A program made the position numbers and the translations under genes. This document shows, piece after piece, positions 1 through 64,000 of a DNA stretch of 64,000 bases (the stretch's first letter is position 1; each line of letters opens with the position of its first letter). Source of the stretch: Isoperla grammatica (lineage: Eukaryota; Arthropoda; Insecta; Plecoptera; Perlodidae); the NCBI GenBank assembly GCA_945910005.1, contig OX246743.1, positions 41,843,461 through 41,907,460 on the forward strand. The letters run 5' to 3'. The notes under the pieces were generated by a model, which worked only from the letters and a program-made list of their open reading frames with translations, was not told the DNA's origin and did not search any database.

Positions 1-3000
1 TACAATTTTGAAATTATTGTCAATTGTTGGTTCGGTTTATGTTAACCTACATCAGAAACATTATTTAAATCCGTTTGTAAGTTTTCATTTAATAAAATAA
101 ATAAACAAGTTTTGTCTTTTAGTAATTAATTTTTTGTAGGTTGGCATCTTGACGGATTTTGCTGGCTATGTTAACAGCATCGAGTTTAGTAGTCACAAAT
201 GTTGACAGAAAATTTCAGCCAAATACGTCAAGCCGTTTGACCTGTGCGCGACGAACAAAATTTAGCGCACATACATACAGACATACATACATACAGACAT
301 ACATACACACAGACAAAGCGCCGATCGAGTTGTATGGAGAGATTCACTCCGCTTCGCTACGCTCATCTAATAACTAGGAAAACGCTCCGCGTTGACAGAT
401 GAGCGATTTTTTTCAATGTATCAAATGAAATAAATCATTTGCATATCATACTAGGAAAACGCTCCGCGTTGCCAGATGAGCGAGTTTTTTTTAAGTAAAT
501 CAAACATATCATTTGCATATCATATTACTCTTACAAAAATAAATACCTTTATAATGTACACATGATTTTTTTAAAAAGAACGTGGTTCAAACTACAACCT
601 TAGAATTTGTGTATATTATTTGGCGATATGTTGCTAATAACTGCACGAAATATTATTTAAATCCGTCAAGAAGTTTTCTTTAAATAAATTAAAACCTTTA
701 AATTGATTTTTCAATGTAATTCCGCATAATCTAATTCAACCGTGATCTACTCAAAAGGCCCTAATTCATAAACTATTAAACCTACCAGTGTATGAAAAGT
801 TCCATAATGTAGATACAGACTATATCTAAAATGTGATATTGTTTAATCATACAATTACCGCATTTAAATGATAATAAAAGCGTTTTTATTTGTCTACAAA
901 GTTCGTTGTTAACATTTGCATTTTTGCCGTGAAAGTCATAAAACATAACACGCCATTGTAGCCATTCTATGATAGCTATCAACATTCCAAATACCTAGTG
1001 AGAAAGGTCTGACTCCCTACGCCATTCCTGCAGCATACTATGTGCATCTAACTTCAATGGTCCACAAATGCGAATCATATCGGTGGAACACTGTAAAAAT
1101 GAAGAAAATGTCTGCCGTAAATAAACAATATTTGTTTATAACATGGCGGTTAAAGCAACAATTTCGAAACTAATGTCGAATGTTGGTAGTAGTAATGTGG
1201 ACCTACATATGAAAAATCATTAATATAAGTGTGTAAGTTTTAATTTAAATAAATAAATAACAAAACACGTGTTTCAGTTGTTAATTTTTTGTAGGTTGGC
1301 ATCTAATGTCATTGTAGCCATTTTTTGACAGCTATCGAGATTCCAAATAATATTGCATAGGTATTGTTACGGACGCTATTTTTGGTGTATACTATATGCA
1401 TCTAATTGCAAAAGTCCGCAAATGCGAATCATATCGGCGGAACACTGTAAAAATGAAGAAATTATTGTTGTAAATAAACAATATTTTTTTATAACATGGC
1501 GGATAAACGTACAATTTTGAAACTATTGTTAATTGTTGGTACGGTTTATATAAACCTACATGAGAAACATTATTTTAATCCGTTGGTAAGTTTTCATTTA
1601 ATTAAATAAATAAACAAATTTTATTTTGCAGTAATTAATTTTTTGTAGGTTGGCATCTTGACGAATGTTGCTGATTATGTTAACAGCATCGAGTTAAGTG
1701 GTCACAAATGTTGACAGAAATTGTCAGCCAAATACGTTAAGCCGTTTGACCTGTGCGCGACGAACAAAATTTAGCGCACATACAGACATACAGACATACA
1801 TACATACATACATACACACAGACAAAGCGCCGATCGAGTTGTATGGAAAGATTCACTCCGCTTCGCTACGCTCATCTAATTACTCTTAAAAAAAAAAAAT
1901 ACCTTTATAATAAACATATGATTTTTTTACAAGATGGCGGATCAAGTTACAACCTTATAACTTAAGTATATTATTTCTTGATATGTCGCTAATAAATGCA
2001 CGAAATATTATTTAAATCCTTCAAGAAGTTTTCTTTAAAGAAATTAAAACCTTCAAGTTGATGGATTTCCGCATAATTTCATTCGACCGTGGTCTACTCA
2101 ATAGGCTCTAATTCATAAACTATTAAACATATCAGTGTAAAGAAAGTTTCATAATGTAGATACAGACTAAATCTAAAATCTTATATTGTTTAATCATACA
2201 ATTACTCGCATTTAAACTATAATAAAAGCTTTTTAAATTGTCGACCAAGTTTGTTGTTAACATTTGCATGTTTGCCGTGAAAGTCATAAAACATAACACG
2301 TCATTGTAGCCATTCTATGATAGCTAACAAAATTCCAAATACATAGTGAGAAAGGTCTGACTGCGTAAGCCATTTCGGCAGCATACTATGTGCATCTAAC
2401 TTTAACGGTCCGCAAATGCGAAGCATATCGGTGGAACACTGTAAAAACGAAAAAAAGTACTGCCGTAAATAAACAATATTTGTTTATAACATGGCGGTTA
2501 AAACTACAATTTTGAAACTGTTATCAAGTGTTGGTACTATTGATGTGGACCGACATATAAAAAATCATTAATATCCGTGTGTAAGTTTTAATTAAAATAA
2601 ATAAATAACAAAACACGTGTTTCAGTTGTTAATTTTTTGTAGGTTGGCATCTAATGTCATTGTAGCCATTCTATGACAGCTATCGAAATTCCAAATAATA
2701 GTGCAGAGGAATTGTTACGTACGCTATTTTTGGTGTATACAATGTGCATCTAATTGCAAAAGTCCGCAAATGCGAATCATATGGGCGGAACACTGTACAA
2801 ATGAAGAAATTATTGTTGTAAATAAACAATAATTTTAATAACATGGCGGATAAACGTACAATTTTGAAATTATTGTCAATTGTTGGTACTGTTGATATAA
2901 ACCTACATGTGAAACATTATTTAAATCCGTTTGTAAGTTTTCATTTTATTAAATAAATAAACAAATTTTATTTTTCAGTTATTAATTTTTTGTAGGTTGG

Positions 3001-3229
3001 CATCTTGACGAATTTTGCTGGTTATGTTAACAGCATCGAGTTTAGTAGTCACAAATGTTGACAGAAATTTTCAGCCAAATACGTCAAGCCGTTTGACCTG
3101 TGCGCGACGAACAAAATTTAGCGCACATACATACAGACATACATACATACAGACATACATACACACAGACAAAGCGCCGATCGAGTTGTATGGAGAGATT
3201 CACTCCGCTTCGCTACGCTCATCTAATAA
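1..3229. repeat. Tandem array, unit about 1.35 kb, with ACAT/ACAG microsatellite
   Basis: The same sequence block (starting ACAATTTTGAAA) recurs near 1, 1510 and 2858. A diverged half-unit with the same GTAGGTTGGCATCT segment recurs near 1158 and 2505, so the unit is composite. Copy 1 carries about 150 extra bp (375-528) holding two short repeats that contain GGAAAACGCTCCGCGTTG. Copy 3 stops at 3229. Each main unit ends with an ACATACAGACAT-type microsatellite and then CGCTTCGCTACGCTCATC. Short open frames here repeat with the unit and are not genes. A tandem core plus microsatellite plus fixed end recalls non-autonomous Helitron/pearl-type elements, but that is only a resemblance. Confidence 0.85.
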
Positions 3230-4594
3230 TTTCAGTGTTTTGGTGGAGGTGCCGGGTAAAAAAATAAATCACTACACAATGTTTTTCCTGTGTTATTATG
3301 ACGTCACATCAATATCTCTTGCGTTAATATTGTCATCACGTGTTTTATCGTGATTTGATCTCACGCCACGTGATCTTTATCACGTGGTTTCTCATGCGTT
3401 GAACGCGAGCTTTGAGGGGGGGGGGGGGGGGGTCTTACAATTTAATGAACCAATCTGATGCAGTGTTTCACCGAAATACCGTAGCTTATATAAAAGACGT
3501 AATCAAAGTCGTAAACTGAGATGCTTTATGTTTTTTATTAAAGACGAGGGATTTATGTTGGGCTCTTCAGAACATTTGGGACTAGATTTTAAGGGGGACA
3601 TCTCATTCGCAGAAGCTTTCTTCGCAGAAAGTATTTTGCAACAAATGAGTTGGGATCACATTTCCTCGTCTGTTTGTATAACTCTCGATACGAACTTAAA
3701 TTAATTTTTTTAATTACTCAATGAATCAATTTTCGATCAGGACTGTTAAAAGTTAAGATTGAACTGAGAGATATCAAATGGTGGTTAGTACTAGTTTAAA
3801 ATTTACTTGAATTCATAAAACAACACTGTATTTCGTTATTTAATCCACTTTTAAAATCTTGAAGCTATTAGTAATCGGAAACTGTTTTCCACTTTCAATT
3901 TCGGTACCAGTATTAAAAATAGACAGACCTTCATAAACAAACCCCGTGAATATAAGATGTAAATCATTTCTGAAATTTTAGATTTAAACATTTTTGTATT
4001 CAGACTGAAGTCTTCAATTTATTACATTCGAAATTTAAAACTAGCATTGTTTCACATTATAATACTTACAACAGAGCCACGAAATGTCAAATGGCTCCAC
4101 GTGTAGGAAAGTATATAGAGAAGTCTACTCGTAAACTCTCCGGACTCACAACACATATTTCACCCCTCACATGTTTCCCTGTGAGTTTTATCACCCCCGT
4201 TATGTCTCCTTGTGATGTAGGCCAATGAACAGCACCGTAAACAGCGTTTTATGACGTAGACTGTAGTGGCTATGCAAGTAGTCAGTCAGCAGGTGTCGCG
4301 CTGACCGTTACAGCTAGCGCGCGCGCTCTCGAGCGGTGAAGCGGGGAAGCTCGCCGCATATGTGTGTGTGGGTTGTTTTATTTACCACTTCGGTGGCTCA
4401 ACGCACCCACACTGGCCTACTTGTAAACCACGCCCATGTACAACGCTATAGAGTATATTAGTGTGACGTCACGATTCCCGTGTCAACCAATGAAGAACCG
4501 TATTTTTGACTCCAAACAATCATGACAGTTGACAGATAGTTTTGTTTTTGCAAACATTGTAGCGAGGGTTATCCGTTCAGATATTTTGTTTTCC
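3230..4594. other. Unannotated AT-rich stretch with a 17-G tract
   Basis: No open frame with recognisable protein similarity is seen. A run of 17 G lies at 3416-3432. Between about 4300 and 4400 the sequence becomes GC-richer with CpG-containing motifs. I see no clear promoter or RNA gene. Confidence 0.5.
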
Positions 4595-5133
4595 TAAAGC
4601 GCTCGTTACACGGGGAAGTGAAACGAAAAAGTGAAAAGAAAAAGTCACTTTTCTAAAGTAGAGATAGCATGTTCCTTATGGGACTTTCCGGTCGCTGTCA
4701 CACGGGGAAGTCGAAAAGCAAAAAGTAAAAACTTTCCGCACTAGTCGAGCTCGGTTCAACAACTGGAAAGCGAAAAGCGAAATAACCTTGAACAGTTGGT
4801 CGTGATTGGCTGGTAATGTTGCCATGGACTACAACTTCGGGAATAAGTCGACAGTCATTTGGGACGTCCTGTTAACTTTCCTAGAGATGTGTGTAAACAA
4901 GGCGGTGGTGTTACACGTACGTACAAGACGGGAGAAATCAATCGCCATACCTAGTTAGTTACCACTCTTGCCGCACAGCGCCCGATAGTGTTGCACGTAG
5001 GTCGAGAGATGGCGCCACACGCACACTGTTTCTTTTCCTCGAGAAGTGTCCCGTGTAACAACTTCGGAAAGTCTTTTTACTTTCCACTTTTTGCTTCTCA
5101 CTCTTTTCACTTCCCCGTGTAACGAGCGCTTTA
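4595..5133. mobile_element. Inverted-repeat element (MITE-like), TA target site
   Basis: The ends are inverted copies of each other: AAGCGCTCGTTACACGGGGA at 4597 reappears in reverse complement ending at 5131. Both ends are flanked by TA, as expected for Tc1/mariner-type insertion. The ACACGGGGAAGT motif recurs inside (near 4700). No transposase frame is present, so this is a non-autonomous element of 539 bp. Confidence 0.75.
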
Positions 5134-6690
5134 ACACGGAACAGTGAAAAAGATGTAATGATATAATCACTACTTTAAATAATAGCAACGTTTCAGGAAA
5201 GTTGTTTGGAGTCAGATAGCTCGTCCGCCATTTAATCTGACGTCATCACTAATTCAGTCTATTGTACAATCCTACCTATACATGGGGGATGAAAATAAAT
5301 TGAAAGGATTATGAATTTAAAAGTATAATAGGGATATTTCTTTTATTTTTGATATTTGTAAAAGTCTGTACAATATAAATATATTTAGCTACAAATCATC
5401 CCGGGAACATATCTCGACGAATTTACAGGAACAGATTTAGTGGAATAGAAAATAAAGTCAAATAGAAGTGTTTTTTTTACCGTGCCTTGTTGTCAAGACA
5501 TCTCAGATTTTCGTTTTATGTCCCTTTTTGGGAAAGGTGAGGGTTCTATATACGCCTGGTTGACAAAAGAATTTATTTTTTTGTATTTGTTATTAAATAT
5601 ATTGGGAGAGTTCACAAATAATTGGCTGGGGCGGTACCGATTGGATACAACAATGGTCTGCGAAGAACAAGACAGGTTTGACGGCTGCGTGGACGTATAA
5701 AGAAGAAAACTCACAAGTTTGTTGGTCACAGCTGTTTCGGTTGGCTTGATTGGTTCAGTTAACTCTTGAGGGATGTAGCACTTGGGGTAGCGGGAAACTG
5801 TTGATGGAAGGAGGATGGAAATATTTTGGCTGGCGGTGAGAGCGGGAAAAAATATAACTTTGGGCCGAAAGTTTTTTTTTATTACAAATTACCAAAAATA
5901 CATTTGCTACTTTTCTCTTTAAAATTTAGATTACATTTAAGGTTTCTCATATTTCAGTTATTTAAGTTATTACAAAGTATGAACTGTATGAAATGTATAA
6001 TAAAAACTGTAAAGTATGAACTGTTTTGAATGAATTATAAAAAATACGTCAAGATATATAAAATAAAGACAAACTAACATTTAAACATCATGGCAACAGT
6101 GAACAAGGTACAATTTTGTTAACAAAACAGAAGAAAATGTATGTTTAAAATATTTTTATATGTTTGAAAAATTTACAATATTACTAATTCAAAACTTATC
6201 TTAAATCATGTTTTTTAAACCTAAAATGTTACACACAAATATTTATTTTCTCGTTCACTAGTGACGTAGTTAAGGCATACACCACACAATCCTTAAATTT
6301 ATACTTATCGAAATCTTTAGATAAACTACAAGTTAACGGGCGTTACATGAACGATTTTGAAAACAAAAGCCAAACATTATTACCTTATTGCCTAAGCCTA
6401 CATCTGAAACGTACAATTCAACATACATGCAAGTAAATTTACTTCCGTCAAAATCAGCATGACAATGTCATTTAAAAGGATGGTGTCAGTAGAAACTACA
6501 ATCAATTCTTAAAGAAAAATCAGGTGTGAATATTAAAATACGTATGTATAATGTAAGACGTTTCAAAAACACTATTTTCTGAGTTTTCTTCTTGGAGTTA
6601 CGAGATTTTCAGAGAATTTTAGAATACAATTGCACATTAAATCATATAAGCAACGCACACATACACTTTCGTACATACAGACAATCAATT
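5134..6690. other. Unannotated AT-rich stretch
   Basis: Only short open frames occur (72-78 codons near 5482-5729), overlapping on both strands and without recognisable motifs. No RNA gene or repeat was recognised. Confidence 0.45.
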
Positions 6691-6810
6691 ACACATAAAC
6701 ACACTCACACAATCATATATACACATAAACACACTCACACAATCATATATACACATAAACACACTCACACAATCATATATACACATAAACACACTCACAC
6801 AATCAGATAT
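6691..6810. repeat. 30-bp minisatellite, four copies
   Basis: The unit ACACATAAACACACTCACAC followed by AATCATATAT starts at 6691, 6721, 6751 and 6781. The copies are nearly identical; the last has one change. The open frame across it is a by-product of a unit divisible by three. Confidence 0.95.
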
Positions 6811-7459
6811 ACACTCTACTTTTTTAATTTTCAAATTCATTTATACTGTTTGTAGTAAGAAGCACAATAGAGATAAAAGATCACGAATATACCATTATTA
6901 ACTTCTGTTTGTGAATATATTGTAATCATTTAATTCTAGTTATAAGAAGGGACAAGTTTGGTTTGTTTTTTGTCTTTTAGGCTTATCGAATAGAAAACGT
7001 AATTATAACGTATTAGGTTTAATGTCCTCGATATGAGTTTATCCCCAACTCTTAATGCTAGGATTCTGTACATATTTTAATATTCATTATTTTACACACA
7101 TAAACATTTTACATAAAAGGGTAGTCTCACTGAAGAAACCGCGTCCAATTGACGTGTTTTAGCTCATTTTTAGAACGCTCCACAATATTTAAAAAGTGAC
7201 AAATATCAAGAATGTAGTTTTGTAAGAACAAAAAAACTACGATAACGAATTTCAAATATGGCAATCAATACGGTCACCCTTAGGGCCGACAATTAGTTAT
7301 ATGAATTCTTTAATTGGCTGCCCTTATGACAAACGTAGTGATCGCAACATTTGGAATTTTGCTTACACAGTTTTTAGTTCTTACAAACCTACATTCCCGA
7401 CATTTGTCACTTTTTCAATATTGTGTAGCGTTCTCAAAAACACAATAATCTGATGTGAT
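6811..7459. other. Unannotated AT-rich stretch
   Basis: No credible open frame, RNA or repeat boundary was recognised here. Confidence 0.4.
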
Positions 7460-7815
7460 TTTTGCAGTGAGCCGAGCCTGTCCTTTCACCTTAATATTTT
7501 TATACATTTTTCTGCCATTTGTCTAGTAGTAATTTTTCAACTCGTGGCATTTTATGTTTTTTTTAATTCGTTTTCATTTTTTTTGTCAAGTCCATAAACT
7601 TAACTTTTGTGTATTGTATAGCACTAATTTACAAATGAACATTTTTGCAGTGAGCTGAGATATCCTTTCACCTTAATATTTTTTATAGATTTTTGTACCA
7701 TTTGTCTAGAAGTAATTTTTCAACTCGTGGCATTTTATGTTTTTTTTTTCATTTTTTTTGTCAAGTCCATAAACTTGACTTTTTTATATTCTATAGCACT
7801 GATTTACAAATGAAC
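7460..7815. repeat. Two-copy direct repeat of about 180 bp containing the TGCCA motif
   Basis: The segment beginning TTTTGCAGTGAGC near 7460 is repeated near 7644. Both copies run through CCTTTCACCTTAATATTTTT and then the motif AGTAATTTTTCAACTCGTGG (7513-7549 and about 7697-7732). They are the first members of the dispersed TGCCA...TGGCA family that recurs to about 21000. Confidence 0.8.
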
Positions 7816-7944
7816 CACACGTTCTAATAATAATACGAAACCTTCTCGACCTATCGTTAAAACTCGAGTTATTTTCTGAACGTATGCACCATTATAATTT
7901 TGTTTGCACTCATCTTATTAACTATGGCTAATCTAGTTCACTAC

Positions 7945-8020
7945 TTTTACTAGACTAGGCTGACTCTTACCAAAACTTCTTCATGAGAAGACAGTGTGAC
8001 AAGTAGTCAGCACTTCTACG
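7945..8020 (+). ncRNA. Candidate structured hairpin, copy A
   Basis: GCTGACT (7959-7965) pairs perfectly with AGTCAGC (8005-8011), and CTT (7966-7968) with AAG (8001-8003), leaving one bulged base. The flanks TAGACTAGG and CACTTCTA are shared with seven other copies. Size and shape resemble a microRNA precursor. Strand and expression are not shown by the sequence; the strand given is the one in which all copies read alike. Confidence 0.45.
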
Positions 8021-9550
8021 GTTTTTGAAAACTGTTGACAATCATAAATCTGTGACAAATCTTGTGAATGTGTGTGAAGTGTATTGAATGCCCGCAACAA
8101 ACAGATACACTAATTTTCAAAAACGTAGCGAAATTGTATTATATCTCCCATTGGTAAATTTTTGTATCCGATTTTATTTTTTTTTGTGGTTTTTGGTTTT
8201 CAAATACAGTATTCTACAGCAGTACTGTCAATTTTGGTGTAAATAATCCTAAGCCAGCTGGAAGATAAGTTTGTGATTATACGTTCAATAATAGAGCCAA
8301 ATTTAAATAAAAGAGTTTGCAATGAAAACAATGAAAGCAACGAAATACAAATGTTTGCCAGTTTTTCTGTCTGCCTTATCTCATTGTTACGGAAAACTAA
8401 ACATACAACACACTTCATTCATCATTATGTACACAAAAACTAATTCTATCTAACGTAATTTGTATATTTTATCTAACCTAATAAGTATATTTATAAATAA
8501 AACAATTTTTATAAATACTTTGACGATGTCTGCGATTTCACTGATTAAAATAAAAACACCTTTATATTAAAATAACACCCATTGGTTGTCGCTAACCTTT
8601 ACTAGCACAGTCTCAAGCAAATACTGAGTGCTCTATATTATATGTGATTTTTTTAACCATACCCTGTAATATAACCTAAATATTAAACTAGCTTACTTTA
8701 AACCTTTATACAATACAAAGAAACATACAGAGTAAACATGAAACATGACGAAAAACTTATTTTGATTTGTCTTATATTATATTATTATGTACATTTATTT
8801 GTTTTCTGTGTCATCGCTTTCTATGGACTCATGGCTACATCCTCGTATTTATGTGAGTTTAATGGGGTTGTATCTAGAGCTGGAATTTCATCTTATTATA
8901 AATGCATCATATGTTTTGTATTGTTTTGCATGTTTTAGTATAGTTGTGTTTATTTTGTCTGTGTTCTTAATATCACCCAGTTACTTTTTAACGAAGAAAC
9001 ATCCATAATTTATGTATCGTGTTTTCGTTACGAAATGTTCGCACAGTTTTTGGTAAGTATATGGTTCTTTTATTTTTACATCTAAATACTGAATGAAAAT
9101 TCGCCGAATGATTGTTGTATAAGCACCTACATGGCTGATAAAATTCTTTTTTTGACTTATGTGCCTTTTTCAGAAGTAATTTTTTAAAAGTTTTTTAAAT
9201 TGTCCATGTACAATTTTAATGTTTTGTTGTTTTTATAAAGCAAATGATTTTGTGTTCAGAACACGAGTCTATTGTTAATGTCAGAATTTCACCATGATTA
9301 TATACCAATGCAAGTGATGAACAGAAAACATTAATTTCTAAATAAACGATATAGATTGTTAAAGTTTTGTAATGTCTTTACATGTATGGTGTACTTACTA
9401 CACATGTCATACGATTTAATGATATTATTATGTACATTTATTTGCGATTCTATGTCATCGCTTTCTATGGACTCATGGCTACTCCTCTTATTTATGTGAG
9501 TTAAATGGGGTTGTATCTACATTTATTATACTGATATTAATTAGTAATTT
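8021..9550. other. AT-rich array flank with a diverged duplication
   Basis: A segment around 8784-8890 (CATCGCTTTCTATGGACTCA, then TTTATGTGAG) recurs around 9425-9525 and, more weakly, near 12430-12470. A 66-codon frame at 8738-8938 lies in it, but it is hydrophobic low-complexity sequence and is not kept in the other copies. I do not regard it as a gene. Confidence 0.5.
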
Positions 9551-10290
9551 TTTTTATTTTTTTTGCCAATCGTCTTAATAGTAATTTTTCAACTCCTGGC
9601 TACTGTGTTTATTTTTTATTTTTTTTTTGTTTTTTTTTTTAATTTTTTATACAAAATAAAGTTCCACTAATAAACTAAATATCCTACGTTAAAATTATTT
9701 TTTTATATTTATTTGCCAATCGTCTTAATAGTAATTTTTCAACTCCTGGTTTTTTTTTTTTAATTATTTTATATTTTTTTGGTTGTTATATTTTTAATAC
9801 AAAATTAAGTTCCACTAAGCAACTAAATATCCTACGTTAAAATTATTTTTTATATTTTTTTGCCAATCGTCTTATAAGTAATTTTTCAACTCCTGGCTTT
9901 TGTTTTTTTAAATTATTTTATATTTTTTGGTTGTTATATTTTTAATACAAAATTAAGTTCTACTTAGCAACTAAATATCCTACGTTAAAATAATTTTTTT
10001 ATATTTTTTTTGCCAATCGTCTTAATAGTAATTTTTCAACTCCTGGCTTTTGTGTTTTTTTTAAATTATTTTATATTTTTATATTTTTTTGGTTGTTATA
10101 TTTTTAATACAAAATTAAGTTACACTAAGCTACTAAATATCCTACGTTAAAATTATTTTTTTTATTTTTTTTTGCCATTCGTTTTAATAGTAATTTTTCA
10201 ACTCCTGGCTTTTGTGTTTTTTTTAATTATTTTATATTTTTTTGGTTGTCATATTTTAAATACAAAATTAAGTTCCACTAAGCAACTAAA
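9550..10290. repeat. Tandem array of about 150-bp units carrying the TGCCA motif
   Basis: TGCCAATCGTCTTAATAGTA followed by ATTTTTCAACTCCTGG occurs near 9564, 9713, 9861, 10011 and 10173. The copies are separated by T-rich sequence and a shared ACAAAATTAAGTTCCACTAA block. Five adjacent units give a local amplification of the dispersed motif. Confidence 0.9.
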
Positions 10291-10324
10291 TTATCAACAA
10301 CTAAAGCAACTTGATAGTCTATCT

Positions 10325-10412
10325 AATTCACTACATGCCCTATACTAGGCTAACGCTTGCCTACAATGCTTCATAAGAACTCCATGTGACAAGCGGTTAA
10401 CACTTCTAACTT
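10325..10412 (+). ncRNA. Candidate structured hairpin, copy B
   Basis: ACTAGGCTAACGCTTGCC is followed, after a loop containing CTTCATAAGAA, by GTGACAAGCGGTTAACACTT. The lower stem pairs TAAC with GTTA, and CTTG with CAAG continues it past a bulge. It belongs to the same family as copy A but has different stem bases. Confidence 0.45.
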
Positions 10413-11509
10413 GTAGAATCACATTCTATGATTACAAAGTCACCATTGAACACGTCAGAAACTGAATGGGTCAGTCTGAAAATACTATTTATTATTTGTA
10501 GTTTAACGACGTACTCGTCAACTTTCATAATATGACATCGGGTATATACAAGTTAAGTAATTAATTTGTCCTGTGTTGATCACTTAAAAAACGTTCCACT
10601 GATTGTGAAGCTATATATACATTGATTTCAAAGTGGATTAGGTAATAATTGAGAATTTAAATTTAGATGACGACAATTTTAAGGTGAAAATATTTACAGA
10701 AAGAAAACGGTTTCATTTATTGCTAATGTTGAAAGTTCACTTTTAAATAAACGAAATAAAATGTCACTTGGAATGTTCAAAGGTTACTTTATATCTTATA
10801 CGGAGTGTGAAACGCGTCTAAAATAGTACGAGTCATCTTAATGCATACTTATGTGGCTATGTACTCACAAAGTTCTACCTTAACTTAAATAGTCATTTAT
10901 TTTTAACATTTATATTTCAATAGCAGCTTAATGTAAATTGTTACAGCAGCTTTAGTGATAAAACGTTATAAGTGTTCATGTATGGGTGATCACGGGCATC
11001 TTTATATTCAAGAATACAGCCATGACAGTTGAGATGTGGCTACTCACTACTCAGGATGTATATCCATGTCAATGAACCGTGTGACAATAGCAACGGAGAG
11101 TTCATTTCCGCTTTATGTTGTTTAATATCGAGATGCCAATGATTAGCCACAGAAATGTTTTTTTTTCTGCCATTCGTTTAGAGGTAATTTTGTAACTCAT
11201 GGCATGCACGTTTTTATTTTTTTTATTTTTTTTATTTTTTTATTTTTTATGTTATAATTTATCGTAAGTGTGTATGTACATTGTTTGAATGCTGCATTTC
11301 CTAAACTACGGTCTACCTTATCAGTTAATTGGTACAGTTGAATTTGTGAGAGCTTTAGAATGTGGATTCACATATGTTTAAATGCTATATCCTATACTAC
11401 CTTATCAGTTAATTTGTACTTTTGAATTTGGAAGAGCTTTAGAATGTGGATGCAATTCGATTGCATCACATCATCATAAGATGGTGTTATATTAATCCAC
11501 CTCTATTGT
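10413..11509. other. AT-rich array sequence with one TGCCA motif
   Basis: A single copy of the TGCCATTCG...CATGGCA motif lies at 11168-11204, followed by T-rich DNA. A local duplication around 11290-11450 shares CCTTATCAGTTAATT and GAGCTTTAGAATGTGGAT. No protein gene was recognised. Confidence 0.5.
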
Positions 11510-12125
11510 TGATGTGCTTGATTTGTGACGTTTTGCGTAATTGCTTTGTAGTAATTTTAATACTAGGTGATACTTGCGATTTATTTATTTTTTAGTAATT
11601 GTAAGTGATTTCTTTGATTGATTTATGTTTGTGTGATTTAGTGATTGTGAATGAGTAATTTTTAAGTGTGTGTTTTTATCTACGTATCTAAACCTGCAAA
11701 AGCTCATTGAAAGTTGGTATTGAAAAGTTCAAAATAAGTCTGATTGGTTATGTGATTTTTACGATTTTGTTTATATTTTTTAGTGATTGTAAGTGATTCG
11801 TTTGAGTGATTTATGTTTGTGTTATTTAGTGATTGTGATTTAATGATGTTTAAGTGTGTTTTTTTATCTACGTATCTAAATCTACAAAAGCTCATTGAAA
11901 GTTAGTGTTGAAAAATTCAAAATAAGTCTTATTTGAGTCTGATAAGGTGATTTTTGCAATTTTTTTGATTTTTTAGTGATTGTAAGTGATTTTTGTGAGT
12001 GATTTATGTTTGTGTGATTTAGTGATTGTGATTAAGTGACGTTTAAGTGTGTGTTTTTATCAACGCATCTAATCTAAAAAAGCTCATTTAAAGTTTGTGT
12101 TAAAAAGTTCAAAATAAGTCTGATT
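11510..12125. repeat. Tandem repeat of about 190 bp, three copies
   Basis: AAAAGCTCATTGAAAGTT recurs near 11698, 11885 and (diverged) 12078. Each copy is preceded by TTTTAGTGATTGTAAGTGAT and a TTTATGTTTGTGTGATTTAG-like block. The unit is about 187-193 bp. Confidence 0.85.
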
Positions 12126-12773
12126 GGTTCCATTGTAATCTTTAATGTAAGTAAGCCTTACTTATTTAAGAAAATTACTGTACTTTCATAATACATTAAC
12201 ATCAACTATACATTACCATTTTGATGTGAGTTCTATTTACAAAATTATTTTAACCTAAGTCAATCATTTTTATTATATATATGTACATGTATTATATATA
12301 TGTATTACACTAGCCTACCTATACCTTTATACTATGAATAATACACTGTAAAAATAAAACTAGACGTTGGAACGTATATTATAATTATTATGTGGAGTTA
12401 TTTTCTATAATTTTGAATTTGGTTTTTATGGACTTCAGAATAATATGGCATCGTGTTTATGTGAGTTTGTGAGTTATCGAGAGATACATAAATGTATCAC
12501 ATGTTTGAACATTTACATTATTGGCAGTGTATATTCCTTTTCTAATTGTATTTTACTAAATCATCTACCCATAGTGGGGGCACACAGATTAAACACACTG
12601 TACAGTGTCTTGAACATTGTACAAAGTGTAATGCAAACCTAATCTACACCGTCAATTACAGAGCTCTGCATATTATATTATATTACTAAACCACTAATAC
12701 TACCACATTCGTTTATCATCTAAATACGCCAACTCAAGCACTCAAAAACGCTGGACTCAGACGAAAATAGATT
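12126..12773. other. Unannotated AT-rich stretch
   Basis: It contains a short TA-rich ATATATGTACATGTATTATA region near 12275-12305 and the third, weak copy of the TTTATGTGAG segment near 12455. No gene was recognised. Confidence 0.4.
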
Positions 12774-12966
12774 ATGATAATGATGTCGATGATGATGATG
12801 ATGATTATGAAGATAATGATGATGATAAAGATGATGATAAAGATGATGAAGATTATGATGATGATGATGAAGATGATGATGATGATGCTGAAGATGATGA
12901 TAGTGATGCTGATGATGATGACGATGATGATGATGACGATGATGATGATGAAGATGATGGTGATGT
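12774..12966. repeat. (GAT)n trinucleotide tract
   Basis: An imperfect GAT repeat interspersed with GAA, GCT and AAT triplets. It creates long open frames on both strands (poly-Met/Lys one way, poly-Ile the other), which are artefacts of the tract. Confidence 0.95.
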
Positions 12967-13159
12967 TACAATTTGGGTTCATTGTTATCATATTTTTTCA
13001 TTTGAGTCCACCGTCTTTGAGCGACTCATTTGACGGATTCAGACGAAGAAATAACTTACCATTTTATGACTTATCCTAACCGCTACCTACTTTTTTATGT
13101 GTGTTGCACCGTCTTAAGTATTTTACATGTTTTAACACATTCTTAAGATAACATCTATT

Positions 13160-13262
13160 CTACTTGCTCTAACTAATTCACTACTTGTACTAGACTAGGC
13201 TACCTCTTGCCTCCGCTGTTTCATGTGAACCACGCGAGGCAAGAAGATAACACTTCTATGTT
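13160..13262 (+). ncRNA. Candidate structured hairpin, copy C
   Basis: CTTGCCTC (13206-13213) pairs perfectly with GAGGCAAG (13236-13243). The stem continues below a one-base bulge through T-A and C-G pairs. The flanks CTACTTGTACTAGACTAGGC and ATAACACTTCTA match the other copies. Confidence 0.5.
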
Positions 13263-13728
13263 GGACCTCTTCAACGGTCACTGCTTCAAACTGAACTCAA
13301 TGAATCAGAAGAATCACACATTGGGCTATATAACGTTGAACGTTTAGGTAGTACGATTTAAGACATGTTATTTTCACTTGTTACAAAACTATGGTGGATT
13401 TCGTTGAGATATTGAAGACATTTTAACGAAAAGTAAATTTGTGTACTAAAGTCATTTTGGAAAATCAATATACTGGCAAATTAGTAGCTTGAAAACTCAA
13501 AATATATTGTGTAGTTAGATAATGCGATCCTAGGGGCAAAACTGTTGATAGATTGGTATAATATGGTGTTTTAGGGAGGTTATCAAGTGAATAGTATTTG
13601 AGCAGATACGGAATGTTTGCCGGGGTAGGAGTGTATTTAGTTGTATTTATTTATTAATCATTAATTCAGGAGGGTGTGAATTTGTCAAACAATACGAAAA
13701 AAAAAGCGTGTAAAGGCTTATTTATAGA

Positions 13729-14515
13729 GGACTCAAAACTAACATAGATAGCGCCGCTAAGCAACCTCCTTTAAGCGCCATTGATGTATAATAAGAATAA
13801 AGCAACAATAAAAACTAACAGCTAAAGCTAAACACTCCTAATAGAAGTTTATTTTCTTGCCACCAGAATGCATCTTGTCTATTTTCAGTTCTCTTATAGA
13901 GCACTACAAATAGACTAGATGCATTCTTGTGGCAAGAAAATAAACTAGGCACCGTGTGTAAGTACATACAGCGCTATATGTGGCCAAATTTAGCAACAAA
14001 CTGCTGAAGACTTCATTCCGCGGTTGAAAATAGTGCCGTATATTATTGTGATATATCTTGTTTTTAGTTTGGTGTTTGTTTTGATTCTTGTTGTTGATGT
14101 GTATTTATTTTGTTTTGTTGTTTTGTTTTGTGTTTTTGTTTTGGCTTGTATTGTCTTGTTTTGTTTGTGTTTGTTGTGTGTTATTTGTTGTTTGTACGTC
14201 TAAAACGTGTCCTGATTAAAATGGTGGCTTGCCTTTTTAAGATTTACTAATGGGATTCATAATCTGCAAAAAAATGTTAAAAGCCGTATTTTAATTAAAC
14301 AATTTTCACAATTTGCCTTCATTGACGTAGGAAGAACGACGCTGATTCAGCAGGTTGTTGCGCGACTTTGCCACTTTGAGCGCTTTATTCGTTTTCACTA
14401 GCGCCATCAGTGGCCAATCTCGGAGAATGTTTTAACTGTTGCTTTATTGTTATTATACATCAATGGCACTGAAAGGATGTTGCTTAGCAGCGCTATCTAT
14501 GTTAGTTTTGAGTCC
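13729..14515. mobile_element. Inverted-repeat element with internal palindrome, copy 1
   Basis: Imperfect terminal inverted repeats of about 80 bp: GGACTCAAAACTAACATAGA at 13729 is matched by its reverse complement ending at 14515. In the middle, two 39-base arms (13846-13884 and 13908-13946) differ at only two pairs and enclose a 23-nt loop. A TTTTG/TGTTT-rich strand bias follows at about 14060-14200. No transposase is present. Confidence 0.8.
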
Positions 14516-15186
14516 TTTTCAAGAACTATTACAAAGAATTGAGAGCAATTAAATGATAAAAACAAATTTAATTTTTTAGCACGTATACCTAATTGTTACT
14601 AAACTTCTAAACAGAAATATTTGATCAATTTGGACAGTTTGACATGTCACACCCACCACTTCCAACGCGCGCTTTTAACTCTGTGTGTGATCCACTGTTC
14701 TATGCGTGGGTATTAGATATTCCCATTGAGTTTAGAACATGAACTGACTTTTGTTTCGGTCACGTATGCTTTACATACAAATCGCTGTTTATAGTCTGGT
14801 TGCGCTAAATTAAAATACATTTACTAGTCTTAATTAATTTATAATCTCGAACATATTAAAATGTATAGTTAAAAATACCATTCATTTGAATTTAATGCAG
14901 CATCAGTTTGACAAAGAAACTAATAATTTAAAAAAATTAAAATTATATTTGGGGGTCAATAACCTGCTTTAGAAAAAAACTAACCTTGTAAAAATTCTTT
15001 TTTGGAAAAACAATGTTAAAATATTAAAATATAATTCAAATATAAAAAAAATCGTTGTCAACAAACTGTGATTGGCAGCTATTCGTCAGAATTCGAGCTA
15101 AAATATTCTTTGTTTACATTTAACTAGTTGTGATGATAAAAACGCACTTTTATTTTTGATGGGGTTTTACAGAGGAGTTCGCGATT

Positions 15187-15222
15187 GCCATTCGTATGTA
15201 AGTAATTTTTAACTAATGGCAT
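15187..15222. repeat. TGCCATT...AATGGCA dispersed motif
   Basis: The ends TGCCATT and AATGGCA are perfect inverted repeats around AGTAATTTTTAACT. An identical copy lies at 19269-19304 in duplication unit 2. Related copies occur at 7513, 7697, 9564, 9713, 9861, 10011, 10173, 11168, 16888 and 20971. Confidence 0.8.
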
Positions 15223-15384
15223 TTATTTATTCTTTTTGTTTATTTTTTCACTCTCAATTTTTTTCATTTTTTTGGTTTTGTTTCTTGCTATTCGTTAATC
15301 AGTTAAGATCAACTCCTAGTTTTTTGTCGAGCTACAATAAAATATGATACAAATATAGTACTCAGTATATAAAACTATTTTAAA

Positions 15385-15500
15385 CGACGCGTTCATTAAC
15401 TGTGCCATATTGCGTCGGCTCTTTTAGTCGCCTCTTACGACAGGCAGAGCTACCCTGGACCTATTCTAGCCCGAGCCCAGACGGGCAGCTAATAGAGAAT
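15385..15500. repeat. SINE-like element piece (GTCGCCTCTTACGACAGGCA family)
   Basis: It holds AGTCGCCTCTTACGACAGGC, then a CTACCCTGGACCTATTCTA block and CCCAGACGGG. The same block occurs at about 19467-19583, 26706-26820, 28612-28720 (opposite strand) and, degraded, 49640-49850. The core resembles a conserved SINE core found in invertebrates. I cannot name the family from sequence alone. Confidence 0.7.
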
Positions 15501-15734
15501 AAAACATTTTATATACATAGCTCAATTTATCTTAATTCAATTAATTTAAGTACATTAGATCCCTCTTTTTTCGCTTTCCTTTAAGTTTTTGCCCCAAGTC
15601 TGTATAAGTTGTATAAGTCCTCAGTTTACAATATTAAAGTTTCAAAACTTTCTTTATAAAATGATAGTATGTCTACATTAGCACGTTATGTTCGAGTTTA
15701 TTATTAGCAGCAATGTAGTCTCATGATGTTCTTA

Positions 15735-15838
15735 GTTACTATTCTAATGATCTACTGAAACTAGACTAGGTTATCGCTTGTCGAACACAGCCTAAGGCAA
15801 TAAGCATGGGTGACAAGACGATAACACTTCTAAGGTTA
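15735..15838 (+). ncRNA. Candidate structured hairpin, copy D
   Basis: GTTATCG (15770-15776) pairs perfectly with CGATAAC (15819-15825), and CTTGTC (15777-15782) with GACAAG (15812-15817), with a single bulged A. Below this, CTAGA and TCTAAG can pair. This gives two arms of about 22 nt around a 29-nt loop, as in animal microRNA precursors. Compared with copy A, the paired bases change together. Confidence 0.5.
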
Positions 15839-16079
15839 TAATTAGGCTAGGGGGTCAGTGGTTCCATCAACCATGCACAAAAACCAGGCCTCATAATCTC
15901 GAAATACAGTAAGAAGCAAGGTTATGAGATTGAAGTGTGGTTACCAACAAATATTTCTTGATTATTCATATGTAAATATTTTAATTTTAATCCTATCGCC
16001 GAGATATTTTATGAGATAATATACATTATGTAGTCAGCTGTGTATTATGTTCGTTAGTATAGGAAATTTATTTTAAATA

Positions 16080-16850
16080 TATATTTGGAATTTTGAATAA
16101 ATTAACGTTATCTATGGAGGAATAATGTGGACAAAAACGAAATTGTATTTTCGATAGGAGCAGAAGAAAATAATCTAAAACGGAAAACAATATTGGAGCC
16201 GGTGGCAGCAGAGCGGGGAAATTTAAGTTTTGTTCGTATTTTTAAGACAACTTTAAAATCGAAATTGTGGAAGGATGTGTGTATACAATACAAATATTAT
16301 CAGGGTGGTCTACTGATAACGAAATAAATGCAACTTTCATTTCGTTTAGATTAGATAATAATTTCTTACTATCGCATTTAATCCCAACGTAATTAATTTT
16401 ACATATCTTTGTTTATAGACCAGCTGATAATATATCTCCTGCATATGGTGTATCTCAGCACAATTTCGCTTTTAAAACTTGTCTTAGAGACACGTTAATG
16501 TGTCCCTTCCCACCTCAATACGAGCTGTGAGTCTGGTTTCTTTGTGCAAAACCAATCTTTGCTATTCTACTGTTTCAATATCTACAACTTATTAAATTAA
16601 GATATATATTTACATATTGTAAAAAGCAGCAGTTACTGATACATGCGTAAGAGTTAAAAAGTAAGTGTCTAAATCTATCAGAGAGTTCACGCTCAATATT
16701 ATATACTATAAGATATTGTTTTCTAATTATTATTTAATGAATATTATATTTATTGTGTTGCCAATAATATGTGGAAGCAATTTTTAGTATTTCGTTAGAA
16801 ATTACGATTTTTATATGGCATCAACTTTTGTTGCACCTAATACCCGATAT
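16080..16850. other. Diverged end of duplication unit 1
   Basis: A 66-codon frame at 16127-16327 is interrupted in the paralogous copy (20200-20410) by small indels, so it is not under visible coding constraint. The rest is AT-rich and shared between the two units. Confidence 0.5.
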
Positions 16851-17239
16851 CTATAATTATGATTTTTGCCTTTTTTTGTAGATTTTTTGCCAATTGTTGC
16901 AAGTAATTTTTTAACTCCTGGCTTTTATGTTTTTTTATATATTTTTCTTATACACGTTTATGTATATTTTTTTTTATTGGTATTATTATTTTTGTATTTT
17001 TTTTTTATTTATCATTACTTTGTCTTCTATGCTAATTTTTAATTTCTTTTCTTATTTTGATATTGTTTTATTTTTTTGTGATTTTATTCCCTATTTTCAT
17101 TGCTAGTGATTTTTTGAGTGCACCGTCTTTGAGCGACTAATTTGACGGATTCAGACGAAGAAATAACTTACCATTTTATGACTTATCCTAACCGCTACCT
17201 ACTGTATTGTGTGTTGCACCGTCTCAAGTGTTCTATTCT

Positions 17240-17340
17240 ACTTGTTCTAACTAATTCACTACTTGTACTAGACTAGGCTACCTCTTGTCTCCGCTGTTTC
17301 ATGTGAACCACGCGGGGCAAGAAGATAACTCTTCTATATT
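17240..17340 (+). ncRNA. Candidate structured hairpin, copy E
   Basis: Duplicate of copy C. The stem is CTTGTCTC against GGGGCAAG, so the copy C pairs are partly replaced by G-T pairs. The final ATAACTCTTCTA has one change from the usual CACTTCTA. Confidence 0.45.
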
Positions 17341-17804
17341 GGACCTCTTCAACGGTCAGTGCTTCAAACTGAACACAATGAATCAGAAGAATCATACATC
17401 GGGCTACATAACGTTGAACGTTTAGGTGGTACGATTTTAGACATGTTATTTTCACTTGTTACAAAACTATTGTGGATTTCGTTGAGATATTGAAGACATT
17501 TTAACGATAAGTAAATTTGTGTACTAAAGTCATTTTGGAAAATCAATATACTGGCAAATTAGTAGTTTGAAAACTCAAAATATATTGTGTAGTTAGATAA
17601 TGAGATCCTAGGGGCAAAACTGTTGATAGATTGGTATAATGTGGTGTTTTAGGGAGGTTATCAAGTGAATAGTATATTTGAGCAGATACGGAATGTTTGC
17701 CAGAGGTGGAGTGTATTTAGTTGTAGAATCACACCATTAATTCAGGAGGGTGTGAATTTGTCAAACAATACGAAACAAAAGGCGTGTAAAGGCTAATTTA
17801 TAGA

Positions 17805-18597
17805 GGACTCAAAACTAACATAGATAGCGCTGCTAAGCAACCTCCTTTCAGCGCCATTGATGTATAATAAGAATAAAGCAACAATAAAAACTAACAGCTA
17901 AAGCTAAATACTTTTAATAGAAGTTTATTTTCTTGCCACCAGAATGCATCTTGTCTATTTTCAGTTCCCTTATAGAGCACTACAAATAGACAAGATGCAT
18001 TCTTGTGGCAAGAAAATAAACTAGGCACCGTGTGTAAGTACATACAGCGCTATGTGGCCAAATTTAGCAACAAACTGCTGAAGACTTCATTCCGCGGTTG
18101 AAAATAGTGCCGTATATTATTGTGCTATATCTTGTTTTTAGTTTGGTGTTTGTTTTGATTTTTACTGTTTATGTGTATTTATTTTGTTTTGTTGTTTTGT
18201 TTTGTGTTTTTGTTTTGGCTTGTATTGTCTTGTTTTGTTTTGTGTTTGTTGTGTGTTATTTGTTGTTTGTACGTCTAAAACGTGTCCTGATTAAAATGGT
18301 GGCTTGCCTTTTTAATATTTACTAATGGGATTCATAATCTACCCAAAAATGTTAAAAGCCGTATTTTAATTAAACAATTTTCACAATTTGCCTTCATTGA
18401 CGTAGGAAGAACGACGCTGCTTCAGCAGGTTGTTGCGCGACTTTGCCACTTTGAGCGCTTTATTCGTTTTCACTAGCGCCATCAGTGGCCAATCTCGGAG
18501 AATGTTTTAAGTTTTAACTGTTGCTTTATTGTTATTATACATCAATGGCACTGAAAGGATGTTGCTTAGCAGCGCTATCTATGTTAGTTTTGAGTCC
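17805..18597. mobile_element. Inverted-repeat element with internal palindrome, copy 2
   Basis: Copy of the element at 13729-14515, carried along in the 4.1-kb duplication. Its internal palindrome (17922-18022) has GTCTATTT opposite AAATAGAC and CATCTTG opposite CAAGATG. One of the two arm mismatches seen in copy 1 is therefore absent here. Confidence 0.8.
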
Positions 18598-19466
18598 TTT
18601 TCAAGAACTATTACAAAGAATTGAGAGCAATTAAATGATAAAAACAAATTTAATTTTTTAGCACGTATACCTAATTGTTACTAAACTTCTAAACAGAAAT
18701 ATTTGATCAATTTGGACAGTTTGACATGTCACACCCACCACTTCCAACGCGCGCTTTTAACTCTGTGTGTGATCCACTGTTCTATGCGTGGGTATTAGAT
18801 ATTCCCATTGAGTTTAGAACATGAACTGACTTTTGTTTCGGTCACGTATGCTTTACATACAAATCGCTGTTTATAGTCTGGTTGGGCTAAATTAAAATAC
18901 ATTTACTAGTCTTAATTAATTTATAATCTCGAACATATTAAAATGTATAGTTAAAAATACCATTCATTTGAATTTAATGCAGCATCAGTTTGACAAAGAA
19001 ACTAATAATTTAAAAAAATTAAAATTATATTTGGGGGTCAATAACCTGCTTTAGAAAAAAACTAACCTTGTAAAAATTCTTTTTTGGAAAAACACTGTTG
19101 AAATATTAAAATATAATTCAAATATAAAAAAAATCGTTGTCTACAAACTGTGATGGGCAGCTATTCGTCAGAATTCGAGCTAAAATATTCTTTGTTTACA
19201 TTTAACTAGTTGTGATGATAAAAAACGCACTTTTATTTTTGATGAGGTTTTACAGAGGAGTTCGCGATTGCCATTCGTATGTAAGTAATTTTTAACTAAT
19301 GGCATTTATTTATTCTTTTTGTTTATTTTTTCACTCTCAATTTTTTTCATTTTTTTGGTTTTGTTTCTTGCTATTCGTTAATCAGTTAAGATCAACTCCT
19401 AGCTTTTTGTCGAGCTACAATAAAATATGATACAAATATAGTACTAAGTATATGTAACTATTTTAA

Positions 19467-19590
19467 ACGACGAATTCATTAACTGTGCCATATTGCGTCG
19501 GCTCTTTTAGTCGCCTCTTACGACAGGCAGAGCTACCCTGGACCTATTCTAGCCCGAGCCCAGACGGGCAGCTAATAGAGAATAAAACAT
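19467..19590. repeat. SINE-like element piece, duplicate of 15385-15500
   Basis: Near-identical to the piece at 15385-15500 and located at the same place in duplication unit 2. It was therefore copied by the segmental duplication and not inserted independently. Confidence 0.7.
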
Positions 19591-19814
19591 TTTATATACA
19601 TAGCTCAATTTATCTTAATTCAATTAATTTAAGTACATTAGATCCCTCTTTTTTCGCTTTCCTTTAAGTTTTTGCCCCAAGTCTGTATAAGTTGTATAAG
19701 TCCTCAGTTTACAATATTAAAGTTTCAAAACTTTCTTTATAAAATGATAGTATGTCTACATTAGCACGTTATGTTCGAGTTTATTATTAGCAGCAATGTT
19801 GTCTCGTGATATTC

Positions 19815-19918
19815 TAAGTTACTATTCTAATGATCTAAACTAGACCAGGTTATCGCTTGTCGACCACAGCCTAAGGCAATAAGCAGGGGTGACAAGACGA
19901 TAACACTTCTAAGGTTAT
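19815..19918 (+). ncRNA. Candidate structured hairpin, copy F
   Basis: Duplicate of copy D. GTTATCG and CGATAAC, plus CTTGTC and GACAAG, are all intact, whereas changes fall in the loop and in the outer flank (TAGACCAGG instead of TAGACTAGG). Confidence 0.5.
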
Positions 19919-21409
19919 AAAAAGGCTATGTCAGTGGTTCCATCAACCCTACACAAAAACCAGGCCTCATAATCTCGAAATACAGTAGGAAGCAAGGTCA
20001 CGCGATTGAAATGTGATGACCAACAAATATTTCTTGATTATTCATATGTAAATATTTTTATTTTTTTCCTATCGCCGAGATATTTTATGAAATAATATAC
20101 ATTATGTAGTCAGCTGTGTATTATGTTCGTTTGCTTAAGATAATTTATTTTAAATATATATTTCGAATTTTGAATTAATTTACGTTATCTATGGAGGAAT
20201 AATGTGGAAAAAAACGAAATTGTATTTTCGATACGAGCGAAAAAAATAATCTAAAACTGAAAACAATATTGGAGCCTGTGGCAGCAGAGCATGAAAATTA
20301 AGGTTTTCTGTTTATATCTTTAAAACACCTTTAAAATCGAAATTGTATGAAGATGTGTGTATACAATACAAAATTATTTTCAGGGTCTTCTGATAACGAA
20401 ATAAATGCAACATTCATTACCTTTGGATTAGATAATTATTTCTTACTATCGCATTTAATCCCAACGTAATTAATTTTACATATCTTTGTTTATAGGCCCT
20501 GATAATGTATCACCTGCATATTGTGTATCTAAGCACAATTTCGCTTTTAAAACTTGTCTTAGAGACACGTTAATGTGTCCCTTCCCACCTCAATACGAGC
20601 TGTGAGTCTGGTTTCTTTGTGCAGAGCCAATCTTTGCTATTCTACTGTTTCAATATCTACAACTTATTAAATTAAGATATATATTTACATATTGTAAAAA
20701 GCAGCAGTTACTGATACATGCGTAAGAGTTTAAAAGTAAGTGTCTAAATCTATCAGAGAGTTCACGCTCAATATTATATACTATAAGATATTGTTTTCTA
20801 ATTATTATTTAATAAATATAATATTTATAGTGTTGTCTATTGCCAATAATAAGTGTAAGTAATTTTTAATGTTTCGTTAGAAATTACGATTTTTATATGG
20901 CATCTACTTTTGTTGCACCTAATACCCGATATCTATAATTATGATTTTTGCCTTTTTTTTGTAGATTTTTTGCCAATTGTTGCAAGTAATTTTTTAACTC
21001 CTGGCTTTTATGTTTTTTTATATATTTTTCTTATACACGTTTATACATATTTTTTTTTATTGTTATTATTATTATTATTATTATTTTTTTTTTTTTTTTT
21101 TTTTATCATTACTTTGTCTTCTATGCTAATTTTTAATTTCTTTTCTTCTTTTGATATTGTTTTATTTTTTTGTGATTTTATTCCCCATTTTCATTGCTAG
21201 TGATTTTTTGACTGCACCGTTTCATTAAAAGTACCTCTGGTTGGCTAATTGTGTGCTAAATTTAATCTTCATCCTATTCTGCATACCTAATATATGTGAT
21301 TTTATCATTTTCAAGAACTACACCATAATGTGATATTATATACTTTTATAATTTATACACATTTATCTCTTGTATCTAGCCAGACAATACACTTCTACTC
21401 ATAAGCTCT

Positions 21410-21502
21410 ACTAACTATATATCTATGCACTACACTAGGCTAGCTCTTGCCTCCACATCTTCAAAGAAAGAATGTGTGACAAAACGTTAGCACTTCTATT
21501 CA
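21410..21502 (+). ncRNA. Candidate structured hairpin, copy G
   Basis: ACTAGGCTAGCTCTTGCC and GTGACAAAACGTTAGCACTT flank a loop containing CTTCAAAGAAA. GCTA pairs with TAGC, followed by G-T and C-G pairs. The stem is less perfect than in copies C and D. Confidence 0.4.
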
Positions 21503-21926
21503 TTTAGATACTATGATCAAACGCCAGTTATAACTCATATATATACAACGAGTTTCAACGATAGTCGAGATTTCAGCAACCACTGTGGATTAATTAAGTG
21601 TATATTTACAGAGTTTTTATCGCACATCTAACGAAGGGATCGACGATGGTTCATAGATGTGTTCATTTGAAATCAGTGACTTCACTCAGTGACTAAAACT
21701 AACGACTACTTTAATATTTACACTTACATTCTACTGTACACTTATTATCTATCAGAGAGTAATGACCGTTATAATCAATTACCTCTTTATTACTCATTAC
21801 GTTTTGGTTTCTTGAGTCACTATTAATTCTTGAGTGTTGAGGTACGTTGATTGTCTTTTAACACGAGATGTTACGAACATATTGCCAAGTACATCAGAAG
21901 AAGATTGAAGACGCACAGATACTAAG
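21503..21926. other. Unannotated AT-rich stretch
   Basis: No open frame or repeat was recognised. Confidence 0.4.
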
Positions 21927-22099
21927 GGTTAAATGCATAGTCGTTCCTCACGTGCTCCTCAACTCAGCCTTTCCTCAGACTCGCCCAACCACCAATCACA
22001 GAACAATGCACATAGCAATGGTGCTCTGTGATTGGTGGTTGGGCGAGTCTGAGGAAAGGCTGAGTTGAGGAGCACGTGAGGAACGACTATGCATTTGAC
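21927..22099. repeat. Near-perfect 173-nt hairpin (foldback)
   Basis: The left arm 21927-22002 and right arm 22025-22099 are reverse complements over about 75 bases with one clear mismatch, enclosing a 22-nt loop. It begins GGGTTAAATGCATAGTCG, and the arms are GC-richer than the surroundings. An open frame across it is a by-product. Confidence 0.95.
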
Positions 22100-22256
22100 C
22101 CTGAGAGAGCCTTCTCGATCCAGCTCTAACAAGTCGCTGAGAAGGTATTAATTAAGTTGATGTTGCAGTAAAATGTGTCGATCTTTAATCATCTGAACAT
22201 GCACTGGACTTTGCAAAATGTGATGTTTTAAATGATAACACAAACGTATCAAAAAG

Positions 22257-22590
22257 CCAAGAATTAATTATGTATAAAACATTTTAATTAAAGCTTATAT
22301 AGATATGGGGGACTTATACAGCAAACTTCATATGCTAATAACTTAATTATGTATATCTTTATTTTAATTAAAGCTAATATAGACATGGGGGACTTATACA
22401 GCAAACTTCATATGCTAATAACTTATTTATGTATACCTATATTTTAAAGCTAATATGGATATGGGGACCTCATAGCAAAATTCATATGCTAATTGCTAAT
22501 AACTTAATTATGTATATCTATATTTTAATTAAAGCTAATTTGTGGATTGGGAGACCTTCTAGCAAACTTCCTATGATTATAACTAAGAAG
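22257..22590. repeat. Tandem repeat of about 80 bp, four copies
   Basis: TTTTAATTAAAGCTAATAT followed by a GGGGGACTTATACAGCAAAC-like block recurs near 22285, 22365, 22445 and 22525, with increasing divergence to the right. Confidence 0.85.
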
Positions 22591-22829
22591 AGTTTCTTTT
22601 AAAGCTATTATCAGCAACTATAGCACGTTGTAAAGTTTTTGAATCTTATATGTAGGTAGTCCTCATTGACGGTCTGTTCATTTATCCTTCTATTTAGCAG
22701 CGTCTTTTACGGAGTCTATTCGATTCGGAGTCAACGTTTTAATTGTCCTAATTGTCGTCCTATTTGTACTTGATTAGAAAATCAATTGGCTACTTATTTT
22801 TATGATTCTCTACTAATAATACCACATCA

Positions 22830-22928
22830 CTAAATTCTACTCTTCTACTTGTACTAGACTAGGCTACCTCTTGCCTCTACGGCTTCAGGGAAGACACGTG
22901 AGACAAGAAGATAACACTTCTAAGAGTT
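22830..22928 (+). ncRNA. Candidate structured hairpin, copy H
   Basis: CTACTTGTACTAGACTAGGC and ATAACACTTCTAAGAG flank a stem of TCTTG with CAAGA and CTC with GAG, around a loop containing CTTCAGGGAAG. It is the last family member seen on this side. Confidence 0.45.
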
Positions 22929-24059
22929 TTTATATGAAGTCGGCTTATAACAAAAGTTCTTGCAACAAGTAAGATGAATCATAGTCGTGGATTTCTTTCA
23001 AAGGAAAACTCCGATTTACTGTTTAATCTACGGAAGTCTGGTTAACATGTCTGCTATTATTCAAAAAAAAAAAAAACATGGTTGGATAATTAATCTGTCT
23101 TTGTGCATTTTGAAATTTGAGGTTTTTCAAGTTGTTAGAATATCATGTTTCTGAATTTCGTGTAGCTTTTTTGTCTGTATATGTAACTATGTCCACTTAC
23201 TCTGCAAAATCCCCGAGTGATATGCGATTAAAAGTTCTTTAGAATACTTTAACATTGCCACAAAGTAACCAAATATGTCATCCGCCATAGCATACAGTTC
23301 TATTTCTTGTGAACGTACCTCTCTGTGACAATACACATTTCCATTTTTTAAATGTTATTTAATTATGTAAAGATGTTTTTCAACACCACATTACAAAGGT
23401 TTAACATTTGAAAAACAGAAGTATTTATTGTAATAAAGAAATATTCAAAAGAAAACACACTGAATTATAGGGCTATTATATATTTTTCTTTTACGTTGTG
23501 ACAATTTTAAAACATTAAAAACAATGTTTAATCGACAGAAACCGCGGGAGCTCCGCAGTTTAGTTGGACACACAGCCTAAAGACATCGCACGTCTAGGAT
23601 TCATTTCTTGTGCACTTTAGAACTGTTCTACATACTACATTTCAATATGTACATCATTGTTTCTTATTATGTACATCTACATCTGCCTTGCTGACGATAC
23701 TAGTCTATAACTATTAACTTAACAATTAACTGTGTGATGCAAATATTCGCTAAGCTGCATGGTCGAACACAAATGAGGACCAATATGAATTCAACTTGTC
23801 CCTCTATTAATTACTTGACCTCGTTATTGAATGTCCCAGCACTGTCCCTTCTATTATAGCTTTTCTACTACGTCATATCTGTTATAAAGGTCTGCTTGAA
23901 GAGTCCACGCGTCATTCGAGTATCACAGCATATTCACTTAGACAGAGCTTTACTGCATGATAAAATATACACAAAATAATACACAAATATCTTGAGTTCT
24001 CACAACTCCTAGGTAAGTAATAGCCAACATAACTACAAACACTTAATTAGATCACACCC
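22929..24059. other. Unannotated AT-rich stretch
   Basis: A short poly-A run lies near 23064. No gene or RNA was recognised. Confidence 0.4.
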
Positions 24060-24310
24060 ACAAACTTCTTCAGACATACACACGCACATACACGTACACA
24101 CAAAATGACGTGCGTGCGTGTATATCAGAAAATCTCTGATTTCTCGCAACTTACAGACACTTTGTACACAGACAAATGCACGTCCACAAACGCAAAGAAA
24201 AATAACATATATACGGACCACAAAATACAGACACACACACACACGAACATACACACACAATAGTACAGCAAATACAGACACACGCACATACACACAAACA
24301 CAAATTAACG
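24060..24310. repeat. CA-rich microsatellite region
   Basis: ACACACAC, ACATACAC and ACACGCAC runs recur, and CTCTGATTTCTCGCAACT (24133) is repeated near 24330. Open frames on both strands here are low-complexity artefacts. Confidence 0.85.
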
Positions 24311-24974
24311 TACATGTATCTTATATTATCTCTGATTTCTCACAACTCCATGAAAATTTTTTTTCGCTCCAAAATTCTGAGTTGGGCCAAATGTGTTGAA
24401 GATAGCCTTATGAATGTATGAGATATTACCGGTGGAAGTTTTAAGTTCCTTGTTTCCAAAGAGCTTCCAATTTTTTATATGACGTGATGACGAGATTTTA
24501 CACTTGAAAACACTCTTTTATTTATAGCTCCAAATATGGGATTGAATTGTAGAAAACAAAAGGAAAAATTACAAGATTTAAATTTCTTTTATAGATTTAC
24601 TTGGAAATATTTAAATTGATTTCATGAGTAAAACGTTTTTGATCTGACAACATTATTGATGATATGTAGTTATGATATAGCCCAATGCCAGAAGCACTGT
24701 GTTTTTTGGTATCATCGATGATTATTTGAACTACTGATTCTGAAACTGTTACTGGTCCCCCTAAATTTTGATTTTAAAGTCTAAAAAAATACATAAATAA
24801 ATTAACAAAGAAGGTACTTGTACACGTTTAGCATTCATGGCGTTCATTGGCTGGATCCTACGCTGTGCGTTTTGCAGCCAAGAACTACTCTGTGCTCAAA
24901 CTACTTCATGCCAGGAAAATTATTGTCAACTTCAGTGAAATAAGTAAATTGCTGACTAAACTAAATAACTAGAC
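24311..24974. other. Unannotated stretch
   Basis: No convincing open frame, RNA or repeat. Confidence 0.4.
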
Positions 24975-25395
24975 GTCTGATTGATAGATTGAATGTATGA
25001 ATGAATAAACGAGTGAATTAGTGAATAAATGGATGAATGGAAGTTGAGTTAATGAATTAATAAGTGAATTAATGGATGGTTGAATGGATGGATGGATGAA
25101 TGGATAGATCGATTGGTTAATGCATGAATGAATGAGTTAATACATGATTGAATGGAAGTTGAGTTAATGAATGGATGAATGAATGGATGGCTGAATGAAT
25201 GGATTGATGGATGGATGGATGAAAAGATGGATGGATAGCTGATGGATCGATTGAATGAGTGAATTAATATATGAATGGATGCATGTGTGACAGAATTTGG
25301 GAATGAACAATTAATGTTTAGATAAGATGGTTGAATAAAATAAATGAATGGACAAATGGACAAATGACCAAATGACAAATGAATGAGCGATTGGT
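24975..25395. repeat. Degenerate TGAATGGA/ATGG minisatellite
   Basis: Repeated GAATGAATGGATGG-like sequence over about 420 bp. The long minus-strand frame across it (25049-25594) is Ser/His/Ile/Pro-rich repeat translation, not a protein family I recognise. Confidence 0.9.
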
Positions 25396-26027
25396 TGAAC
25401 AACTGACTTACACCGTCTTGTGATTGCCAAACGATATACTTTAAATACCCTCTAAACCCAAACATACATGCAGAGTCATTAGTACCAACCACTGAAGCTT
25501 CTGTATAAGTCAGAAAGCCCCACCGTTCCACGAGCCTTTGCTCGACCCTAGCGCAGGTTTCGTCTCTTCTGTGACGTAGTTGGGCCACTTCCACACATTA
25601 TCGCAGCCTATTCAATGTTAGCCCGATGTTCAAATAAACTCCACAGTTGTAATTTATGACCATAGTTAATACTGTGCGAGGTTTTTAATGTGCTAGATGT
25701 TTGTGACGATGGAAACAAAACGTTGGCAACCTTGTCCTCCGCCCTCTTAAAGCATGTGCGATATACTGGGATTAAAACAACCAATTCATTCGGATACCGG
25801 GGGATTTAATTTGGTACTTAATTGTGTTTAAACTTGTAGGCATTATTATAAAATCAGATGTTAGCTGTAAAGTGGTTCCATAACAATCTTGTAAGTGCCA
25901 ATCAGCAGGTGAAGTTATCAAACACTGACATTTAATTGGCTATACCTCACTCATCTATGAAGTCAGCATCATTAAGGTGGTTATGAAACGTCGTTAGACC
26001 TACCTATAAACAAATTACTACAACGTG
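25396..26027. other. Unannotated stretch
   Basis: GC content is somewhat higher near 25500-25570. No coding evidence beyond the artefactual frame extending from the minisatellite. Confidence 0.4.
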
Positions 26028-26142
26028 TTATTTGAAACGCTGTTGTTGAAACGAGCCAGTGATTGTGAACTTGATTCATTCGTACCCTTTGGTTATCGAG
26101 CTCACAACCACAAGCTCATTTAGACAACAGCGTTTCAAATAA
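26028..26142. mobile_element. Small foldback with 19-bp inverted ends
   Basis: TTATTTGAAACGCTGTTGT at the left is matched in reverse complement at the right. The total of 115 bp with no coding content is consistent with a tiny MITE. Confidence 0.65.
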
Positions 26143-26705
26143 AACTTTGTAATTTTTTTTATAGATACAATTAACGTCGTCCGACATGATAGTAAAGCTA
26201 ACAAAGTTCTTACACAATTTTGTGTCATATTCAATCCTAATATTCGAACAAATTCGGTCATTTGAATGATATTAACGGAACCAGAGGGTCACACATGACT
26301 GTTAAGAGGGTAGATATGACTATTTTATTTTTCATAATTACAAAATCTGTAAATAATTTGGAAACGTAATAAGCAGATGGGAGGTTGCCAATGAATTACA
26401 GATTACAACGGTGAAATCGAATCGGAAATCGGATGAAAATCGAATGAGTTACGACGGATGGAAGTGAGGCGTTGTTTTTCGTGCGTTGCCAGATCTACGT
26501 CACGAGGAAAACGGCAACTGCGCTGAGGGCTAAATAAATGCTCGTAGAACAATGAGATTTTTTTCACTCTACATTCAGGATCTTAAACGTCTAATTACCT
26601 TGCATGTTCGAATAGGTTTAGAAAGCCAATATGGATCAACTCAGTGGATCGACAGTGATTTTTATATCGATCATGTACCCTCCTTGTTATATTATATATT
26701 TATTT
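26143..26705. other. Unannotated stretch
   Basis: No gene recognised; only short frames without motifs. Confidence 0.4.
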
Positions 26706-26830
26706 TGTTTAACGACGCACTTGAAAGTGGGGTTATACTGCGTCGGCCTTTTAGTCGCCTCGTACGACAGGCAGCGCTACCCTGGACCTATTCTACCCCG
26801 GGCCCAGACGGGGCGAGAGTATTCATATTC
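26706..26830. repeat. SINE-like element piece (GTCGCC core family)
   Basis: TTTAACGACGCACTTGAAAG, TTTTAGTCGCC, ACGACAGGCAGCGCTACCCT and a CTACCCCGGGCCCAGACGGG end. This is the best preserved copy of the family. Its TTTAACGACG...ACTTG start is the reverse complement of the tail seen in the second SINE-like family (61515, 62815). Confidence 0.75.
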
Positions 26831-27030
26831 ACACCTAATTAATATCCTACAAGAAATGATAGCAAAAGAATTCAAATACGTTAATTCGAAAATTAATTTG
26901 TGAATTCAATATAAGTACATACACTAAAAAAGTTATGTTACGAAAACAAAGAACCAACAATGAACCTGTTTTAAGAAAATGGTGGGAACGAGAAAATAAA
27001 AAAATTAAGTTGGTACAATTGGACTCGGTT

Positions 27031-27074
27031 ATGACGTAAGCATGTGTTTGCCGTTGCTGACGTCATAGCCGAGT
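27031..27074. repeat. Short palindrome
   Basis: ACTCGGTTATGACGT and ACGTCATAGCCGAGT are inverted copies (one mismatch) around a 14-nt centre just downstream of the lipase gene. Confidence 0.7.
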
Positions 27075-27277
27075 GTAGGAATACCAACATACTTTCAGCG
27101 CTCGTGTTGCCGTGGAAATATCTATGTCATAGCGAGAGTAGGTTTGCAGAATAGCTCAATCTACTAGCAAGACTATTGTACTACGTTTCTTCACAGACTC
27201 AGCGCCAAGCACAAAAATGAGTGTCAGGTACACGATTAAAGTTCATACTTACATACCCTGCACGAAAGGGTCAATAT

Positions 27278-27551
27278 TTATCGACTTATTGTAAGTGAAT
27301 CCAATTTCAAGTTCTTTATCCCCTTGTAGGCAAAGAATCCCGTGATAACAATCGCCACCGGAATACCGTAGATTACCGAGAAAGTAATGAGCTTTTCTTT
27401 GGTACTTGCCAGCTTTGGCTTGACTTGTGGTGTCTGCTCCGTTGAGTTGAAGGTCGTGTTCATCCAGGTGTGGCCGTGGTGTAGCTCAGGGGTGGGCAAC
27501 GTGCCGTAGGGGGGTGAGTCGCGCGTGCGCAGGAAGAAACTCCCCTCGGCG
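27278..27551 (-). CDS. Lipase exon 7: C-terminal stalk and transmembrane helix
   Basis: The acceptor follows a strong T-rich tract (TTTTTCTTGCCGCAG). It encodes FFLRTR (a conserved strand motif near the end of invertebrate members), a Thr/Pro-rich stalk with sequons, a 22-residue hydrophobic helix starting LITFSVIYG, a Lys-rich stop-transfer region and TAA at 27278. Confidence 0.82.
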
Positions 27552-30500
27552 CTGCGGCAAGAAAAAAAACATACACTTTAATTTCATTTTTTTATTTATT
27601 GTACCATATTGTTGAAGGTGTATTTTTTAAACTTGATCACAAATGAACAAAGCTGCAAAGCACTGAAGCAATATAAAAAAGTGAACCTATACACTTAAAC
27701 TTGATCGATTGAGGATGCTTAATCCAAACATTTGTATGTGTTATATTTTTAAACATTGTTTTATACCCCAGTTTTACTTTCTTGTTTTCAAATTTCTCCT
27801 GCCCAGGGGCTGCAGCTACGTTACGTGTCCTACCGCAGATCTATGCCAGTGGAAGCGTATACCTCTGGTAGGGCCAACGGACAGGTCTAGGGGGGTGGGG
27901 GGTGGGGGGGGAGAAGTCAGACTATAGCAGTGCACATCCTCCGCTTTTCTTTTTCCTCCCCTTTCCTTGTAACTCCCCTTTACACATCCTACTTTTCCCT
28001 TCCTCCAAACACCCAAAGACGTCATATGATCATAGTTGTCGAGTACGCCTTTTAACACCCAATCATTGTATAGATAATTATTTTATTGTAGTTAAGGCCA
28101 GTGTAGGGCACAATGCCCTCTTTAGCCTGATGAGGAATGATTGATGAATGATAATGAGAAAGGAAGGAGGGGAAGCCCGGTACCGGCACGCAACCTACTC
28201 CTGACGCAAAGCACCAAGGGGACCATCGGCTTTACGTCCCATCCGAAAGGACGGTGTACCTTTGACCAGTCATATAGGTTCCTCCAGTAACCTGGACTGC
28301 CGAGCAGTTGACAAGAAGAACGAAGCTTTCGAACCCTCCAATCTGATCTAACCAACGGTAACTAGTGTTTACCTGTTATCGGCGCCCGCTCCCATGAAGG
28401 CTGTCTGGTTGAAAGAGCACGAGGTGTTGTGACTCGACGCGTTCACATACTCTTCCCATGAGCTGCACCGCTGAGCGGGGAAGCTGCTGGGTCTGTACAC
28501 TGACTCGACGTAGTAGCACACGGCCATCAGGTGGCTGCAGTGTACTGAAACAACAGCAACCTGGTTGTTAAAGAAAGAATGTCTATGTTTAAAGTTAATT
28601 CACCGTTTGAGTCCTGGGTAGAATAGGGCAAGAGTAGTTCTGCCTATCGTAAGAGGCTACAAAGGGATTGACGTTATATCACATTGTAGTTGAGTATGTC
28701 ACTCTATAAAATTAAGCTGCAATGAAGTAGTTACTAGTTAGCTAGTAAAGTGAACTCATTTGTTTTAATTTTATGAAATGAATTATATCTTCGATGAATG
28801 GTAGACTCGATGGTGATTTCATTATAAAATATGATTTGATTTGTCATCCCCTGAAAACTAGGAGCGTTCTTCCACATCAAAATTTGGATTGAAAATTAGA
28901 TAATTACATTGTCACCTTCCTCACCCACCTCACAGTAACTTTACTACGTCACTTGAATGTGGCGTTAATACCAGAAGGTGTTAAAATACACCGTCGATCT
29001 TCTAAAGCTCTTGAATCAATTATTCTATTATCAAACTGCACTCACGTGGTTCAAGGGTGCGGTTACCCCCCATGCAGGCGGGCTGGGGGTTGTGGCCCCC
29101 ATTGGGGTAGAAGTCTGCGTGGCCCAGTGGGGCCTGGAAACCCAGGAACACCAGCTCGGTGTGGACCACGGAGACAAACTCGGCGTCTGTCTTGTCCAGG
29201 CGTCGGTGAAGCGGGTACCTGGAGAACAGGGGCTGGGCCGGGTCCAGACCTGTAGAGCAATACAGACATACAGACATAGGTGTAGCGGGTACCTGGAGAA
29301 CAGGGGCTGGGCCGGGTCCAGACCTGTAGAGCAATACAGACATACAGACATAGGTGTAGCGGGTACCTGGAGAACAGGGGCTGGGCCGGGTCCAGACCTG
29401 TAGAGCAATACAGACATACAGACATAGGTGTAGCGGGTACCTGGAGAACAGGGGCTGGGCCGGGTCCAGACCTGTAGAGCAATACAGACATACAGACATA
29501 GGTGTAGCGGGTACCTGGAGAACAGGGGCTGGGCCGGGTCCAGACCTGTAGAGCAATACAGACATAGGTGTAGCGGGTACCTGGAGAACAGGGGCTGCGC
29601 CGGGTCCAGACCTGTAGAGCAATAGTGGGGCGTTATATTGCACATTAAAACACTCATTTGCTGTATTTTTTCATTTTTTTTTTTACTTGACATTGCCAAA
29701 TTTGTGAATAGCATTGATTGGTTTAAGAAATCTTGTTATCGTAGACATTTAGAAATGTATTATGTCTGGATGTAAAGAAGTCCTCTACTTTGAGGAAGTA
29801 GCCCCTAAATGTTTAGTGTGCCAACCGTGGCGGTATTTTATTTAAGGAATTTGTTTTAATTTTGGAAACAAGCGAAATCAATTCTATAACAATTGGGGTT
29901 GCTGGTTTTCCAGGAAACATCTCTTCATCCGGAATGTTTTGTTTTACGAGTTATAAAAAAGGGAAAAATAGCTTTCTAACATAAAATTGCAATACGTAGA
30001 TAGATAAGGCCAATGTAAGTGAACAGAACGAACACAGTATTGGTCTTAGCAAAGAAATACCACGTTCAAAATAATTGTCCCGGGTTCAAATCCCGGTACA
30101 GGCACAAGTTTTTTAACTTCCAATAAGGATTTAGTTTTATTACTTCTTGGGTTAGGAATAAGTAAACGGTGACTTTGGAGCCGTCCTAGCAACGAAGCAC
30201 TCAATAAATTCAAAGTTGTTCTGAATCGGCCTTGTTGATTCTGACATTTGTCCGCGGGTGTTCGCACTGTCCAATCACTGATTCCTATGTTTCGTATTTG
30301 AAATATCAATTTTTGATTGGTTATCGATCACTCGTCGATGGTGTTCGGAACCTACAGGGTTGGTTTAGTCGCTTTAAATTAAAGTCCCCCACTGCAAATC
30401 AGCTTCATTACTGAGTAGGTAGACTCTAAATGTGAATTTATTTATTTTTATTCATTTATCTTGTTCTAATTGTATTTAGTTTTCTAGAAACGATACATTT

Positions 30501-33500
30501 GAACAGTCTCGGTGAAACCATGAGAGCTCATCATTCAGTAACCAGCCGCGCATAAACCGCCCTACCAACCCTTCAAACGATGTTTACTCGCGCGATGCGA
30601 CTAAATGGTGTTTCCACGTTCAATTATGTAAATTATGTTGAAAGCAAACGTTGAACACATATCCCGGCATGAAGCCAGTTAACAGAAACCTGCCTATTTG
30701 TGAACTGAGTCGTATATTCCCGTGCGTTTGTGTATCTTTGACGGAAATGTATACGGTTTCACTCGGGAGGTATGTTATACGTGAGTTTGCGATTTACAAT
30801 GACACCGAAAAATACATATGGATTATTTTATTTCACAAAACAGGCATGAATTGGTCAATTTTGGATCAGAAAATGTCAAAATTGAATCACTTCAAAAACG
30901 CCCAAATTTGTACAATCCGGTATTTTGGTTTATTCGTGTTTTTATGGACAAAAACATGAGTAATAAGATGGTTTAAAATTTTAATCAAGCCACATTTGTT
31001 AATTTTGTTAGACATACATATATTATGCCTGACGTGGTTCAATCAAAGTTCTGAAGATTGAAGAAAAAAAATGAAAGTAGCCAGTCTCCGTGAATGAAAA
31101 GCTACAGATGAGAAAATACATTGTACGCGTGAATAAGCCCTAAATTTGTTAATTCCTTTCATCGTCTTCTTCTTCTATCACCCCTCATCGTCTCGAACAT
31201 CACGGTTGCAATAATAAAGACATAAAGCAACAACAAGAGGGATAAAGAAGAGTGGTGTGTTCATTTTTGTGTAGATAAAGGACCGATTGGTGTCGTATTA
31301 TGACCCGTTCTGACGACAAGTTGTAGAAAAGTACTTCCGGTTAGAAGAGGGGCCGAATATTCTCCAGATCATATTGAAGCACGTTTCATTTTACGAGTGC
31401 GTCCAATGACGTAAGAGCAGCGGGATACATAACACTGCGGGGGGGGGGGGGGGGCGCATTGACGGAACGGCAGACTCCAGGAGTTAATCCCAGAGACTTT
31501 TCCGGACTGCTTTTCCTTCTAGTGAAGAATTTCCATGAGCTCGAGATGGCTTAAAAATGCTAATAAACTGAACTGGCTATTCATACACAACACGGCATAT
31601 TAGATTGGTCCGTTCTTGAGCTCTCGCTTTGAGCGCGTTTAAAGAAAGTATAGATGAAAATGGAAAATAAGCCGAGTCAAACTTTATTCAATATTTTAAA
31701 ATATCTCTTAAAATTGTTTATAGTAAAATCACTACAATACAACGTTTACAAAACTCACACTCACAAACATGCGTAATATTTCGGCAGCATCCGCTGCCTT
31801 CCTCAGACTCGAGGGTACTCTGACGAAGGCAGTGGGTGCTGACGAAATATTACGAAATTTGTCAGTGCAAATTTTATAACCGTATTTCCAAGTGATTTTA
31901 TTACACGTGTCAAGACAATGAGACCTGGTTTTATCAAAATAATTCATAATATACAATAACTTAGAAGAACACATTCCTAGAACAATTAGGTTTCCATTTC
32001 TACTCGGTTGACAATAAGGTATATCAATGTCCCCTGTAGAATAGCACGCAACGCAACCGTGAATAATGTATACGCGTGCCTTGAGAGTGGCATTGCGATG
32101 CATCGCTTTGTTGTTGTTGTTGTCGTTGTTATGCATTATACCACAACACGGCTACTGGAGGTCGTGATTACGATGAAGGTCAAATGTATAACGTACAGTG
32201 TATGTTACATATTGTGGCGTATTGTATACATGATCGGTTACTTTTCAATGATATTACATTCAGTGATTACACTTGCGAAGTAGCCGACGGCAGCGCCATT
32301 GTTTTGCTCCTATCGGCAATGTCACGCCCTAACGAGTGCGTGATTTTCAGATTCGATAAAGAAGGTCTCTTTCCCAGAGGACAACTTCTTTATCGATTAT
32401 AATGTGAACACACTCAACAGAGCACGTTTTCTCCGCTGTTTTGAACGCGTTACAGTCTACTTTGGAAGCCTATAGTACCGGTACTGTTCAAACTGTGTAG
32501 TGGAGTGTGTACAATTCCCTACCTGTGATGCGGGACAAACTGCGATTGGTCTGCGCGCGAAAGAAGGTCCCTGCCATACCGGCAACGTGCCAACTGTGAT
32601 TGTGCCTACCTGTGATGCGGGACCAACTGCGATTGGTCTGCGCGTGAAAGAAGGTCCCTGCCATACCGGCCACGTGCCAACTGTGCATTGTGCCTACCTG
32701 TGATGCGGGACAAACTGCGATTGGTCTGCGCGCGAAAGAAAGTCCCTGCCATACCGGCCACGTGCCAACTGTGTATTGTGCCTACCTGTGATGCGGGACA
32801 AACTGCGATTGGTCTGCGCGCGAAAGAAGGTCCCTGCCATACCGGCAACGTGCCAACTGTGCATTGTGCCTACCTGTGATGCGGGACAAACTGCGATTGG
32901 TCTGCGCGCGAAAGAAGGTCCCTGCCATACCGGCAACGTGCCAACTGTGCATTGTCCCTACCTGGGATGCGGGACAAACTGCGATTGGTCTGCGCGCGAA
33001 AGAAGGTCCCTGCCATACCGGCAACGTGCCAACTGTGCATTGTCCCTACCTGGGATGCGGGACAAACTGCGATTGGTCTGCGCGCGAAAGAAGGTCCCTG
33101 CCATACCGGCAACGTGCCAACTGTGCATTGTGCCTACCTGTGATGCGGGACAAACTGCGATTGGTCTGCGCGCGAAAGAAGGTCCCTGCCATACCGGCAA
33201 CGTGCCAACTGTGCATTGTGCCTACCTGTGATGCGGGTCAAACTGCGATTGGTCTGCGCGCGAAAGTTGGTCCCTGCCATACCGGCAACGTGCTAACTGT
33301 GCATTGTGCCTACCTGTGATGCGGGACAAACTGCGATTGGTCTGCGCGCGTAAGAAGGTCCCTGCCATACCGGCCACGTGCCAACTGCATTGTGCCTACC
33401 TGTGATGCGGGACAAACTGCGATTGGTCTGCGCGCGAAAGAAGGTCCCTGCCATACCGGCAACGTGCCAACTGTGCATTGTGCCTACCTGTGATGCGGGT

Positions 33501-36500
33501 CAAACTGCGATTGGTCTGCGCGCGAAAGAAGGTCCCTGCCATACCGGCAACGTGCCAACTGTGCATTGTGCCTACCTGTGATGCGGGACAAAATGCGATT
33601 GGTCTGCGCGCGAAAGAAGGTCCCTGCCATACCGGCAAAGTGCCAACTGTGCATTGTGCCTACCTGTGATGCGGGACAAACTGCGATTGGTCTGCGCGCG
33701 AAAGAAGGTCCCTGCCATACCGGCAACGTGCCAACTGTGTATTGTGCCTACCTGTGATGCGGGACAAACTGCGATTGGTCTGCGCGCGTAAGAAGGTCCC
33801 TGCCATACCGGCAACGTGCCAACTGTGCATTGTGCCTAACTGTGATGCGGGACAAACTGCGATTGGTCTGCGCGCGAAAGAAGGCCCCTGCCATACCGGC
33901 AACGTGCCAACTGTGCATTGTGCCTAACTGTGATGCGGGACAAACTGCGATTGGTCTGCGCGCGTAAGAAGGTCCCTGCCATACCGGCAACGTGCCAACT
34001 GTGCATTGTGCCTAACTGTGATGCGGGACAAACTGCGATTGGTCTGCGCGCGTAAGAAGGTCCCTGCCATACCGGCAACGTGCCAACTGTGCATTGTGCC
34101 TACCTGTGATGCGGGTCAAACTGCGATTGGTCTGCGCGCGTAAGAAGGTCCCTGCCATACCGGCAACGTGCCAACTGTGCATTGTGCCTACCTGTGATGC
34201 GGGTCAAACTGCGATTGGTCTGCGCGCGTAAGAAGGTCCCTGCCATACCGGCAACGTGCCAACTGTGCATTGTGCCTACCTGTGATGCGGGACAAACTGC
34301 GATTGGTCTGCGCGCGTAAGAAGGTCCCTGCCATACCGGCAACGTGCCAACTGTGCATTGTGCCTACCTGTGATGCGGGTCAAACTGCGATTGGTCTGCG
34401 CCAGAAAGAAGGTCCCTGCCATACCGGCAACGTGCGCGCCGAGGCTGAACCCAATGAGATGGAAATCTTCCACCTTCGACGCCGACCGCTTGAGTAATTC
34501 CTTGATGAAGTCGGCGGTCCATTGGGCGACCACGGAGACGTTTTTGACGGCCGGGGTGTAGAAGGGCCCAACAGCCAGCGGGGCCCAGTCTACAGTTACC
34601 ACATTCACGTCCTCCATGAAGAGATGGGCTGAAACAAGTGTAGGCACGTTAAGTGGGCCCACTGGGCGACGTAGAAGGGCCCAACAGCCAGCGGGGCCCA
34701 GTCCATAGTGACCACATTCAAGTCCTCCATGAAGAGATGGACTGAAACAAGAGTTGGCACGTTAAGTGGGCCCACTGGGCGACGTGGAAGGGCCCAACAG
34801 CCAGCGGGGCCCAGTCTACAGTTACCACATTCACGTCCTCCATGTAGAGATGGGCTGAAACAAGTGTAGACACGTTAAGTGGGCCCACTGGACGACTTGG
34901 AAGGGCCCAACAGCCAGCGGGGCCCAGTCTACAGTTACCACATTTACGTCCTCCATGAAGAGATGGGCTGAAACAAGAGATAATTGTAATGACTTTCGTG
35001 GGACTACACGTTATAGGGTGCATACCAGCTTTACCTGCTGTGCCCCTCTTGAGGTAACTAACATAGGTATGATAGGGTGTTTGGATAGTTGGAAGGAATG
35101 TCCGAGGGCTGTTGAAGGACTCAATCCCAGCATTCGCTTTTACGACTGAAGAAAACCGTTCAGTTAGAACTGACGGGGGCCGGTATTGAACCGACGACCT
35201 CTCGAAAGTGTATCGTGTTTTTCCGCTGGGCCACAATACCCGCTTTATCGACCAACCCGCGTTCGAAGCGAATAATAACACGGGGTCTAGAATGTTTGTG
35301 GGACTTACCATCTCTTATCTCCTGCATGCGCTTGTTGCTGGCTCGTCCCTTGAAGCCGTGAATCAGGATGTACGTTCTCTTGGGCTCCCAGACGACCTGG
35401 AATAAGTCCTTACTGTCATTCCCCATGCGACAGTTCGCCTGGAGGGTGGAGTTGTTCAACCCCGTGTCTCTCAGACCCTGGCCGCAGTCTTGGTAGGTGT
35501 ACATCGTCTCCCGCGACAGATTATCGGTGGCGATCGGATGATTTCTGAAATAAGAATTAAAATCGTTTGTTATAATGGACCATTTTGAAAACTATCTACG
35601 ATTCTTTGTTTGATTCTCATTATTGTCATTCATAGTCAGCCCCTACACATAGGGGCGCCCATTGTTGCCAGGTAACAGATTCATGCAAGTTACTTCTCAT
35701 GTATAAAACAAATACATATCAACAACGGGTGTACGGGTAGGGACGACTACGAATACGGACCTTGATCTTTATGTACAACCATACTCAAAAATTAAAATTA
35801 ATAGATCAAGATCTGATATGCATCAATAAATCTTGACACTAATTTTTAATTGTTGTGTATTGTTGTTCTTGAAGAATAAAGGCGGGTTCACACAAAATGA
35901 CTAAGACTAACGATTAGTGTTTAAGACTAACGATTTAAGGTTTAACAGGGTTGAAGTATACGATTTATGTTTAAGCGTTAACAAACTTTTATAGTGATTA
36001 GTGTTTAAGAACGAGTGATTAAGAAAGTTGATTTTCGATTGTTGGCATTGTTGAAATACATTTGGGGATGGATGTTTCCGAGTACGTTGTTTTCCCAAGG
36101 CTTAATCACTCTATTGTTAGTCTTAGTCCATAGTCATTCTGTCTAAACGCGCCTTTAGAGAACCCTGAAAGAATCATACAAAGGGGCCCAGATCGTTTCT
36201 ATTCACAATTTATTTACACAAAAATTGGTTCGGTATTATTTAAGATTGATGATTTTCGTTACTTGGATATATATATTATTTACGAAAATGTACAGTAAGA
36301 AAACAAAAGCACGATTTTTTAAGACATCTTGGAAGTTGGGCATCTTCGAGCTTCCAGGCCCCGGAGGGTTAAAAGTTCTTGAAACTTTCCTTGTAAAATG
36401 CTAAACAGCTTATAAAATAATAATAAGCTTCTTACCTGTTGTAAAGAATGGCCTTGATTTGTTCCCGGGCTTCTGCTTCTGTACTTAGGTTCCCGAGCAC

Positions 36501-36815
36501 TTTGGTAGTCAGTCCTGTAATTTAGAACAGTAAATACTTTATTAAGTTTAATTTACAACTAGTTTGTTTCAATTGTTGTGAGGGAAGTTTTACAAGGCAT
36601 TAATTAAATGTACATGTTTATGTTTTAATTATGAGTTTCCTGGACCAGAGCGAGTTTTAACATTTTGTAAGAGATATATAGAAGAGAAGACTTACATAAG
36701 AGCATACTTAGCAAAACTTAAAAACGAAAGAAAAACATAAAAACAACTATGATTCAACCACTAGTTTACCTATGTATATCACGAAGATGGATACAATCCA
36801 CTGAAGTTGACCCAT
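27278..36815 (-). CDS. Pancreatic-lipase-family lipase/phospholipase, membrane-anchored, 7 coding exons
   Basis: Spliced from 36770-36815, 36436-36514, 35309-35544, 34368-34628, 29067-29249, 28373-28544 and 27278-27551. All introns are GT-AG, phases agree, and the product is 416 residues. By family this is a secreted-type alpha/beta-hydrolase cutting acyl esters of glycerolipids. Residues 1-16 are a hydrophobic signal peptide. LIHGF (102-106) is the oxyanion-side motif, GFSLG (180-184) holds nucleophile Ser182, GLDPAQP gives Asp210 and CSH gives His273. Only four residues separate Cys266 from Cys271, so the lid is nearly absent, as in many invertebrate members and phospholipase A1-like enzymes. 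A PLAT domain is missing. Residues 380-401 form a transmembrane helix followed by a 15-residue tail, so the enzyme is probably tethered to the membrane facing out. Several N-glycosylation sequons occur. Substrate cannot be told. Exons 4 and 5 abut three tandem arrays made of their own splice boundaries. Confidence 0.9.
27790..28090 (+). repeat. SINE-like element (TATGCC...TGGTAGGGC family) in lipase intron 6
   Basis: It holds CTATGCCAGTGGAAGCGTAT, CTCTGGTAGGGCCAACGGAC and, further on, GTTGTCGAGTACGCCTTTTA. The same order of blocks occurs at 61515-61780 and 62815-63230. A G-rich stretch interrupts it at 27889-27912. Confidence 0.7.
28130..28345. repeat. Third SINE-like segment in lipase intron 6
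   Basis: GGGAAGCCCGGTACCGGCAC, CTACTCCTGACGC, then CGGCTTTACGTCCCATCCGA and AAAGGACGG. This wording is typical of dispersed elements in invertebrate genomes. Only one copy is in the window, so the assignment rests on recollection of similar elements. Confidence 0.45.
28373..28544 (-). CDS. Lipase exon 6: catalytic histidine
   Basis: 172 nt, residues 270-325. HCSHL carries His273, followed by the family's conserved YY.ES motif (YYVES). Four cysteines and sequons NAS, NTS and NQT follow. Confidence 0.88.
28612..28720 (+). repeat. SINE-like element, GTCGCC core family, opposite orientation
   Basis: CCTGGGTAGAATAGGGCAAG, TGCCTATCGTAAGAGGC and TAGTTGAGTATGTC are the reverse complement of the 26706-26830 element. 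It lies in lipase intron 5. Confidence 0.7.
29067..29249 (-). CDS. Lipase exon 5: catalytic aspartate
   Basis: 183 nt, residues 209-268, encoding LDPAQPLF (Asp210), HADFYPNGG and Cys266. It starts at the array copy nearest the coding body; five further identical acceptors lie upstream. The donor is GTAACC directly after the ATGGGGG run. Confidence 0.85.
29211..29624 (-). repeat. 6 x 74-bp array of the exon 5 splice acceptor
   Basis: On the minus strand each unit contains TGCTCTACAG followed by 40 nt of exon 5 (GTCTGGACCCGGCCCAGCCC and on to the GTACCCGCT region). Exon-type starts fall at 29249, 29323, 29397, 29471, 29545 and 29611. Spacing is 74 bp; the last is 66 because one CATACAGA is missing. 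The intron part of each unit is a CAGACATACAGACATA microsatellite. All three frames stay open across the array. Confidence 0.95.
29625..30054. other. Lipase intron 4, unannotated part
   Basis: AT-rich intron sequence; nothing recognised. Confidence 0.4.
30055..30462 (+). repeat. tRNA-derived SINE-like element in lipase intron 4
   Basis: The left end has a perfect T-arm (CCGGGTTCAAATCCCGG at about 30081-30097) preceded by a degraded tRNA-like half. The body runs to TGGTTATCGATCACTCGTCG, CCTACAGGGTTGGTTTAGTC and an AAGTCCCCCACTG block. The last 155 bp recur at 41613-41770. Confidence 0.65.
30463..31766. other. Lipase intron 4, unannotated part with 16-G tract
   Basis: A run of 16 G at 31439-31454. 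A 102-codon plus-strand frame (30651-30959) shows no family motif and lies inside the intron; I do not call it a gene. Confidence 0.4.
31767..31843. repeat. Imperfect 77-bp hairpin in lipase intron 4
   Basis: AATATTTCGGCAGCATCCGC at the left and GTGGGTGCTGACGAAATATT at the right are inverted copies with few mismatches around a TCGAGG centre. Confidence 0.8.
31844..32517. other. Lipase intron 4, unannotated part
   Basis: It contains a short TTGTTGTTGTTG run near 32108 and a 20-bp inverted pair (TTCGATAAAGAAG, 32352, and CTTCTTTATCGA, 32386). No gene. Confidence 0.4.
32518..34435 (-). repeat. 22 x 88-bp array of the exon 4 splice donor
   Basis: Every unit contains 68 nt of the exon 4 end (GCACGTTGCCGGTATGGCAG to CCGCATCACAG), the donor GTAGGC and 20 nt of intron in total. 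Donor positions recur at 32521, 32608 and 32696, then every 88 bp, with one 86-bp step, up to 34366. The copy at the right end is the real exon. Units differ by a few substitutions. Open frames across the array are artefacts of repeated exon sequence. Confidence 0.97.
34368..34628 (-). CDS. Lipase exon 4: nucleophile serine
   Basis: 261 nt, residues 122-207. VVTVDW and GFSLGAHVAG are family hallmarks; Ser182 is the nucleophile. The first 71 nt with the acceptor are repeated upstream in a 113-bp array. The last 68 nt with the donor are repeated downstream in an 88-bp array. This genuine copy reads FFLAQ where the array copies read FFRAQ, owing to CCAG versus CGCG near 34400. Confidence 0.9.
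34558..34978 (-). repeat. 4 x 113-bp array of the exon 4 splice acceptor
   Basis: Each unit has 71 nt of the exon 4 start preceded by a TTGTTTCAG acceptor. Exon-type starts lie at 34628, 34741, 34854 and 34967, exactly 113 bp apart. The unit also includes GTCGCCCAGTGGGCCCAC, which resembles exon 4 sequence further in (GTCGCCCAATGGACCGCC), so the unit joins two separate parts of the exon. Confidence 0.95.
35012..35243 (-). repeat. tRNA-derived SINE in lipase intron 3
   Basis: Read on the minus strand it starts with a tRNA-like head (35173-35243; GTGGCCCAGCGG as box A region, GGTTCAATACC as box B) followed by a body with GACTCAATCCCAGCATTCGC in complement order, GGAATGTCC and GCACCCTATAACG. 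A second copy lies at 43478-43697 and a headless one at 44318-44440. Confidence 0.75.
35309..35544 (-). CDS. Lipase exon 3: HGF oxyanion motif
   Basis: 236 nt, acceptor TTTCAG, donor GTAAGT. It encodes residues 43-120 with LIHGF at 102-106, which lines the oxyanion hole in this family. A sequon NNST precedes it. Confidence 0.9.
35877..36157. mobile_element. MITE-like inverted-repeat element in lipase intron 2
   Basis: TAAAGGCGGGTTCACACAAA at the left matches the complement of the right end (TAAAGGCGCGTTTAGACAGA), both followed by ATGACTA. TA flanks suggest Tc1/mariner-type insertion. 281 bp, non-coding. Confidence 0.75.
36436..36514 (-). CDS. Lipase exon 2
   Basis: 79 nt between a TTACAG acceptor and a GTAAGA donor. 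It encodes residues 17-41, including sequon NLS and the ILYN start of the lipase fold (family: FLLYT/FWLYT). Confidence 0.85.
36770..36815 (-). CDS. Lipase exon 1: start codon and signal peptide
   Basis: It encodes MGQLQWIVSIFVIYI plus the first base of Gly16, ending at a GTAAAC donor. The hydrophobic run fits a signal peptide. No other in-phase ATG with a donor joins exon 2. Confidence 0.8.
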
Positions 36816-36859
36816 TCTTGTCGTGTCACTCAAATACAACCTTCCAAAAATTGTAATTG

Positions 36860-36865
36860 TTTATA
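36860..36865 (-). promoter_or_regulatory. Possible TATA box of the lipase gene
   Basis: TATAAA on the minus strand, 45 bases before the ATG, which would leave a 5' leader of about 20 nt. Position and sequence fit a TATA promoter but nothing else confirms it. Confidence 0.35.
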
Positions 36866-37697
36866 ATAATTACGAATAATTGTCGTTAATACTATGTATC
36901 ACACGTGTGCATATGTAACCGCTCACATACACTGAATAGTTTTCAAACTTATTTTTACTAGTTCAATTGTCCGAAAAAGCATTTTAAATATTTCAAGATC
37001 TGTTATGGACACGTTTGACGTGAATCTTACCAATATTTATAAACGCGATAAAAACGAGATTTGAATGAAATATAATAACCACCAATATCAAGTAAAAATG
37101 TAATAACAAAAATTATAAGTAATTAAGTTATCAAGTAGGAAAGTAATTAAATCACTTGAGTGAATTACAAAAGATTTCAGTCCACTAAAATAAGCCTTTT
37201 AGATGTCACAACACATTGTAAAACTGCACAAATATAAAAAATAACGAAAGTTAAGTCGTAAACTTCTCACTGTATAAAGTTAAATCATAAACTTCCCACT
37301 GTATAAAGTTGTCGTAAACTTGGTCACTGTATAAAGTATTATGCACGCAAGTACATTGAATAGATAAGCTAACACATAACACGTCCGGCTGATCAGATTG
37401 TAATGACAGTAATGACAAAGATGGCCGCCAAGTCAAGTGCAACAGGTGGGCTGCTACCGGATGTGACGTGATTTACACAATGGAGACATCTCATTGGTTG
37501 AGGTACTACCGTGACGTCATTGTTGGCTAAATAGTCTTATTATCAGTCATCTACATAATAATATCGGGATTCATGATAACATTATCAATCTACTAGGCTT
37601 AACTTAAAGTTAAAGTTTAAGACGTAAGTTAGGGTTGGCAGGAGTGCTACTGTCTGGGTATCGTAAGGTTGGTACCAGACATATTATGCACTTACTT
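36866..37697. other. Region upstream of the lipase gene
   Basis: Apart from the 28-bp repeats at 37257-37340 and TGACGTCA-like stretches near 37510, no feature was recognised. It could hold upstream control sequence. Confidence 0.35.
37257..37340. repeat. 28-bp tandem repeat, three copies
   Basis: TAAACTTCTCACTGTATAAA and variants occur three times in a row, with short changes between copies. Confidence 0.8.
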
Positions 37698-39666
37698 CCA
37701 GTGGCGTAGCCAGTAGGGGGTGAATGCCCCCCCCCCCCCCGCCCCCTTGTCCTGGCGCCCCCTAACCATTTGAACTGTTCCACTTCAAAGTCCCAAAAAT
37801 ACATAATATGTGAAATAATAAATATGGTATTCCTTTGTGACACTTTCGTCCTTAGTCGCCTTTGTAGGTAGCCATGTGCCGCGTATGTTGATTACACATC
37901 GCGCGGAAGAGACCATTTTCCAACTGGTCGAAGTATGAACGGTTGGAGGGGGCGGGACCTGTGTGAAGTTAGCACCCAGCACCCAAACTCCAGCACCCAA
38001 TATCAGTGTAGCCAACAGCACAAGAAGCAAACAAAAAAATCTACTAACCAAAATAAATTATGTGTAGAATGCTAATACAATAAATGAAATACATTAAATA
38101 GAAATATACCCAAATAATAATTAAATGCAATACCCCTCACGACCCCCAAAGCAGCCAAGGGCGCTATACATGGTACTCTCCTAGGAAGAAGGTGCACCGA
38201 TTTGCTAAATACGTAGAAAATCAACCTTAATTAAATACTATCGATTTAATTGTAAGACAAGTTATTAGAAGGGTGAAAGAGGGGTTTGTGGATATTAAAA
38301 TTTAACATAAATAGCATGATGTCAAGAGATACGAGCCAAATGCCATAGAGCACTATACTCTTCAGTCTCCTTTATGATCTCTTTGTTGTAGACAATAACC
38401 ATGTCAGCCATAAGCCATATTAATTACTAATAGAACGATACCTCTTAACATTTCCCACACCTCATTGTTGGGTGCGCACTCTTCGTTTAGCAGGGCCAGA
38501 TAATTTAGCATGCCAACATTCACGAATCACACAAATTGTCGGTAAAGTTTAAGGTGCAGTTGTTGCACAAAATAATTATTTTAGCTCTTTAAAATTGGTC
38601 TTGCTAAATGAAGAGTGCGCACCCAACAATGAGGTGTAGGCATTGTTGATAAGGGTTGTCTTGCTAGTGAAAATACATTTTGAAGAGCTAAAATAATTAT
38701 TTTGTACAACAATGGCTTTTTAAACTTTACCGACAATTTGTAGAATTCGTGAATGTTGGCTTGCTAAATGTACTGTCCCTGCTAAACGAAGAGTGCGCAC
38801 CCAACAATGAGTTGTAGGCATTGCTGAGAGGTATCATCTTATTAGTAATTAATATGGTTTATGTCTGACATGGTTCTTGTCTACAGCAAAGAGATCATAA
38901 AGGAGACTGAAGAGTATAGTGCTCTATGGCATTTGGCTCGTTATCCCTTGATATCAAGCTATCTATGTCAACTTCTAATATCCACAAACCGCTGCATGCA
39001 CCCTTCTAATAACTTGTATTACAATTAAATCGATGGTATTTAATTAAGGTTGATTTTCTACGTATTTAGCAAATCGGTGCGCCTTCTTCCTAGGAGAGTA
39101 GGCCTACTATGTACAGCGCCCTAGGCTGTTTCTGGGGGGCGGGTATTGCATTTAATTATTATTTGGAAATATTTCTATTTTATCTAGGCCTATTTCATTT
39201 ATTGTATTAGCATTCTACACATTATATATTTTGGGTGCTAGATTTTTTTGTTTGCTTCTTGTGCAGTTGGCTACACTGATATTGGGTGCTGGATTTTGGG
39301 TGCTGGGTGCTAACTTCACACAGGTGGTGGCGGGTGGGGGGAGGAGTGGGGGGCAATGATTAGCGGCAAAGTCTTTGGAATTCGACAAAAGTAATGAATT
39401 TTGTTGAATGTAAATAAAATACCATAATAATGCCTCTTGCTTGACCCAATTACCGATAATCACCAAGCCACCCAAGTGCCGCCTTTGCTATTTTGCCGCC
39501 GTAGGCGATTGCATACGTCGCTTACGCCTAAAGCCAGCCCTTCTACCCTACCTCGCCCTCCCAAGCCATCCCCCTAGTTCAAGTCTTACATATATCAGTC
39601 GGCGCCCCATAAAAATTTCATGCCCCCCCCCCCCCCCCCTAGACCCAAAACCAGGCTACGCCACTG
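37698..39666. mobile_element. 2-kb foldback element with arms of about 0.9 kb
   Basis: CAGTGGCGTAGCC at the left end is matched by GGCTACGCCACTG at the right end. The two halves are reverse complements over most of their length (for example the GAAGTTAGCACCCAGCACCC region near 37967 against 39300, and GCCAAATGCCATAGAGCACT near 38336 against 38922). Spacer 38592-38681. AAGAGTGCGCACCCAACAAT occurs three times. The CAGTGG start is typical of hAT-type ends; flanks CTTACTTC and TTTACTTC are a possible imperfect target duplication. No transposase frame. Confidence 0.85.
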
Positions 39667-40075
39667 CTTTACTTCACTTTTCTCAAAGAGCATCTTAAAT
39701 AAATTGATAGAGACAACTAATAAAAATAGTATCTAAATTAAGTTTGAACTAGAAATTGACTGTATTTTAAAATCCACTATCTTAATAAACCTGCTGATCG
39801 AACAAAGTATTAGGTCATAGTTTTGACTTAGTCACGTGAGTTGATTCCTGAGCGCTCATTGGCTGAAGCTACCATGACGTCATTGCTGGCATTATTCGTG
39901 AGAGAGACGCCATTTTGAACATTTCTTGATGAAGCTTTTCGTAAAATCTATTTCGCAGTTGCGATAAAATTCACATTTTCACATGAATCCTCCTGTTTTA
40001 CTACGTAAAAATTTTGATTTTTATCACAACAGTAATATGAAACACAATCTTTGTACATTTGATAGCGTTTTTTCT
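39667..40075. other. Unannotated stretch before the gap
   Basis: AT-rich, no gene recognised. Confidence 0.4.
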
Positions 40076-40275
40076 NNNNNNNNNNNNNNNNNNNNNNNNN
40101 NNNNNNNNNNNNNNNNNNNNNNNNNNNNNNNNNNNNNNNNNNNNNNNNNNNNNNNNNNNNNNNNNNNNNNNNNNNNNNNNNNNNNNNNNNNNNNNNNNNN
40201 NNNNNNNNNNNNNNNNNNNNNNNNNNNNNNNNNNNNNNNNNNNNNNNNNNNNNNNNNNNNNNNNNNNNNNNNNNN
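40076..40275. other. Assembly gap of 200 N
   Basis: Exactly 200 N, which suggests a placeholder length. Sequence to its right is unusually CpG-rich (GCGCGGGCGTTCCGCGTCGT), unlike that to its left, so the gap may hide a repeat or a misjoin. Confidence 0.99.
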
Positions 40276-40409
40276 CACTCTATTGTTTTACGCGCGGGCG
40301 TTCCGCGTCGTTGTCGTCGTTGACGCGATGACGCGACGCGTCAGAATGTCTAGAGCCGAAACCCGAGCTTACATTTGAAGTCATGCATTTGTTCGCGTTT
40401 ATTTGGCGC

Positions 40410-40495
40410 CGTCCGCGCGTGGCTCATGCGGTTGAACTCAGGCCCTAAATGTGACGAGGGCCTCGGGTTCGAATCTCGCATAAGGCACTCCTTAA
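40410..40495 (+). repeat. tRNA-like SINE head
   Basis: GTGGCTCATGCGGTTGAACT resembles a box A region and GGGTTCGAATCTCGC a box B, 35-40 nt apart. The acceptor stem does not close well, so this is more likely a SINE head than a working tRNA gene. Confidence 0.55.
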
Positions 40496-40882
40496 AATTG
40501 TTATCTCCCGTTTCAGACCTTGTCTAGTATCTATGGAACGTGCTTGAATAAGACACGCCAGGACTGTTGCCCCCCCCCCCCCCGCCCCCCAACAGCTACA
40601 GATATAGGCTGTATGTCGACTTGAACATACAGAATATTGTTTAAAAAATTGTCAAAAGTAAATAAAAAAAAACTACCATGCTCTAGAGAATTGAATGCTG
40701 TTTTTGTGATTGTTTAGGTATTCCAATAAATATATCCCCTTTCAAAGTTATTTAACTTTTGTAATATGGTTTTGCGACACACATTTCACAATGAAAATAA
40801 GTTAATTTATAAAAAGGAAATACATAAATATAATCATAAAATAATATCAATTAAAAATACTAACATGACCTACCTATATAGT
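40496..40882. other. Unannotated AT-rich stretch with 14-C tract
   Basis: A run of 14 C at 40570-40583, then AT-rich sequence without recognised features. Confidence 0.4.
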
Positions 40883-41051
40883 GTATAGGCAACCCAAGAC
40901 AACCTTACACATGCTTTCGTCACATCCGGGGTATTCCTAGCCAACCAGCGAATCGCCCGAGACAATTTAGCGCGCAAATACCGATCGCTGATTAGACGAA
41001 TACCTCGCCTGTGACGAAAGCATATGTAAGGTAGTCTTGGGTTGCCTATAC
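40883..41051. mobile_element. Palindromic MITE, copy 1
   Basis: GTATAGGCAACCCAAGACAA at the left is mirrored by TTGTCTTGGGTTGCCTATAC-type sequence at the right (one base differs). A second copy at 63015-63180 has its centre in the opposite orientation. Confidence 0.85.
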
Positions 41052-41612
41052 CTATAATTTCAGAAATATAAGTCGTGCCCGGGGTGGGGGAGGGGGGGGA
41101 GGGGTCAAATGGTACAGTCAGACGAGGCGTGTCCCTTGCAGAGATGCTAGCAGTACACTAACACCCCTGGTGGTAGGTGTTGTCATTAATCTTACGTCAG
41201 TCTCCAATCTTACCTTCTCATCCCTGTGCGGCGTATTCCATTACACAACGCTTTCCTCTGGGTTATATCAGTGTGTCCTATCCTGATGCATTTTCTTTCA
41301 TTTTCCTCGCGGTCTCCGAGGTTGGTTATAGTAGACAATGTCATTTTCTTCCGTCAATCACCTGAACAAACTCCTTTCCGTCGGTCATCTTGCGACATTC
41401 CTAATCATGTCTTCGTCGCCATGGCCCAACCAAAGATTGGCCCAAACTCGCTACCTCAACACTGGTTGATTATCATTAATTTCAGTATTCTGGCGGTACG
41501 CGCCGCAACACATTAAACATTACCTTCTTTCAAGTATTGTTTGTAAGTATTTAACGAGTTTCAACAATTATTCAAACTGAGTGCAAGCCTCACCGAAGCC
41601 TCACCGAAGATC
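41052..41612. other. Unannotated stretch
   Basis: G-rich tract around 41083-41105; two overlapping short frames without motifs at 41177-41516. Confidence 0.4.
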
Positions 41613-41770
41613 AACATAAATATCGATCTTTGATTGGTTATCGCTCACTCGTCGACGGTGTTCGAAGCCTACAGGGTTGGTTTAGTCACTTTAAATTTAA
41701 GTCCCCCACTGAAAATCAGTTTAGTTACTGAGTGGGTAGATTCTAAACATGAATTTATTTATTTTTATTT
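41613..41770 (+). repeat. 5'-truncated copy of the 30055-30462 SINE-like element
   Basis: TTGATTGGTTATCGCTCACT, CCTACAGGGTTGGTTTAGTC, AAGTCCCCCACTGAAAATCA and the ATGAATTTATTTATTTTTAT tail match 30306-30462 with scattered changes. Confidence 0.8.
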
Positions 41771-42649
41771 TCATTTATAACACTGTTTTATACGTTTTAC
41801 GTTTTGGTGTATATTTATTTTTAGGCACCATTTGTATCATAAGCTTTTATATATATTTAGTGTAATTTGTTTCACTTTGTCAGGCATATTTTGTATTATT
41901 ATTCTGTGTAGTCGCCACTCTAAAACTTACAATACCGTTAACGTCTTTGAGACACGAATAGAGTATAGCTTTAAAAAAGCTGTGCACACGTTGTAGATAA
42001 CTCTCATCTAAATGTTTTAATAACCGTTATAAAAATATGCAAAAAACCGGTAGTATTGCGATATGTCACACACAATTTAATATTAATGAACAACTTCCAA
42101 ACTTCCATTTTCAAGTATAGGCCTACAATATTATTGTAGTCACTTTTTAAAATGTTATCGGAAGTCGAAACTAGCCACTTAGTATGGTTAAATTTGTATT
42201 GAAACACACGACAATAATAGGACGACCGAGACGTTTGGGCAAGACTTCTTTACTCGAAGAAAGACGACACACTGAGAGCAGAAAGAGGGGGGGGGGGGAG
42301 GGGGGGGGGGGCTCTATAATATTTGGAGTAATTCTACGTGTCCAATAAGGAAGGAAGTTGAAACACATGTGAATGATTTGTCATAAGCAATAAAATTTAA
42401 TGGGTTTGACTTGACGAAATAACAGCGTCTACGAAGGTTAGCGACCATGAACGTGAGAGTTGTGACTTGAGTGCTGTGTGTCTAGTTATAAAAGTGAGTG
42501 ATGGTTGTTTGTATTAAGAATCTGTTATTGGAAGAAATACTTTAATCTGTCACACATGACCGTAAACAAAACACTACGGTTTCAATAATGTGTGTATAAT
42601 ACAGAACAAGGAACTCGATTCATTCCTTAGGCAGTAAATTACAAAGAGT
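41771..42649. other. Unannotated stretch with G tracts
   Basis: G runs at 42287-42298 and 42300-42311. No gene or RNA recognised. Confidence 0.4.
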
Positions 42650-43375
42650 CATAGGCGCCGACTTGTTAACATTTCAGGGGGGGCTCAGAAAGGACTCGCA
42701 TAAAAACTAGGGTTACCATATTTCAAAAATTCATATTAATATTATTATAATTCATATTATCTATCGAGGAGAAAAAACACGGGTGGTTTGGGGGGCATAG
42801 GCCCCCAATAATAGCGCCGCAGGCAAAATTGAAAAAAACCAGACCTTTAGAGCGCGTTCTGAGCGTTTTAGAAAAAAATACCGTACTGAATGCAATACCG
42901 AAATACTGTCGTTTTAGTAGTGCAAAAACCAAAAAAACACCAGCAAAAATTAGAATGATGACGAGAATTATTTAGTAATTAATTTTGGGGCTTAGGAAGT
43001 TGGGAGTAAGTAAGGGATTCTACAAGATAATGCTTGCCTTCAATATCAGTTTTTTAAATACTTGAACCTAATTTGCTTTTGGATTTTGATACCTGAGAAC
43101 GTTCTGGACTGCAAGTATCTGATATTTCAAGCTAGAAATCACAATATTTTTTAAATTTAAATTCAGAAAAACAATAACAAAAAATTTAATTTAAATTGAG
43201 GGATTTATGACCTGATGACTAAATCGTTTTTATTTATTTTTATTATTAGTATTATAATGAACTTTTTCTTCAAACAAAAAAGTACAAACTTCAAATCTCA
43301 GGGGGGGCTCAGCCACCCCTGGGATTTGTCAGGGGGGGCGCTAGACCTCAAGCCCCCCCGTAGTCGGCGCCTATG
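42650..43375. mobile_element. hAT-like non-autonomous element with perfect 8-bp target duplication
   Basis: The ends CATAGGCGCCGACT and AGTCGGCGCCTATG are perfect inverted repeats. They are flanked directly by CAAAGAGT on both sides (42642-42649 and 43376-43383). An 8-bp duplication is the mark of the hAT superfamily. The inside has GGGGGGGCTC near both ends and no transposase frame. The intact duplication suggests a fairly young insertion. Confidence 0.9.
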
Positions 43376-43477
43376 CAAAGAGTGGAACCCTAAATGCTTC
43401 CACTCATGTTTCTGGCTGACGTTACAGCAATGTCATACCTAAATAGTCCACACAAGAATATTATGCGTAATACCTGT

Positions 43478-43697
43478 TATAGGGTGCACACCAGCTTCAT
43501 CTGTTGTGCCCCTCTTCAGGTGACTAACTAGGTACGTTAGAGTGTCTGGATACTTGGGAAGGAATGTCCTAAGACTCAATCACAGCCTGAGGAAAGTCTC
43601 GGAACAAACTTTCTGTCAGGATTGCCGGTGGCCGGAATCAAACCGGCGACCTCCCGAATTAGAGTCTCGCCTCTTACCGCTGAGCCACCCTATCGGT
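43478..43697 (-). repeat. tRNA-derived SINE, best preserved copy
   Basis: The minus strand starts with a tRNA-like head (43623-43697): GGTGGCTCAGCGGTAAGAGG as box A region and a perfect T-arm GCCGGTTTGATTCCGGC. The body contains the complement of GGGTGCACACCAGCTTCATC and GGAATGTCC. It matches the copy at 35012-35243. Confidence 0.8.
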
Positions 43698-44317
43698 AAG
43701 AATACCATTCATTATATCATGGTTTGAGACAGTGATATCTAGAATCCGCTGAGATCACGTTCTGGCATAGCTGACACTTTTTCCCGTGTACGATAATATC
43801 TTCTATGATGAAATAGAAATCTCCCAGGAAACGTCACACCACCCTCGTATTTACAACACCTCGGATTTCCCATGTGATGTGTCTGCCTCCTTTTTTTGTT
43901 TTCATTTCTCCTCGCGGTTTCATGTTCGTTATACCTGCCCCCCCCCCCCCCCTCAACATACCCTCGTCCGTGTCCAATGATTATTCCCGTCATCTGGCAG
44001 TCTGTGGAAACTCCCCCCCCCATCCCCCTCTCCACCTTCTGTGCATGGACCGTCACCGACTTCAAACAGCCACCTACATTTTGACCTCCCCCCCCCCCCC
44101 TCCCCCGTCTCGTTATCAAATCAATCTCGAATGGGGCACTAGTTTGTAGTATAGTTTAGTTTAGTTTAGTTCAACGTTTACACGCGGGGTTCTATTCAAA
44201 TCAAATCATCGATAATAATTATAACGATGGTGGAATAGAGAGGGAATAGAAGGAATGGGAATGGGGTCAGTTGGGATCACATTAGTGACGTTTTTCGTGG
44301 TTTCATTCAGACATGTG
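43698..44317. other. Unannotated stretch with C tracts
   Basis: C runs at 43938-43952 and 44088-44100. Proline-rich or glycine-rich frames on either strand are artefacts of these tracts. TAGTTTAGTTTAGTTTAG at about 44152-44170 is a short repeat. Confidence 0.5.
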
Positions 44318-44440
44318 GTAAATGCTGGGATTGAGTTCTACTATAGCAACCCTCGGACATTCTTTCCAAACTATCAAAATACGCTAATATACAAATAAGT
44401 TTTCCTAACGAAGGGTACAAGTGGTGTGCGTGCACCCTAC
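44318..44440 (+). repeat. Headless copy of the tRNA-derived SINE
   Basis: GCTGGGATTGAGTTC, CCTCGGACATTCTTTCC and GTGTGCGTGCACCCTA are the reverse complement of the bodies at 35012 and 43478. The tRNA head is missing. Confidence 0.65.
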
Positions 44441-44542
44441 CGCAGGCAATATCAAACAAATGATTGTGTCAATGGCCTATTGACTGTGCGTTCTATTTTT
44501 ATGTAGCCAATACTTAAACCTGTATTATAATATGCATACTGT

Positions 44543-44740
44543 ATGATATACCATCGTAAAGAGCGAAAGCTCATTCACTTTTCAAAGAGTGAAGAAGAAA
44601 AAAACACTGCCCGTAAAACCTTTCTATGTGGAGGGCTCATACTGTTTAACAGCCTTCCTAAAGAGGTAAGACAAGAAAAATCAGTGGCTATATTTAAGAA
44701 TAAATGTAGAAAATATGTTATCGAACATGTCAATAACTGA
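44543..44740 (+). pseudogene. C-terminal fragment of a LINE reverse transcriptase
   Basis: A 65-codon frame ending in TGA carries FLCGGLILFNSLPKEVRQ and then a Lys-rich tail with FKNKCRKYV. This matches the usual end of non-LTR retrotransposon ORF2 proteins (a W/FNSLP motif, then an F-K-K tail). The frame starts abruptly and no polymerase or endonuclease domain precedes it, so this is a 5'-truncated remnant. Confidence 0.65.
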
Positions 44741-45690
44741 TGTTAATGATGTATTTTGTACTAGCCTATGTAGAAAATTAACTGCGGCTCTTTTCTTAAT
44801 TGTTTAGAACAAAGCTGTTCGAATTTATTGTTTGAATTATGTGCTGAAAGAAGTTTGCTAATTGCATTGAAGTTATACTTTTATCCGGCACGTTCTAATT
44901 ATTTCTTTTAAAGCTTTTTTTTAAAGAACATTTCTCCGCGTATATACTAAATGCGAGCTGAAATAACTGGACAGTGTGCGGAGAACTTGGCTTGGGGCAA
45001 CTTACAGTCAAGTGCCGGTAACTCATTTATAGATTGTAATTGCTTTGTACTAAATTGCGTTCAAATTGTATGAATGGTTTCTTCTGCTTCCAGATATCAA
45101 GCACTCTTTTGTCGCCACATTTCTCGGGGAAGCATTTCAACATCTGGGCCAAACATCAAAGCGAAGTCGGAAATACTAAACAGAACTAAGAGCTAGTGCA
45201 CCACAACGCCAAGGAAGTCCTCATCCATTTCACATCTCGACAATAGTGTTGCTGAAGTGACCTCAAACACCCCTTGGAGAATAATTTCCCGACGGAAAGT
45301 AAAAAAAAAATCTCGACAGAAATGTTCGCGAAGGGTTTTTTACAACTTCGGTTTTCAACTGCGGCTCGTTTCTAGAAATATCGTCTCGTCGAGACGGATC
45401 CTAGGTAAATACATTCGAAATATACCGGAGGAAAATAAAGTTGGATCGTACGCGGATATGTATTTGCATTTCAGTTTTTCACCCGCAACGGATATGTAAT
45501 TCCATTTGTTACAGTCTATAAACAAAATCGTGTCGTTTTTATTTTTAGCGAGCGAAATGGGTGGTGAAAACATTTGGGTCATATCGACGACGCATTAGTG
45601 TACGAAATGCAACTGTTCAAGTGCACCGGTGTCATCACTTCAGTATTATGATAAAGAGTGTGTATAAATAAAACCCGAAGATATCCGAAC
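44741..45690. other. Region upstream of the Ras-family gene
   Basis: It probably includes the 5' leader and promoter. TATAAATA at 45663-45670 is only 21 nt before the ATG, too close for a usual TATA-driven start. No other element is distinct. Confidence 0.4.
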
Positions 45691-46133
45691 ATGAGCGACC
45701 TCGAACGAATCCGTCTCGTGATTCTCGGAGGGGCGGGGGTGGGCAAGAGTTGCATCGTCAAGCGGTTCCTCTTCAACACATTCACGGACAAGTATCGCTC
45801 GACCGTCGAGGACCTCTACAACCGCGAGTATGACCTTGGACCGGTGTCTCTCAAGGTCGATATCTTGGACACGGCCGGTGACCTTCAGTTTCCCGCGATG
45901 AGAAGGCTGTGCATCGCGACGGCGCACGCCTTCCTCCTCGTCTACGCGACCACGTCGGCGCCGTCCTTCCAGAGCGTCAAGAATTGTTTCGAGGAGGTCC
46001 GGGAACAGAGGGCCGACTTCCAGGATATTCCCATCGTCGTAGCCGGGAATAAGTTTGACCTTGCCAAGAGTCATCGTGAGGTGCAGATTGAGGACGTGTC
46101 CGAGTGGGTCTACTGTGAACTACCCAAGCTCAA
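45691..46133 (+). CDS. Ras-family GTPase exon 1: G1 to G4
   Basis: It encodes residues 1-147 with P-loop, switch I, switch II and NKFD. It is GC-rich compared with its surroundings (third positions mostly C or G), a sign of real coding sequence. The long antisense frame over it is a shadow. Confidence 0.93.
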
Positions 46134-49100
46134 GTAAGAACTAGAATCAATTACTATTAAATACAGTCAAATACATTTATTTACGTATCATTGCAGGGAA
46201 TCTGTCATTTTTACAATTACTTTGGTACTTTTTCAAATACTTTTTAATTTCTTAGATAAATTCTTAATACTAAACGAAGTTGTTCATGCACGCAAATAGG
46301 ACGAAAGTTTCGGGACCAGTCAAAAGGGGGTGTGTTGGAGGGATAAACAAGAAAACATCGCGAATATATAGCGAACCCTCAATATATTTTTAACTTTGAT
46401 AATATGTTTCTCGTTGTATTTGAGTGATTCAGATTAAACGGCTATAAAAAGTAAGAAATATGTTACACTAACTTATGATAATATGCAATATGAGTGGAGT
46501 AAGTCAGCAGACACTATGGAACAATCCAGAGATAAACTAATATCCAAACTAATGTTTGTGGCGGTTCATGTCATGTCAATATACTAAACTCAAACTAAAC
46601 TATTGTACTCAATAGTGATACTGCTATTTGCTGAGTAGACGAGTCACAAGTATCGGTCATTCATCGGTCACACAAGTATCGAACTTACTCGTATTTATGT
46701 CAGTAGTTTTCAAACTGTTAAACCACGAAGTGTATAATTAGTTATCTGTGGATCGACTCACTGTTTGTATAGTTTGTTGCATCGGACACGTGTACATGTT
46801 GTTGAGACGTGACTTCGGACGTGAAGCATTCTAACCTATATTCCATTACAGTTCGAGTGACCATCGCTGTTGCACTACCTTGTGTTAGTCCTAGGGTTAG
46901 TATTGGTCCAGGGGTGAGAGGTCCTTGAATGACCAACTATCTGTTAAGATTCAAAGGGCTCGGCCACCACCAGCCGCAGTGCGAGTTTTACCTTTTGATC
47001 ACGATTTTCGAACGTGAAAACGCTTTGAAGTAGAGAAATAGGATGTTATACATTTATTTTCTCTAATAAAAAGTATAGCATTTATTTACGGATGTTTTAA
47101 GGTAAGTTTCCATGGTAGAAATATGATTCGAAACATCATGTTGGGCATAACAAAGCGACGACACGGGATGTCCCCTCGAATCTACAACACTGAGTATTAA
47201 TAAAAATAGTGAACAATGCTTCAGGTGAAGCAATGTAAACCATTGTAGTTCCCACAGTGCGTACGTTGAGCGAGGGTGTTCATTTACATCCCCTTCCCTT
47301 CAAGAACGAGGTCATGCTACATCCCCCACTAAAGCAAAGACACTTCCCTCGACTACAACCCTGAGTATAAAAATAGTGAAGCAATGTAAACCATTGTAGT
47401 TCCCACAGTGCGTACGTTGAGCGAGGGTGTTCATTTACATCCCCTTCCCTTCAAGACGAGGTCATGCTACATCCCCCACTAAAGCAAGGACACTTCCTTC
47501 GACTACAACCCTGAGTATAAGAAAAGAGAAGCAATGTAAACCATTGTAGTTCCCACAGTGCGTACATTGAGGAAGGGTGTACATTTACTTCCCTTCAAGA
47601 ACGAGGTCATGCTACATCCCCCACTAAAGCAAGGACACTTCCCTCGACTACAACCCATGAGTATAAGAAAAGAGAAGCAATGTAAACCATTGTAGTTCCC
47701 ACAGTGCGTACATTGAGGGAGGGTGTACATTTACTTCCGGTTCCCTTCAAGAACGAGGTCATGCCACATCCCCCTCTTGAGACCGCCTCAAACGACAAGT
47801 GACGTCACTAGACGTTGAAAACAACCGCTTAATTACCTTATTCCCTCTATACGCAGATAAAGAGTTAGTAACACCCTGCGGCTTGGTGACCTCGATCTGT
47901 ACCCCCATCGTTTAACGCCGCCCTTTGTTGCGAGACTCGGATAAAATCATCTGCTTATCTGCGAAACTGGGTTATAAGCCCAACTTTAATCCGCGAACTA
48001 ACTTTATACGGGGACGCAACGAAGGCAATGTTGTGCAGGCATTTACTGACATGAGGGAGGAAGTGGGTCAGACTCATTGGGCGCTTGGGGGAAGATAATA
48101 TCACTGACAGTAATGGAAGATATCATTTATTTTTATTTCTATAAACAATGTTAATCTTCCTATTCAGTAGGCCTACGGACATTTGAAGGCTACCATAGGG
48201 CTAATTTTACAGCACTCAAGCTTATAAGGGAGAGTTTTTTTTGCAAATTGAATGTTGCCATTTATATGACATACATTCAATTTTAATTGTAATTTATAAC
48301 CATATATTTATTAGACTGTATAAGGTAGAGACTTTGTTATTTGTGTAATTTACCTTGTTTAACAGTAGGCTTATAATACGTTGGTATGATTTGTAAAGAT
48401 ATTCTTTTATTGGAACAGTTTCAAATTACTAAATAATGGATCTATAAAATACCATATTATCGATTCATGCGGCTTTCAATTTGCCATCATGACAGCATTG
48501 CGTCATCTAGTCATTCGAGATTTACTTTACATTACTTTAAGGTGAATCTACCCCCAATTTATTTTTATTTTTTAAATATGCATAAAGACAACAAATGGGT
48601 AAGTATAAGAAATACGCTCATTTGAGAACATCAAAACTAATTTTCAAGCCCATTTTGGAGGAGCCATATAGTATTTACTACGGGTTTTATGAAAAATACG
48701 GCTAACAACTACGTTTAAACCACAGAGGCGTTTGGTATGCGATTTTTTGTTTGCAACTTACCCTCACTATTGGCTATGTGGATTTAGTGTTTTCAAATAA
48801 GTGTCTTCAATATTTAGTTTACTACGATTTATTTTGTTCTCCGGTACGGAAATTGTATTTGTACCGGCGAGCAGAATAAATCGTAGTAAACCAAATATTG
48901 AAAATACTTGTTTGAAAACACTAAATCCACATAGCCAATAGTGAGGGTAAGGTGTAACACAAAAATCTCATACCAAACGCGTATGTGGTTTAAACGTAGT
49001 TGTTAGCCGTATTCGTCATAAAAACCCGTTGTAAATACCATACGGCTCCTCCAAAATGGGCTTGAAAATTAGTTTTGATCTTCTCAAATGAGAGTATTTA

Positions 49101-50522
49101 ATATACTAACTCCACATGTGTACTTTATGCATATTAAAAAAAAATATATATATGGTGGTAGATTCGCCTTAATTAAGTATAATTCTAATAACTTCTAAAA
49201 AAGAGAACATTGTTTCTGTCCCCTCCCCCCCCCCCCCCCCCCCCCCACGACTAAGTCTAGACCAGCCAACGTCTTCTATTGGCGTGACAAGCTAAACGAG
49301 ACTCCTCAATCTCCGGTAACACTGGCGTCTCCCTGTAATTCACTGCATGGGTCAATCTCTAAAACGCTTTTACATAATAACCATGGCTACATTTAATTAC
49401 ATACGTTGAAGGTAATTACTAATTATCTAGCCAAGTCTTGAAGATCCTCTTTATCAAGCCATGGTAAGGGCTGTTCCCTGGTGGTCGGATGTAATTGGCC
49501 GAAACTGATTGCTCTCACTATCGATCGTGACGTCAATTAGTAGACGAAGACATCCATCTCGTTCATAGCAATCTTTAACATACCCTCTCTCCTTCAATAT
49601 TTCCTTCAAATACATCATAAGATACATACGTTGACTATTTGATGTCTAACGACGTACTCGACAGCTTAGGTCATGTGACGTCTTCCGAATCAGACCAATT
49701 ATACATCGCAGGGGTCATCATAAAGGGAGGGAGGGGAGGAGAGCCAAGTAGGATGAGGAATCATAAGTGGGGCAGTGGGGGAAATAGCCGGGGTCTTCTT
49801 TTATCGCCTCTTACGACTGGCAGAGCTACCCTTGCTAAAAGAGAACAAAACATTATGTGGAGATGAGAGGTGAACAGTAGGCTAGGGTTGAATTGGAGAG
49901 ATGGTGCGAGGACCAGGATAGATCGAAATAATTGATTGGAAGAAAGTAAAGAAGAAAAAAACGAAAATTATGTGCTAATCTTGGCAGGCAGGTATACTGA
50001 TGTTATTTATGCCCAAGTCTAGACGGCAACACTTCCTTTCCCAACAACTGTGTTGAAAATGAGATAATTGACTTAAAGATATATCAAATAAATTTTAAAT
50101 TCGTCATTTGATAATGTATCTCAAGTATGTGAAGACTTGTTATATAATATGACCTTGCTCTCTTTGTCCGCAGGGTGAAGGTGATGGAATGCTCGGCCAA
50201 GGACGACTACAACGTCAAGGAGATCTTCCGCTGCTTCCTGACCTTGTCACGTATCCTCCCTGTGAACGGGGAGGATTCTGCCGGGGGGTTGAAGCGCCGC
50301 TCCTCCGCCTACGTGAGCGCGAGCTCCAAGGGCGCGCGGCGAGGGGGTTCCCCGCCTCGGGGCGCCGAGTCGTCGAGCCACCTGTCGAGCGGCGAGGGAA
50401 CCTCGTCGGGTGGCCTTGAGGTCGCCAAGGTCAAACCGCGCAGCAGGAGTCTCATACGAAGGTCGAGTAGGAAGGCGAAGCAACAGATGAGAGATGCCCA
50501 TGACGAGTGTAATGTTTCGTAG
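45691..50522 (+). CDS. Ras-family small GTPase related to Rhes/Dexras/Di-Ras, 2 exons
   Basis: Exon 1 is 45691-46133 and exon 2 is 50174-50522 (donor GTAAGA, acceptor CCGCAG). The split codon gives Lys148; the product has 263 residues. It is a GTP-binding switch expected on the inner face of membranes. The motifs are P-loop GGAGVGKS (13-20), Thr38 in switch I, DTAGD (60-64), NKFD (120-123) and CSAK (154-157). FPAMRRL after switch II is shared with Rhes and Dexras. Ala15 replaces Ras Gly12 and Asp64 replaces Ras Gln61, so intrinsic GTP hydrolysis may be slow. After residue 180 comes a long Ser/Gly/Arg-rich tail, a basic stretch (RSLIRRSSRKAKQ) and a final CNVS, a CaaX-type site for prenylation. 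An exon 1 start upstream of Met1 has no support. The exact orthology group is uncertain. Confidence 0.92.
46134..47164. other. GTPase intron, unannotated part
   Basis: AT-rich intron sequence with no recognised feature. Confidence 0.4.
47165..47775. repeat. Tandem repeat of about 150 bp, four copies, in the GTPase intron
   Basis: GAAGCAATGTAAACCATTGT starts at 47227, 47378, 47528 and 47674. Each copy continues with CCCACAGTGCGTAC, a CCCTTCAAGAACGAGGTCAT block and CATCCCCCACTAAAGCAA. The minus-strand frames here are repeat translations. Confidence 0.93.
47776..48540. other. GTPase intron, unannotated part
   Basis: Nothing recognised. TTAA at 48537-48540 is the left target site of the next element. 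Confidence 0.4.
48541..49168. mobile_element. Foldback element with TTAA target sites
   Basis: The ends GGTGAATCTACC and GGTAGATTCGCC (as its complement) lie directly inside TTAA on both sides (48537-48540, 49169-49172), as in piggyBac-type insertion. Arms of about 290 bases are inverted copies around a centre containing CCGGTAC...GTACCGG (near 48840-48866). Non-coding. Confidence 0.85.
49225..49246. repeat. 22-C homopolymer
   Basis: The longest homopolymer in the window, inside the GTPase intron next to the TTAA element. Confidence 0.97.
49640..49850. repeat. Degraded SINE-like element, GTCGCC core family
   Basis: TCTAACGACGTACTCGACAG, then after 120 bp TTTATCGCCTCTTACGACTG and GCAGAGCTACCCTTGC. 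It is the same order as at 26706-26830, but interrupted. Confidence 0.65.
50174..50522 (+). CDS. Ras-family GTPase exon 2: G5 and C-terminal tail
   Basis: It starts with G completing Lys148, then VKVMECSAK. The tail holds RRSSAYVSASS, a Ser/Gly linker, a basic cluster and CNVS before TAG. A GC-rich block as in exon 1. Confidence 0.92.
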
Positions 50523-51396
50523 ACGGGCCGATAGATGGTGCTGAACATGTTTTTTAGGGGAGCGTGTTTGAGAGAGTGTGCGGGGTAGAAAATGAACTTT
50601 TTTACTTGGTGATCTAGTTGGTTAAATAGTAGTATGCGAACGGTGTTTTTTTTTTGTGGGAAGTGGTGATTGGGCTGTGTTTTATAAAAAAATACATTAT
50701 TTTTAATCAGTGTTCATGGAGCATTAAACCCCAAACATAAATGTGCAAAACCTCTACCCTTGTTCTCTCCACTTAAATGTATAATCAACTACTATTATGT
50801 GTGTTATCTATACGTTTTCTTGCTGTTTGCTGTCGTAAAGTTTCTTCATATTTGTAAATACTAGTCGATGTTTCTAGTTTTCTATGGTTTCTGTTGCTGT
50901 TTTTCATTCAGAGTATTGTTGTGCTTTATTTTAGTGCAACTTTACATTTCAAGAATGTGGTCCAACATCTCGTCGTAAATTATTATAATTTCATTTTCAT
51001 TCTATAATTAAAATACTAATATAAAAATCACGCGAAAGCTTATATTGGTTGGAATTGTGTGAATAGCAGAAAAGCACGTTTTCATTTTTATCACGTGGCA
51101 AGGCGGTATCATTCTACATTAACGAAGCTATTTTATTTCGTGGACAAAGGAAATTGCCTTCATTTTTTTTAACTCGTTAAGTTTTTTTTCTTTTATTAAG
51201 AGGGTTAGCAATCTTTTAAATGGTAGGGTTGCAAATAACACTTACCGCCCTAGGCCCGTCGTCTTGCTAAACACATTAGGAAAGTAATTTTATCTTCTAG
51301 GTCGTTGATTAATATTGCTTTAATTTTAACTCTCATTTTACCCTGGAGCCTTTCATTACTATTTATATTAGTATTTACAACCTGGTTTTGCATTCA
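50523..51396. other. 3' flank of the GTPase gene
   Basis: It probably contains the 3' untranslated region. ATTAAA at 50733 is a possible weak polyadenylation signal. No further gene. Confidence 0.35.
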
Positions 51397-51427
51397 TGCC
51401 CGATGCAAACTTTGCATCGGGCATGAA
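51397..51427. repeat. Perfect 31-bp palindrome
   Basis: CATGCCCGATGCAAA and TTTGCATCGGGCATG pair perfectly over 15 bp around one C. Confidence 0.9.
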
Positions 51428-54400
51428 ATTGCAAACTACTCTATTAAAACCTGTTACATACGGTTTGTTAATTGACCGAACTCACATTTAATATAGTCTC
51501 AAGTAGGTCTTACAGTTTTCCATACAAGCACCTTTCGCGCTGTCTTATTTTGAAGCGGAGTTGGATGGGAAGTTTAAGTATGACCCGGAAGCTATTAGAT
51601 TTACAACTTTTAATTAACGACTATCATGTAATCTGATTACTTTATAACTCAGAATCTAGCTCAAACAACGATATACAAACAATGGATGTTCTTTAAATAT
51701 TACGGCATCGATACAAGTGGAAACATAATTAAAACAATTACTTTGAAAGAGTTGCGCTATAATGAGCTAAGTACTTTATATGTATTTGCTCTTTTTATTG
51801 GGATCTAATGAGAAAATCGTAACTTTTCTACTCTAGATAATTGAACTTGATTTAAGACGGACGCACTCAAGAGTAAAATGATCTAGAATAAAACGTGAAA
51901 TGAACGACTATTGTTGTAGATTGGAGTGGATCCGATTACATAAGAGTACGACGGACGAACAAACCTATGGAAATTATTGAAATTGAAATGTTAGACCAAA
52001 GGTAAAAATACTAAAAAACATTGAGATGCCTTGCACTTTGTATGTTCTGCACTTGATAAAACGTCTGCACATATTTTTATTTCATACACAATCAATTTCG
52101 TGACCAAACATCATTATTTCTCTTTTACCTGATTTTTGTAAACTCTATTTTCTAAAACACGAAGTTATCTAATCGTTGTTAAATCTCATTAATCTTAATG
52201 TTCGGTATTTTTAAATTCCAAAGAACTTATCTGTGATGGCGATGTGTAGTAATAGTCCCTCGCAGGTGTACCAAATCACCTGACGATATTGAATACCAAC
52301 ACCCGCATGTTTAAAACAAGAAACAATACGTGGCACATGCCCATGTTAGCTATTCACACTGTCTCATTCGCTCACACCTGCAAACGTTTCACAACAAAAG
52401 ACGGCACATTTTACGTCACAATCAATATGTTTATGAATGTATTGCTTTGTTCTATGCACAACGATTCCTGACGAAAAAGATTTATCAATTAGAAAGTTAT
52501 TTTAATGCCTTCATTTGATGTACTTAAATTAGAGGTTAGAGTTGCAGATAAAATCGAATTTGTAGAAACTTAAACCAGACAGATATTATCAGGGTCATAA
52601 AAAACAAAATATATACCAGATTCATTTATGATATGGTTATATCCTCGTATTTAATCCAAAAGTTAAGAATTTTGCATTTATGTTTTTCGTTATCTGTAGA
52701 CCTGTCTGGCGTACCATGCCACAATTTTGCATTTGAAAGTTGTTTCAAAGGTAAAAACTCCCGATCTGCTTTTTCAGACTCAAAAATGCCAACTGAGTGA
52801 TATTTCTTGATAGATTTTACTGTATTTCATACAAGCCTCGTACACAACAGTTCGCCTGGATCACACTATAGCAACTGGCAAACACCGTGTAGCCTACCCT
52901 ACTCTATGTAGTTACTGCCTAAATATATCACGCCGTGTCAAATGAGATTTCAAACTTGGTTAGGGTCTTATTAAGGGACGTTGTATTAGCTTACAACTTT
53001 ACCTTAATTGTATTTTCTCGATAACAAGATTTACTGAGCAATTTTCGTCGCCAATTTCAAGTTTAGCGTACTAAAGCATTTCACATCATTTCAACCCCAC
53101 GCTGAGAACTGCTGAACATTCATTTATTGGCATATATTGTAAAAGTTTCTTCGGGAGTTTTGTTGTATTAAAAGTTAAAACACAAGATAAAATTTACTCA
53201 TAAAACAATGTTTATCAAAGAATCAAACAATGGCTGTGAACAACTTTAACTATAGTTTAACTAAATTTACATTGTTGTACTTTTGCATAACATTTTATAG
53301 TCAATTTAATCGTTTTTTTTTTTTTTAGTTTTGAGCTTTGAACTACCTTTTACATTAAATGTTTGACTTATTAAATTTAAAGCCGAACAGTATTTCTCTG
53401 AAAGCGTAAGCAATTAAAATATCAACTTGATATTTTCATTTTGTCACTGGAACCCGTTAAATTGTCTAATAATTTACACAGTTTTTCTTTTTTTGCAAGG
53501 TTGTCCCGCACGTTTTTACGATCTTCATGGGAATTCGCATGAAATTTTAAAGAAAGCTAAATTACTGTGTATCGTGAAAGTTTAATACTGTTTCGGCTGT
53601 GACGTAATAACTCTCGACAGCTCTGCACTTTTGCGTTGCGGTTGAGCGGGACAAGCGGTGGGGGTAGGAGGGGGGGGGGGGGCGTAACACATGTTTGAAA
53701 CAGTTCAGTTATTAAACTGGACATTCACTGGGAACACTTCGTCTAAAATTGACGCCTAAAATTAGAACTCCGCTCTTTTCACCCTGTGGAATTTTGCGAT
53801 TTCTGTCCGTTAAAATAGGTAAATCACAACATTCCGTTTCTTATAATTGTTTATCTGTTTTAATAAATATTCCTATTTTTCAAATTAACTTATTTGATTG
53901 TGAATGGTGTGTTGCAACAATAGATCACAACAGTCAATTTGACAATGGACATACACAGTGAAACATTCACAAGGAAGAGCATTACATTACATTCTCTAGG
54001 GAAATACTGTTTTGACTATTTTGAAAGAATTTTAAAGCAATTGATTTTAACCGACCAAAATCTCGGGGGTTCCCAGGGTAGGTCTACATACAGCCTTAAT
54101 GCTAGCTTATAGGGTGGTATATTTTACACATAATTGGTATCGTTATTTACATATTATAACTATTTTGTTTTCGTAAGTTTGTTGTCCGGAGTAAAATTGT
54201 GAATCCCAAAAATCGTTTCCCTATTCCAACATATATCTTTAGCTTCTTGTGTGTCTAATATACTGTTATTGAATTAAATTTTCTTGATAGCTTGGCATAA
54301 ATTGTATGTATATAAATATGTTATATTTAAGCTCAAACATACGAACTTACACCAAAGCGCTGCATAGTGAATTGAAGTTAAGTGTACCCTAACTATATCC

Positions 54401-57400
54401 AACACCTCGTACTAGCGAGGACTGTCCGACATATCTATAGTCACATACATCTCAACTTGTTATCTAACTGAAGTGAGTGACCAAATAACGAATGTGAGCA
54501 CAAGTATTCCTATACACAATATCTACAACCAGCCCAGATCACCATTGTCCTAATCAAGAATGTTTACTATGTTGATGTAGTAATGATGTAGCCTATAATG
54601 TTTCAAATCTATCTCGTTGTGAGATAGTTGACATATTCGGTGGTTGAGCTTTAAGGGGATCCCTTTTGTTCGGTGGGACCATGTCATATTATCCTGCAGT
54701 GTCCGCCATCTTTCGTCCTGGATTAAGGAGGTGCTGTCTTCTGTGGATTCTAAAAGATTTTTAAAAAAGTGTGATAAACATCGAATACAAAAAAATTATA
54801 ATTGTTTGGATTCTCAAAGTTAAAGTTGAGAAACTTTAAGAATGAAATGCGTTAATGAAAATCAGTTTGTTTCAGTTGTTCAGTTTGTTGTTTCATGGAG
54901 TTGAGGGGGGTCGGGTAGCAGTGGTGGGGATAAGGAGGGGGCCGTCATTCTTTCAGTTTCTCAACTATATCATCATTCAAAAAAATGCTTTACAACATTA
55001 AAGCTACACGCCCGAAATCTGTAATTATATACATCACAAAAAATTATCATGATATTAAACAGGTAATTGATTGTCCAAAATTGTATTTCGTTCCACATTC
55101 AGACTCAAAATAAATGGGTTCCAATTTATTTGACAAAATACTGACAGAGTAAATGTTTTTGGAAATGTCGCCTCCTTGTTTTTGGACTGAAGAGTGGCGG
55201 GTATAACTTGTCTGTCGACAATATCAATAAGTAGAGCCCTTTAGTGAGGTGTACATATGAACCAACCAATATATATCTGTCGTCTGCTTCTATGCTAGCT
55301 AGACCATAACTCACAATATAAGCTACAACTCGATGGTTTCTTTTCTCCTCGCTAACCTTCTATATGGAGAGAAGAAATACTGACAATTTCAAATTTATAT
55401 CTCGTGGTAAACTGACGAAAACAAATAATGTAATTTAAGACCATTTTGAAGACTCAAATCTTAAAATGTCTCATAATGTTTATTAATTTGTTTACTTTTT
55501 GTTGGTACAGATGATTAGCTCTAAAATTTCTTGCATAAACATCAGGCAAACAAACTTTATTTTATTAGGAATTATTACATATGTTGATTGATTTGATGTA
55601 TAGTAGTTCCGAATGAGAATCATTATTAACTCAAGAGCTTTTAAAATAGACAAATGGCAATATCATGAAATCCAAAAATGGATTAGATTTCGCTAACTAT
55701 ACACCTAGTCACAACTTTATTTAATCTGCACACTGACATTTAAATATAGTGTTAAACTAATACTAAATAGTTGTTTCTTATTCAAATCTTCTTCTTCTTC
55801 TCTATCAGACTAAAAAGTGACAAATGTTTGTGTCCGTATACTGAAAATGTTTTGTAAATGTAATAAGTATATTTTAAATTATTGTTATGTATAAAAGTGA
55901 CAGCGTACACCAATATCTACTGTTTCACATGTATCGTTATTTCATAGCTATAATATGTTTGTGTGACTTGTTATAATGTTATTTGATAGAGCATTGCTTT
56001 CCTAATTTAATTAATGTACTGTTTCACGATTTATTGTAAATAAGAACCAAGAACTATACATTATATGAAGGCTTATTGTAGATTTAGTATGTATTATAAT
56101 TAACTGTATTCCCACTTGACCACGTCAACGCATTGATAGTGGTAAAATATTTTATGACTTGATATTTAAATTATAAATCTGCGTCTATCAGCTTCAAATG
56201 CAAACTACTGTATATGTTTTATGAACGTTTGATGTCCACAAGATTACACGAATCGCTGGTTGTTTTAATGTTATTAAGTTGAAACGTGTTTAAAATATTA
56301 AGTTACTCATTTAAAAGCGCCAATAACGTTATATATTTAATAACGTTAAAAGGATGTCGAAACAAGTTGTAAATAGTGACGGGTAAATTTGTAAATAAGT
56401 TTTTTAATATAAAAACGAAATAATAAACGTCCGCTAGAGAAAGTAGTTGCCGTATTTTTTGGGCACTTGGAATGGAACTGAGGTATGTATGAATTTGAGC
56501 AAGGGACATATTTGGGTAATTGTCTTGTATGGCACAAGCACATATAATTAACTTTGTACAAAGTAAAGTGAAGTTATGGTTAGTTCCGTCTTTTTTTAAT
56601 GGCTTGTATTGGACATAAACTAAATTTTGGAAATTAAAATTGAAGTAATAATGACCGAATCTAAGGACGGATATCCATTTGTATAAAACTGATTTCTAAA
56701 AAATTCTCAATTAAAAAAAATATTTTTCTTGTATTGATATATTTAGCGATGAAAGTTAATAGGTTATAAATACAGTGAAATCATCAAAATATATTTTATT
56801 AGATTGAATTGAATTAAATTACTTTGTAAATTTACTTCAATAGCTGTTATTGAATTTTGTTACCTCAACTATTTTACGTCCAATTACTTTGCTTCTCGTT
56901 TACTTACACAAAGTTGACTCAAAGATGGTTGTGTGTCTTACAATACAGTCACCAACATTTGTGCTATCTCCTATCTGTATTATCTTGGTTACCACACATT
57001 TTCCTCGTCAGTATTCTGTACACTTATCTCTGGTCGAACACAGTCGTTTTATCAAAGTATTTTACGTCGTCTTCAACTATTATACGTTGTTTCAGAAGTC
57101 GTCGTTAATAAAAAATAATTGACAGCCCCCTCCCCGACATCATCCCCCCCCCCCCCCCCCTCCTCTCCCTTTCCACCCCACCCCAACCTTCGCTTCTTGT
57201 CGTTAGGGCAACGGTTGTCGCGCCTAAAGGCATTGAATAATGAGATATCCGGAAGATTGTGCTTGAAATCAAGAGTATTGGGAATATAAGTAAGTAAGAT
57301 GGCTGAAAATTGGAAGCTGACATTTTGATGGCTTCACAATAATTTTGAGTCAGAGTTCTCCATCACGCTAACAGGTAGCGACATCATATTTTTCAGAGAT

Positions 57401-58222
57401 ATCAATCGCCAACGGTTATAGATTTCTTTCAAAGGAATTGAAAAAGCATCCGTTCAATTTGTGACACCTCGTATATTTATATTTCTAGAAATAAACTCTC
57501 TTCGAAAAATACTCGGACGTTGACTCAAAAACTACCGAGTTGATAACTTATTAAGATGTCTAATTACGTGTTCGATTCACTGTCAGGTATCTCGGAAATG
57601 TCTCCCCCCTCAAACCCCCCCCTCCTCCCTTCCTTGTATCCCATGTAATATAGACATAAGCAAAAACATTTACCATGTCACCATTCAAGCTCAATATACC
57701 AACAATTCTTCGTCAATTCGAAGACACCATTTATCTCTAAGGTATTGTTTGTTTTTGTCCAACAATACTAGTGTAATATATTTATAGAAATCTGTTTGTA
57801 GTAAATCGCATGAATCACCCGTATCCTGGCTTTACTTGTAACGGAATCATACTATATAACTTATTATCCTGTTTTCTCGTTGCATGTAACAGTGCCAAAC
57901 AAACAAACTCTCTGTTAAAATACAATAGTTGTAAGAATACAACAACGTATTCTCAGTATTAAGTGTAAAAACGAATTAGGTGTTCTATCTTAACAATATT
58001 TCCGATATGTTTTCTCAATACTAAGCTATTATGTATGTTGAAAGTAAAACAAACTTGTTGGAGAAATACTGTCACTTTTTCTCTTGTTCTTCGTTGTAGC
58101 AATCTCTGGTTTGTATTGTGTCGTATACATGGTTTGTAATAACGTGAAGAAGGCATGACGTCATAAAGTGATATAGTCACATGAATTCGTCAATACAAGA
58201 ACTCACGTTTAGTATACACCAC
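51428..58222. other. Intergenic AT-rich region
   Basis: Only short frames (60-90 codons) without family motifs occur. Homopolymers lie at 53670-53682 (G) and 57144-57160 (C). The short frames at 56850-57122 overlap in three phases, so they are not convincing. I see no RNA gene. Confidence 0.45.
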
Positions 58223-58397
58223 TAAGGTCCAACTCACCAACTTTCGTTGAACTCCGATTTAGTAATCTGCGTTTGGTAACCATGGTTTCAACAAACATTA
58301 CATTTAAAATGCATGGCAGCCGCCATATTGTGTTTATTGAGAATCTCCGATTAATCGGCTAATCAGCGTTTAAGAAGTTGGTGAAAGCAGCCCTAAA
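58223..58397. mobile_element. Small inverted-repeat element
   Basis: TAAGGTCCAACTCACCAACT at the left corresponds to the complement of the right end (TTAGGGCTGCTTTCACCAAC) with gaps; CTCCGATT and CGCTGATT continue the match. About 175 bp, diverged. Confidence 0.55.
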
Positions 58398-58822
58398 ACT
58401 GTCAAGAGGTAGCTCTGTTAATCTCTATCATTATCTTTACCACTTTAGGTTCAACAAAGACACGAAACAATAATATATTAAACATTTAAAAGCTAAGTGT
58501 CATCTGTGTATTATTTCATATTGTGGCCACGAGAATGCATGCAGTTTCAGATGATGTATTCAGCGCTATCTGTTGGCAAAACTCGATACTAACTTAATAA
58601 CCGCCATGACGTCACATCTCTTCATTGTACTACAAATTCAATGTACGAATACAACATTTCATCTCCACTGTAATATATTTAACAATGTAAACTGTGTATC
58701 GTTATATTATGTGTACGAATGTATGTAATGTACTACGCTACTATTTCTACGGTGGAACAGTATCGGAGGATCAACTAACTTATTTCTTGTTGCTTAGCAA
58801 CACACAACTTGCTCGAGAAATT

Positions 58823-58871
58823 GCGTAATCGCGTAATCATGTAATCGCATAATCGCGTAATCATGTAATCT
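58823..58871. repeat. Short tandem repeat of CGTAATCATGTAATC type
   Basis: CGCGTAATCATGTAATCG occurs about twice in succession, with a flanking partial copy. Confidence 0.75.
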
Positions 58872-60815
58872 ATACAATAGCTTGGGCGATCACAGAGTGA
58901 AGATATTTTGTGACGTCACGTGATGATGGTTCTTGATACAGTAAATGAAATAAGTAAATCTTATTTTCAGAATTGAGAAAGGCAGGTTAGTCGATTGAGA
59001 AAATGGAGAAAGGTAATATATCGTGGTTTTTGTGAACGAAATGAACGAATAGAAACGTAGCTTGTTGTCACTTAAATGGTTAAATTGAGCAGTGAACATG
59101 AAAACGTTCAAATACATTTTTAGAGCATTTCATATAAAGACTTCTAAATGTTTAATAAGATTTGATTCTGGAGTCAGTTGGGGTAGTTCAGATAATTCTT
59201 CAGGGTTCAACCATTAATAGAGGAAAACCCTTAAAAATCGCTACCACAGTGTATTTGAACCCAAATCAAAATGAGAGGTCCTTCAAAAAAGTTAAAGGCT
59301 AAAACTATAACTTCCGTTTTCTAATTTATTTTTTAAGTAGCAAACAACAACGTATTTGACTGGTCAAATGCGCCTGCGACTCGAAATCTGTATCATATTG
59401 TGTGGTGAACAATAACACATCAAAGCGTCAATGGAAACATAAACCATGTACCGTAGACATGATATTTTATAGTCAACCATCGTCACGTGGTGTTAATGGT
59501 GGGCACATTTCAAATGTCCATTTCTTAGAAATACCACCAACAAACAAAATATTAACCCCAAGCTATAATCAATGCAAATTCTATAGCTTCAAGACAAGAC
59601 ATTGTGTTTGTAAACTTGTATACAACATTACGTTAGATAGAGATGTAACTACATAGGCTGTTTGTTTACCTTAACGAATACCCGACAGATGGCGTTGGCA
59701 ACAGCGCGCTCTGCAACTAGCGCTATCTGTTAGTGATACTTTGTACTAGAGGCACAATATGGCGTTGCATCTCTATGGTAAGCATGCCCGCACAGTGAAT
59801 GGCTGTTTTATATAAGCGGAATTGGACAATGTATAAAATGCCGAATTATTAGATAATGGCTGTACATGAACGTTTTATTGATTGAATAAATATTGTCATA
59901 TTTAAAAAGGAGTTTCGACTTATGGCTTATTCGATTTAGATTGTGTGAATTATACCCACATGAATGACCCAATGTGCAGATTTCTGTTCCTATTTCATTC
60001 AATCCAGCACATATTATTTCCACTTGGTTTTCCCAAGCCAAGGGTGGAGAAAAGATTCTCCCCTAGCACTATTTACATTTCGTCATCTTCATTCAACTGG
60101 GTTAGTTATTCCTTTTCCAAGTTCCCCATTTTGGTAAGCAGATGCATGATATAGCTGAACAAGATTTAAGTACAATAAACAATAGTGATACAATAATACT
60201 AAGATCAGTAAGATTAGTGTTAGTGACCATATGTGGAATTGAACATAAGTGCCTTACACAAAAAATGCAACACAACATGAGAGTTGTTAATTTTATTATT
60301 TTTTTGATGAAAACACAATGAAATGCATGAGTTTTACATGAAAAAAATTTTCATACACATTCAGGGTTATTTTGTGGCACAGCTTGAATGTGTTTGGAAT
60401 AATTTGTGTTTATAGCTTTTTTTACAGTCAATAAACAAAAACGTGTTTGTTTTTCGTTTATATTACTGAGTTGAAATCAACTTTCAGACTTTTATCAACT
60501 ACGTTGAAGCTTTATGTCTCAACTCTCTGTACAAGTTTCATTATGAGTTATATATTCAGATGACTTCAGCAACAATCGCTGGTTCCAAAGCGAAAATAAA
60601 AAAATAATGCGTAATACTGTAATATAGGATTGAACTAGGGGAGTGTTTTTTTTTATTAGAACAATTATTTATTTAGAAATATTAATATTACAAGAGTGCT
60701 TCAAACGTCCTGAGTTTTTACTCCAAAGCTAAAGTAATAACACAGATAAGGCTATTGCAAAATTAATTGTGTACCAGGGGAACCTGGGAGAAGAAAGCCA
60801 CTATCAGGAGAGAGG

Positions 60816-60819
<4 letters not shown>
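58872..60819. other. Intergenic AT-rich region
   Basis: No gene recognised. A small inverted pair (ACAGATGGCG and CGCTATCTGT) lies at about 59685-59731. Confidence 0.4.

Positions 60820-60904
<85 letters not shown>
60820..60904. repeat. (AG)n microsatellite
   Basis: About 42 uninterrupted AG units. The Ser-Leu frame on the minus strand is an artefact. Confidence 0.98.
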
Positions 60905-60908
<4 letters not shown>

Positions 60909-61514
60909 CTGCATAGCTTCTGCCAAGATGCTGAATATGGTGTGATGGACTACACATGACGTTTACTGTACCTGGGACAGCTGGTGAAAACTGTGGGTTG
61001 GTCGACAGAGGTAAGAATATTTACATTTTAAAAATCTAGCACCTAGAAAATTCAAGTAACAACACATCCACTTGGGGCTACTCTATCGTTACACATCACC
61101 ACCTCAAGGAATTAATTGTGTGGAGCATTCATTTATTTTTTATTTTATTTTTTGAACACTCGACTATTACAGTATCCTCCCTTTATTTCAAATTGCAAAT
61201 GATCCTAAAAACCCTAATTTAAATTATAAATATTTGAATTAAAAGGAAATATAACGATTTATATTCAAAAATTTATCATTACATTTTGAATTATTGATAC
61301 ATTTGAATTAAACGATTATTATTATTAATTGTTTATACTTGCCATAAAATGAAATCACAAACAGATGTACTTAATACCACGTAAGTAAAATAAACAAATA
61401 TAAAAGATTTTGAATTAAAGAGGGATTATTGTATAACTTTGTTTAAAACTACTCGCCGTCAAATCGGTAGTCATTTGTCAAGTATAAAATATAAATACAA
61501 GTCCCTCCAGCAGC
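60905..61514. other. Intergenic AT-rich region
   Basis: No feature recognised. Confidence 0.4.
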
Positions 61515-61780
61515 TATCCTAGTACCTGGGGACTGCTGTCTTTTCGTAGTGGCTAGCTTTGGATGCGTTGATCCCGAGAGCTATGCCGGTAGAAGCGTAT
61601 GCTTCTGGTAGGGCCACTCTAGCCGGACATGTCGAAGGGGAAAAGTCAGACGAAAATATGCAGTCCCCGTCCTCCCTTTCCTTTCATGTCTACCTTGTCT
61701 GGCTTCTCCAATCACTCCTATATTACCTAGTTGTCGAGTATGTCTTTAAACTCCAAATAATAAATTATAAATAACGAAGG
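61515..61780 (+). repeat. SINE-like element (TATGCC...TGGTAGGGC family), copy 2
   Basis: GATCCCGAGAGCTATGCCGG, AAGCGTATGCTTCTGGTAGG and GCCGGACATGTCGAAGGGG, followed by AGTTGTCGAGTATGTCTTTA and an AATAATAAATTATAAATAA tail. Matches 27790-28090 and 62815-63230. Confidence 0.78.
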
Positions 61781-62100
61781 GAACCTGCAACTGACGTCAC
61801 AGCCGAACTACAATAATGGAAACTGATGCACAAACAACAAGCTGTCAAAGTTATAGCTTTGCGAATAATGGGGGAAAAACCATTAGTTTTAACGATAGTT
61901 AGTGCTTGCCAGTTAAAATTACTGTTCAATGATGGACAACAACGATTTGAAAGTTTGTTAACGTTTTTGAACATTTGAATTTTCCAACTTCAGAACATTT
62001 TGTTTTTTGACTGCTTGTTGTTTGTCCATCGGTTCAATTCATTTGTTTCATTGTTGTGTTTTGGTGTTGTTCGTACCCTATATTATACTCTAACCAACTA

Positions 62101-62245
62101 ACACAATAGACCTTTTTTCATAATTTATCTAGGACCCTTAGATAGACGGACCTCTAGATCTTCAATGACAACAATGCACAACAGTGAAAAATGCACCGTA
62201 ACATAACTATCAAGGACCCTTAGATAGACCTTATCACGGCTTTCT
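62101..62245. repeat. Repeat with GGACCCTTAGATAG ends, copy 1
   Basis: TTATCTAGGACCCTTAGATA, TTCAATGACAACAATGCACA, CAGTGAAAAATGCACCGTAA and then TATCAAGGACCCTTAGATAG. The same order recurs at 63627-63700 and 63845-64000. Confidence 0.75.
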
Positions 62246-62814
62246 AGACCAATTCTGAAAATCATTTTTTATTTTATTTATTGAAAATAATTGTTGCACT
62301 TGCTGGACACCAGACAGCGCCAGTCAGCGGTGAACATTGGAATCAGGGTCAAAGTCTATCAGGCTGTGACCGATCATGTGGTGCATAGAGGACTGTCTTG
62401 AGTTGTGTCAACAACAGTTGTTAACTGGCCACAACACAGTGTGAGCACGTCCAGGCGATTAGTACCTTGCAGTCACATACCAACAACAGGTGGTAATAGT
62501 TTAGTTATGATCGGGACATACGTTGTGGTGGTTCTAGTGCGCGATGTGCGGTAGTGTAGTTGACATGTTTGCGGGTATGACTCAATAATGATAGTTAGAT
62601 TTAAATTACGCACGTGCTTACTTTGAAGTGGAATAGAGTGTGAAATGCGAAGTGCAGTTTTAAACACGTAATGGCTATACCAACTGTCAAGCTGTAAGAC
62701 TCATACACAGGATACAATCACGTCTGTGGCAGCCAACACAAGCTGCGGAAATATTACTACACAATTGGTGAGTGCAAAGTTTACATTCGTGTTTGCTCTT
62801 GTTTTGTATTCATG
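62246..62814. other. Intergenic stretch
   Basis: No gene or repeat boundary recognised. Confidence 0.4.
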
Positions 62815-63230
62815 CTCGGGGAGTGTTACCTTATCGTGGTGGGCAGCTTTGCGTGATTGGTGATCCCGAGAGCTATGACGGCGGAAGCGTATGCTTCTGG
62901 TAGGGCAACCCTAGCCGCACAGGTCGAGGTCTGGACAGGAACCAGACGAAAGGCAGTCCACGTCCTCCGTTTTACGTACTAATTGTCTCTTTCCTCCATT
63001 CACCCCCTGATGCAGTGGCAACCAAAGACAACCTTACTAATGCTTTCGTCACAGGCGAGGTATTCGTAGCCAATCAGCGATCGGTATTTGCGCGCTATTG
63101 TCACGGGCGGTTCGCTGGTTGGCTATGACTGCCTCGCCTGTGACGAAAGCATATGTAAGGTTGTCTTGGGTTGCCTACACCTAGTTGTCGAGCACGTTGT
63201 TAATTAAACACCGAATAACAAAATAAACAA
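62815..63230 (+). repeat. SINE-like element, copy 3, interrupted by a palindromic MITE
   Basis: GATCCCGAGAGCTATGACGG, AAGCGTATGCTTCTGGTAGG and ACAGGTCGAGG, then the insertion at 63015-63180, then the expected tail CTAGTTGTCGAGCACGTTGT. The tail continues directly after the insertion, which dates the MITE after the SINE. Confidence 0.78.
63015..63180. mobile_element. Palindromic MITE, copy 2, nested in a SINE-like element
   Basis: GTGGCAACCAAAGACAACCT at the left and AGGTTGTCTTGGGTTGCCTA at the right are inverted ends. The GATCGGTATTTGCGCGCTA centre is the reverse complement of the centre of the copy at 40883-41051. Confidence 0.85.
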
Positions 63231-63626
63231 TTTTTAAAAGATTACCAAAATTAATTAGATAATACAGAATAAAAAAAAAAAAAAAACATAAAATCCAAAC
63301 AATTTTATTTCTATATTTCTATATCTCTGCGATATAAATGTGTTTCATAAAAATAAATAATAAGGGCTGTAAAGGATTGACACGTTCACGCCGCGAGGAA
63401 CTTCAATACTATGATACCTGTCATGTGTGGACACCCCTGTTTTGGACGTATTCAGCTGTGGATGCGACTAAAGCCTAAATCTGCCGCCGAGCTCCGGTAT
63501 GCTCAACCACGTATACGTAACACGTTATCGATGGCGTCCATGCGCGAAGCGTTGACTGACGCGATATAGGGATACAGCACGGGGAAAGGTAGACCACTAC
63601 ACCAGCTATAGAACATTTTCAGAATT
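63231..63626. other. Intergenic stretch with a short poly-A run
   Basis: A poly-A run near 63271-63286; otherwise no feature recognised. Confidence 0.4.
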
Positions 63627-64000
63627 GATCTAGGACCCTTAGATATCTTCAATGACAACAATGTACAACAATTAAAATTGCACCTTAAGATAAGGGCATG
63701 TTCCAAATTGTCTATTTTGGCCGGCTTAGTCTACTTCGCCGACTAACACAACAATTAACAGTTTTTGTAATTAATTGTTACTAATTTTTGCGTTAGTTTG
63801 CTAGGGAAGCTAGTCGACTAAAAACGTGGAGTTGGAACACGCCTTCACTATCAAGGACCTTTAGAACTCTTGTTAGAACTTATCTACGACACTAGAGCTA
63901 ATCACGGCCCTCTAGATTTTCAATGACAACAATGAACAATGCACAACAGTGAAAAATGCACCATAACATAATTATCAAGGACCCTTAGATAGAGCTAATC
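63627..64000. repeat. Repeat with GGACCCTTAGATAG ends, further copies running off the window
   Basis: Partial copy at 63627-63700 (ATCTAGGACCCTTAGATATC, TTCAATGACAACAATGTACA) and a longer one from 63845, ending at the window edge with AAGGACCCTTAGATAGAGCT. Confidence 0.7.

Follow-up and report, generated by a model that had tools for sequence, protein, structure and literature searches.

Why should three consecutive splice boundaries of one lipase gene each lie in a tandem array of its own? The gene occupies the minus strand of the window (the whole stretch of 64,000 nucleotides that we analysed; C13:41843461-41907460, on a 48-Mb contig of an 874-Mb assembly of 603 contigs). Its seven exons join into an intact coding sequence of 423 codons, and all of its introns are GT/AG:

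27278..36815, minus strand: lipase gene, coding part (open CDS of 1272 nt including the stop, GT/AG introns, PF00151 match)
36815-36770, 36514-36436, 35544-35309 and 34628-34368, minus strand: lipase exons 1-4
29249-29046, 28544-28373 and 27551-27278, minus strand: lipase exons 5-7

The protein matches PF00151 (Lipase) in Pfam at 7e-56 and pancreatic lipase related protein 2 in PDB at 9.8e-35. Arthropods account for most of its protein matches; a clam and a coral are found within the first eleven. We aligned it with 13 arthropod lipases picked from the best 120 of 567 matches. In this 14-lipase alignment, H280 never varies, nor does the segment I206-P211, which spans the exon 4/5 junction; S182 is almost invariant. 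We take S182, D210 and H280 to be the catalytic residues of the window lipase.

The arrays sit at the acceptor and donor of exon 4 and at the acceptor of exon 5. We obtained copy numbers by cutting the arrays at the splice sites, and array extents from TRF:

34558..34979, minus strand: array 1, exon 4 acceptor, 4 copies of a 113-bp unit (TRF 113 bp x 3.7)
32518..34435, minus strand: array 2, exon 4 donor, 22 copies of an 88-bp unit (TRF 88 bp x 21.8)
29205..29624, minus strand: array 3, exon 5 acceptor, 6 copies of a 74-bp unit (TRF 74 bp x 5.8)

Spacing is regular apart from one interval of 86 and one of 87 in the 88-bp array, and an outermost interval of 66 bp in the 74-bp array. Both approaches bear out the preliminary description, which had reported three consecutive boundaries of one intact gene, each in its own array with its own unit. 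It had also held that the expansion is confined to these three boundaries. A blastn search of the window with each of the seven exons, extended by 60 bp on both sides, agrees: extra copies lie at these boundaries alone, and the sole other match joins a 27-bp piece from the exon 5 acceptor region to a microsatellite at 1772-1798. Two stretches of a Di-Ras gene tested in the same manner are likewise unrepeated in the window. The Di-Ras protein itself best matches those of Timema, Zootermopsis and Anabrus (82-84% identity from end to end); Gryllus and Bacillus rossius come next (77-78%). All five belong to Polyneoptera, and the host is therefore probably a polyneopteran insect. Amphioxus, considered as host because arrays of this sort are known from it, was rejected on the lipase and Di-Ras protein matches.

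All three units follow a common plan, in which an exon edge (45-71 bp) is followed by filler and a minimal native splice signal. The 113-bp unit, for example, comprises 71 bp of the start of exon 4, about 30 bp of filler and 10-12 bp of native acceptor. The units had been described as an exon edge plus the neighbouring intron edge. The first part of that description stands; the second does not, since native intron amounts to only 5 bp at donor 4, 10-12 bp at acceptor 4 and 13 bp at acceptor 5, and what is left of the intronic part in each unit does not occur in the native flank and is what we call filler. None of the unit lengths (113, 88 and 74) is a multiple of 3. The donor core CAG/GTAGG (the slash marks the exon end) is kept in 19 of the 22 copies and reads CAG/TTAGG, with the GT lost, in three adjacent ones. 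The acceptor core signal is kept in all 10 acceptor copies.

We looked for the origin of the fillers in 12 comparisons. One of these pointed to a stretch inside the neighbouring exon:

34508..34530, minus strand: possible source of the 113-bp unit filler, within exon 4 (local alignment score 21)

The score of 21 for the acceptor 4 filler against 34530-34508 was matched by none of 500 shuffles, as one of the 12 comparisons. The acceptor 5 filler is weakly like an inverted stretch at 29761-29773 (p 0.002, again among 12 comparisons) and weakly like part of the microsatellite at 1772-1798, and for the donor 4 filler we found no source in the flanks. As a further candidate we considered a second lipase gene in the window, and tblastn found none. 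The window contains no tRNA genes and no Rfam families at the gathering threshold. We also set aside hairpin-driven instability, based on single-strand folding of one unit per array: the 113-bp unit was borderline (equalled by 7 of 200 shuffles) and the other two were ordinary (equalled by 63 and 87).

Which copies does the gene use? We spliced all combinations of the 4 acceptor, 22 donor and 6 acceptor copies (528) and asked whether the frame is kept to the normal stop. Only 5 of the 528 do so, and all five use the innermost exon 4 acceptor; no alternative exon 4 acceptor keeps the frame in any combination. The all-innermost combination is the only one that gives the normal lipase of 423 aa, and the other four add 54, 74, 128 or 150 codons. 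With the other sites held innermost, each of donor copies 3-22 leads to termination at 237 codons and each of acceptor 4 copies 1-3 to termination at 165 codons. A single change, to the third exon 5 acceptor copy, keeps the frame and adds 74 codons. We infer that the innermost sites are most likely those that are spliced, which gives the following exons:

34368..34628, minus strand: exon 4 as probably used (innermost acceptor and innermost donor copy)
29046..29249, minus strand: exon 5 as probably used (innermost acceptor copy; invariance of I206-P211 across the junction)

Because the innermost copies give the normal lipase and so few combinations stay in frame, the surplus copies are best read as intron, and they most likely leave with the introns.

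The explanation that we favour, and hold to be highly probable, is that the three arrays are mirage-type minisatellites, seeded in GC-rich sequence and tolerated at exon edges since one complete boundary remains. As defined in the available portions of two amphioxus papers, a mirage is a minisatellite-like tandem repeat whose unit spans an exon-intron boundary, at either the 5' or the 3' splice site (PMC3087553, PMC3902484). Short tandem duplications with filler at their joints would arise in GC-rich exon edges and would by chance take in the splice site, and the units would then be multiplied by slippage or unequal exchange. Each event would leave one complete exon edge beside the exon body, so that the duplicated edges would end up in the intron and be removed with it; the gene would work normally, and the copies would drift. 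We infer both the formation of the seeds and the absence of a function for the copies, and the arrays are most likely neutral. The in-frame swap to the third exon 5 acceptor copy is a point against this reading.

How common are tandem arrays on the same chromosome? We drew 40 random places on C13 and took the first 20 by position (0.97-19.5 Mb), where 35 arrays of period at least 30 in 199.8 kb make up 42% of bases. In 8 of the other 20 places (5 kb each, 23.9-45.0 Mb), we found 8 arrays in 40 kb, or 12%. Together, the 28 stretches contain 43 such arrays in 239.8 kb, with a GC content of 0.498 inside arrays versus 0.397 outside. C13, as sampled, is rich in GC-rich minisatellites. The window itself has 11 arrays of period at least 30, covering 9.4% of bases. 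From the 28 stretches, the chance that a single-copy landmark falls in a seed unit is about 3.4%. Since the arrays are GC-rich, GC-rich exon edges are expected to seed more of them; the GC content of lipase exons 4 and 5 is 0.58 and 0.66.

A competing explanation is that a process tied to exon edges themselves (for example a step in GC content, breaks linked to transcription, or end joining with filler copied from a template) raises the rate of tandem duplication there. We consider this unlikely, but several observations fit it: the three window units share one plan, the filler at acceptor 4 is similar to exon sequence close by, and 3 of the 11 window arrays straddle a splice site. Against the 14 splice sites of the window, of which two from Di-Ras are approximate, placing ancestral units at random gives a mean of 0.28 and a probability of 0.0022 for three or more, and placing whole arrays at random gives a mean of 0.86 and a probability of 0.047. 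The seed density sampled in the 239.8 kb yields 0.007 for at least 3 of the 12 lipase sites. Three arrays in one gene thus exceed the seed-density prediction (P 0.002-0.007), and pure randomness may not account for everything. All of our boundary-excess probabilities are post hoc, as the window was singled out as striking. The genome comprises about 13,700 stretches of equal size, and one such window among them need not surprise.

We extended the comparison to other genes of the same assembly. A Pfam lipase profile search gave at least 104 exon matches (120 of 254 candidates scored). We looked at five further lipase places, chosen for visibly repeated matches, and found repeats across a donor-like site at each:

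L040, C9: 2 copies, donor homologous to the window exon 4 donor
L041: 2 copies, donor homologous to the window exon 4 donor
L042, C1: 7 copies in an array that exceeds both ends of the stretch, donor homologous to the window exon 4 donor
L039: 5 copies, other donor-like site
L043: 2 clear and 2 diverged copies, other donor-like site

Among the matches listed, 34 have a donor homologous to the window exon 4 donor, and we inspected the sequence at 17 of them (the window's, L040-L042, 10 further ones and L056-L058). Boundary-spanning repeats are present at 5 of the 17, namely the window's donor, C9:29132035, C9:29173598, C15:40693487 and C1:133460556, and in all five repeats were visible beforehand. 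The other 12 have no repeat across the donor, and two of them (L047 and L056) have an array further downstream. At the 17 uninspected donors, the profile search gave no second match at the donor edge, a search that would miss short copies. The two C9 copies are 99.7% identical over 595 bp and were counted as one event. The L040 and L042 repeats start at the same exon position on different chromosomes, which indicates either shared ancestry or a favoured breakpoint; these two may not be independent, and the five donors correspond to 3 or 4 events. Apart from their exon parts, the units of different lipase genes have only short, chance-level matches in common. Outside the lipases, a trypsin-like gene contains 2.6 copies of a 156-bp unit, a repeat that includes the acceptor of the GDSGGP exon twice; it was chosen for its repeated pieces (150 of 1710 trypsin candidates scored) and is one case, not a rate.

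How much of an excess is this? Five of 34 homologous donors in boundary-spanning repeats would favour a process tied to exon edges, but about 1.2 events are expected among 34 donors, with probabilities of 0.11 for at least three, 0.028 for at least four and 0.0057 for at least five, so that 3 or 4 post hoc events, with 17 of the 34 uninspected, are too weak to decide. Composition alone may explain an excess, as arrays and exon edges are both GC-rich, and unit folding offers such a process only the borderline result for the 113-bp unit. We regard the data as no more than suggestive of a possible modest excess of arrays at exon edges. The boundary-linked duplication process put forward earlier is not demonstrated, given the abundance and GC-richness of arrays on sampled C13. 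Were exon edges tandem-duplication hot spots beyond the effect of GC, which we doubt, they would continually supply the genes of this insect with redundant splice sites, from which new introns and isoforms could arise at any time; on this view, different lipase genes have multiplied one and the same donor in separate events.

It had also been proposed that selection keeps many copies of the splice signals, as decoys, splicing enhancers or sources of alternative products. The intact core signals in 19 of 22 donor and all 10 acceptor copies would be in keeping with this, but recently multiplied copies are alike anyway, and intact cores need no selection. The loss of GT is common to three neighbouring donor copies, which speaks against selection on each copy, and the early stops reached from most donor copies and from the outer exon 4 acceptors also count against the proposal. 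Together with unit lengths that break the frame and the scarcity of in-frame combinations, these features lead us to judge selection very improbable. Variation among the 19 full-length 88-bp units gives a similar picture. Sixteen of the 88 positions vary, 1 of 8 in the splice core versus 15 of 80 elsewhere, numbers too small to exclude weak constraint on the core; they give no sign, small as they are, that each donor copy is kept functional. Units lying close together resemble each other more than those far apart (Spearman 0.264, permutation p 0.004), the pattern expected from local slippage or unequal exchange, and the innermost donor copy has a variant that is not present in the other 21. 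An assembly artefact is hardly credible: the window does contain a 200-N gap at 40076-40275, but the copies are individually different, all 22 copies fall within a single locus of the 48-Mb contig (the 88-bp unit has 22 matches across the assembly, all within this array), and similar arrays occur in other genes.

We return to the mirage-type minisatellite as the preferred explanation. The preliminary description knew of no element that behaves in this way, a claim overtaken by the amphioxus literature. The accessible parts of two papers describe mirages in Adh3, the globins BflGb6 and BflGb9, troponin C and PGBD5, with units of 10-72, 150-160, 157, 60 and 108 bp, and state that normal splicing is left undisturbed (PMC3087553, PMC3902484). 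PGBD5 is described there as having two mirages in one gene, one of which automatic annotation mistook for an exon (PMC3902484), and in BflGb6 the array ends are described as escaping homogenisation (PMC3087553). The lipase arrays are structurally like these mirages and not a new class of element: (i) the repeat unit contains the exon-intron boundary, at three boundaries; (ii) one authentic boundary is left and the gene is intact, judging by the open CDS, the lipase domain and the frame test; and (iii) in the 88-bp array, near copies are alike and the array end is spared, the private variant of the innermost donor copy recalling the account of BflGb6. They differ in their insect host, the examples under that name in the available portions of these papers being cephalochordate, and in that the lipase, known from genomic sequence alone, has three consecutive boundaries involved with up to 22 copies.

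Related duplications are known elsewhere. In human genes within segmental duplications, internal tandem repeats at exon-intron boundaries are reported, in the part of the paper available, to alter intron extent (PMC2812944); there such repeats can give rise, in recent paralogues, to new introns and alternative transcripts, whereas we see no new intron in the lipase. A potato RdRp gene is described, in the accessible part of another paper, as having gained an intron when a piece with splice signals was duplicated in tandem (PMC4974935). The lipase arrays resemble this case in the duplicated piece with splice signals, but the open frame of the lipase needs one intron per position and no extra one. 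In the open insect and crustacean literature, covered mostly at listing level, we found no boundary-spanning array, and the available parts of a beetle genome paper (PMC8956072) and a prawn lectin paper (PMC7536079) describe no repeats across splice boundaries.

If the C13 rate holds genome-wide, with an assumed number of about 10^5 splice sites, thousands of mirages would be expected in this genome. Mirages that common would make this insect a natural laboratory for how the spliceosome chooses among 22 near-identical donors, and for whether new introns often originate from duplicated boundaries. They would also suggest that mirages follow from a minisatellite-rich genome and are not peculiar to amphioxus.

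The profile search of assembly G000, in which 120 of 254 candidates were scored, returned, among its lipase matches, two in very long open frames:

G000:C509:40045-40695, lipase match, open frame of 2093 codons
G000:C12:32719786-32720079, lipase match, open frame of 987 codons

Both frames possibly represent stop-free arrays adjoining exons. An array at a splice acceptor was seen in a trypsin-like gene of the same assembly (L055), which was picked for its visibly repeated pieces:

G000:C1:134579650-134580300, trypsin-like gene, 2.6 copies of a 156-bp unit spanning the GDSGGP-exon acceptor

Features of the window include:

45655-50522, plus strand, Di-Ras-type small GTPase gene of at least two exons
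40076-40275, assembly gap of 200 N

The predicted GTPase is 82-84% identical to its three best matches, all from polyneopteran insects, and a 150-bp x 3.7 array (47227-47774) lies between both exons, touching neither. Large direct repeats, spaced about 1350 and 350 bp, lie within positions 1-4000. Elsewhere on C13, tandem arrays with differing units cover nearly all of four random 10-kb stretches (L016, L020, L022 and L030).

The lipase genes L040 (C9) and L042 (C1) lie on separate contigs, and their donor repeats start at the same exon position. This common start reflects either shared ancestry or a favoured breakpoint.
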